From: Fragilaria crotonensis
Lineage: Eukaryota; Bacillariophyta; Fragilariophyceae; Fragilariales; Fragilariaceae
Assembly: GCA_022925895.1 (NCBI GenBank)
Contig: JAKSYS010000398.1
Coordinates: forward strand, 1-56,671
Length of the DNA: 56,671 nt
Direction of reading: 5' to 3'
Shown: positions 1-56,671 of the stretch, piece after piece
Numbering within the stretch: the stretch's first letter is position 1
Layout of the letters: each line of letters opens with the position of its first letter
Program-made: the position numbers and the translations under genes
The notes under the pieces: model-generated
The model's database searches: none
The model's input: the letters and a program-made list of their open reading frames with translations, nothing else
What the model was told of the DNA's origin: nothing

Positions 1-1816
1 CGCAACGGCGATTATGGAAGAGATACATACAATCATCTTTTCTACGGTACTTACCTTATCTCAAAGATCCACCGGATCTCAACGCTCCGTCAGCACTACA
101 CCCACCAATTGACACAAACCGAGCACTAGCTACGGAATATCCAAACCTAAAGGAGTACGTACGATCATTACCCAAATCCCAACGTCGTATGCTCACAGAT
201 CTCGAACAAGTGAGCGACGACATTACAGTCTGGCGAGCCTTCCGATCAAAAGCCCGCCTTTACGTGGCATCAGACGGCGGACTCCAAGGGACATCCGGGA
301 CCTTCGGCTGGGTATTGGCAAGTAAGAAACAGGTGCTGTTTAAATTTGCAGGCCCGGTTGACGGGCCTTATGACACGTCTTCCTCCACACGCAGCGAGCT
401 ATGTGGATGTGCATCTGCGTTACTTTTGGTGGTCAGTTTGTCTCGGTTTGGGGCCTTCGACATCGGAGCACCTTCCGGTGGTACACCGACAGCCGTTCTG
501 CAATCACTCGTATTGCAAGCATTCTCGATGGAATTCTTGACGAATCAAGTTGCCAAACGATCACGACCTGCTGTCACTTATCTCGGGTTAAAACATGAGC
601 TCGGAAGGCCATTCAGATCCGAATGGGTCAAAGGTCATCAAGACTCACTTCGATCATATGAACAACTTCCACGATCTGCTCGGTTGAATATCGACGCAGA
701 TTTCCCCACTCGGTATAGACTCCGTGGTCGGCTCCTCCTCACCCAGTGGACCATATTCCGGGCAACAGGTTTCAATCACGCTCAACGGGACCCGACTGAC
801 AAGCCAATATGATGAGTGTACCAGGTACCACATTAATGGTTATCATCTCCGGAAATATATTCAGGAAAAACAAGGCTGGACTGATCAAGTATGGGAATCG
901 GTTGACTTTCGGTTATTTGGAAAACATGTTCGTCGGCTGCAACCCCACAAACAAGTCACCCACATGAAGATGGTTCACGGACAACTCCCATTGGGAGAAC
1001 GTCGGCTTCAGCAGTCTTTAGTCAAGGACACGAAACTCGGCCTGTGTCCGTGTTGCATGCAGTCACAGGAGACGTCTACACATCTGTTAACGTGCAGGAG
1101 TAACCGAGAAATGTTACGGAGTCTGGAACAGTTACAAATATCAGTATGCCAGTCAAAAGCGCATCCCTTGACATCTTCTTGTACAGGGTATACAACATTG
1201 GTCACTGCAACACAACAAACCATTCTCACCGGGCATATCTCATTATCCGAATCATCTCCACCAAACGATACGAACGGCATTGGACTCACAATCATCTATC
1301 AGGTGGGAACAGGCCACAAAAGGTTTTTGACCAAAAATGGATGGAACTATCTACGATGTCAATGAAGGTGGATCACAAGGCTGACGTCAATAAGGGTGAA
1401 CAGACTGTGAAATGTTGTATATCTGAGATTTATAATCACACGATGCGTATATGGAACTCAAGAAACGAGACACTACACAAAGCGGCGACACAAGTCTGAA
1501 GGAAGTTAGGTCACAGGAGATCGCAGAGGTAAAGCATTACTACAACAATCGCCATCTTCTATGTGTCAAAGATAGACACTACTGCGAAAGATCCTTGGAG
1601 AAGCTGATTAACGGTCCAGCATCTACGAGACGTCGGTGGTTACGGCGAGTGAAACAATCATGTAAGGAATATTGCAGAGAATCTGCAAAACAGACGTGCA
1701 TTCCATCATTTTCCGGAAAAAGAGTGAGTAAGCACGTTTTCAACTTGAATAACAATTCTCGCGAGGAAACTTGCCAGAATGGGGTACGTTTGAGCCTAAC
1801 GGCTCAAAAATGGTGA
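1..1816 (+). mobile_element. Decayed non-LTR retrotransposon 3' end (RNase H domain and zinc knuckle)
   Basis: Pieces of an RNase H domain are spread over different frames. The segment with ASDGG and GTFGWVL is at about 260-330, RSELCG near 390-410, WYTDSRSAI near 480-510 in another frame, and EWVKGHQD followed by LNIDADF near 620-700. These match the order of acidic motifs and the C-terminal HQD/AD signature of cellular-type RNase H domains found at the end of LINE-like polyproteins. Downstream, at about 1040-1100, the reading CPCCMQSQETSTHLLTC gives a C2-H-C knuckle typical of the same elements. At least two frame changes break the reading, and the element runs off the left edge of the window, so the reverse transcriptase would lie outside. 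I read this as a dead or poorly assembled copy. The RNase H assignment is fairly sure, the clade is not. Confidence 0.65.
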
Positions 1817-3160
1817 TAACCCGATAATTAGTTCAGTTATCATTATTATCATATCAAAGATGTTATGTTTTTGTATCCAATAGCTGACTTGGTTTTGACA
1901 CCCTTAGATGCACTCTGCCATTCTTGCCCAAAGCTGCAAATTCCACTCATTCCCTGCTGGTCCTGCCCACCATGTCATAGTAGTACATTGCATTGACGCC
2001 ATTGCATGAATCCAAAAATAGGATGGTGGTGTGCTCCATGCTTCTACATTTGTTTATCGTCGTTTCTGTGTTTTTGTCATGCATTTCATGCTTTGACTTT
2101 GTCGTCGTGCACTTTACTGCTATACTTTTTCATTCAGCAATCTTCTCGAAGTATGTCGGTACTACAATATTCATGGATTCTAAATACGAAGCTATCGTAC
2201 GCATTCCTAAGTAACAATAAATCTCCTGTACGTTTGTCTCTTGTTATGAGACAATTTGGACCAAGTACAGCACCACCAAGTGGTCTTCTGGATCTTTCCA
2301 TGCTAACCCTTTATGTCCTATCCGTTGCCACAAAGCCCTTAGGACCCATGTGGCATATATGTGGCACCTCAATAAGCAACTCTTCTGGATGTTTGCATTT
2401 GCTTCATCAAACGTAAGTTCTTGCTCCCTCAACAAGCCAAACCCTCCATCCATCATTGGTGGTGGTAGCTACAAGGACCAAGACACCTGTATTAAAGCGT
2501 CGGCAATTTGTTAACAGTGACAAGGAACCAAGTCCAGCCGCTGTCCCAATTTATTCTCATGGTGTGATAGAATTCTATGGATGCTGATTTTCATTGTGTT
2601 TTTGTGGATGACGCTGCTGCAGTAGATCCTCATAATCTACCTTGCCCCATCATAGTAACAAATGTTCCCCAAGAGTTTGCCATTTGTCCTGGTTTGTGCC
2701 AATGTGGATTGAAAATGGGCGGCTGCACTATTTAAAGTTATGGATGATATCCATGTTCTGATAATGCCTTTGGGTTATATTATCACAAAATGAATTCCAA
2801 GGCATGTCCTACTAACTTCTGTAAGTCAGGTTAGTAGGGTGAATGGCTACCTTGACGGTATCTTACTGTGTACTGTTCTTCCCTCACAGAGTACTAAAAG
2901 TAATATTTTGGTTTCAGAATCTGAACCTAATGGTTCTGTCTCCCTCCCCGCCTTGTGGATCTCTCGAGGATGGCATCGTTCAGTGTATCTGTGCCTGTTG
3001 CATTAATACTGTCCGACAAACAAGAACAATAGCTAGTTGTCATTGTCCGACAAACCAATAGCACGGAGTACATTGCTCTGAGGAGTACAATATAATGTTT
3101 TTGTCAGACAAAAAACCAATACGTATGCATAATTTTGCTATTCTGGGATTACCAATACAA
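1817..3160. other. Non-coding stretch, no gene recognised
   Basis: This stretch is AT-rich with only short, low-complexity open frames. No domain, RNA gene or clear repeat was recognised. It probably includes the tail of the retrotransposon remnant and upstream intergenic DNA. Confidence 0.4.
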
Positions 3161-3169
3161 TATAGGGGA

Positions 3170-3380
3170 AATTACAATATCACGCATTTTTTTGCCACTT
3201 TGCAATATAGTACAATGACTTACTATCCACAAATTTGCATTTAACTATATACTACATTCGCATTTGTATTTTACAATATCACGCATTTTTCAAAGAAGCA
3301 TTTACAACATCATGCAAGTAGAACACGAATTTGTGGATATTAAGTCATTGTACTATATTGCAAAGTGGCAAAAAAATATA
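3170..3380. repeat. Hairpin-type inverted repeat, MITE-like
   Basis: An arm of about 50 bases at 3187-3235 (containing GCCACTTTGCAATATAGTAC) is repeated in inverted orientation at 3328-3376 with almost no mismatches. The spacer is about 90 bases. Outside the left arm and inside the spacer lie two direct copies of ACAATATCACGCATTTTT (about 3173 and 3272). The whole could fold into a long hairpin. It resembles a miniature inverted-repeat element, but no coding content or target duplication was established. Confidence 0.7.
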
Positions 3381-3466
3381 TTTAATATATCTTATCTTCA
3401 AAATGGTTTTGAAAATCAATATGAATATATTTTTTTACCATAGTACTCAGTAAATATATAGGATCC

Positions 3467-3622
3467 GATTAGAATGCAAGGAAATGATGTCAAGCCGAAC
3501 CAAATCAGCATGTTCTCCATATGTCGTATGTTACTGGGTACTGTCTGACTGTAGGTAGTACGTGAAAGGGTCAGTACTATGCATATGACGTCACCGTAAC
3601 GTCATTTCCTTGCACTCTTATC
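3467..3622. repeat. Second inverted repeat upstream of the NADPH oxidase gene
   Basis: The 25-base arm 3467-3492, with core ATGCAAGGAAATGA, pairs with 3598-3622 with about three mismatches over a loop of roughly 105 bases. The loop contains a TGACGTCA-like site (cAMP-response-type palindrome) near 3586. It may be a second small MITE or an upstream regulatory palindrome. Confidence 0.55.
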
Positions 3623-4073
3623 GAAACCACTCGGAGTATACATGTCAATTGTCAATACCTCTATATATTATTATAGGGTAGCGCAGCCCTGGTCTACCGT
3701 CTACCGTTAGTGTTTTACCGTTTGGTTTTCAACCTTTACGGAAAATCACGAGTGACAGTGTGCCCTCTACTGTACACAGTAAAACCACTCGAGTGTTTAG
3801 ATTTGACGATTTTGACCAAATTCATCATCATGTGATATCAATTTAATCACAACCCCCCCCATCACAACGAACGTAGAAACAAGGGGTCTGGAGCTTGTGC
3901 GACTTGACGTGGCGTTTGTTCGCGAATTCAAGACTGATGCAAGATTCGACACGCAACAAACTGCTAACAAGATTTCATTTTTCGCACATATTAGCTGGCG
4001 ACAGGCGACTGACAGCGAGGATACTTCCCAAACCCAACAACATTATTATCATACTCGACATCCTGCCTCCAAC

Positions 4074-6207
4074 ATGGTAAATGAAGATCAAGACAAAGCT
4101 ATAGTAACAACAGTGGGAGTTGTCGACAGTCAAGGGAGCGCGTCTACGAAAGATACTTCTGCCAGTATGATGGTGCAACCGCCAACCTCTGCGAACATGC
4201 TATCTTCGGTTCAAAGAAGCATGCAGGAATATAAGCTTCATGGTAAACAAGCTGCAATCAATCGAGCTTTCGAAGAGCTCGACGTCTCCAAGGATGGCTG
4301 CTTGGATCGACAAGAGATTACTGCCTTTATGGGTGAAGCAGCCAAGGTGATCAAGTTGGATGTTCCCGAGACGGTCATATCGGACGCTGTCGATGCATTG
4401 ATGGAGGACGTCGGGGCGAGCCTCACAAAGCATATTTCAAAGGAACAGTTTGATCAGCTCTTTGAGCGCCATCCAGATTTGCTCAAGTGCTTTGATGATG
4501 AAGTTTCTGTCGCTGTTATGCAGAGGAGAATTTCAACTAGTGAGCGCACTTTGGAAGAGGTACAGGAGGAAGAAAGAGAGAACCTTGAAGTCTGGGAGAA
4601 TATGCACGCACGATGGAAGAGTGAGAAGGTGCTCATTGTTTGGACCTGTCTTTACGTGGCAGCCAACATAATTGCCTTCACGTACAAGGGGATTACCTAC
4701 GCGAATCGAGAGGAGGCTTTGAATGTCTTTGGCGACTGCATCATTGTAGCCCGTGGATCGGCTCAATGCTTAAACCTGAACTGCTGCCTCATTCTTTTGC
4801 CTGTTTGTCGTCATTTCTTGACGAGACTTCGAGCCACCAGACTTCGTTTCTTCTTTCCGTTCGACACTCTGCTGGAGTCTCACATCTACTTTGGCATTGC
4901 GATCTTGCTCTTCACAACATTGCATGTCTCAGCACACGTCTGCGACTTTTATCGCTTTGCACGCGCAGACGAAACCGACATTGTCGCACTTTTTGGCGAC
5001 AGTTTGGGAGAGATTCCAGATGGCATTCAAGAACGTTGGACGTTGATGCTCGGTACTACGGCTGGAATCACTGGTATTATCATGCTGGTGTGCTTGCTCG
5101 TAGCGTACGCCTTCACTCTTTGTCGGCATAAGAAGTTCAATTCGTTCTGGTATACTCATCATTTGCTTATCGTTATGTTGATTGCCCTCTGCTTTCACGG
5201 AACCGGGAATTTGTTGGAGCCTTTCCAATCAGTCTACTGGATCATGGTGCCTTTTGCGCTATACATCATACCTCGGTTTCTTCGTGAGACACCGTTGACC
5301 GAGTGTAAAGTTTTAGACGTTGCCATGAAGAAAGGAAACGTGGTCGGTATCAAGTTGCAGCGCCCCAAGTATTGGGACAATGCAGTGCAGGCTGGCATGT
5401 ACGGCTTCATTCAAGTTACCAAGGTGTCGCGTTTGGAGTGGCATCCCTTCACGCTGACTTCGGCACCCTGCGAGGATTTTATCGAATTCCACTTTGCGCG
5501 TGTGGGCGATTGGACGGCCAAGGTGCATGACCTGCTGGAAGATTTGGTGTCGTCCAAGGCAGACGAGGAGGGTGCGGGACAAATCATGACAACCACAACG
5601 GCACACCAGAGGCACCAGCATTGACACCACCGAAGTGGTCATCAAGGTGGAAGGACCTATCGGTGCGTCATCACAGGGATTCACGGACTACCCCATTCTC
5701 GTTCTGGTTGGAGCTGGTATCGGGGTGACGCCCATGATTAGCGTGTTGAAACAACTGTTGGTGACCCCAGGGAAGATGAAGCGCGTTTTCTTGTACTGGA
5801 CCGTCCGCGACCGTTCGGCGTTCAGAGTGGTTCGCAAGCTTAATGGATGATATCTTCGAGAGTGATAAAAGAATGTGATTCAAGTGCGTCACTTTTTGAC
5901 TTCAATGAAGGAGGATGATCGCGACATTGGTGCAGTCCTTCTGCACCATGCGACCGTGCCAGGCATCAAATCTAATTTCGACCTTATCTTAGGCCAATAC
6001 AACCATCACCAGGTGGAAGTCGGGCGACCGAACTGGGAGGATGAGCTTGAATCCGTAAAGGTTGACGCGAATGAGCTCGGGCATGGCGAATGCGGGGTCT
6101 TCCTTTGCGGTCCCAAAGTGATGGCTGACGACGTTGCTAGCACATGTTTTGCCCTTTCGAAGAAAGATCCGAGCTTTCACTTCTACTTCACAAAGGAAAC
6201 GTTTTAG
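4074..6207 (+). CDS. EF-hand NADPH oxidase / ferric reductase-type flavocytochrome (frame-broken)
   Basis: A membrane flavocytochrome that should move electrons from NADPH through FAD and two haems to an acceptor across a membrane (oxygen or ferric iron). The first in-frame ATG, at 4074, is taken as start. An EF-hand loop (DVSKDGCLDRQE, about residues 70-81) precedes several hydrophobic segments. Two haem-ligand histidine pairs are visible, in HIYFGIAILLFTTLH and in THHLLIVMLIALCFH. Next come the FAD-binding HPFTLTSAP, the NADPH-binding GAGIGVTPM, a C-terminal FLCGPKVM and the end FYFTKETF typical of NOX/RBOH proteins. The frame changes near 5600, near 5820 and near 5866; the last two compensate each other and restore a NOX-like segment reading EWFASLMDD. 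This is either assembly indels or a recent pseudogene. EF-hand regulation by calcium is inferred from the family. Confidence 0.85.
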
Positions 6208-6757
6208 CGTTGATTATATCAGGTTACAGGAACCATCTACATAGTGTTATCTGGTGTGTGGTCAGAAGCTAGGTTACCTGTTTGGGGTTGTGTCATGGGA
6301 TAACTATTATGATGACCACATTGCGTAAACTAACAAGGACAGGCTTAAGAATCACCAGAGCGTGCTGTATTGTGTGCAATGTGCAGGTACCACTACGGTG
6401 CTGGTAGTATGGACGCCAGCATGTTGCCCAGGCCAGTGGAACGAGTAGCACTGGGAGTACCTTGGCAGTACGAATACCGTGTACAGTGTACAGCTCTGTA
6501 AAGAAGCAATAGTGTCAGTCCAAGAGTAAATTACTGTACTTACACTACCGTAGTACTTGGTACTTGGTACCGTCGTGTCGAGGCAAATCTATTTTTTAAC
6601 TTCAACTTGTTCATGTTGGGTTCGTTCCACTTGTTGTTTCTGCCGCACAACATCAACTGTTGATTAGAAAACAGCCAATAGCCAACGCGTTGACCAAAGC
6701 CTTCGCAGTTGTTAGCACATCAGTCATTTACGCTTGCCACGCTCAAACGACAACTCA
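6208..6757. other. Intergenic, GTAC-rich
   Basis: No gene is seen. The stretch holds many GTAC and GGTACC-type palindromes (for example around 6540-6570) and the presumed promoter of the vinyl reductase gene. Confidence 0.4.
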
Positions 6758-7953
6758 ATGGTGAAACTTCTGCTTGTGGCGCTCCTCGTCGTTGGACAAT
6801 ACTCGTACCATGTCCATTCCTTCTCATCCTTATCCATGATGGCCGTCCAAACGACCGACGCTGGTAATGGCAAGACTGCTGTGATTGCAGGAGCCACTGG
6901 CTACATTGGTAAATCGGTGGTGCGAGAATCGGTCCGCCAGGGATACAATACCATTGCGTTGGTACGAGATGCCTCCAAAGTATCGAGTGCCGAAGGAAAG
7001 ATTCTCTACGGAGGATTCTTCGAGGGAGCTAAAGTGGTCGAGTGCGATGTCTGTGATGCCAAATCATTGACCGAGGTGGGTGTGTGATGAGTGAGTGCAT
7101 CGTGTTACTTTAAGCATCAAACGCGGTTGCATCAACGTGTCTCACCTTTTTCTCGTCTATAGACATTAAAGTCCATTTCAATGAATCCTCCTCCTCCAAA
7201 ATTGATGCCATCATCACATGTTTGGCATCACGTTCTGGTACCAAAGGATGCCTACAAGATTGATTACCAGGCGACATTGAATTGTTTGGAGGCTGGCCGG
7301 TCCGTGGGTGCACGTCACTTTGTCATGCTGTCCGCCTTTTGTGTCAAGAACCCGTGGTTGCAATTCCAACAGGCGAAACTGAAATTTGAAGCCGCACTGC
7401 AGGCGCAACAAGACATGACGTACACCATCGTTCGACCGACGGCATTCTTTAAATCCGTGTCGGACAACTGGAAGTGGTCCAATCGGGGGCACCCTTCGTC
7501 ATGTTTGGTGATGGAGAAGTGACGAGGTGCAATCCCATTGCCGAAGCTGATCTCGCCACGTATTTGGTAGATTCTGTTGTGGACAAGTCGAGGGAAAATA
7601 AAGTTATTAATTTGGGTGGTCCGGATGAACCACTGACGATGAAAAAGCAAGGGGAAATGCTGTTCAAGGCCGTGGGGAAGGAACCAAACTTTTTCTATGC
7701 TCCGCTGTGGCTGTTTGATGTCATTATTGATTCGTTGCAATGGGTGGCTGACACGTTCAAGAGCGAAGCGTTTGAAGACTTTGCTGAAACCGGTCGCATT
7801 GGCAAGTATTATGCCGTCGAGGACATGCTCACGACAGCGCCAGAAGAGAAATTCGGCACTATATCGCTGCAAGAGCACTACGATAAGATTGCTGTGGAGG
7901 GACAAGAATATGATCCCTACACCACCATGTTTGCGTCGAAACCGAAAGATTAA
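6758..7953 (+). CDS. DVR: Divinyl chlorophyllide a 8-vinyl reductase, plastid-targeted (frame-broken)
   Basis: Reduces the 8-vinyl group of divinyl (proto)chlorophyllide in chlorophyll synthesis. The start ATG at 6758 gives a hydrophobic signal peptide followed by HVHSF, a diatom-type site with phenylalanine after the cleavage point, so plastid import is expected. The NAD(P)-binding Rossmann motif [13 protein letters not shown] follows. An 87-nt GT-AG intron runs 7076-7162. Family-typical blocks are [28 protein letters not shown] and [17 protein letters not shown]. Three frame changes are needed: near 7173 (a lost T in a T-run restores [19 protein letters not shown]), near 7245, and near 7462 (a lost G restores [13 protein letters not shown]). 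The broken frames still encode conserved sequence on both sides, so residual indel errors are more likely than loss of an essential gene. An alternative is a generic atypical SDR (NmrA-like) protein, but the VMFGDG region argues for DVR. Confidence 0.85.
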
Positions 7954-8403
7954 AACAGCAAAGGTTAGTTAGAATCCGTTGGCTGTGCTATAGAAATATA
8001 ACAAAGTAGCGACGCGTTAGCTACCGCTGTTTGGGTTGCAGATTCGTCGCCACATAGTCACCCCCTGGAGAGGCTCTGCTCACCTCCCTAGTTTAGGCAC
8101 GGTGACCTTTCCGGCGAAGGCCGTTCTTCTTAGAGTGAGGCGTCAATCCGGATGCTGAGGAAATCAGATACGCATAGGTTCTCCTTTGATTGGACTGAGG
8201 TATAGAAAAGTCTAGTGATTGCGTGTAGTAAATAGTTGTCTAGTTGTATAGCGAAAATGACTCCCAACCATTGGCAGGTACTCTAGGGCCTGCATTAACG
8301 CAGCGTGTATGTAACACAACATGATTCCAAAGCCAAGAGCCCTTCCGTACCGTAACCTGTGCTAGTAGTATCAGGTGCAGCCATTGTTTATCCTTCAAAT
8401 CAA
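7954..8403. other. Intergenic between convergent genes
   Basis: This stretch separates the 3' ends of the vinyl reductase (plus) and the LHC-like gene (minus). It has no open frame of note. It must hold both polyadenylation regions. Confidence 0.4.
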
Positions 8404-8969
8404 TCACGCCACAATACGCAGCATCTCTTCCACTTGCGCGGGCATGCTGAATCCTGTCAGTACTCCGTCAACAATCCCACAACCAAAAAGAACATGGCAT
8501 ACCGTCCATTGTACGTTTCCGCCTGTTCCGTCCACCCCAACAATCGTGCCTTATCGTACTCCACACCCTGTCGTTCCTTCTTCCATTTCTGTTCCAATGC
8601 ATCCAGTGCCGTAACTTGGGCGGCAAGTTCGGCTTCGGAAACGACACGTTTTCCCGGAACGTCTGTGACGATCCAATCGTCGTCGGAACCAAATTTCTCG
8701 TCCCAATCGAAATCACCCTTGAGTTCCGGAAGGAGAGGATTGTTAGGATTGCGACCTGGTTCGACGTAGGCAGCTGCGGCTTTTTTGACATCTGTCTTGC
8801 TAGTAGTCTCGTCACTGCTCATTTTTAGAATGAGGTGGTGAGAAGAGGAGGAGAATGATTTCGACGGGGCATGAAGGGTGAAGGCCGATGCCATCGGAAC
8901 CGTGAGCATGAGCAGACTTGCACTGAGGAGCACAAGCAGTGGCGAGACAAAGACATTACGTTTCATCAT
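8404..8969 (-). CDS. LHC-like / one-helix chlorophyll-binding protein, plastid-targeted
   Basis: A small thylakoid protein of the LHC/HLIP superfamily. The start at 8969 yields MKRNVFVSPLLVLLSASLL, a signal peptide ending in VPMASAF, the ASAF motif that directs import into diatom plastids. The mature part is acidic, then ends in one chlorophyll-binding helix with ETYNGRYAMFFLVVGLLTE, where E, N and R are the usual pigment-ligand positions. As given, the frame stops just after LLTEY at 8457. One missing G in TACTGACAGG restores YWTGFSMPAQVEEMLRIVA and a stop at 8404, a typical ending for this family, so the stop is probably an indel artefact. Predicted length is 188 residues. The role, by family, is pigment binding or photoprotection. 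The exact subclass (OHP2-like or other Lhl) is not settled. Confidence 0.8.
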
Positions 8970-11900
8970 GGCGTTATGGTATATCTGGAATCTGGTAGGC
9001 ACAACTGATGCGGTAAGGCAGATCACGACAAGTGAATGGACAGAAGGGATTGGCTACAAAGTACTCAGGGTCGAGGTGCAGATCCGGACGATAAAGTTAG
9101 CACAGTGCGATTGTGACTCGGTTCTCGGTTGTCATCATGCGATCCTCTGGGTGCTGCCCAACACGGCCATCAATGCTCGAGTGGTTCAGTGACGCACGCG
9201 ACAAAACGTAGCCGTACTGCGATCTGGTGGTATAACTGTAAAATTGGTTGTACAATTGGTAGTTGTACCCTTCCTACTTCCATATAGTACTTCGAGTATG
9301 TTGTTACGTCGTTAATACCTAACCTACCGATAGTTGAGCACGTGTATTGGTGCTCTGAGGTGGACCAGTTGATGAGGATGAGTACTATTGCTCAGACTGA
9401 ACGCTCACCATACTGATATGTAGAGCGTAGGGTCGAGATTTGCTGCATTTACGCTTTGACGAACATTTCTGTGATCACTTGTGACATTTTTGGTGTGCTC
9501 GAAGTGTAATTGCATACTGTACATACAGTATCTTTGGTGTCTATGTTGTCATGAAATCTAGCGGTAGTACCAGGTACCGTACAGCGTACAGCTAACAACC
9601 GTACTGAGCATGCCAGTTCCCGTCATCAGTAGCTTGGTACTCGTGTACTGGAATGCATGTACTGTTGCAACGCAGTAAGAGGGGGTTCCGCTACTGGAAT
9701 GCATGTACAGTACTGTTGTAATACAGTAAGGGGGTTCCGTTGATGCAGCTCTGCCTCTACCGGTACTGTACTCTACTAGCTGTTGAAAAATTGAAACCAT
9801 TGATATGGCGTCGTTTTTTCGCAAACGTAAACGTGACGTCATAGGAATCCTGCAAAACGAAAATTCATCAGGATTGTTTTCATCAGTGCAGGCACGCTCG
9901 CAGAAGATGCCGGCCCGACCCAGAGCATGTGCCTCCCAATTCAAATGGTTTGAGCCCCCTCTCGTAATTCAAAAATAGATTCAAATGTTTCGCATATACT
10001 ATCCTCCATTGGTGATTGAGCAAATACCTGCTGCCAGCAGTTTAGGAATCCGAATACTTGGTAAGAAGCAGTGGTTTGCATTATCTTTGTTGTTTGCTGT
10101 CATCAACCTTCCATAACATGAATACTAGTAAACCTATTTCTTGTTTCAAATTGCACGTATCAGCAGCGTCAGCTTCAAAGAAAGAGATGATGTTGCAGAT
10201 GTTGATGAGGCATACACCAGCACTGCTGACTATAAGTGGTGAAATTTGCTAATGACTACATTGGCAGCAAGAAAGGGTGCACGTATCCATGGAACCCAAC
10301 AAAATACATTCTTGATCAATTCAAACATGGAGGAAGGCAGGGTTGCTCGCGTCGGCATCGTACGGAGCATTTGTTCAGATCACGGCTAATTGTGGTGGCA
10401 GACCATAAATCTATGCCCGTTGGCTTTCCAACAAGTTGCATTTGACAAATGCTGCCTTTTGTCACAATGTATACTACGAGGGAATGGCAAATGGTGACGC
10501 ATGTTGAATTTTGAGAATTAAGCACATAATCACATAGGCATTTGTGTTCAGAACTGCATATTCAGCAGTATCTTCTTTCTTAACATATTGCACCCAGCAT
10601 TGCATTTGGATACCACTCTCAACAGATGCCCAATTGCTCCACGGGTGACGTGACGAGGTATGGACAATGGCCTTCCAACATCACAAACATGCATAATGAG
10701 GCACAAAACACGTGTTGCTACATTTGAATGTTACCAGTCGACACCGCCCATCTTACTAGCTGAGTACGGTTGTCCAGCTAGTACTTTGCCTTTCGGAGCA
10801 TGCTCGTTCGTCAGCGATTCCTGATTTTAAAGGCCCCGACGCATCAACTTTAACACCTGAGGACGCTCGTTGGGAGCAACAAACACGGCAGCTCCTTCAA
10901 AAATTCAATCCTCTAAAGGTCCAAAAATCCATCAATACTGAGATACTGCGGGATTCTTGGTCTCCAGTGGTCCAAAAATCCTGAAGTAGTACTCCACAAG
11001 TCCCGCATTTTTTGTAATCACAGGATTTTTGATCTCCAATCCTTTGTAAGGGACTCAAGCAAGTTGCCAACACCACCATTTATGATGGATTGACAGTTTA
11101 AAAAAACCTGCAGCATGTCTTTTTGTGTATCAAAATGATCATAGAAATGATTTCAGGGGAGGCTGGCGCACTTTGGGTTAAGCAAACTTAATGAAGAAAA
11201 CGAATTCAGGATTCCTATTATCAAACATTTCCACTTGTAAAGAATACTAGATGATGTACAGGGCTCCTAAGTAGCTACTAGCATGCCATATGATGATGAA
11301 ATTTTGATGCCTTTTAATAGGATTCAAATCTTGAATGTACACAAGATTGCTTCCGGTAGAGCTGAAACACCAGAACCCTCAGGAAGGTCTCGCCCAGCAC
11401 AGCGCATCTGGGCATTAAACTTGGCCCAGCTGGCGGGCATGTTTTCATCAGAAGATTCTGTCATCAGATTTCTCTAGTTATCAGTTTCCATTTATGTCAT
11501 CAGATTTGGTCATCAGATTTCTAAGGTCAGCCTGCAGCCGATTTGTACATGAGGGCATTTGCAAAACATCAGCGCAACCCTTTGCTGATGACACGTCAAG
11601 GTCTTAGTTACCTGATGTTCTTTAATTTCTAGACATTTGAGGAGTTTTCCATCCTCAGCAGCTTTTCCATTCTTGAGCGGATTGTGTCAAAAGATGTTTC
11701 TTGTCATTGGATTTTGTTTTGGTCAGCAGAGTCCATCAGAAGATTTGAGTGAACACTGTCATCAGATTCTAAGCGCAATTTTTCTTCATTAGCAGATTCT
11801 TTTTTGTCAACAAATGTCTTTTCGACATCAGCGAAATGACGCTGACGCTGGCATATTCAGTTTCGCGTCAGGCCCTTTCTTGAAGGAAACTTTCTCCTCC

Positions 11901-14077
11901 GGTCGGCGGGCATTTTGCTCAATCACGATTGAGTTTATTTTGCCAAGTCGGGGATTCTGACATTCTGCGGCAGGGGGTCCGGCTAAACTAGATATCTCCT
12001 CGTAGGTTTTACATACAATCAATAGCAAGCAGAAGCTTGTTGATAGACCTTCCCCGGCAAGAACCAAAACACGAATGGAAGATACGAAATCCATTGTCCA
12101 ACCGCGAATCGCTAATCGTGAAGAGATTCAGCACTATATAACTACTACAGTACATGTTATCATAAATCTGCCTGCTTTGAATCCAAACTCTGCTTCATTC
12201 CGAGCTAGGAACTGCGCCATTAACAACTAACACCATGAATCCACCGCCTGCCATTCACGCAATCGCTTTGACATCACCACCTAACACCACAAATCCACCG
12301 CGTGCCATTCACCCAATCGCTGCTAGTGTCCGTGCGCGGGTCCTCCGCCCCATTGCTAATCGCGGAGTCGTCGTTTGCAACAAGATCCTCGATTCAAAAG
12401 TTGTTTCTGGCTTGGTGCCAGCAAAAGTCTATCATATGCTTGCCACTCATTTGACCAATTCCTTCATCCAGGTTAAGTGGCACAGCATCGTAATGAAGAT
12501 CATCGGCTGTTCAGTACTACCCCAGATCAGATTTTAACAATGCTTGGAGTATGGGTTGTAAAATCACTCTTCAAACGAGGGGTCTCTATCCTCTTCAGAC
12601 ATGGCATTTGCCACTTCACGAATCAACATGGTACAGCGGTCGAGGATTCTTGTGTCAACGATCTGATTGTCGATTCGTTCAATTGTGTCACTTCAGAGGA
12701 CGTCACCGGAATTCTGTTTGATCCGCTATTTATGTAGCGTTCTGACTGGGCGACAACTTGTTGGAGTATACCTGCATCAAGGCAATTAGGAGTGTGAGAA
12801 CGAATAACATCCGCATATCGGAAATAACATGGTGAACGTCGAATAGCGACTTATAGTGTATTGACTTGAAAGGATTGAGTACGTACAAATAAAACACTAG
12901 GGACGTACTCTTGCTTGTTTGTGTTGAAAACCCCATTTCGTGATGAGTTCTAGCGTAGAAAACGGGCTCCGGAACATATTCTTCGACTCCTTTCGAATTG
13001 TAGGAGGAGCCCTTTCTGGTCCTGGTATCCTTACAGTCTGCAAAAATGCCAACGAGCGAATTCTTGATCACATGATACTCATATACACATCAATCGCAGC
13101 ACATTCATGTGAAACGAAGGCGCTTTTGGTGGCAGATAGTGCATACACCGTGGTATATTCTCCATTCCACGCGGGCGCCATACATCGTCATTGCCTGCAT
13201 CCTGACCGACAGTCCTTTGCAATTCAATGCTTAGTACTGGCTGCTGGTATGTGACTGCGGCGAGTGGTGGAATAGATCCACCATCTGGTACAGACTGGGA
13301 GAACTACAGTCGTCGGAGTTGTCCGTAGTCAAAAGTGCATAATGTTCCTTGATGGTTTGTTGTGATCCGAAGTCCGACGGCTACTTGTACTCATTTTGAC
13401 GGCTCCACGGCTCCACTCTTGAGTCTAGATTGGAGTGGAGTACAAGGTACTGGTACATGTACCAGATACCAGATAGCACCAGTTTCGATTACCTGGTACT
13501 GTACTCGAGTATGCATATGCATACGCAGAACATGCAGGTTTGAAACTGCATACTACGCCCTCTACTCTGTACTCCAGTACTCAGTACTACAGTATTCGTG
13601 GTCGCAAACTTACCAGCTTTGCATACAGTACCAGCTACCTGGTACTGGTACCTACTTGTACCTGGTACACGAGTACCTTGCATGACGATCGGACGATCGG
13701 TGTCTAGCAAATGTATTTTGAAACGTACGACGACAGTGTAGAGTACATACGCACATCAAACTCGTACCAAGTGTGAGGACTCACATAGTACTTGTACCAG
13801 GTACAATACGAGTACCATGTTGTGCTGCTGACCAAAGGAGTCCCGAAGATGACGCGTGCAGGCCAACGTGGCCGTGTTCTGGATTTCTCGTCATCATTTT
13901 CATCATCAGAGGTGATCTCAGTCATCGCACCCTCGCGATCACCAATCCCATCTCATCAGCAGAAACAGCCTAAACAGTCCCTTCAGCATACCACAAATTT
14001 ACGAATCAATTAATCCGATCGCATCTCAGTTGTGTCATTATTTTCGAACTTTAAACTTCTACAACAACATATACAAC
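8970..14077. other. Long region with no convincing gene
   Basis: About 5 kb with only short open frames. Notable content is the tandem duplication at 9646-9739, a stretch at 11460-11790 with repeated CATCAGATTT-like words, and very dense GTAC palindromes at 13430-13690. A 100-codon frame at 12235-12537 begins with two near-identical proline-rich segments (NPPPAIHAIA and NPPRAIHPIA) encoded by a 51-base imperfect duplication. It has no recognisable domain, and I do not call it a gene. Confidence 0.4.
9646..9739. repeat. Imperfect tandem duplication, about 47-base unit
   Basis: Two adjacent copies both start TACTGGAATGCATGTAC and end GGGGGTTCCG. The second copy differs by a few substitutions and a short insertion (CAGTA). 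It lies in non-coding, GTAC-rich DNA. Confidence 0.7.
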
Positions 14078-14496
14078 ATGTCTCGATTCACTGTTGCCGT
14101 TCTCCTTCTTGTTGCTGCCAGTTGCAATGCATTCACAGGTACGTTCTCTTCGCTACAGCATGACTGCGTTCGTACACGGAGTGCTACTAAGGATTGCAGA
14201 AGTCACTCACTCGATTTTCTCGTTCTCCTCGAACAACAGTCACTCCTCACTCAACTACAATGATGAAATCTGCTACAACTACTACACTCTTTGAACAACC
14301 ACCAGTCGAACGTGGTGTGTCGATTGATCAAGATGGAAAGAGCAATGTGTGGGCCATTGAACCCAAAATGGAAGTCGATTCGAAAAGTTCTTCGGAGAAA
14401 ACTTCGGCGCTCCTGACCGGAGGTGCTGCATTTGCCGCATTTGCGGTTGCCGCCGGTGCTATTCTTACCAACTTGCCCGATCCAAGTCAATTTTAA
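14078..14496 (+). CDS. Small plastid-targeted single-helix membrane protein, unknown family
   Basis: Two exons, 14078-14138 and 14240-14496, joined across a 101-nt intron (GTACGT...ACAG) in phase 1, give 105 residues. The N-terminus MSRFTVAVLLLVAASCNAFT is a signal peptide with AF at the predicted cleavage, the diatom plastid signature. A threonine-rich transit segment follows, then a soluble stretch containing SNVWAIEPKMEVD, one hydrophobic helix (ALLTGGAAFAAFAVAAGAIL) and a short tail ending DPSQF. The size, single helix and targeting suggest a small thylakoid or envelope subunit. I do not recognise the family and assign no function. Confidence 0.7.
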
Positions 14497-14796
14497 GAAA
14501 GAGAGAGAACGTATATACGATACATTACTCTACGAGTGACGAAGGAAGGGATATGAGATCAATCAAGAACGCTCAGTACTGTGGAGTCTATCAGGACAAT
14601 ATTATACCGGCATGACATGCAACTCTAGAACAAATAACATTTTAGCATCCTGTCCAAATAGTATTCTCTTAACATTAAGACTACCGGTACATGGTGCCAA
14701 GTGAAAATAAACACTGAGCGAGGCTTGACTTGAAAGGGGAAAGGGCACAACCGCGTAAAACTGCATAACGTTCGATGAGCCTTGGTGTTGCGTGAA
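14497..14796. other. Short intergenic region between convergent genes
   Basis: This 300-base stretch separates the plastid-protein gene (plus) and the ELMO gene (minus). Nothing coding is seen in it. Confidence 0.4.
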
Positions 14797-16584
14797 TTAC
14801 AAAATATCTTCTTCATCATCAATACTAAAGTGAAACGGCGGCGACGTCGTTGCGTTTGCAGCATTCGTTGGTGGATACGACGGAAAATCATCCTTGGAAA
14901 CGCCCATCCAATCATCTCCAATCGTGGGGGTGTCACCCTCATTGTTGCCACTCAGCAAATCGACCATGGGTCGCTGGGATGTGACAGCAGCATCCCGTGG
15001 TGGAATGTCCACAATGGTAGGACTTGGCACAGTGTCGGTGTTGTTGTTGCTCTGCTGCTGCTGGTTGCGTGCCAATGGATTCGGCAATTTGGCGCCCTTG
15101 ATCTTTTCGAACACACCGGCGGCCATATTCGTTGCACCCGCCACTGCCGATCCGGCTATATTCGATGCACCAGCCACTGCCGAACCGGCGATATTCGATG
15201 CACCCGCCACTGCCGAACCAGCGATATTCGATGCACCCGCCACGGCATTTTGGACTGGATTGTTCCTATTACTGTTGTTGTTCATGTTTGCCATATGGAT
15301 TCCAGCTTTTCGTTCCTTTTCTTCCAATTGGTGTTGATATTTGCGGCCAACGATGCCGCGATGGATCTTAATTCTTCCACGGTACTGGGACCTGCACCAA
15401 GCAAATCATCTCGAACACGACGCTCGGTGCGTTCCAAGATTTCGGCAAAATCAAAGACCGAAACGGGTCGATTGGTATTATCATTACTGCCACCAGGCAT
15501 CATGCTATTGGAAGCAGCAGCTGTTGTATTGTTATTATTTTTGCTGGATGAAATGCATCGTTCTCGATTCATTTCCACAACGACATTGCACAACATTTGC
15601 ATGGAAAGTTCTTGCAATGCCAAAATGGCATTGGGATCAGCAAACATTCTCCAAAATGGCTTTTGACTCATCAAGGCCTCCATCTTGTCAGTAGATTTGG
15701 CCAGCATGAGGAATTTGGCCATCATGTCTGTCACATTGATGCAGGTAATGCCAAAGGGTAAGACCGAGGCATCGCCATCGGGAGAATGAAAACGCTTGAC
15801 TGTCGGCAAGCAAGATTCGACCCTGCATTGGTAGTAGTGTGCAATGTACAATACGCATTTGCATCAAGGGGTGAATGCAAAATGTGTCAGTAAACATGGA
15901 GACAGCGCCTTTCAACCCTTTCAACATCTGCATAAATACATAAACGAATGCAAAATTTGATAATTCCAATGAAACTCACATGTGCACCATCATGGCCAAA
16001 CTCAAGACTCCTCCCGATCGAAAGTCCGTAACTGGATCCGGTTGTTGAAACCCCAATCGTTCTACCCAGTATTCATGCGGAATGGGTGGTAATCCATCTT
16101 CATTAATATACGTTTCAACTGGCGTTCCCAACAAATCGGCAAATGGCATAATGGCACCATGCATCCACAATCGCACCACGAGATTATCGTACGAAATCAC
16201 CATTTTGTTTGTTTCCAAAATCCCCTGTTCCCACCATGGCATGTGCAACACAGCACGTTGGGCGGCTGTATTCTGATACGGACGCGACAATTTCAGACCA
16301 GGACGACAATTCGTATGCAACAGCTGTCGGTACATGAGGACCTGCGATGCGACATTTTTATCGGGCAAGGCAAATTTTTTGGGTTGAATGAATGGCAAGG
16401 ACATGGGAGGATTGGGAAGGAAATTGGAAATGGCACGACCCGTATTGCCAAAGACAGTTTGTGCCGAGCGGGTGAAATTTCCAAATAATTGTTGTTCCTC
16501 TCCGTCTTGTTGGCGAGACGTTGTTGTGCCGCGGTTGTGTTCTTCGTCATTGTTGTTGTTGATGATGGACGTTGAAGTCGACAT
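14797..16584 (-). CDS. ELMO-domain protein with C-terminal alanine/glycine repeats
   Basis: ELMO-domain proteins act with small GTPases (Arl-family GAPs, or Rac activation with DOCK proteins). The first in-frame ATG is at 16584 and is followed by an asparagine/glutamine-rich start. The ELMO signature spans an intron: WVERLGFQQPDPVTDFRSGG on exon 1, then LPFGITCINVTDMMAKFL on exon 2. The intron is minus 15979-15823 (GTGAGT...TGCAG, 157 nt, phase 2) and joins MVHM to VESCLPTV. The C-terminal region has four GSAVAGASNIA-type repeats and a glutamine/asparagine-rich tail. Near 15335 the frame changes; restoring one A in an A-run joins the two halves as AAKYQHQLEEKERKAG. Corrected length is about 543 residues. 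The minus-strand ELMO call is firm; the repeat tail has no assigned role. Confidence 0.8.
15122..15250 (-). repeat. Coding minisatellite, 36-base unit in the ELMO gene
   Basis: About three and a half copies of a 36-base unit encode GSAVAGASNIA. The copies differ only at silent or conservative positions (for example CCGGCTATATTCGATGCACC and CCGGCGATATTCGATGCACC), which suggests recent expansion or homogenisation. Confidence 0.8.
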
Positions 16585-17873
16585 GTTTAGGTTTTTAGTG
16601 ACAGAGTCGAGATCAAGAGAACAAACAAGTCGATTCAGAGTAGCAAAAGTGTTGCCGTAGGGTTCTGATGATCTAGAGTCCACGTCAATGGCAGAATCAA
16701 CGTCAACGTCTACCTCGCCAGAAGTCCAATCAGTGCAAACAGAGTGACAGAAAGTTGTACTCTGGATTACTTCACTAGCACTCAGCAGAAGATTATCGTT
16801 GATACTCCTACCGATATCAATACCAATACCACGACAGGTTGAAGAGTCTATTGTCAAATCTGAGTCGAGAAACACAACGAGTCTCGCCAACTAAAGCCAG
16901 AATGAATGATACGATGACAGCAGCACCACAACACCCCTACCAATAACAACAACCACAAGAGGTGTGAGGACGGTATACGTATGACGTATGGCGTATGGTT
17001 GGGACTATGCAGAGTTGGTTCGGTACGTTGAGTAGGTCTATGGCGAATGAATGGGGTTGGAAGTTTGAAGAACCTCCGTCATGAGAAGGCATCGAATGAG
17101 AGCCAAGCAGCCGTAACCCATGACTATTGTGGGGTTAATCTCACTCACTAAATACATGTGAGAGGTTATCAACATAAACGACACGAATACACTACATACT
17201 TGCGTTTCCCGTAGACTCCACGTCACTGAAGTACCTAGGCAAAGATATATTATCTTATATTATACCGAATTCACTAATGGCCGTTTTTATGGCGTTTATC
17301 TACTTGCCAACTCCAGAGTCCGGTCCGTAACTTGCGTCCGGAGGTCCGGAGTCAGTAGTCAGTTCTTTCAGGCATACTGCATACTACATACTTGTGCTCT
17401 GTACTTTATACTATGTATTGTACTACTACGCTGGTATCATACGAGGACAACTGCTGCAGGGGCACCGTACGAGTATTTAGTTCTGCACTGCTGTACTAGC
17501 ACTAGTACGTGTACTGTACCGTTCATCTGCAAACTGCAACAAGATTTTAGGAAACGGAAGCAAGGTGTGTGTATGTCATAGTTCATTTGTATGTAACTAT
17601 GTCCATACTCGTATTAATAATAGGCAGTACATATTTATATCATACGAGAACTTGCTAGTAGATTTTCGTGGGTCTACCGGTAGTGTTAAAGCAAGTTCAA
17701 GGACACGTACTGGTACAATTGTACTGTACACAGGGGTTGGATCCAAGACGGCATGATGATTCTGTTGTCGAATTAGTCGAACTCATTAATCCCTCATTCG
17801 ACAGAAGAATACAACACACAAGTCGTACATTAGGTGCTCTTCATCATCATCCTTATTGCCATTCGTTCATATC
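16585..17873. other. Divergent intergenic region
   Basis: Between the ELMO gene (minus) and the first WG-motif gene (plus). An open frame continues upstream of the ELMO start to 16890 but has no ATG, so the mRNA leader may begin there. The rest is GTAC-rich (17380-17520) with no gene recognised. Confidence 0.4.
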
Positions 17874-19705
17874 ATGAAGAGAGGTCACATTGCCAAGTCT
17901 ACAACAATGATGGACCGCCAAGACAAGGAGTCCGCAACAGAAAGTCATCGCAGAATCAAGAAATTAAAACACGATGGAGATACAACGCCGATATCGACCT
18001 TGCCGTCAAAACCAAGAATTAGCAAGTCAGACGTTGAAACCTCAAGCAGAAAGAAGATTTCCACTGATACAACAACTACGAATCCTATTAGTAAATCTCG
18101 GAACAAGAAAATCATTGACTCGGATGATGACGATGACGACGATAGTGTCATTGTTCAGGATCCCAGTTTCGATAACGATCAAGACGATGAAAACGAGGAC
18201 GTAACTCCAATCAACAAGAAACAGCGCAAGATTGAGATATTGACTCAAACAACCTTTCAGCCACTCCGGATGAAGGAAGCCCTGGTGAGTTTGGATCATT
18301 GTCGTGTGCTTGCAAATTCACCTTTTTCCTGTCGACAAAACTCACAACTAGTTCGTCTCCAAAACCCTGTTGCTGTTGTTTGTTTGTGCTCATATCTTTC
18401 CTTGGTTCCATCTGTGTATGTGTGTTTCTCTACATCCATAACTATGAATGCATGTGCAGGATGATATGCTACCATACCTGAAGAAGGAGGTGCACGAGTA
18501 CACAAGCATGGCAGAAGTCAGAGCCGCCGGCTATGCCTTTGGAAGCAATGAATCTGCAGAACGGTTCATTGTTGAAAAAATGAGACCGTCCAAAATCCAG
18601 AGTTGGGAATACAAAGTCTTGGTGGCACTCGTCTTTACAAATATCTATGCACAACAACAACAAATTGACAAGACGGATGATTCCAAGGTAATTACAAAGT
18701 ATGAAAAGACTATATTCGGAAAAGGCGAAACCAAGGATCAGGAGCTTGGTGTCAAAATCTATTGTGAGACGTGGAGGAATCAGGCGGTGACACTCATCGG
18801 CGAATTTGAAAAGGTCTCGGAATCCAACGACGCAGACAAGACGGCCGACCATGACCTCAAGACATCGTTGCTGGCAGAGCTACTCCTGGAGTTTTGTAAG
18901 TTTAGTGCCCAGTGCAAAGTGTTGAAGTCAAAATCGGCATTGGACAAAATTAAGGACCCGAAGAAGTACGGAATTGATTTCATGCTTGGGTTGGAGCAGG
19001 TATGTATGGCCCCGAATGATCCTCTGTGTCTTGATGCGTGTCCCATTTTCGTTCGCATTCCAGTCCCAAGCGTTAAGTCTTCTCTCACGTCATGTGTATT
19101 ACTTTTATACAATCTAGGCGAGTGAGATGGCAAACAAGCTGAAGCATCCTCGACTGATTCACGAGTGCAACATTGCCGCCACTCGATTCCGCACCATGAC
19201 GGCTACTGAAAGTCAAGCCACCACCACCACCACCACCACCACCACCATGACGCAAGCGGAGAAAGGAACCAAAAACACCAACTCGGAGCAACAATCAGCT
19301 CCTGCTGTAGCGCAGCAGCAGCAACAGCCGCCTTTGAAAAAGACAGGGCAGGAGAAGCGAATGCAAGTAATGCTCCAACGAATTGTCAGTGGTGCGACTA
19401 GTGCGGCTGCCTCGGCCGACACCGGGTCACACTTGCGACCTCGACAACTCAAGTCATCTTGGGGTGGCAAATCTACGTGGGGTATCCCCACTGACACTGC
19501 CAATGACGCAGAATCCGAAAACGTCGTGTCGAATGATGGCGTGGATTCCATTTATGCTTGGGCAGCATCGTCGACTAGGGTGAGGTACAACATATGGGGA
19601 AATGCGGCAGGGAGTGCACCAAATCAAGCAACCAATTCCCGGAACAGGAGCATGGCATTGAATCGCCGATCCTCGAATGGTCACCGCGGCGCTCCGCTTG
19701 AATAA
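17874..19705 (+). CDS. WG-motif nuclear protein, paralog 1 (candidate Argonaute-hook protein)
   Basis: Three exons, 17874-18284, 18460-18999 and 19118-19705, with phase-0 GT-AG introns give 512 residues. The N-terminus is basic and acidic with likely nuclear signals (NKKQRK) and a run of aspartates. It ends exon 1 with the conserved ILTQTTFQPLRMKEAL. Exon 2 encodes an alpha-helical domain (DDMLPYLKKEV, RAAGYAFGSNESAERF, WEYKVLVALVFTNIY). Exon 3 has threonine and glutamine runs, then SSWGGKSTWGIPTDT (WG at about 432 and 438) and RYNIWGNAAG (WG at 477). Paired WG dipeptides in disordered polar sequence are the signature of Argonaute hooks in GW182, NRPE1 and SPT5L. The same gene plan recurs at 40703-43424. 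The domain family itself is unknown to me. Argonaute binding is inferred from the motif and from location. Confidence 0.75.
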
Positions 19706-21244
19706 GTCTGTACTTGTTCCAATGTATATTGATGCGTCTGGCCACTTTTTATTTCAGCGAGTCAGTTAAAATGATGAACCCTCTAGGCCAAGCCGACGCA
19801 ACAAACGAGCCTGCGTGGTAGTGACGAGTCGATTCCAGGTTGAATCTAATGTGTGTTATGCAAAGGTTGCGCTTTACCATCTCCATTTTTCTAGCTCCTA
19901 TTAGAATTCGGTTAGTTTCCGCGGCTTGCCGATTGGTGCATTGTAAAAGGAACTGGGTTTGTCTCTCACACGTGGGCAACACTCCGGGAATAAGTGATGC
20001 GGATGCTTATTGCATGTTCTAAATTGTACATTGATGCGAAGCGCCAACTACAAGTACTACTCTGTCTCTGCTAAGCTACTAGTAGGACAGCAGTAGTTTG
20101 GAGTTTGGGCTCAATTCACACCTCAGTTATCACAACTCACAACTTTGCTTCTTTTCGCGTTAACGTTTTAAACCGTTTTTGGCGCACAGCGCACTGGCGT
20201 TCTAGATATATGCATACGAAGTGCGAAACAGCGGAAGGAGTATTGGAGTGTTGTTGAGGATCGGCAGGGGGCAGGGGATGCTGTGCCACGTGCCACGCCG
20301 ATGTTCGAATTGCAAGCAGGCAGGCCATTGCCTTGACTCGTGCCTCTTGACTCTTGACAGCAAGCAGGTCGTTGCTGTCAAGCGGTGTCAGCGACGTTGT
20401 TCCGATTTCCGATCTGCACAGGACGAGCTGTCCGGCTTGCCCCATTAAACTCATATGAGTATGCATACACTTCAGAAACGCGCAATATCAAATTGAGCTC
20501 CATTGTACCAGGTATGTAGGAGCCAACAGTGTACGAGTACTGTTAGATATGCTTAGAAGAATACACATGTATGCATACTTTGTTCTCATTGGTGCGTTGT
20601 ACTCGTGCTGGAGTGTATGTATGCTCTCGACTCTCGGAGTGCACCATAGCGGCGATCGATCCATTTGTATGCATACCATAACTCGTGTACATTGTACACT
20701 GGTACTTGAGCAGTAGTAGATGTACCTCTGTATGTTAGACATCCGTTGTACACCATAGCAGAAAACGTATCTTGTTTTCTTGGATTTTGTTGCCCACTAT
20801 ATATCCTACTATATTATAAATTAATTGTGTGCGTGTGTGCGTGCGTGCGTCCGTCTGTTACGGAGTATGACCACTCTGGGGTACTGGATCAAATGAATAC
20901 TGTCTCATACTCGGAGTATGATATATGTCATACATGCATACTGGAGTACTCCGTAAGCGATGTCGGTAAGATTTGCATATACGTAGTTGCGTCAGTGCGT
21001 GCGTCTGTTACGGAGTATGACCACTCTGGGGTACTGCACTACTTGCGTATAGTACTGAACTGTACAAACAGTACACACAACCGTGCACAACCCATACCGT
21101 ACACGTATTCCAAAAGTCCGACCAATTGGGAGGTACCCACTAGTCATATATAACATTGAAGACTCATTTCTTTCCAAAGCTCTTGAGGACTGTACTCTGT
21201 AATAAAACAACAACTACTACTCTCTTTGCTCCTTCATAGTCTCA
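19706..21244. other. Intergenic between WG paralog 1 and the first RdRP
   Basis: No gene is recognised. It contains the dispersed duplication listed below, and GTAC and TATGCATA-type palindromes at 20440-20700. Confidence 0.4.
20836..21040. repeat. Direct repeat pair with a 39-base shared core
   Basis: The words GTGCGTGCGTC(CGTC)TGTTACGG followed by AGTATGACCACTCTGGGGTA occur at about 20840-20885 and again at about 20994-21036, roughly 157 bases apart. The second copy lacks a CGTC unit. Both lie within 400 bases upstream of the RdRP start, so they may be promoter elements or a local duplication. Confidence 0.7.
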
Positions 21245-24200
21245 ATGGTGACTCGCACTGTGAGGTACCTGAAACATCCAAAGCAGCATGATTCCCCTTC
21301 TCCGTCACCGGTGGTCACAGCAACTGATGATGGTGAAGTGGACAACAGTGGCGGCACGACGAGCGACACTGATCATCGCCGCAGCAACGTAGGTGGATCT
21401 TCATCATCATCATCATCACTGGAACGGCCAAGCAAGAAAGCAAAACGTCATCATCACAAGAACAATGGCAGCGATGATTGTACCAATGACAATCATCCTT
21501 GTGGAGAAACATCACCAATCGTGACTCCATCGTTACGAAAGAATATGAGACAAATTGGTGTGGACACTTCCCAATGTGGTTCATCAGCAAGGTGGTGACG
21601 ATGCAATGAACAACCAGGTCGTCGAAACAAATGCATCCGCAGGTAGGATTCAAGGTGGTGCGATGGATGACGGAGAACAGGATTCCCAGTCTCATGTTAG
21701 TAGTCTCTTTTCAGATGACGATGGAGATCAGGGTGATGCACATTCAGTGGCAACGCAAGAAGAAATCAATGATAATGATGACGACGGCGACGACGACAAC
21801 TCTTTGCCTTCTGGCTTGTTTACAAACATTGAAGATGAGGGAGACAAAAATGGCGACAAGGTTCAGATTAATGAACCTACCTTGCAACGAGTTACTATAT
21901 CCCACATAATGCAGAAGCAACAGATTATGAACGATGGTGACTCGCATGACGAAGGGTTGACAAGATCCCAGAAAATTCAGAAGCAAGCGACGGTGAATGA
22001 TGATGATGATGATGATGATGACTCGTCTGGTTTGTTTACGAGGAGTGGAGATGAAGGAGGCGATGGAGTGAAAAGATCCCAGAAAAATCAGAACCAGACG
22101 ACGAAAAATGATGATGACTCATCTGGTTTGCTTACGAACAGGGAAGATGATGAAGAGGAGAAATCACAGAAGATGCAGAAAGAGGAGACTGTCAACGATG
22201 ACGACTCATCCGGCTTGTCTTCAGAGGGTGAAGAAGAAGGAAGTCATAGAGTGAAAACATCCCTGAAGATGCGGAAACAAACGATTATGAATGCTCTTGA
22301 CTCATCCGGCTTGTCTACGAAAAGTGATGACGAAGGATGCCTAGGCGAAGGGGTGAAAAGAACACACAAGATACAGAAACGGATGACAGTCAACGATGAT
22401 GACTGGTCTGGCTTGTTTTCAAAGGGCGACGATGAAGGAGAAGAAAAATTGACAAAACCCCAGAAGATACAGAAACAAGCGATTGTGAACGATGATGACT
22501 CGTCTGGCTTGTTTTCGAAGAGTGACGATGAAGGAGGCTTAGGCGAAGGGGTGGAAAGATCACACAAGATGCAGAACAAGACGACTGTGAACGATGATGA
22601 CTCGTCTGGCTTGTTTTCGAAGAGTGAAGATGAAGGGTGCTTACGCGAAGGTGTGAAAACATCGCACATGATGCAGAAAAAGACGACTGTCAACGATGAT
22701 GAGTCGTCTGGCTTGTTTTCGAAGAGTGAAGATGAAGTAGACGAAGGGATGGCAGGATCCCAGATGGTCCAGAATCAGACAAATGTGAGAGATGATGACT
22801 CGTCTGGCTTGTTTTCGAAGAGTGAAGATGAAGGATGCTTAAGCGAAGGGGAGAAAAGATCCCAGACGATGCCGAAAAAGATGACTGTCAGCGATGATGA
22901 CTCGTCTGGCTTGTTTTCGAAGAGTGACGATGATGACGACGAAGGAGTGACAACATTCCAGAAGATGATGAAACAGACGAATGTGTACGACGATGACTCA
23001 TCTGGAATATTTTCGAAGAGCGACGAGGAGGACGAAAAAATCCAGGCCAATGAATGCCTTTCGATGCCAGTGACCGGAATTCAACCGAGGCAAGCGCAGG
23101 AGACTGCAAGCGATGATGATTCATGTGGCTTGTTCTCAAGAATTGAAGTCAAAGAAGAAGTCCCGGCCGAGGAAATGCCTGTGGTTAGAGTGACAAGGTC
23201 CAGAATCAGGATAAAGGAGGAAGCTTTTCTGAATGATCATTTAAGGGATTCGTTTCCCAATGAAACCACGCATAGAGAGGAACCATCCTTGTGTGATACT
23301 GGCCATGGTGTGGTGTTCCCTGCCCCCATCAAAAAACAATCGAGAGGAAGCCTTACCCGATTTGAACCCTTGGAAGCAAGTCGTGAGACGCTCCTGATGT
23401 TGAGTGAAAGCACAGACCAGTTTTTTCTTCGGCATGTGTTTGATGGAAAGCTTATCATCAAAACAATCAAACTTCCATCGAAGAAGCCCCTTGACCAAAG
23501 CTTTCGATTTGCAGGCCGCACGTATTCAATCGTAGCAGTAAAGCATGAAAAGCGCGACTCCAAGCAACCAATATGGAAGGATTCAATCCATGGATCTAAA
23601 GGTTATGCCAAAGCCTTTTATGTCGCGATGGATCATTGTGAACTTCAAAAGGCATTAAACCAGCTCGGAGACTTCGCTGCCTTGCAACCACCATGCAAGG
23701 CAGCAAGTCGGCTTGAGATGATGGTAAGCCCAGCAAGCACCGACAAAGCGGGATTCCCCCGCGTATGGCTCAGGAATATTGATGACTTTGAACTTATCGA
23801 GGAGAACCACCACGTGGGTTGTGGCTTCATCCCGGTCGAATACCTTGTTCAATTGGTTGGAACCGCTGACATTGCAGCTATACAGGTTCGTATTTATTCT
23901 AAGGCCCTCGGACACTTCAAGGGAATGCTAATGGCCAAGAACCGCATCACTCGGATCCAATTGCCACACTCAATGCTGAAAGTGAGGCCATCACCCGAAA
24001 AAACAAGGACAGATACAGATGTGTTCGTTCTTTGCAATGGAGTTTCCCCTTCTAATTCTAGCCGGATGTTGAACCGACACCTCAACCCAAATCTAGCCAA
24101 CCCACCACCGAGTGCAATAAAGGATCTTCGCCCGATGTCACCCATGATTAAGAGCCTCATGGTTCTCGTAGGTGTTCCAAGTGAGGTTGTGGAAAAGTTC

Positions 24201-25477
24201 AGCAAAGATGCTAGTCAGGACTGGAATCGCAAACACTGGGCGTTTTGTGTTGGAGTGGCAGATCCAACAGGATGCCTTCCGGCAGGTTCTATCTTTGTCA
24301 CTGGAGTCGGTGTTGGCTATGACACTGCCAACAACAAGCACCAGATGTTTATTACTCGATGCCCCTGCACGGAACCCAGTGATGTGAAGGTGCTCCCAGT
24401 GGTAAGCCATAAGCCTGCCAGCATGCCTGTCGAAGACTGGAAACATTTATGTTCGATTAGTTTTGGTTTGGTGATTTTTGCCACCCCAAATGGCGCTGCC
24501 GGGTGTTCTTTGCCGGAAAGCATAGCCGATGGTGATCTGGATGGCGACCCGTACTTCTTGTGTTGGGATCAAGAGATTTTGCACATATCTCCAGAACGAC
24601 TCATGAACACTAATGACGATGTCGAGGATGCCCAAGATGACCTTATTGGTCAAGATGTGACAACCATAAAAGATGGAAAGCTTCTTCATGGTATAACGAT
24701 CCGTCAAGACGATCAAGGTGGCTACCTCTGTGACTTCCTGGCCCACGGTCGATGGTCGTTAACCAAGAGCGAGGTCCTCGGCGATCGTGACTTTATCGTG
24801 AAGATCCATGATCACCGAGGTCTTGGTGTGAAAGCCGAGATCCTAATTGAATGGCAGTTCGCGAGTACCCCCACGTGGGAACGTATCCATGGTTTTCGTA
24901 ATGATGAGGCGAACGCACAAGTTGTTGCGGAGTATGCCCGGGTGCAAGACTTGCTGGGGACTCGTGGATGGGAATGGACCAAAGATTTCATCAGACCTTC
25001 AGAATTGGCAGAAATACTAGAGCACGATGAGCGCGACGGGATTTGCAAGTCCGTGTGATTTGGGATCATGGTGAAGTTGACTGGGAGTCAGTGTTGGAAT
25101 TGCGCGAGAACGAGGTGCAGGAAAACCGAGAAAAACTTGCAAGGTATGCCCAAGAGAAAGATCTTTTACGATGTGAAGGCTGGACTTGGGCGGAAAGCTA
25201 TTTGCAAGGGCTATCACAAAAATGGTTGGATCCTGTGCAGTGTTACTTGGTTGACACAGATCGTCTGGTGGAGCGCAGTCGCCTTACTGAGGCTCTTCAT
25301 AACGCTTACTGCAAGAGCATAAATCACGGCAGTTCTGAGCAGGACATCAAGGCCTTGGGGCGTGCATTCAAACAATCGATCGATATTTCGAAGCATGGAG
25401 GAATGGTTGACCTTCCTTTTTACTTAAGAAAGCAAGTTCGAGGAACGAAACTACAGAAGTTTCTGCGGTTGGTGTGA
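21245..25477 (+). CDS. Eukaryotic RNA-dependent RNA polymerase with DDSSGLF repeats and two chromo-like modules
   Basis: About 1410 residues. Start is ATG 21245. One frame change near 21590 joins the serine-rich N-terminus (with basic KKAKRHHHK) to the long frame, and one near 25050 joins the C-terminus. From about 21800 to 23130 there are about 13 acidic repeats of the form DDDSSGLFSKSDDEG. The polymerase core follows. IQVRIYSKALGHFKGMLMAK and IQLPHSMLKVRPS match the RDR blocks QiR.gG.KGvl and lRpSM.KF. VADPTGCLPAGSIFV and the active-site ADGDLDGDPYFLCWD (aspartates at 24534-24548) match the catalytic loop of RDR/QDE-1 enzymes. After it come two modules, AEILIEWQFASTPTWERIHG with AEYARVQDLLGTRGWEW and VRVIWDHGEVDWESVLEL with ARYAQEKDLLRCEGWTW. 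These resemble chromo-type modules of copia-like retroelements. The end, LGRAFKQSIDISKHGGMVDL, matches the RDR C-terminal block. Function by family: dsRNA synthesis for silencing. Confidence 0.85.
21790..23140 (+). repeat. Coding repeats, about 13 copies of a DDSSGLF unit
   Basis: Units of roughly 85-120 bases each encode N/VDDDSSGLFSKSDDEG followed by a basic linker containing SQKMQKQ or similar. Copies near 22490-22930 are almost identical at the DNA level (GATGATGACTCGTCTGGCTT recurs), which points to recent expansion; outer copies are more diverged. The repeat acid patches could be kinase sites or docking motifs. Confidence 0.8.
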
Positions 25478-26164
25478 TAGTACAGGCGTCCGGAACACTC
25501 TCGTCAGGCTACGGAATGCCCCCAACAATGCAGAATCTGATAATGCGACAATAAATAATACAGTGTGAATCGTCAAGGAGGATTTGAGCAACCGACGTGA
25601 ACTCCTCAGGTTCATTGATTTTGTAGCATTTAATACTTTGAAGATAGTAACGTTGTAGCTCTAGCCTGGAATACATGGCGTACACTCGGAGCGTCTCAGC
25701 TTTCTAATTGCTCCGTCGACACTTAAATATATATATAAAGCGCCTGTTGAGTGTGCGTGAATGTTGTCAGCGTCAAGAAGCATAAAATGAGGCTTGGCAA
25801 CAACCTCCCTCACCTTCAGTACCAGTGAAGGAACTTGTCAGAAAATGGAGGCGATCAGGACGTGAAGAATACAGGACATCTGAAAAGGCTAAGAATTGTG
25901 TAATCATTCGCTCCATTGGCCGAACTTGCAAAAGTTCTCCCGCACTTCGATCGGCTTTTGTGACAGTCAGAACTAGGCTGACAAGTGTGGATGGAAAGGA
26001 ACTCGCAATCCCTTCGCAATTTTTGGGTCATATGGACTGAATGCACCTAAAAGATTGTTTTGGGGGTAAATCCGAAAACACAAAGGCTGATGTTGGAGGT
26101 CCTTACCTTTCGAAAAAGTACTCAGGGATTCCGCTCTTCTCCATTGATTTCGTCAATTGGACGT
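25478..26164. other. Intergenic between convergent RdRP and Argonaute genes
   Basis: A short plus-strand frame at 25825-26040 is open but matches no family I know, and I do not call it. Both genes end here, so 3' UTRs are expected and antisense overlap is possible. Confidence 0.4.
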
Positions 26165-29100
26165 CTAGTGCAATGGGGGGTCAGGGCCATGTCGATCATG
26201 AACAAGCATCAGCCCACAGATCGTACCTGGTAGATATCCCGATGCTATATTACCAAGTTTGACAGCATACTTGACCACAGGTACCATACGCACCGCTTTC
26301 GTTGCCGTACCATACTGAAAGGACATAGAATACGTCATTCGCTGAATCTCCTCCTTTGTTAAAGGTGTGCAATTCTCACCATTTGACCAGGGCCGCCAGA
26401 CAAAGTTTTCGTTGAGAATCTGGTAAGCAAGATGAGTTAGTACCGCAGCAGCAAGTGCCCACACAAAATAGAAACTTACGACTCGGTAAAAGATAGGTTT
26501 TGAGGTGCCCTTGAGACCGCCATGAGCTGTCAGCAGGAAATCAAACCCTGAGGAGCTCGGGTTCGAAAACACAAGTGGTATTGGATCATCAGGTATCCTA
26601 TCGATTTCGGGCTGCGGGGCTGAAAGGTTCAAGCCATCCAAGAAAGGAGTAACCGTATGGTCCAAACAAGTACCGCTTGGCACGTTTAGGACAGAATTCC
26701 GTTTGTTCATCACTTCCTGCGCTGGAACAATGCGAATGTTATGTTGGGATAGTGCCACGATGTAAGTGATGATTGGGGTGCAAAATGTGCAGCCATTCCC
26801 TTGGCACTTCCTCGCGTTTTCACAGGCTCCTCCATGACGAGCCATGCGAATATCGTAGAAAGCCTTTCGAAGCGTGGCCACCTCGCTGTTCAGAACGAGA
26901 TCGAAATTACCCTCAGATGAACCATTCCGGTAGACCACAATTCTTGATGGCATCTTGTCATCGTTGTGCAACAAATATTGGGTTGCCAATGTCTAGTCAC
27001 ACGCAGGGTTAGGTTTTCACAACACACGACGCCAACAAATTTAAATTCATGATGACCCACCTTGGACAATGCATACATAGGTACGGGCTCCACAACGCCC
27101 GCAGAGTCTTGAACGCGAAGATCAAGTGCCAGTTGAATTGTACCTGACACATCACGAGAAGCATGAGATGCATCGCCTTGATTCTCTAACGAAACTGCTC
27201 CAGTAACGATCGTCACTCCCTCTGTCCCCGCAGCTGCATTTGTTGTTAGAATAATAACTTTCGGTTCGAGAGTCAACGGATTTGGCTCGTACCTCTGGTG
27301 AGACTTAAACCCATCACCATGGTCGGAGTCTGTTCAAGCCATGGAACGCGACCCTCTTTGCGTAAAACCTGGATATCCCAAGCGCGAGCTTTGTTGCTTT
27401 TGGAGAAGAGCTTCGTGTTCACTTTGATGGCAATGTTACTGCAGCTGCATTTTTTACAAGGTTGTGAGTCATGGTGAGGTCGGCTGCTGACGAACCTGCA
27501 ATAAAGATCAACTTACTATTGATCGGGGCTTCGTTGACTCGTGAACTTGGAATGTACAAAGCATTGGGATTGAACATTGCACTCGATGTTCGAGACGAGC
27601 TTGACAAAGTGGTAAACCTGGGCATTGTCAGTGGGAAGGCGAACGAAAACAAGCGAAGGACATTCAATCTGGAATCCCTTCACAACATGGTAGGCCTTTA
27701 ACGTCGACACGTTCGCCTGCGGTATGTATTCTCCATTTTCAAGCATGTACACAAATTCGCCAGAGAAGTACTCCGAAACCCACTTCCCGTTTCCTTCCCT
27801 CCTTTCAATGGGAACTCCTGAAATTCGCAAAACGGTGAGCAGCGGGACTAGGAATCAAATATTCAAGCTGTCCTTTTTCTCGCACCTTTACCGATTGGGC
27901 CCCGCTTGTCATCGCCTCTTGCTATTGGGAATCGTAAGTCAAAAAGTTCCACTGCCGTATCCCCAACTACTGCCTTGATTCTAGCAGGCACTGGACCATC
28001 TGATTCTGGGAAAGTGACCCAGTGCGTCTCACCAGCAACATCAATCGGCAGTATCGCCTCGAAGGCATCGGCATCGATATGTCTCACAATCGCTAGGGAC
28101 GTATTCCCGTCAACTGCAGAGACGATGTTGGTCAAAAAGCCAAGACCGCTGTTCGATTGGCCTCGTAAAAAATGGTTCTTCGACTTTTCGATTGCATCTC
28201 TGAAAACCCGATTTATCTGTCGAAGCCCAAGTTGACTGAGTGCATATTCGCACAACGGATACAAACGACGACGTACTTACAGTTTCCTTCTCCCTTCCAG
28301 AAGGAAGATGTTCAGCTACGATGACCTCCAGAATTGCTTGTTCAACGTCAACGTTCCGAGGCATCTCAATGCCATGCGATGCCATAATCTCAAACAATCT
28401 TATAAAAGCAGAGCATCTGTTTTCTCCGACAACATTAGCAAAGTCTACGATAGCGAATGAGCTCATAAACGCAGGTTTCGAGAACTTGACTTCCGCAAGA
28501 TTCCAGGAGCCATCGTTGGGTACTTTCTCGTTATTCAGAAACCTCATAACAGGCTGAGGGAGCACTGACGCCTCGAGTTTTGCCGGTTCGAGGTCTGTTG
28601 TAAGGTTCAACTGCTGCAGTAGCATACCCAATTCTGGTCCACTTTGCATCTTCACTTCCTCGACAATTCGCTTCACATGCTGTAGGTGCTCCATTCGTCT
28701 TGTCGATGCGAAGTGATCGTTGAACTCGAGTACATCGGGATTGTGATCAACTTCACGCACCTTGCTCCACGCCTGGAAGAAGAACTCAAGTGGAAGCTTC
28801 TCTATGATAGGTTCATCCTTCTTGGTCTCGACTTTAACCTCTTCTCCCTGTACGACAGGGAGCAGTTCTTTAGTCCTCCTTGGGCGCGTCTTTTTGCCGC
28901 CCTTGATGATGAAAAGTGGCATCTTGGGGAAACGAAGTTTAATCTTGTGGTGGATTTCGAAGTACTCTGCGACTGTAACCATACGAGCATTCTCTCCCGG
29001 CGGAGCACCTCGAGGTTTGTATTCAAACATCGCGGATGGGTCTTCTCCATTCCAGACAATGCTATCAATCCTCACATTTCGGTACACTCTAGTGTTGAAC

Positions 29101-30782
29101 TTATTTCTCGACTTTATCTTTCGATCAATGTCGGCCTCTGACTTGCCTTCTTCCAGTAGCTTCTGTCGAAAGGCTAGAAAGGTGTAAGAAAAAAATTCGT
29201 CTCTCACTTCACAATTTGAACGTGCGGCCTCACCATTTTCTCTTGCTTCATCTGGTGGCTTGGTGTACTTCATATTCAATGTCAACTTTCTAAGCGCTTT
29301 CTCAATCTCGCCCCTCTGGTGGTCCGGAATGACATCATGCAGATTATCAACACGGACGCCAGCTATCGCTTTCTGTCTCTCGATAAGGACCGGGATAGGC
29401 CCATTCTGAGGGTGGATCTCTCGATTGAACCAATCAAGGCCCGCATCCATGGTCACAAACACGTTGCCGTTAGAACAAAATCTAACAGACTGAGAAAGTC
29501 CAATGTAAGGGAATTCAGATTTCTTCGGGATGATGCGTCTAGGGAGTGAGACAGTGTGTAAGGCAAACCAAAACAGACGCAGAATTTGTAACTCACGTCG
29601 CGGTATTTGCCTGCCAATCTGCCAAGGATACCATCGAATTGGTTTGGATTAGGATCCAGATAGAAAAATCTGGGTGACTTGCCATTGCCATACACCTTGA
29701 GCTTTGAGACCAACATGGAGTTCTTCAATGCAACTTCCATTGCCATTTGCATGGCATACATAGAATCAACTGTGTTGGTGCCTTGCACAAATCCAACCTC
29801 TTGGAATCGAACAATAAAATGCTTATTTTCGATTCTTGCGATCAACTCTGTTAGAACTGGAATGTTTGAACGAAAATCATATTGAAGTGGCAAACCTACC
29901 GATCTGCATCTGGATCACCATCATCGCACGACTTCTTCACTACAACCTTATAATCATAGTACAATCCCTTCTCAGCGACCTGGTGTCCACCAGTGTCGAC
30001 TTGTATGTCAGCTGGACCATAGCGTCCCATCGCGCCTTTTCGTTCATCTGCCGTGCCACCCATATTCGCAGCTTGGGCTACTTCGTCATCGGCTCCGTTT
30101 GCTTCAAAGAGTTGGCCCACAGAAATCGCTAATTTGCTACCATCGGTCTTTTGGAAGGGCATTGTCAGCTAATTTGCCTGTGTCAAGAGCCTGGTCGAAC
30201 ACTGTGGCTTGCACTTACCCAAAATACTTTGCGTTCACCAAACAATCTCTGTTGAAGCTTGCACAGGACACGACGGCTGATCGTATTTGATCCGTCGTCC
30301 ATGTCAACAGTTTTCGAGTCACCCTCGCGGCTTTGTCGAGGCACAAGCACATATTGCCACGGTTCCAAAAACTTTCCCTCCGCATCTTTCTTCTTCCTCA
30401 GGAGCGCATCGAAGATAGTGACGTCGTACTTGTACCACTTCTGTTGCAAGAAATAGTTCAATGTTGCGTCGGGGTTCGACAATTTAAATTGGTTCGTCAT
30501 CACTTGAATAGTCTCTGGTCGGCGAAAGTCGCCCCACTTACTACCTCCGCCTTGTCCTCTCCCGCCTCCTCCGTATCCACCACCGCCACCTCCACGGCCA
30601 AACCCACCACCGCCTCCTCTTCCTCCTCGGCCTTGATAACTGCCCAATCCTCCACCTCCTCCTCTCCCTTGATAACTGCCCAATCCTCCTCCACTTCCTT
30701 GATAACTGCCCAATCCTCCTCCATCACCACCACCAAAACGGGACCGCTTAGGATCGCGGTCATTGTTGCCGTAGTAGCTCAT
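26165..30782 (-). CDS. Argonaute with RGG N-terminus and altered slicer residues
   Basis: A multi-exon Argonaute. Exon ends read by eye: 30782-30219, 30168-29597, 29538-28281, 28216-27892, 27817-27517, about 27485-27293, 27233-27061, 26992-26480, 26419-26165. Order of domains: SYQGRGGGG-type repeats; N domain (RRPETIQVMTNQFKLSN, YKYDVTIFDALL); linker GLSQSVRFCSNGNVFVTMDA; PAZ (MVTVAEYFEIHHKIKLRFPK, KLPLEFF); L2 (NDGSWNLAEVKFSKPAF); an extra segment of about 130 residues; MID (PSLVFVRLPTDNAQVYHFVK, QSQCF); PIWI (NIAIKVNTKLFSKSNKARAW, VVYRNGSSEGNF, NVPSGTCLDHTVTPF, GGLKGTSKPIFYRV). Slicer positions: GAD of other Argonautes is GLS (serine codon 27303-27305), YRD is YRN (26924-26926), and the YAH histidine is valine (26261-26263). 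Cleavage is therefore unlikely. Four indel-type frame changes (near 29893, 29520, 27500 and 27440) are needed. Guide-RNA binding and silencing without slicing is inferred. Confidence 0.88.
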
Positions 30783-31605
30783 GTGGTTGATTCTCTCTGT
30801 AGAGAAAAGAATCTACTTGGTTGTGTTCTCTCTCACAGATAATGGCTGGTATCTGGCGTCAAGTTAACGAACAAAACACCCCACAGAAAAAAAAGTATCC
30901 TGTTTCATGCAACTTGCAACACACAAACGCAATATATGATTTTTTAGTTTACTCTGCAAACATACTGCACATTTTCCAAGCTTTGGTTGTGCTGCGCTTG
31001 GATACAGGATGTCAACCTTGTACCAGGAGACTTGTAGATTTCTTAGTCTACTCTAAATTTGTTAGTGTACTAGCTAGCGTATATGCAGAAAAGAGCGCTT
31101 TTGCAAGGTATGGAGCTCCAGTAGAAGTCCAGTACGTACGATACACAAGGAAAGCTACACATCAGGATTGCGAACATACAGTACTACTACTAGCTAGTAC
31201 CCGGAGTACAACGTACTGTATTTATTTTTTCATACACACAACCCACACACGCCAGACACAGTTTGGCAAGTTGCGAGGTGTGTGTGTGCACGTCTTAGCA
31301 ACCGTCACAGCACTCATGCGGCAATGCCACCATGAGTCAGAAAATCTGGAGTCGACACGAGACAGATGGCAACACCAACGGTATTGTTGGCATTGATTGG
31401 TAGAAAGGCAACATGAGATTGTTCGGTGCACACTAGGTCCCATCTTGCGCGTCGTTACTCTCTATACATACAGCGCGGGCAGCTACATGTAGTACTGCGA
31501 ACGGTCCCACGCGCATTCAAAAGTTCTAGTAAGTCCTTCTCAAGCGGACCGCACATACACGACATTAGCAACAAATATGACGACACCCAGTTCGATGGGA
31601 AGGTC
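30783..31605. other. Argonaute promoter region, no other gene
   Basis: This stretch is upstream of the Argonaute start. Open frames here are short, rich in tyrosine, threonine and arginine, and match nothing. It is GTAC-rich around 31130-31220. Confidence 0.4.
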
Positions 31606-31760
31606 AGGAATTTCTGTCCAGGAGTGCCTTGATAACACACTCGTGTGGAACGGGACTGGTCGCACCGAGTCCCGAGTAGTTTCACGACCCTGTAGATCCA
31701 CTCTCTTACATTGGTGAAGGAACTGAAATTGTACATTCCGGAAACAAAAAAGGCAAAATC
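31606..31760 (+). pseudogene. Decayed copy of part of the RecQ-RdRP gene
   Basis: The plus strand here aligns with 34035-34192 of the RecQ-RdRP exon 1. Shared words in the same order include GGAATTTC(T/C)GTCCA, GTGT-GAACGGGACTGGTCGC, CCGAGT and, at the end, TTCCGGAAACAAAAAAGGCA. The copy is interrupted and has stops in the matching frame. It shows that part of the fused gene was duplicated about 2.4 kb upstream in the same orientation, on the other side of the methyltransferase-like gene. Confidence 0.75.
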
Positions 31761-31865
31761 AATTTGCTGACATGCGTCTGTCATAATCTCACGAAGCCTG
31801 GATGCCTCGACAAGGAACGTAGCGAACGAAGCCAGCCTCCTTTCTGTCAAGCTTTGACTCACTGC

Positions 31866-33008
31866 TTACACCCAAAAGTGAGCAGGAATACCTTTCTTGC
31901 GAAGGTTTTGAAAGAGATTCAGAGACTGTTGCACACTTCCCTTCATGATGGTTTTCCAGAGATGCGCAATCTCAGCCATCTTCACATGATGTTCAAAATA
32001 GAAGTGGTCCACTAAATTGTGAAGTTGAGGATTATTGAGTAACTGTCGAGCCAACGGAACTTCAACGCTTCTCGTGTCTACATCAAGCTTGATGATTATC
32101 AAATCATCTTGATTGTAGTTCTCAAGAAGCAAGTTCCAGGGATTATTCCGACTGGAAACGTCTGGACTCACACCGACATTGATCCAGTGATACGCAGCGA
32201 GCAATTCAAGCGGGACCTTGTCAAAGACCATTTGACTATCACTTTTCTTAATTTCAAAGGCATAAAAGTGATCAAAGGGAAAGCCAAACTTGCGATAGAG
32301 GGCAGCAAGCTTCAAGGCTGGCGACATGTGTTTGCCCCCATGAAAATTTAGTGACGCGCCCAAATCAAAGAAGACAATACGCGACGTCTTCCTGAGTTGT
32401 TTGCACATGGCACCAAAGTCATGGATTAAGTAATCCAAATTTAAGAAATCTTCGGGATCCTTGCAGAAGTTGGGGTGGCGCATGGGTGTAAAGAGCGGTT
32501 CAATGTAACCTGACGAAGAATACGAGAGCTGCCTACTTTCATTGAAGAATCCTTGTAGAATACCGTTTTCAGGATCCAGTTCGGCTCTCTTGCATACTTC
32601 ATCACGGTTTGTTTCATCATGAGTAAATAGAGTTCTGAGATCTGGAATGCTCTCAAACGTTGCAATCTTTTCATAGTAGTTCTTCAGCTCATTGTTTAAT
32701 GTCTGAGCCGAGTTGTACATTGGGTTTTCTTTATTATTCCATATCTCGCATCCAGAAGCCATGTCCGTTCGGTTCTCCCCAGCTTTGTCGAATCCCAGTG
32801 CAATAGCATTGTCCACGAGGTATTGCTCAAGCGACGCTGGTTGATACTCGGAGGTCGGGCCAGCGCTTATTCTTGCAGTTCCGGTCTTCGTCTTGCCAAG
32901 GTCTGCACAGTTCTGATTTATGCTCCCGATGATGGTAAGTGTTGATGTCAACACCAAGACCAAGACAACCGCGATTTGCAAAACTCTAGTAGAGACATTC
33001 GAAATCAT
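31866..33008 (-). CDS. FkbM-type methyltransferase-like type II membrane protein
   Basis: An intronless 380-residue frame from ATG 33008. Residues about 8-30 form one hydrophobic segment (LQIAVVLVLVLTSTLTIIG) after a short polar start, so a signal anchor in the secretory pathway is expected. The C-terminal half has FFDLGASLNFHGG, a Rossmann-type glycine-rich motif, then FDHFYAFE, NVGVSP and IIIKLDVDTRSVEVPLARQL, which follow the order of FkbM-family methyltransferases (motifs around the cofactor and the KID/E block). No catalytic partner is known. It lies between Argonaute and RecQ-RdRP, but its membrane anchor makes a role in silencing unlikely. An alternative is a nucleotide-sugar-related enzyme. 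Moderately sure of the fold. Confidence 0.6.
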   Translation of the reverse strand: MISNVSTRVLQIAVVLVLVLTSTLTIIGSINQNCADLGKTKTGTARISAGPTSEYQPASLEQYLVDNAIALGFDKAGENRTDMASGCEIWNNKENPMYNSAQTLNNELKNYYEKIATFESIPDLRTLFTHDETNRDEVCKRAELDPENGILQGFFNESRQLSYSSSGYIEPLFTPMRHPNFCKDPEDFLNLDYLIHDFGAMCKQLRKTSRIVFFDLGASLNFHGGKHMSPALKLAALYRKFGFPFDHFYAFEIKKSDSQMVFDKVPLELLAAYHWINVGVSPDVSSRNNPWNLLLENYNQDDLIIIKLDVDTRSVEVPLARQLLNNPQLHNLVDHFYFEHHVKMAEIAHLWKTIMKGSVQQSLNLFQNLRKKGIPAHFWV

Positions 33009-33559
33009 TGTTCAGGTCAACAATGGATGGCAAGGCAAGCGAAAAAAGTGTCTGCACGCTCTCTCGCTTCGGTTCAATGCATTGTCACTCTTCACGCTGG
33101 TTGTACTGGTTCGATAGGTATATGGTAGCACATGGTACATGTACGGGTAACCTATTTGTACATAGAGTGCCGTTAAATAAATTTGAATCGATATCGCACT
33201 CTCTATGACATATGTCATACATAACGGATGGAACTGATGGGGATCGTTCGTACCGGGTACAGTCGCGTAACTTAGACGCAGAAACATACGAGGACGCCTT
33301 TTACTGGGACCCTGGTACTCCAGTACAGTACGGAGCCACCAATCCTCTCGTCGATTCCATCGACTTCACTTGCCAAGATCGCTTCAAAATCCGAGATCCT
33401 GTGCGCAACTGGGATATGCATCATCATCAGTGTGGCGTTGAGCAAGTATCTTCCACCTTGCACTTGATCGTGTCCTTAGCCGTATACGTACAAGTTCCTG
33501 GTAATATCCATTTTATTGCGCAAGGGTTGCACCTGCCTTGTTGATTACAGCGAAATATC
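33009..33559. other. Divergent promoter region
   Basis: Between the methyltransferase-like gene (minus) and RecQ-RdRP (plus). An open frame of 110 codons at 33212-33544 shows no domain. The region should contain both promoters; no motif was identified with confidence. Confidence 0.4.
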
Positions 33560-36500
33560 ATGTCTGACAAGAAGGATAACAGCGATAAACGCAACAAACC
33601 CTATGTTGACATTACTCCAAAGTCCTTTGCTGCTTTTATGCGTCAACCAATCAGTGGTCTAGATATCAAGAAGCGTGCGAATTCTGTCAAACGCAGCGAT
33701 TCATTTGGGAATGTCAGCAAGAATAAGAAATCTAGAGTGGACACGCCAAAAACAAAGACAGTTGGCGACACCAATGTTGTTCCGGCAACACCAATGGAGC
33801 TGGTTCAGTCCGCGACGCCTTCCATCTTGCGCGTCACTCGAAAACACGCCGCTACTACGGTACAAGTTACGAAACCAAAAGGTGCAACCAAAGCACCACG
33901 AGAAATGGCCAAATTCCCAAATCCTTCGCAATCAGATGTACTGTCATACCTCTGTCAAGATTTCGGACTGCAACTAATCGACAGCAAGAATGGTGACAAT
34001 GTTAGTACTGCCGTCTCATGCCGTTGGGAAGGACAGGAATTTCCGTCCATTGATGCCTTGAGAACACACTTGTGTCGAACGGGACTGGTCGCGCCGAGTA
34101 AAGAGTGGTTTCATAAGAATATGCAACGTGCAGATCGGCTTCGTTACTACGGTGGAGGTACAGATTTGTACGTTCCGGAAACAAAAAAGGCAAGAATGAT
34201 TGCCGATTGGATTCGTCTGGATATTGTCCCCGTCGCCCATCGCAAATTCGCGTCACTCGAACGGTTGGCAAAAAAGGAGGTTCAGACCGTCCTTCGAAAG
34301 GTCGGAGTCCGCGCAACCATGGGCAACTTTGAAATGGACGGCGAGGAGCTGCAATGGAATGAAGTCGAACGGAAATTGGCAACCTTTGGCCTTTCGCAGC
34401 AATTGTGGGAACATCCAGGTGCTACAGAGACTGAAAAGCTGTCGGTGTTGCTTTATTATGTTGACTATGAGGTCATGTGAGTCCAACTTGTTCGCAATAC
34501 TGCGAGCGTTTATGTGAGCAAAAATGGGACTAACCTTTTTCTTGCACCACTCCAAGTGTATTGCAACGTGAATTGACATATATGCCAAGCATGGATGCGG
34601 AGCTGCCTGCCACGACGCGTCCTAGGAGGCGGGTTGTTTTGCAGTCACAACAGGCCAAGGCGCCGGCTCCGCCAAAGTCAATGAACATCGAGGTCAATTC
34701 CAATCCACCGGACAAGACGGTTGAGGAAGATATTGTGTTGGACCAATGGAAAGCACCGGATGAGCGGCAGGTTCCCGACGACTTTCCATTCTTTAGCGAC
34801 AATGAGGAGGGGAAGGAGGACATGCCTGCCGCAGGCTTGCGCCGACCGCTTGAGCCATTTCCCCCGAAGCGCAAAAAAATGAGACGAAAATCGACGTTTT
34901 GCCGCAGAAAGCTCGAGGCCGATGAATTCGTTGGACGCTGCCTGCTGACTTCGCCAGACTTTTGGGATACGCTTGGACAAATTAGACCAAAATCGAGCGA
35001 TTTTGCCTGGGGCAAGCCCATTGGTTACCGACGCCACATGGGTCGAGCGTATTTCGACTCCTTTGTGCTCTTTGGTAAACGGATTCAAGTTGGTAGCTTT
35101 GTGAAAATGGACGAACAATACTATAAGATCATTTCCACGTTCCAAGCAACTCGGTCGTTTATTGGTCGTTGGAGCACAAGAACCGATGAGCTGCAGAACC
35201 GTGGATACGCCTACGTTGAATTGGCACCAATTAAACGCGATACCGAAGGACGTTATTTTCTTTTTCGATCCAACGATTGGAACCCTGGCCACATTGAGGG
35301 AATTCCAACCTCTCTATTTCACCCCAACGGCGATTCACGCGAGCTGGAATGCGTTGCTGTCACATGCTCTGGCGTCTGGATCCGTTCAAGGGTTCATCGA
35401 CCATTCACAGCCGAACAGCAAGCTTTTGTGACAGAGAACGATGCTTTCGCCTTGACCTCCCGGTTCGCCCTTGATGCGTGGCCAGAACTCACCAACGCAA
35501 AGTGTGTGATTCTTTACGCGAATGAACGGGAGTTTAAACTTGCAACTGATGAGAAGTACACGATATTCGACAGTGACGATAGCGATGATTTTGAAGAGTC
35601 GTCGAGTCAACGTATCAAACAAGGAAAATTTAACTGGAACGAAGAACTTGAATGCGACTTAATTGATAACGATCTTGAACCATCGATCATGTTTAGAGGA
35701 AATCTCCTTCCCGAAAAGAAGGTGGATTCCGAACACCTGTATGAAATCCTTATGAAAATAAGTCCGTTGTTGGATGCTTGCGAAGCATGCGATGAATCCC
35801 TGAAGGACTCAGTGTCTGCTCTTAGAAAGGAGCTATTCTTGCGCACCGCGACATCGAGGCTTGATGATTTTTTTACCCTGATTCGTGTCCCTGCAAAATG
35901 GGGTGGCGGCATTGTGAAACCTGAGTATGCAAAGGTGGTGGGATACAGCCGATACAAGAGCAAGATCCAACAGCTAGCATGCGAGCATGTTGCGAATCGC
36001 GAGGACACTGTCATGATTGCTCCTTGTGGGTCGGGGAAAAGCATGGCCTTTGTGCATGCGGCTCTAAACTCAGGCGGAAAGGTTAACATTGTGATTGAGC
36101 CCCTCAACGCAATCATTAAGAGCCAGCTTGTGGAGTTGCAATACTTGTCAGGGTACATTGATATAGAACAGCTCTATAGTGAAGATGACGCCAGAGAGCA
36201 TCGAGTTCTCAGCAGCTACAACAGAATGCAAATGATAATTAATGATACTAAGGTGAGTCCTATTGAGTTGCAATCGGGAAAGCTCAGCCTGGCAAAATTT
36301 CTCACCGATTTCACTAAAGCAGGATGGCTGGATGTCGAAGCCCCTGCTTCTTTTCGCCACGCCAGAACTAATTGAACAAAGATTGCCACAGTTGAAGGTC
36401 CTAGCTGCAGAAGGTTTCCTCTCCAGTGTTACCGTGGACGAGATGGACATGATTGATCGAAGTCGTGGGGGCTTTCGTGGTGTCTATACCAATCTGGCAG

Positions 36501-39500
36501 AAAAACTTCGTCTCCACTGCGAAGGAGCCAAGTTCATTTTTCTCTCAGGCACCATCACAACCCGCGGGTTGGTGAGTTTGTTGCCATCTGTATCGATAGC
36601 TCAACAACTCCCTGAAGTTACGAAACCATTGCTTGTGATCCACGAACGCGCCCTGGCAGATTCCCTTTCCTTTCATGTCGAACGCAAAGTCAACGATGAA
36701 CAGGTAGGTCTCGAGATTTGTGATGCGGCGGTTGGTGTTGTCCCTACGCATTAATGCTTATCGTGCATGCAGGTAGCTGAACGTATTGTGTGGTGGATCA
36801 GAAACGCCAAGGGCCCGGTGAAATGTTTGTGCTACTGCCTCACGAAACCTAGATGTCGAAAAATTGCCCAACTGCTTGAAGACAGGGGGGTAACTTCAAT
36901 GCCAGTGACGAGTGAAGAGAAATCAGCCTTCAGTGAAGTGTTACAGTCCTTTCGAAAGGGACGCATTTCCGTTCTATGCTGCACAGGAGTCTTGGGAAGA
37001 GGATTCCATGTTGATGACATTCGCTTTGTCTTCCACGCTTCAGTTCCATTGGACCTCACGGAGTACATTCAGCAAACGGGGAGGGCAGGCCGAGATGGTA
37101 AGCGAGCTCGATGCATCTTGTTCTACAGAGCGCAAGACTTCGCCACTGTTCGCAGAATCAAAATTCGGCCCGACGACCCGGACGTCGTTCGAGAATCTGT
37201 CGATGCGGATATTGCCGAGGTGGCTTCGTACGCCATGACAGACAAGTGTCGGTATTCTCAATTGGCATCCTCTGCTACACTCAAGCAATGCAGGCCATCA
37301 GACCAACGATGCAATAAGGATGCTCCTTGCGACATTTGTGTTAACATGAATTCTCAAGTATTTGACATTGGAATGAGTCATGTGTTCGATTCAATAAGCG
37401 ACCACACTGCGTGGGAGTTCGATACGAACCAGCCTTCACTGAGCGATGATCTACTCCAACTCTTTCTCAATACGAAGATTCTCGAAAAGAAGGGTCCTAG
37501 GCAGCTGCAGGCAGGCTTAAATTTCCATCATGTCCATGAGCAGCTGACGACAGGAGCTGTTGGATTCTTTGTCAAACATAAGAAAGGAGATATCGAGCAT
37601 GACTCGTCGAGGTCGTTGGAAGAGAATTACTCAATGGATTGTCCGAAAGTAAAGATTTTTGATTACGAGGAGCTGCATGATCAGGCACTTTTTGGGAACA
37701 CAAACGAAGTGGATGACTCAATCGATCCCCTAGATCGTTTGCGAGTTCCATTTCTGGTCCGATTTGAATCCGAAAGGTAAGTCACACTTCCGATTCCAAG
37801 GTTATGCATCCACGCCAATAAGGATCTATCTCTCAATTCGTTGATGTTAAACAGAGCTCGGCAGTCCAATGCAGAGTGCGAATCGAAGATCATGGACCAC
37901 TTTGGGTCCGAAGTTGTTGGTTCTCTCGATTGCTTGGATGCCTGTAGATTCTTGAAAGGTCTACTGCCCCGTCGTGAAGCTGGGCGATACGAATCTGCGC
38001 TTCCTCGGTTGCCGGCGTCTGAGAATCAACTTTCATTTGACGAATTTAACAGTGGCTCAGGATTGTATTTTCATGGCGAGTTAGACGCCAACAATGTCAT
38101 TCGTTTGTTACCTCCAGAGCGGGCCAACAGTCGAAGGATATTTAGAAAGTTTGGCAGCGATCGTTTCCTTCACGTAAAGGTCGCTGGAGATCTGCCCGAC
38201 GAGCGCGTGATGAAAAAGTTCACCCAGAAAAACGTGTTATCCGGACGGACCTACGCGTACTTATGGTGTAAGGCGCAGAAGTCTCCCCAATGCTTCGTTC
38301 TGTTTGCTGAACGCGGTTTCGGGATTACCGAGGAGTTATCCGCTGAGCAAGTTCTAGACTGGTGTATTCCGCGAGAGCTCAATCCGGACTTAACAGTTGC
38401 GAAGGAGCTCAAGCGAATGAAGCTCGCGTTTTCAAAAACTACCCCGTCCTTTGTTCTGCCAGAAAATTCAGTTGAGCTGATTGATGACATTTTAGGGGCG
38501 AGAGGAACACTGATGACAGACGGTGCTGGGCTCTTGTCAAGGGGTGCTCTTAACGAAGTATGGAGATGCTACTCCGGTGGATCAACGTTGTGCCCATTTT
38601 CATCGTTTCAAGGCCGTCTTGGTGGCTTTAAGGGGATGTGGGTACTGGATGATTCCCTACCAGGGATTCAGATCAAATGTCGACGTTCCCAATTGAAATT
38701 CAACGTTCCAATGAAATCGTTGGCATCAAGTACCAATACGTTTCACACGAAGGAAGATTCGCTGTACGATACGGTCGAGGTGAACAGTTGGGATGAGAAA
38801 CCCGAGAAAGGTTTTTTGGTAAGTATCGGTCGTTACCATTAGAGCACAAGTTCATGTTTAATGAAGGTCTAACCTTTGTGACGAACACACAGTCTGTCCG
38901 GCTGGTCCAGATTCTGGAACGCCGAGGTGTCAGTCTTGATTATTTCCTTCGCTGCGCGGATCATGGCCTGTGCTGGCTCGACGAGCTTGACAGTAATCTG
39001 CCATCCAGTCAAGCCCACTTTTATGACGAGATTCGTAGGAGGCACAGCAATATTGTCGCCATGAATGAGAAGGAGGAGCAGGCCAATGATGACATACTCT
39101 TCCATATGGCCTCTGCGAAACTTGACCCTAGCGAGCCGTATTATGCAGCCCAAAGGCGAAATTTTGTGAAGAAAACCGCTGACAGTATGCGGAACAAGGT
39201 GAGGATCTCGTGCTTTAACTTATCCATTCCGTTGCCTGACGTTACTAACCCATGGAGCCGCACGCGAAGGCCCGATATCCGTTGAAGGATTCATGGCACG
39301 TACGTATGCTTCCCGATCATATGCAACTTCTGAAGGAAGGGGAGGCCTTTGTTGCCCTGCCACATGAAGCGCACGGATCTCTACGTGAAGCAAAGGAGGT
39401 GCTTGCCTTTCGAAATCCATCCTACTTTGATGGGGATTTAAGGAAGATGACCTTGGTTCACTACGACGATTTGCTCCTGCGAGCTGATGAGGAGGATAGA

Positions 39501-40535
39501 AAACCTGGCAGGGTAGGGCGAGAATGGGTCTCCAAATTTCAAGGTTTTTTCAGTAATTTGATATCCGCAATCGTACTTAGCACCGTTGGTTCTGAGAGCG
39601 AGGCCGATCGAATGAGTGGGGGTGATTTTGATGGTGACAAGGCGTGGATATGCTTTGATCGCGATCTCGTCGAACAAGTGGCTGCGTCTGAACCCGCAAC
39701 AAGGCCTGATCCTCCACCGAAAGATCGTGCCGAACACCGGCTCGTCGTTGATGCAAGTGTGATACATCGAATAAAGTTCGCTCGTCATTTCAAGTACCAC
39801 CAGCGGCAACTTGGATTCCTGGCCAATACTCTCGACTTTGCCATGGACATGTTCGACGATTTCAGCACGAGCCCTATAATCGATGACATTGCACGGCAAG
39901 CATTTCTGCAAGTGGATCATCCTTATCAACTTTGCGCGCCCAAATCGGTTACCATGGACTATTTGAATTTGCAGAAGCAACCACATTGGAGCCTGAACCA
40001 AACGCTTCGTGCTGGGGAGGAACACGAGAAGGCCTACTGCTCTCAGAAAGCGATGGGAATTCTGTGGGATCACGTTGAAACAAAGATTGCAAGGGCTGTT
40101 TCGCACGGCAACGGCAACGAAGTTCCAAATGCGCATATACTGGAGCTGGCAGATACAGCATGTACTCGATTGGATTTTCCGGCATTGAAGTCAAAGATGC
40201 GAAAGGCTGTCGTTGACTACAATTTGGTATTAAAGGAACTGATGAGCTCAAAGCTGGTTTCGGTAGATAAAGTTGCCGAAAGGACTCATGAACTTGCGCA
40301 AGCTGAAAGAGCGAGACTCATTATTGACTCATTTGATTCAGAAGATGACAGAACTCTTGCAGCTGCTGTCCTCTACAAGGAGTGTGGTGATTCAAAGGGG
40401 TTTGCCTGGAAGGTCGCGAGAGATTACTTGATTTTAATCGTTGTTCGAGCTCAAAATAGGGGGAAATCTGCCATGCCAATCATAATGGATTCTGAAATCG
40501 ACAAACTGGCATTTGGGCGCAAGCAAAATAAATGA
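33560..40535 (+). CDS. RecQ-type helicase fused to a eukaryotic RNA-dependent RNA polymerase
   Basis: Seven exons: 33560-34476, 34557-36252, 36323-36703, 36773-37776, 37855-38818, 38893-39198, 39270-40535. All phases agree and give 2177 residues with no frame correction. The N-terminal 750 residues are unassigned, with a possible BAH-like part (RIQVGSFVKMDEQYYKIIST). Helicase: Walker A APCGSGKS (Lys about 800), FATPELIEQ, motif II DEMD (910-913), FLSGTITTR, then FRKGRISVLCCTGVLGRGFH and QQTGRAGRDGKRARC (1098 on), and a RecQ-like cysteine cluster CRPSDQRCNKDAPCDIC. Polymerase: MTDGAGLLSRGALNEV, FSSFQGRLGGFKGMWVL, IQIKCRRSQLKF, then MSGGDFDGDKAWICFD with the catalytic DFDGD at 1875-1879 (39624-39638). 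Neurospora uses separate RecQ (QDE-3) and RdRP (QDE-1) proteins in quelling; here both are one polypeptide. Coupled unwinding and dsRNA synthesis is inferred. The acceptor of the last exon could also be at 39258. Confidence 0.92.
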
Positions 40536-40702
40536 CTCACCATCAGTACTACGTCTCAATGTCAGGACTACTTAAAGGTGATGCCACCTCTCTATAGCTG
40601 CCTACTGATCAACGTTACGAACTCCATTATACTAGTCGTCTTACAAGGCTCACATTTCAGTGTGGACAGCGGTAAAAAGCTGTGCAAGGCATAAAGTACG
40701 CC

Positions 40703-43424
40703 TTATGGATTTCGATTCGGTTCCTGGTTTGTCATCCACGCCGGCATGGTCATTGCACGACCACGACCGCGGCCCAGGGTCGGATTGACCCGAGTCTCAG
40801 AAAACGCTGTAGGCGCAGCTACCTGTACGGCCACTGACTGTTCCTGTGAATCATTCGGTTGGCGCGAAGGGATCCCAACATCATTACCTTGACTTGTCAT
40901 CCATGCAGGCTTATTGACATGAGACCCTCTTCCTAATCCGGGACCACGGCGTTCCGACCGCAGAGGTTGGACTGGGTGCGGTTGGACGGGACGCTCAACA
41001 TTCGACGCAGGAGGAGAAGTCACAACATGCTCGCGCAAACCGAAGTTTTCGCTGGTTGTTTGCCAAGCAGGCCTATTCAGATGGGCGCCCCGGCCACGTC
41101 CATTTCCAGGTATTTGATGATCTTTCCCCTGAATTGAAAATGTGAGCGTTAGCTTAACGAGTGAGGAAAACCATTGCTAAAACCAACATACATAAGTACA
41201 CTCACATTTCCGACTCCCATAACTACCTGGCCTTGCTGCGGGAGCTTTGTTGCGGATGAAGCTGCTTGGAATATTGCGTTCGCAATTTGGTCCGCTGGCG
41301 TGATCGCAGTTGTTCCCACAGCATCAACAACGCTCGATAACAGTGGAGGAGTCACTGAAGTCTTCAGCTCGAAAGAATTTAGACCTTGGCTCGGGGCTCT
41401 ATCTCCCGCGCTTCCCCAAATGCCGAACCTCACTCTATTTGACGACGCAGCCCAAGCATAAATAGAATGCCCACTGTCCAGCGATTCATCTTGTTCCACA
41501 GGGGTGTTTTCAGTGTCTGTTGGGAAGCCCCATGCAGATTTTCCTCCCCAAGTAGAGTTCAATTGGGTAGGCGGAGCTGACCTGCCTGGTGGATTTTCTT
41601 GCGACGCAGTCGTGCAAGCACTGACAAGCCTTTGGTGCATTGCTCGCATACGTAGCTTTTGTCCTGCCTTTTGGTAATTAATGGTGGAAGGAGGCGGCAG
41701 CTGTTCAGTAGACGAGCTTGCTGCAGCGGCTGATGGTTGTTCGCCAGAATTGGCATTATTCTTTCCTTTCTCCACTTGCGCGGTAGCTTTAGAGCGATCG
41801 TCCATCATGGCGAGGAATCGACCTCTGGCACTGTTGCATTCGATACTTAAACTGGCAAGCTTCAACTTGCTCGTAATCTCGCTAATCTAGAAAGAGAATA
41901 TCGAGTGAATACGAAAAACAAAAAAATCGATACGAAGGGAGAAAATCAACCAGCTTACCTTCTCCAACGCTTGCATAAAATCAATGCCATACCTAGCTGG
42001 GTCCTTGATCGTGTCCAATGCAGCTTTTGACTTTAGTACTCTGCACTTCGCACTGAACTTACAAAATTCCAGGAAAAGCTCGGAAAGCAATGACGTCCTG
42101 AGGGGATGACTACTAGGCATGCTTGAGTTGGCGGATTTCGAGGCCTCTTCAAATTTAGCGAAAAGAGCCACCGCCTGACTACTCCACCTCTTGCAAAAGA
42201 TTTTGACCAAAGGCTCCTGGTTCTTTGCCTTTCCCTTTCCAAATAAAGTCTTTTCAAACTTCGTGATAACTTCCGTCGCCAGTGGCTGTTCATAGATATT
42301 TGTTAACACGAGCGCCACCAAAACTTTGTATTCCCAACTCGTGACAGATGTTCTCATTTTTGCAACAATGAACTGTTCCGCTGATTCATTACTTTTGAAG
42401 GCGTAGCCGGCGGCTCTCAAATCCGCCATTGTTTCACACTCGCATACTTCTTTATTGAGGTACGGTCGCATATCATCCTGCTCGAAACAATTTGTGTGAA
42501 TGTGAGTCTATGTGTATTGTATCGTGTTCATTCGAGGGAGTCAAAACTTACCAACGCACCTTTCATCCGCAGAGGTTGAAAGGTTGTTTCGGTCAAAATC
42601 ATTGACAGTCGATGCTCGCTTGCACGTTTTTCTTCTCCGATGACTCCTTCCTTATGATTCGCGTCTTCGACCTTCGTCTGCGATTTACTCTTCCCATCTG
42701 AATTTTCAAACCCGGCATCATTGGTCGTTCTTTTCAATGGTGTCGGAGCCTCCTTGATAACACGCTTAAGTTTCTTCGCTTTTCTTGGCGACGATGACAA
42801 AGTCGATTCTTGATTCACGACTTCCTCGTCATCAGTGTCCATGAGATCTGACACCCGGAGCTTATCCGCGCGCTTTCCGCTGCTCTCAACTGCACCATCA
42901 CCATTCTTGGTCGTCCTTTTCAACGGTGCAAGAGACCCCTTGACATCACGGTGAAGTTTCTTAGATCTTCTTGGCGACGATGTTGAAGTCCCATTATTGA
43001 CCGATTTTTCTCTCCGTTCTTCTTGATCGGCGATTTCCTCGTCATCAGTGTCCACAAGGTCCGATATCCGGCGTTTCTCTTTACGCTTCCGGCTGCCCTC
43101 AACCACAGTGTCCAACTCACTCCCCGGAGTTGTTCTCTTTTTCAAGGGTGGCAACGTCGATAAAGTCTTGTTGGTCGAAACCTCGGACACCCCGGGTACC
43201 TCCAATTTGGCATCCACCCTTTTCTTCTTCAATCTCGGCAACAGCGTCTCATCTCCATTTTCAGTCTTGACCGTTTTCGATTCTCGTTTGTGATTTACCT
43301 CATCTGCTGCTTCTTGTAGTCGTTCAGCATAGACCCAATTGGGATTGACGCGTCGAGTTGGTGCATTGTCATCATGGAGCAATTCACCCCAGGGATACCG
43401 ACCTCCACGACGTTCGGCTGCCAA
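40703..43424 (-). CDS. WG-motif nuclear protein, paralog 2, with GRG/PAWMT repeats
   Basis: Four exons on the minus strand: about 43424-42552, 42477-41959, 41886-41206 and 41128-40703. It shares with paralog 1 the junction block TETTFQPLRMKGAL, the helical domain (DDMRPYLNKEV, RAAGYAFKSNESAEQF, WEYKVLVALVLTNIY) and the WG block STWGGKSAWGFPTDT plus RFGIWGSAG, with introns at the same places. The extra last exon has three copies of a glycine/arginine unit ending PAW(M/Q)T (GRGAHLNRPAWQT, GRGSHVNKPAWMT, GRGRAMTMPAWMT). The N-terminus is rich in KKRKEKRR-type clusters and has duplicated RISDLVDTDDEE / RVSDLMDTDDEE segments, as in nuclear proteins. The start is not resolved: the frame is open to a stop at about 43456 but lacks an ATG, while an ATG in another frame lies at 43495, so a lost base or a further exon is likely. 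Argonaute binding is inferred. Confidence 0.72.
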
Positions 43425-43553
43425 GGCTGACGCAAGCTCATCGCGTCCATTCTCGCGACGTTACGTTCTGTTTGAGAGCAGTCGCAAAGGCGCATTTAGG
43501 AAATTGAGGATGAAAGCCCAAGAAATGATTCTTGATAAATGTCGCGTGCCGTT

Positions 43554-44320
43554 TCAAGAGTTGCAAATCAAATGGTTCGGGTGAACGATCGGGAATTTGG
43601 CTAGTAGTTGAGGACTGGGTGTGAGTTCCTTGTGGAGGGCATCGGGAGTTTGGTTGGCGTGACGTGTCAGCAGTGCGAACGAGTCGGGAGTCTCATCAAA
43701 CAAAAACAAGTCGCACAAATTGGAGACGAGTCCTAATTTGGCACGCAACTCAAGATGCAGTTCGTCCTGACTCGGGTATGTGACAACAATACACGAATGA
43801 TCGTTGGTCTGTTGTATTCCATCGACTGTAACATGGACCGGATATGTAATCTGGCGACTGCAGGGTCTCTTCAACCAATACCAGGCTCGGTCTGTTTGAG
43901 CCCATATTCCTCTTAATTCATTATCTCGGTCCACAGACCATCTCCCATCATAGTTGATCCGGACTGGAATGTTGTCATTTCCTTCTTGTTGTGCGACCAG
44001 CATTCCACGAAGTGTATACGAACCGGGGTGCGTCGCATCTTCCAAATTAATGCGAATCGGCAAAGTCGAGTCACTCTTGGTCAAGTACCAATCCTCCAAA
44101 GCGCGATAAATGAAATGATGGCCTGTTATATCGTAGGCTCTGCCTTTCATGAGTGGAATCTATTGAGTCATGCAAGGATGAGATCAATACCGTTAGTATG
44201 TGAAGATCCGGTAGATCACATGATCAACGAAATCAATGGAAACAAAACGCATGAGCTCCAAAACAAACTTACATCTTGTTCGGTTAACTCCATCGTTGAA
44301 ATTGATCTCCTTGCCTTCAT
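43554..44320 (-). CDS. Unknown protein, possible RFTS-like segment
   Basis: Exon 1 (44320-44273) encodes MKARRSISTMELTEQD. A phase-0 intron (GTAAGT...ATAG) joins it to exon 2 (44159-43554), giving 217 residues. The segment HFIYRALEDWYLTKSDSTLP and, about 60 residues later, ELRGIWAQTDRAWYWLKRPC recalls the iW.qT..A.Y.L..P pattern of replication-foci (RFTS/RFD) domains in DNA methyltransferase 1-type proteins. That is a weak resemblance by eye, not a domain call. The rest is acidic with SQDELHLELRAKLGLVSNLC. It is next to, and on the same strand as, WG paralog 2, with only about 130 bases between them. Function unknown. Confidence 0.55.
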
Positions 44321-45005
44321 GGCAATTCAACGTTGACGATTGATGTATTAGGGGTATTGGCGTTAGATAGCAAAATTGTAGGGCGTTCAATGTTCTGGTC
44401 GTTACTGCAATAAAAGTGCCAGGAGCCTGGTAGTAGTAGACCTGGTATCTTGCCTGCTATCATTGAACAACAGCAGCAGAACAATCAACTATTCTACTGC
44501 AGTTCTCTCGGAGAAGTGTCTATGATAGTGAAGGAGGTTGGAGGAGGAAACCGAGACATGTGACTGGGAACTGGGAAGTGACAGTCGAAGATCGTCGCAC
44601 GGTTCATGGCCACGGTCCAATGCCAACAGTGATCGTGCTTGCCGCCTGCCAGTACAATACTCGCAGGCTCGCAGGCGCTCTAAGCAGCGAGTCAACACGT
44701 AATGCCTGTACTCGTACCTTCTGGTACTCCGGTACCCCGTAGCACAGTATTGAAGGCTGACAGTACTCCAGTACTAATTACGCTCTTATTCAGTACAGTC
44801 GTACTCCAGTGAAACATGACAAACAGTACAGTACTACAGTACACGATGCCAAGTACCCTATGCATACCTGGTCCAAGGCGTGCACATTCTGTACGAAAAA
44901 AGGCGGAGTTTATGCACGTTACGTATGGGCACAACTCTGCTATAATAGACCTCGATACTGCTGTGCAACAGTATATTCTTCTTCATCATTGAAACGCTTT
45001 GACTA
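44321..45005. other. Intergenic, GTAC-rich
   Basis: No gene is recognised. Between 44690 and 44870 there is a dense run of GTAC-centred palindromes (GTACTCCAGTAC, GTACAGTACTACAGTAC and similar). Confidence 0.4.
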
Positions 45006-46354
45006 TCAATTCTTTGGCTTGGCCGCTCCGGGACCGGTGGGAATGATTTCTCCTGCCTCTTCCAACACGGACGCAAAGTAGATAATCGTCGCCTCGAGAC
45101 CTTGTTCCACTGACACTTTAGGTTCCCATCCCAATTCGCGCTTGGCGGTGGTAATATCGGGTTGACGTTGGGTCGGATCGTCCGTCGTGGCAGGCAAGAA
45201 TACAATTTCGGATTGTTCGGACTTGGTCATTTCCTTAATTTTGACGGCAAAATTTTTGATGGAGTACTCGTCAGGATTTCCCAAATTGACCGGTAGATCG
45301 TAGGGGCCGTTCATGAGTTTGTGCAATCCCTCCACCAAATCGCTAACATACTGGAACGATCGTGTCTGAGAGCCGTCACCATAAACGGTCAAGTTCATTC
45401 CCTGCAAGCTCTGGATAATAAAATTGGACACGACTCGTCCATCGTTGGGATGCATGCGAGGTCCGAATGTGTTGAAAATACGCGCGACGCGGACATCGAC
45501 TTGATTCTGATCGCGATAGGCGTACATCATGGTCTCGGCGACGCGTTTGCCTTCATCGTAACAGGCACGAGGACCAATGGTGTTGACGTTGCCCCAATAC
45601 GATTCGGGTTGGGGATGAACTTCAGGATCTCCATAGATTTCCGATGTGCTGGTGAGCAACATGCGAGCCTTGACGCGTTTGGCCAAACCCAACATGTGGA
45701 GGGTACCAATCGTCGAGGTTTTTATGGTCTTGACTGGATTGTACTGATAATGAGGTGGAGAGGCGGGGCACGCGAGGTGGTAGATCTGGTCAACTTCCTG
45801 CATAGGTGTTGGACGTGATGGAAAATGGAATGCGCACATGGTTAGCGAGGTTCAAGAGAGACGATGTTGATACGCGATTACAAGAGCGAAAATGAAATGT
45901 CCAAGTGCAAGTAACTTGTCAAGAGGAAGCAGACTCCAGTACAGTAGCAGGTATTACTGGAAGTACTTACCAAACGAATGGGCTCGGTAATATCGTGAAC
46001 CACGAGCGTAAAGTTAGGGTGCTGGAGCCAATGTTCAATGTTCTTCTTGGATCCAGTGAAGAAATTGTCCACAACAGTCACTTCATGTCCCTCCATCATT
46101 AACTTATCCGTCAAATGCGATCCCACGAATCCCGCACCTCCAGTGATAAGAATCTTCAAGCGTTTGTGGTCGGGAAGCGTTCCCGTATACATGAGATTGG
46201 GAGTGCGACGAGTGGGAAGGGAATGAAGTGCCAACGTATCGCGATCATTGACCAATCGACGGGCGGACTCGGATAGCGGATCTTCGACGTTGCCTGTTTT
46301 CAAGCGCTTGGCGTAAGGCGTGTGCATCTCGTGATCGTCATTGCTCGTGCTCAT
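45006..46354 (-). CDS. UXS: UDP-glucuronic acid decarboxylase (UDP-xylose synthase)
   Basis: Converts UDP-glucuronate to UDP-xylose for cell-wall or secreted glycans. Two exons (46354-45971 and 45797-45006) with a 173-nt phase-0 intron give 391 residues. The NAD-binding motif GGAGFVGS is at about residues 72-79. Exon 2 has [31 protein letters not shown] and the catalytic YDEGK (Tyr 208, Lys 212), followed by [20 protein letters not shown] and [10 protein letters not shown], all highly typical of UXS. No membrane anchor is seen from this start, so a cytosolic form is expected. The frame is also open upstream to ATG 46546, which would add 64 residues without a hydrophobic anchor. Extended short-chain dehydrogenase family; assignment is firm. 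Confidence 0.92.
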
Positions 46355-47719
46355 GATTGATGAAAGGCGGTGGGAGCTGTACGGATGTATCTTGGAGCGC
46401 AAGGAGCGAATTGAGTATGCTGGTGTAGATCGAAAGACTGATGGAGATGCGCTGATGATGAGACACAGATCCGCGGATGACTGCGTGTGTGCAGGTTGTG
46501 TTTTGAGTTTTGAGAAAGTCATCCTGTTATTATTCTCCCCGGTCATCCCGCAGTCGGGAAACCCGGCGGGTCATTGCATATTCCAATGACCGAGTCCAGG
46601 TCCACTCAAATATCAAGTCAATCATAATTTATGTAGCTCACCGTTTGAACGTCATCTACCTCTTCAATACATCCGTCCCTCGTCGCGGCGGTCACCAACA
46701 AATCGAAAATCTGTAAAGAGCATGTCTTATCGTGGGGGGTACATCCCTGATTTTTCGATTTTTTTTCGAAAAAAGCATTTCTTATGAGGGGGGGTACATC
46801 GAATTGGGGGGGGTCAGATGATGTACCTTTTTGATGACCTAGGGTCACATTTTCAAACCCCCCCTCATGTACCCGGGGTCCGGGGTCAGTACTGTATCAT
46901 TGCTCCAGTGGGAATATACAGTGATCTTTTGTGGCTTTCACTGCATGTTTAATACCACAAAACGTACAAATACCTGATCCTCGTGTTTTCGTCGAACGTT
47001 GGAGCAGTTGTGTATGCATACTCGCATTATGGGATATCTCAACAATAGCCCTGCAATCGAAACGCATCCTGCACCCTATGATGACACCTCAAAAGGATGC
47101 ACGCCCTCCCAGCATATATATGCAATGTGCCCATACTCCTATCACTCCCCCACTATTAAGTACAAGTAGGAGACTCACAATCAGCATTGTGCGAATGCCA
47201 ACAATGATGGATACAAATAGCAACTTGCAGTGTATCACATAGTGTGCACGTGTGCCCAGTCACGCCGTTGTTGCTCCAGTAATCGGAAATCCGCGCGGTG
47301 GTTCAGTACACAGTACTACAGTACACGATAAAGATTGCCAATTTTTCCATTTTTTTTGAAGGGTACATCAGATCCGATTAGGTTTCACCAATTTGACGTC
47401 AGCACCCACGTCACAGTAATAAACTACAGTCAGTCCTCCTGTAGAAGTTTTTTGAAGACATCGGAAATTTGAATGGCTGACAAAACACGGAATCTTTGTT
47501 GTTGACTTCTGTTGGCGCTTTTCCTAACGCGCATGTCAACCCTTTGTCATGCCAGGAAGATAACTGCTACTTATCTCCTTCTATCAGTGATTCATGTGTT
47601 TCCCTTGTTTTGAATCACTCGAACTTACATTACTTTGTATTCGATTACAACCTAGGGTTGCAAATCTCCTTGAAGACAAGTACACTTTTCTTCTTAATCA
47701 ACACCAACAGAACTATTTT

Positions 47720-48550
47720 TCTGTACGAATTTCGATCTTCAAATAGTCTCGATGGACAAGTAACAGTGTGTCAGTACGATGAGGACTATTTGGTGTACAA
47801 ATTTCGATCTTCAAATAGTCACAATTGGACAAGTAACAGTATGTCAGTACGTTGACGACTATTTGCTGATCAAAATTCGATCTTCAAATAGTCACGAATG
47901 GACAAGTAACAGTATGTCAGTAAGGAGACGACTATTTGGTGTACGAATTTTGATCTTCAAATAGTCACAAATGAACAAGTAACAGTATGACAGTAAGAAG
48001 ACGACTATTTGGTGTACAAATTTTGATCTTCAAATAGTCACGAATGAACAAGTAACAGTATGTCAGTACGATGACGACTATTTGGTGTACGAATTTCGAT
48101 CTTCAAATAGTCACGAATGAACAAGTAACAGTATGTCAGTACGATGACGACTATTTGGTGTACGAATTTCGATCTTCAAATAGTCACAAATGAACAAGTA
48201 ACAGTATGTCAGTACAATGACAACTATTTGGTGTACAAATTTCGATCTTCAAATAGTCACAAATGAACAAGTAACAGTATGACAGTAAGAAGACGACTAT
48301 TTGGTGTACGAATTTTGATCTTCAAATAGTCTCGAATGAACAAGTAACAGTGTGTCAGTATGATGACGACTATTTGGTGTACGAATTTCGATCTTCAAAT
48401 AGTCACGTATGCACAAGTAACAGTATGTCAGTAAGAAGACGACTATTTGGTATACAAATTTTGATCTTCAAATAGTCACGAATGAACAAGTAACACTATG
48501 ACAGTAAGAAGACGACTATTTGGTGTACAAATTTTGACCTTCAAATATGC
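47720..48550. repeat. 72-base minisatellite, about 11-12 copies
   Basis: Each unit contains GACTATTTGGTGTACGAATT, GATCTTCAAATAGTCAC, then GAATGAACAAGTAACAGTAT and GTCAGTA. GACTATTTG and CAAATAGTC are inverted to each other, so each unit can form a short stem. Copies differ at a few recurrent positions (GATGACGACT or AAGAAGACGACT). The array is inside the inverted-repeat element. Confidence 0.9.
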
Positions 48551-48582
48551 TACTACATACAGCAAGTACAACTACGATGAAC

Positions 48583-49871
48583 TCATTTCTTGCATTCTTC
48601 ATCCGAAGTACTGTAATTGCCGTCCCGAATTAATGTTTGCTTCCAAACACTTTGTCTATTGAAACACACATTGCACCACCAAGTGTTTTCGAGCTTTCTC
48701 TTATCATAGCAACACATGGAACATACATGCTTCTTACATTTCCGACACGAGTGCTTTGAAGGCTTATTGCATTCAATACAAGCATCATCCTCGTCACCAG
48801 CTTTCAAACTTCCTGTCATCCGCTGTTTTGAAGGTTATTGCATTCAATGATGCCAGCATCATTGTCGTCACCAGCTTTCCTCTTTGCTCTCACCGTACTT
48901 TGTTTCCCAAAGTACACTGATTTCCTTAGACGATCCTGAACCTGTGTCCTTACTTCTTTCGTGTTGATACCTTTCCAAACGTCTTCCACCTTATTGACAA
49001 AGATATAACCTTTTTTCTGCATTTCCTCTAGCACTTCACCTGCAATATTGTCCTTAGCGCTTTCTGTTTTACTTTCAAACGTGTCATCTGCAGCTCTTCG
49101 GATTACCCGATGGAAATCCATGTTTGGTGGATGTCCCTTTGGTTCATCGCGTTTACGTAGTACAATTACATTTGTCGGTAGTGATGTACTTTCAAATGGA
49201 CCTGGTCCGGCCTCCAAATCATTTATTGACGGCGTTATGCCCTCCCCTTCTTTTTCGTTACACACACGTTTCATTCGCGATCTAATATAGGCCATTCCAT
49301 CATCGTATGTTTTTTCCTTCCACATTTTTTTCTGTCATCTCGAGGAATCGAATCCCTCCTTTTTTAGAGTAGTGTAAATGGTACGCACCACCTCATATTT
49401 TTCTGCCTGACTAGTTGCTGACAAGTGCAGATTCTTGAAGTCCGATGTGCGATCAAGGTACGGAATGCATTTGCGTTGCCCCTTCCCACACAGTACATCC
49501 TTTTTTCCATGTTTCGCGATTATCGAAAAAGTTTCATTTTCCTTTTCCAAATTATCGCGTATAAACTTCAACGCATTGTCGACTAATGGCAATGGAGACT
49601 TCCCGTGCGAAAGAGCAATGATTTGCCAACACAGATTCTTCTTCTCATCTTCTGATGCAGCATTTTGGAAGTCGTTTTTGAAAATTGAAATAAATGGAGC
49701 AATATGCTCTATAGACCATGGCAGGAATTCACTTCCCTGCGACCGCGCCGTGGTCGTATGTGCTCCATCAGGCACCTTTTCGTTGTCTTGAATCCTTTCT
49801 GGTGTCGCTTCAGCCTTTCTTGCTGGTGACTTTCTTGCTGGTGACTTTCTTGCTGGTGACTTCGTCAACAA
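48583..49871 (-). pseudogene. Broken gene inside the inverted-repeat element, KSPARK repeats and cysteine-rich end
   Basis: Three minus-strand frames follow each other: 49871-49335 (178 residues), 49325-48816 (169) and 48819-48583 (78). The first begins with SPARK repeats and contains KKDVLCGKGQRKCIPYLDRT, similar in wording to a DVLCGRG motif common in diatom proteins. The last has CIECNKPSKHSCRKCKKHVCSMCCYDKR and WWCNVCFN, a cysteine-rich finger like those at the C-terminus of piggyBac-type transposases. They may be one gene split by two frame changes (near 49330 and 48818) or separate exons. It could be the element's transposase, but no DDD core was found. Confidence 0.45.
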
Positions 49872-49949
49872 TGGATTATCCTGCGTTCGCTGGCCTAGAC
49901 CATCCGACTGCTCTTCACCACCAGCCTTCTTCCCTTTGTTCTTTGTTTG

Positions 49950-50430
49950 TCAAGGCTTTCGCGAAGTCTTTCGCAACCACTTCGCTACATCAGCATCATT
50001 CGTCTCGCACGAATCTCTTTCCCTGCCAACCAACACTGCATGTTTTGAGAATGGTTTCCACCCCAAAATCTTGGCTAAATCAGGAAACGCATCTTCTTTT
50101 TCGGGCATCATTAGTTTTGCACCCAACAAAAGCGACCGTTCCAACCCCTTGCTGGGACGAAGATACTTTTGGTACTCATCAGTTCCTTCTCGAACCGACC
50201 CAAAGTTGCTGCTTGCTATTCTGTCAATTAGTTGAAACCTAACTCTTGCACCCACGGGCATTCTTCTTATCACCAGTGTAGGTGGTAACACGATAAGAAT
50301 CGGTTCCAGTACTTTGGTTCGGTGTGCAGGACATTCCTCCTTCTTCTGATGAATACTGGCGGAAATTACTGCATTTCAATACGCGTTGGTCAGTCAGTAG
50401 TACATCTGTGACATTGGTTGGGGAAAGCAA
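49950..50430 (-). pseudogene. Further broken coding fragments in the element
   Basis: Two overlapping minus-strand frames (50430-50239 and 50291-49950) read as one polar protein, with SNFRQYSSEEGGMSCTPNQS then VRFQLIDRIASSNFGSVREG. They are followed by acidic text before a stop at 49950. Upstream, 50430-51040 has more open minus frames without a match. This is likely the N-terminal part of the same damaged gene. Confidence 0.35.
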
Positions 50431-51310
50431 ACCATAACCATTGGAAACAAGGGCACAATTCCCAACAGATTTGGCAGCTTGGAGTAAGTCAGTGATAAGA
50501 CTATGGCCTCCTGAATCCTTTGAAATCCACCATTGATGGGATAAAGAGATGGACTGAACCGAATAATATGCTTGGAACCCTTGTACATGGAGTTAGTGTA
50601 CTGAAAGAGGTCGTACTCCGTTTCCAATGATGCATTGAAATCATCGGTTGCATGACAAAATGACCTTTGAAAGGCAAAGAAGCAGTCCATGACATAGCCT
50701 TGAGAGCAGATGAGTCTGGTCCACAGCATGGGGATCCTGCATCAATGGTACTTCTTGTTGTGGATGATCCTAAAGAGACGAAACATGGGGTTGGCAACAA
50801 ATTAATCGGTAGGTGGTTGCTATAGTAATGCAAGCAAAATGACAACAGATAGAGAGCAAACAAGAGCGAAAACAGAACAAGGGCAACAAGAGAAACAAAA
50901 GCAGCAAGGAGAGCAAGAACAACAAGAGAAACAATAATGACAGGGAGACAAAGTGCCATACCATCGTGGTTGTAAAATATCAAAATGATGAGTTTCGTGC
51001 GAGTAAACTCAAATCCACTACTGGTACCATGTTTTATACACATCTAGACACGATCATTTTTATTTCTATTCAAACAAATGTGGAGCAGATTTATGTTCCT
51101 TATCTAGAACGTAGTTTTGCACAAGAGTTGGTTTGAAAAGAGGGCGGTGATAAAGTCAAAGAGAAAGATTCCGTGCAAGTTAAATTCCACAACTAAAGTG
51201 CTAAAAAAATGCTGACGTCAAATTGGTGAAACCTAATCGGACCCCCCAGGGACCCAGGGTACAGTACACAAGAGGGCCGGTGTACCCCCAACGATAAGAC
51301 ATGCTCTTAA

Positions 51311-51591
51311 CAAACGCACATACTACGATCACCACGGGTACTACGGTACATGTACATGTTAAGTACTTACTACCAGTAAGCACTACCGGAAGCTATGACA
51401 GTACCGCTACTCCCAAAGTCGGACGCCGTTCTTGGGCTGACAGGCGTATGCATAATGCATACTATGTATGGATGTATAGTACCCGGTACCAGTTTAAACC
51501 CAGTACCTGGACGTAAAAAAGTATTCGCAATAATGGCGCTGTCGTTTTGAAATTCTAAAGGCTGGATACCATGAATAGCAAGATGGCGATA
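51311..51591. other. Short GTAC-rich spacer between two elements
   Basis: No gene is seen. The stretch has many GTAC-centred palindromes and ends at the inverted repeat of the next element. Confidence 0.4.
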
Positions 51592-52190
51592 CTTTTAAGC
51601 AGGGCTGCGCAACAATATATTGTATTATAATATATTGCAATATATTGTTACCAATACAATATATTGTAGTAGTAAAAGTATTGCAATATATTGTATTGGT
51701 GTTCTGAAGTATTGCAATATATTGTATTGTCCATCCGGGGAGTATTGCAATATATTGTATCGTGGTTTTGAATTATTGCAATATATTGTATTGTCATATT
51801 GAAGTATTGCAATATATTGTACAATATATTGCACGGTGGCATGGTACAAGTACTATGTACTACTCTAGTATGTACTGTACATGGATGCTCCCGTACAATC
51901 GGTGTTCCGGCCTGGCCTGCGCAACTATATTCACATTGTATTGCAATATATTGTTACCAATACAATATATTGTAGCGTTTAAAGTATTGCAATATATTGT
52001 ATTGTCGTTCTGAAGTATTGCAATATATTGTATTGCTCTATTAAAGTATTGCAATATATTGTATTGTCGATCTGGAGTATTGCAATATATTGTATTGCTG
52101 AATTCAAGTATTGCAATATATTGTATTGCATATTCAAGATGCAACAATACAATAACAATACTATTGTGCGCGCAGCCCTGCTTTTAAGCA
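51592..52190. mobile_element. MITE-like element with an array of palindromic units
   Basis: The ends carry GCAGGGCTGCGC in opposite orientation (51602-51613 and about 52171-52183), flanked on each side by a TTTTAAGC-like stretch. Inside are two blocks (about 51614-51838 and 51925-52140). Each block starts with the same sequence, GTTACCAATACAATATATTG, and then has about five copies of TATTGCAATATATTGTATTG separated by variable 10-13-base spacers. The core CAATATATTG is palindromic. The word GCGCAGCCCTG is also found alone near 3681. No coding content. Confidence 0.7.
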
Positions 52191-52314
52191 TGTCATATGT
52201 TGCAATAGATAGATAATTGATTAAGTTACGATTAGTCGAATATTTTTTTCATCGATTTTTTTAAACATAGTACCTGGACAGTTCAGTCACTAGTGTCTAT
52301 TTACCAGGGCTCAA

Positions 52315-52350
52315 TCTTTAATTAAAGACTGATTTATCTTTAATTAAAGA
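52315..52350. repeat. Two copies of a perfect 14-base palindrome
   Basis: TCTTTAATTAAAGA occurs at 52315-52328 and 52337-52350, eight bases apart. Two identical perfect palindromes close together could be a paired binding site or part of the end of the downstream transposon. Confidence 0.8.
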
Positions 52351-53117
52351 CACCATTTTTTGTACGTTTGCAAGACTGGCTCTAGTAGAATTAGTACTAC
52401 GGGCAACTAGAAATTCGACATGGGCCATGGTGTATTGCAAACATCAAGAACACAATAAACAGACACCTATACACGTAATGAGAACCTTTCAATCCACTTC
52501 TTTTTCATCATGACAAGCAGATATGTTGGTGGCAATGTTTACATCTGATTTTTTTATTCAGTAATTCGCCACTCTCAGGCACTTGGCAATCTGTCGTGGA
52601 CTACGGTATGTCTTCTACGTGAGTTTTGTAAAAAGAAACCGTTGGAGCTCCTTGTTTCCATGCGATGCTGCTGCTTGAATACTTAAAGCTAAGTCAAACA
52701 TTCCATATGCCCCTCCACGTTTCAATGTATGCTGAACACGAAGGTTAACGTGGTTTCAGTTGAATGTGACACGAGCATGACATAACCGCAGGGTCAATAT
52801 GTGTCATGAATCAGCAATTTGTGCTGGTGCATGGTATACATTCTACGTGAGTTTTGCACGGTGTTTTTTGCTGCTGGAGCATTTTCGAGTCGATGCTGCT
52901 GGACACGTACTGACTGTATGGCTGGGTGCACGAAAAAAGGGATTTGGGTAGACTTAGTAGACCATAGTATGACATTTTTGTTTGTACTCCCCTCCGTCGA
53001 TGCACTCATCACGTCAAACGTCGTGCTTCATTGTTGTCAACCTTCGACAATCATTACCTTCAAATCAAAGGCACCTCCCGTGTGCACCGATAGCTGCGAA
53101 GCTTCGTCAAGTCCATC
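52351..53117. other. Upstream region of the DDE transposase
   Basis: No gene is recognised. It has loosely repeated segments, for example TTCTACGTGAGTTTTG at about 52613 and 52841, each followed later by CGATGCTGCTG, which points to an old internal duplication. Confidence 0.4.
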
Positions 53118-56100
53118 ATGAGCATTCGCACTCTCCGTGCACACGGGAGACACAATGGATCCGCTTTTATCTTGACGTGTCTGCGTGGCGTTTTTAGCGA
53201 ACCGGAACTGCAAGGGAGATGGCTACCTGCCGAACAACTTGTTGACTACATGCACATGAAGTTTCAAATTGGAGATGCCATCAAGTTCTCATTGAGTACA
53301 ATGAAGAGAGTGGTGAACAAGGTGCTTCCTTTTACGGGAACTCTTGCGAACATACTTGAAATTCAAGAAGGATTGCAGCTGCAAGTCTTTCGACATACGT
53401 ACCAAAATCGGACTCGGAGGGACTTCTTCTGGGTCACAACCCAGGTTGGATTGATTCCATCACAACCGTCGCAACTTAATGCTACAGTATGGGAGCAAGA
53501 CTGCGTCTTGAAGCGTTTGACTCTCGGTGCCCGAATGCATCCATTGTCCACTGACACCACAACTACAGAACCAGAAGCAAAGCGACCGAGAGTGTTGACG
53601 GGTGAAAGTGATCTTATTTTGGGTGACAGCGGTGCTTCTGGTGGAACAGAGACAGCAACAAGCTCATCTTCACCTCCTTCCTGGTGGGAATCTGGTGATG
53701 CACGCAAAATCTTTGCTCCTTCTGCCGTAATCTATGAAACGATGGAATGCGTGAAATCAATCGTGCTTGATCGCATTGAGCTGCTAGAGTCGGTGAATAG
53801 GAATGGAAAAACTTGGGCAAATGTTGTTGAGCCAGGGTCTTGGAGCATGGAGACATGCCCCTACTCCGAATCAGACATACACACACTGCGATTGCGGAGT
53901 ATGTACATTGCCTTGGCCTTACGGCAATTTGTATGCCACGTTACCGGTGACATGAAGACACAATGGACATGGAAGAAATGCCTCGTGTTTGCAATTGAGC
54001 GAATGAATGATGTTGGAATTGAGTACTATACAAACTTTAGAACATTAGCAAGATGGCATAGGAAACTGGCGAAACACCGACATTTCTTTTGTTCGACTCC
54101 GGAGGCGACTGCTGATTCCACCGTTCTTTCGCGACAATCCGGATGCGTTGGAGGCATTCAAGAAACATGGGGTGGCGCACATTCAAGATCTTTGCGTTGA
54201 ATTAATGTACAACTTTGTGCATCAAGACCTCCTTCCGAAGCTTTTGTCAAAAGCAGTACTGAATGGTTTGTTTGATGATGATGGTACGGAGCGACAAGAT
54301 ACCAATGCTAGTACTTGTGCAAGCGACAACGCACCGACCCCAAGTCTAGTCCTTGATACAGTAGAGGTTCCTCCTAACACTCTAAAGGATTTGTTTCTCC
54401 AAAGATATGGCCTCAAGACCCTAGGAATCACTACAATCGCAAGATGGATGTATGCTGTTGGCTTCCGATTTAAGAAGCGGGAAAAGCACTACTTCGTCGA
54501 CGGTCACGAGAGACCCGAGACCCTTGCGTACCGCCCAGTGTTCACGAGGAAGTACCTAGCAAGTGAAGTGCAAGCACACCGATGGATACAGATGACATTG
54601 GAAGAATCGAAAAGAATGGAAAGTCTTGAACAAATTCCAACTAATTGCGGTTACATCTATGTTGATGATGACGGGATAGACATGATTGAGTATCATGTTG
54701 ACGTCTCGTATCATTTGAAGAAAAATTAGCTGGGTATCCCTTTGGCGGAAACCTAAGCATTCGAAAGCCGATTGCCGCAAAACCTGTGATCTATGTTGGC
54801 CAAGATGAGGCCATCTTTAAGCAGTTCCTCTTCTCCCACAAGATGTGGGTCGCTCCAGGTGGCCAACGAGCCCTTCTACCGAAGGACGAAGGCTCAGGAA
54901 TAATGGTCTCTGCATTTGTAACAAGAGAGCATGGGATTATTCGCGAGATAAGCGATATGGTTCTGGACGAAGTGAATGAGCAACGGTCAGGACAAGTATA
55001 TGCAGATGAAGAAGCAGCAATCGAAGTACACGGATGCTCGAAAAAATGCCACTTACAAAATCCAAGTCTCCATTCCTCTTATTCTTGAGTATGGTGAGAA
55101 TCGGGAGGGCTATTGGAATTACAACAACATGGTTATCAATTCGAGGATGCAGTTGATGTACTACGAGTCATGCATCCACAATACGACTTCATTTTTCTTT
55201 TTGATCACAGTTCAGGGCATGCAAAACAAAGACCCGATGGTCTCAACCATCTTCGGATGAATCGTTCTTACGGAGGAAGGCAACGCACATGCGAACAACG
55301 CTTATCGAACAAGAAGAGGATACCTCGGCAGCTTCCCCGAACCTTGGAGCCTGGAGATACACAGTCGCTTGTCTTCAGCGAATCAGATAGTGGTCCGTTC
55401 TGGCTTTCGGATTCTCAGAGAGATGAATGCCGTCGCGACAAGCGATACGGCACGTTTAACAACGTGAAACTCACAAACACCGAAATGAAGGAAGAGCTTG
55501 GAAAGAAAGGCATTGCGGAGGAGGATGCCACTTCACAAAGAACTACAAGACAGTTGAGGGATCTCTGTCGACAACATCAGATTCCAATCTCGAGACCTGT
55601 CGAGAACGTTATCGAACGCAATCGAGCGGAACTTGAGCTTGAACTTCGAAGCCGAGGCATATTGACAAAAGGTAAAAACAAACGAGAACTGGTTGACCTT
55701 TGCAGAGCTAATGACATTGCATGCACAAGAACAGCTGAAAAAATCAAGGAGGGTTGGATGGGGAAAGCGAAGGGGTTATTACAAGTGTTGTGGGAGCGAG
55801 GAAAAATTGACAGCACAAGGGTCAAGCAGTACTCACTTACCGGAAAGAAGGACGACTTTGGGACTGTTGTTGACTACAGTACAAGCTTACGGCATATCAT
55901 GGGTTTATGTCACGACTTTGTCAACGAAGAGGGAATGCTTCAGCACATTGCAAAGCGTCTCGGTACCGGTTCTCTTCTCCTGACGCAAAGTGCCACGCCG
56001 AACTCGCAGGAGAGGGTGTGGAGTACATCTGGGGCGGGGCAAAGGCGAATATCGACGGTTTAGCCTTGCTGAAAGAGAGGAAGGACAACTTCAAATCCAG

Positions 56101-56344
56101 TCTACATCATTGCCTGTCAGAAGAAGTAATAACCATTGAGAGAGTCAGAAAATACGCACGTCAGGCACGACAATACTTGATGGCTTACCATGCTATTGAT
56201 TCAGGACAAGTCGATGCTCAAACTCGCCATGATTGCCTCAAGTATGGCCCGGTGGCTGTTGACAAGTTGATCAACAACTTCAAAACCCACCGTTGCGCAT
56301 TTGACTTTGACTACAAGTTCATCATGGAGGCAATGAATGGATGA
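53118..56344 (+). pseudogene. DDE-type transposase with SAP-like motifs, frame-broken
   Basis: A long coding region in pieces: 53118-54200, 54148-54729, 54786-55088, 55113-56063 and 55907-56344. It reads as one protein with frame changes near 54170, 54725, 55060, 55120 and 56000. The central part has VIYVGQDEAIFKQFLFSHKM, then LPKDEGSGIMVSAFVTREHG and FIFLFDHSSGHAK, the D...D pattern with the D-[HN]-S-x-x-H block seen in transposases with an RNase H-like fold. The second half has two SAP-like motifs (KEELGKKGI...TRQLRDLC and ELELRSRGILTKGKNKRELV), which bind AT-rich DNA. No inverted termini were identified with certainty. Family not named. Confidence 0.6.
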
Positions 56345-56671
56345 GTGATGATGTGCTTTTTGGGAAGAATGAGACACTTCTCTCGTCTGCGAATTCAGAA
56401 GAGCGTGCTTTCAAAATATTCAATATCGTAGCTTCTTTATACAGAAATCTTTCTGGTGTTCATCATAGACAAATTGATAACTAAAAATATATTGTACGAG
56501 AGCTACGATGGCTATCAAAGTACTTTTATTTGCACAGCCATACAAATTGAAGATAAGACAAACCTCGCCTGATATACACTATTTAAAAACATCCAGATAC
56601 AACAGTGTCCTCACTTTCAGTCAGATGTGAAAGGAACGTGACCAAATCATATGCCAATATGTGACGCAAAC
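56345..56671. other. Right edge, no gene seen
   Basis: AT-rich sequence after the transposase. It probably includes the element's 3' end, but no inverted partner of the left side was found within the window. Confidence 0.4.

Follow-up and report, generated by a model that had tools for sequence, protein, structure and literature searches.

A RecQ-like helicase and an RNA-dependent RNA polymerase encoded by one gene beside an Argonaute gene in the diatom Fragilaria crotonensis

We identified a gene that encodes a RecQ-like helicase followed by an RNA-dependent RNA polymerase (RdRP) in the window, a stretch of 56,671 nucleotides of Fragilaria crotonensis DNA that corresponds to contig C335 of an assembly of 62.1 Mb in 881 contigs. 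Sequence comparisons confirmed that the two parts form one gene, and are neither an assembly chimera nor a gene-model error. Diatoms are major primary producers, and their silencing machinery is little known.

Gene structure and the helicase-RdRP junction

The initial annotation proposed seven exons with agreeing phases encoding one protein (Table 1), and these were found to splice into a single open frame of 2177 aa at the preferred splice sites, across six introns that are all GT-AG and 69-80 nt long. We tested 96 splice-site combinations and listed only those open throughout; among these, the protein ranges from 2171 to 2188 aa, with differences at three introns. The preferred sites (36323, 38818/38893 and 39270) are those at which the spliced protein continues like its homologs at the joins, and homolog comparison favours the exon 7 start at 39270, which joins RNK to ARYPL. 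All of the motifs initially quoted lie inside this frame, at residues 794 (APCGSGKS), 910 (DEMD), 1098 (QQTGRAGRDG), 1585 (QGRLGGFKG) and 1877 (GGDFDGD) of the 2181-aa version, with the cysteine cluster CR..QL...C...C...CDIC at about residues 1157-1187. The Pfam search that had been suggested matched DEAD (1.5e-13), Helicase_C (5e-14) and RdRP (1.1e-77), and no further family in a scan up to an E-value of 10.

Table 1. Coordinates of the fusion gene, its parts and the neighbouring RNAi genes in the window.
Feature	Positions	Strand	Description
Second RdRP	21549..25058	+	very divergent, DLDGD, repetitive acidic N-terminus
Argonaute gene	26165..29648	-	PAZ and Piwi over cut-offs, Mid just under; two long open frames
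Exon 1	33560..34476	+	basic N-terminus, residues 1-305, without family match
Exon 2	34557..36252	+	BAH-like domain and first half of RecA1 (Walker A APCGSGKS)
BAH-like domain (moderate evidence)	34990..35520	+	about residues 451-627
RecQ-like helicase unit	35848..37348 (introns included)	+	residues about 737-1190
Exon 3	36323..36703	+	remainder of RecA1 (motif II DEMD, motif III SGT); alternative acceptors 36320, 36341
Exon 4	36773..37776	+	RecA2, motif VI QQTGRAGRDG, zinc cysteines, linker, PFLVRFE start of RdRP part
Exon 5	37855..38818	+	RdRP N-terminal part, QGRLGGFKG; alternative donor/acceptor 38810/38867
Pfam RdRP (PF05183) span	38099..40076	+	
Exon 6 (RdRP)	38893..39198	+	
Exon 7	39270..40535	+	RdRP catalytic part GGDFDGD, C-terminus, stop; alternative start 39258

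Exon 4 is free of stops from Helicase_C, via the zinc cysteines, to the motif PFLVRFE, which we assign to the RdRP side because RNase H-RdRP proteins without a helicase carry it as PFLVRFE (P0019) or PFICQFE (P0020). Among the best 120 of 2279 hits of a helicase-profile search, we counted 17 fragments as close, at 45-90% identity; Helicase_C is present in 14. GR[AG]GRD is found in all 14 and CDxC in 13 of these; PFLxRFE is present in 12 and SFVVRFE in the other two, and 13 end at '..ER', as does exon 4 of the window. Each of the 14 database exon fragments holds motif VI and the RdRP-side start in one shared open frame, and therefore the junction between helicase and RdRP lies inside one conserved exon.

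The same locus is found on a haplotig (C239), which is 99.0% identical over 33401-40700, with matching blocks of 97.6-100% and their order kept. Small gaps occur at 11 exon positions of its fusion-gene copy, in each case as deletions in C239; the Argonaute stretch likewise has 12 gap positions, again all deletions, which favours sequence noise. The gene at 31.9-33.0 kb has none, however, and this keeps alive the reading that the C239 allele of the fusion gene may be decaying. Between the haplotypes, pN/pS of the fusion gene is 0.25 (17 synonymous and 15 non-synonymous changes), and that of the RdRP part alone is 0.48, from only 8 changes, a number too small to be relied upon.

We additionally identified a paralog on contig C199 (L012 4587-9932, L013 2508-2824), which matches at 62-76% on the amino acid level by block, helicase then RdRP, with a one-base frame difference within the RdRP part and no match to residues 1-711 of the fusion upstream. 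Omega between the window and this paralog is 0.175 for the helicase (452 codons), 0.383 for the linker (119) and 0.141 for the RdRP (846), with dS near 0.9. The low values in helicase and RdRP place both halves under constraint, and at the codon level demonstrate purifying selection on each. The same contig also holds a copy of part of the window gene at 31866-33011 (78% over 322 bases).

If left unspliced, the exon 4 frame meets an in-frame stop right at the donor (FESER-stop), which makes an intron-retained, helicase-only isoform possible, and would also suit two genes, a helicase that ends at this stop and a separate RdRP. That reading, or one in which the assembly has joined two loci, is scarcely credible: the homologs P0001-P0003 cross the same point in one protein, P0003 being the ORF of a transcript, PFLVRFE already sits in exon 4, and haplotig and paralog show the identical order. 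We rejected both versions on the combined evidence of haplotig, paralog, five fused homologs and the shared exon.

The helicase half and the domain that precedes it

TIGR00614 was the top family in the five proteins scanned (1.6e-45 to 2.4e-60), with scores of 155.8 to 204.7 bits that do not reach the NCBIfam RecQ cut-off of 219.8 bits. In hhalign comparisons, the fusion helicase aligned with a BLM homolog over 418 columns (3.6e-57), and with the helicase of this genome's own Dicer (C544) over only 70 columns (1.5e-6). Derivation of the helicase from this Dicer was rejected on these alignments, a comparison that gives no test of kinship to the oomycete and Dictyostelium RDR helicases.

The Walker A motif, the motif II acids, SAT/SGT, LGRG and the motif VI arginines are present in all five fusions, motif VI being QQTGRAGRDG in the window and GR[AG]GRD in 5/5; zinc subdomain cysteines follow RecA2, with CR..L and CDxC likewise kept in 5/5. 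RecQ proteins have DExH as motif II, from which the fusion helicases deviate, with DEMD in the window, DEFD in the other four fusions aligned, and DEVD, as read by eye, in the fragments P0139, P0142 and P0166. Pfam gave no match to RQC or HRDC in the fusion, and the part after the zinc site is modelled, at low confidence (pLDDT about 50-64), as helices and two strands. A RecQ-like helicase is supported by the profile match, by motif VI and the zinc cysteines, and by the fold. The initial claim of a complete RecQ-type helicase thus stood for the core, motif VI and zinc cysteines, and we class the protein as RecQ-like, stopping short of calling it a strictly defined RecQ, because it scores below the NCBIfam cut-off, has DE[MFV]D in place of DExH, and has no detected RQC or HRDC.

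In a helicase tree with 28 non-fusion helicases, picked by hand from the hits of the fusion-query and helicase-profile searches (P0018, which has no motif VI, was skipped), the fusion helicases are diverged and lie on long branches. This divergence, and the scores under the RecQ cut-off, would suit a helicase half that does not work as a motor and serves as a binding scaffold alone; the catalytic motifs retained in all five fusions and the low helicase omega make such a role very improbable.

Moderate evidence places a BAH-like (histone-reader) domain ahead of the helicase, which the initial domain list, incomplete in this respect, had overlooked. The ORC1 match behind this reading includes weak stretches, and with the same moderate confidence we regard the domain as new in this analysis.

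Fused relatives and the RdRP clade

A protein search with residues 700-2181 as query gave 18 hits, five of which are the same fusion: P0001, P0002, P0003 and P0005, with DEAD, Helicase_C and RdRP, and P0004, which is partial. P0003 is a complete ORF from an MMETSP transcript, and P0005, from the diatom Epithemia clementina, is annotated as 'hypothetical protein'. The architecture, which it had been suggested to look for elsewhere, is therefore present in other genomes and in one relative's transcript, and the sequences support an old family, not a one-off. We could not find a relative in viral contigs searched with P0001 (5 pattern matches, 0 confirmed).

The polymerase half scores 262.6 bits against PF05183 (cut-off 23.8), with the DxDGD motif as GGDFDGD. 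Its closest solved structure is QDE-1 (5fsw, 5.1e-20), and further PDB matches were to chains named only RdRP (4e-17; 2e-5) and to RDR2 (0.0025). The eukaryotic RdRP of the initial annotation is upheld by the Pfam match, the likeness to QDE-1, and the presence of GGDFDGD and QGRLGGFKG in frame. Elsewhere in the genome, an RdRP-only fragment (G000:C34:82392-83190, minus strand), 87% like the catalytic part of the fusion over 208 residues and with broken frames, is probably a pseudogene.

An RdRP search from P0003 yielded 102 RdRP proteins, the query counted, which include four RecQ fusions (P0001-P0004), two RNase H-RdRP fusions (P0019, P0020) and one RNase III-RdRP fusion (P0107), with no helicase domain in the other rows of this list; P0005 is missing from it, so absence from the list proves nothing. 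P0019 comes from Thalassiosira minuscula (MMETSP0737), and matches RVT_3 (9e-26) and RNase_H (4e-9). P0107 is a protein of 1697 aa in a precomputed Pfam list, and its domains would perhaps combine dsRNA synthesis and dicing in one protein.

The RecQ and RNase H fusions share one RdRP clade (100/100 in both trees), the outgroup rows of each tree being a hand-picked subset of search hits. In the 33-row tree, P0005 lies outside the RNase H group (94/84). The RecQ fusions form one group (83/81) in the 25-row tree, which drops eight rows (the second RdRP of the window, P0016, P0026, P0049, P0050, P0085, P0107 and P0113), five of them long branches. Because neither arrangement is firmly supported, we make no claim that RNase H replaced RecQ. 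P0019 and P0020 have the RdRP clade and the PFLVRFE/PFICQFE motif in common with the window protein, but have RNase H at the place of its BAH-like and RecQ-like regions. The finding of RNase H-RdRP fusions from diatoms in this clade is new here.

Nearby RNAi genes, proposed function and known systems

The Argonaute gene lies between the second RdRP and the fusion, forming an RNAi gene cluster, and this proximity fits an RNAi role of the fusion. Besides its haplotig copy, it is the only Piwi locus detected in the 62 Mb genome by a six-frame, intron-blind search that scored the best candidates only. The second RdRP has an N-terminus of DDDSSGLFSKSDDEG-like repeats, an end branch of 3.88 in the 33-row tree, and 37 gap positions in frame between haplotypes. 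We identified two Dicer-like genes elsewhere, G000:C544:1-5247 (minus strand), with DEAD, Helicase_C, Dicer_dimer and two RNase III domains, and G000:C658:219930-225089 (plus strand), with two RNase III domains, a weak PAZ and no helicase match; C437 matches RNase III once. By eye, the window also contains a UDP-sugar dehydratase/decarboxylase-like gene (45006-46570, minus strand) and an EF-hand NADPH-oxidase-like gene (3816-5624, plus strand).

On balance, we lean towards the fusion being a chromatin-tethered dsRNA synthase that works on RNA:DNA hybrids or opened DNA and feeds the Dicers and Argonaute. The BAH-like part would hold the protein on chromatin bearing a particular histone mark, where the helicase would act at repeats or stalled forks, stripping nascent RNA from RNA:DNA hybrids or opening DNA; the RdRP, held in cis, would turn the released RNA into dsRNA, as substrate for the Dicers of the genome and for the one Argonaute detected in it. 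Chromatin binding, substrate, direct coupling and a role in silencing are what we infer here, and RecQ in one fusion and RNase H in the Thalassiosira fusion both point to RNA:DNA hybrids as the shared substrate. We offer more tentatively a self-contained silencing initiator, in which the BAH-like part would recognise a histone mark found at repeats or replication origins, nascent RNA would be pulled from R-loops by the RecQ-like motor, and the RdRP would make dsRNA in cis, RNase H being able to replace the motor in another diatom lineage; if this is true, R-loop processing and RNAi amplification are one enzyme.

The RdRP part might instead act first as a DNA-dependent RNA polymerase (DdRP); the RecQ-like part would make its ssDNA template where DNA is damaged or repetitive, in the manner proposed for QDE-3/QDE-1, and hybrids would be mere by-products. 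This is unlikely; in its favour, the nearest solved relative, QDE-1, is a strong ssDNA DdRP that needs QDE-3 to meet RPA (PMC2950127, in the portion available). RNase H in RecQ's place on RdRPs of the same clade would, however, supply no ssDNA, and the diatom enzymes are only hypothetical DdRPs. We consider it rather improbable that the helicase acts on RNA (structured templates, product-strand displacement) with DNA uninvolved, as may hold for the Dictyostelium and oomycete helicase-RDRs. The motif II DE[MFV]D is unlike RecQ, and the order of helicase then RdRP is that of peronosporomycete oomycetes, Dictyostelium, Hydra and Nematostella (PMC4791657, in the portion available). Profile and fold are nonetheless RecQ-like and unlike the genome's own Dicer helicase, in a comparison that took in a BLM homolog and this Dicer; the zinc-site residues CR..L and CDxC are kept throughout the fusions, and a BAH-like domain argues for a place on chromatin.

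The means by which RdRPs select aberrant transcripts, and the part that the RecQ helicase plays in quelling, are open questions in the field. One RdRP clade fused to RecQ-like or RNase H parts, together with a probable histone reader, argues that dsRNA synthesis begins at chromatin RNA:DNA hybrids, for which the fusion offers a single protein for testing, and suggests that one protein might set silencing in motion on chromatin itself.

With the BLM/RECQ1/RECQ5 family, the fusion shares the helicase core, RecA2 and zinc subdomain, but it has no detected RQC or HRDC, has DE[MFV]D as motif II, and is joined to an RdRP. Helicase-RdRP fusions as such are known, in peronosporomycete oomycetes, Dictyostelium, Hydra and Nematostella (PMC4791657, from the portion available, as are the statements on these proteins below), in agreement with the initial remark that RdRPs with another helicase partner exist in Dictyostelium. 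They too have helicase then RdRP in one protein; their helicases are DEAD-box, with GxGKT and DE[C/A]H (DEVH in Dictyostelium), and form a clade of their own apart from that of Dicer, whereas the window protein has GxGKS, DE[MFV]D, a RecQ profile and zinc cysteines, a distinction drawn from printed motifs only. That portion of the paper makes no mention of RecQ or a zinc site in them, and none of their sequences was among the 18 fusion-query hits or the 102 RdRP proteins. The Dicers of Dictyostelium, Hydra and Nematostella, but not oomycete DCL1, are without a helicase, whereas the C544 Dicer has one.

The available portions of three papers on diatom RNAi (PMC3155517, PMC3145265, PMC4247016) mention RdRPs, and no RecQ or BAH fusion. 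We found no published description of this RecQ-like/RdRP fusion in the titles and abstract beginnings of the open-access literature, outside which most subscription journals fall. In Entamoeba, a RecQ helicase was found with EhRdRP1 and EhAgo2-2, as a low-confidence hit (PMC8546589, in part).

In Neurospora, separate QDE-3 (RecQ) and QDE-1 (RdRP/DdRP) proteins make dsRNA in the quelling/qiRNA pathway, as the initial annotation had held (PMC2950127, here and below from the portion available). The products of QDE-1, a strong DdRP on ssDNA, are mostly DNA/RNA hybrids on DNA templates; RPA prevents these hybrids, the interaction of QDE-1 with RPA requires QDE-3, and BLM is cited as unwinding DNA/RNA hybrids. 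The two systems are alike in that a helicase of RecQ type and an RdRP of QDE-1 type serve one pathway, but Neurospora has them as two genes, whereas the window encodes them as one polypeptide with a BAH-like domain (PMC2950127).
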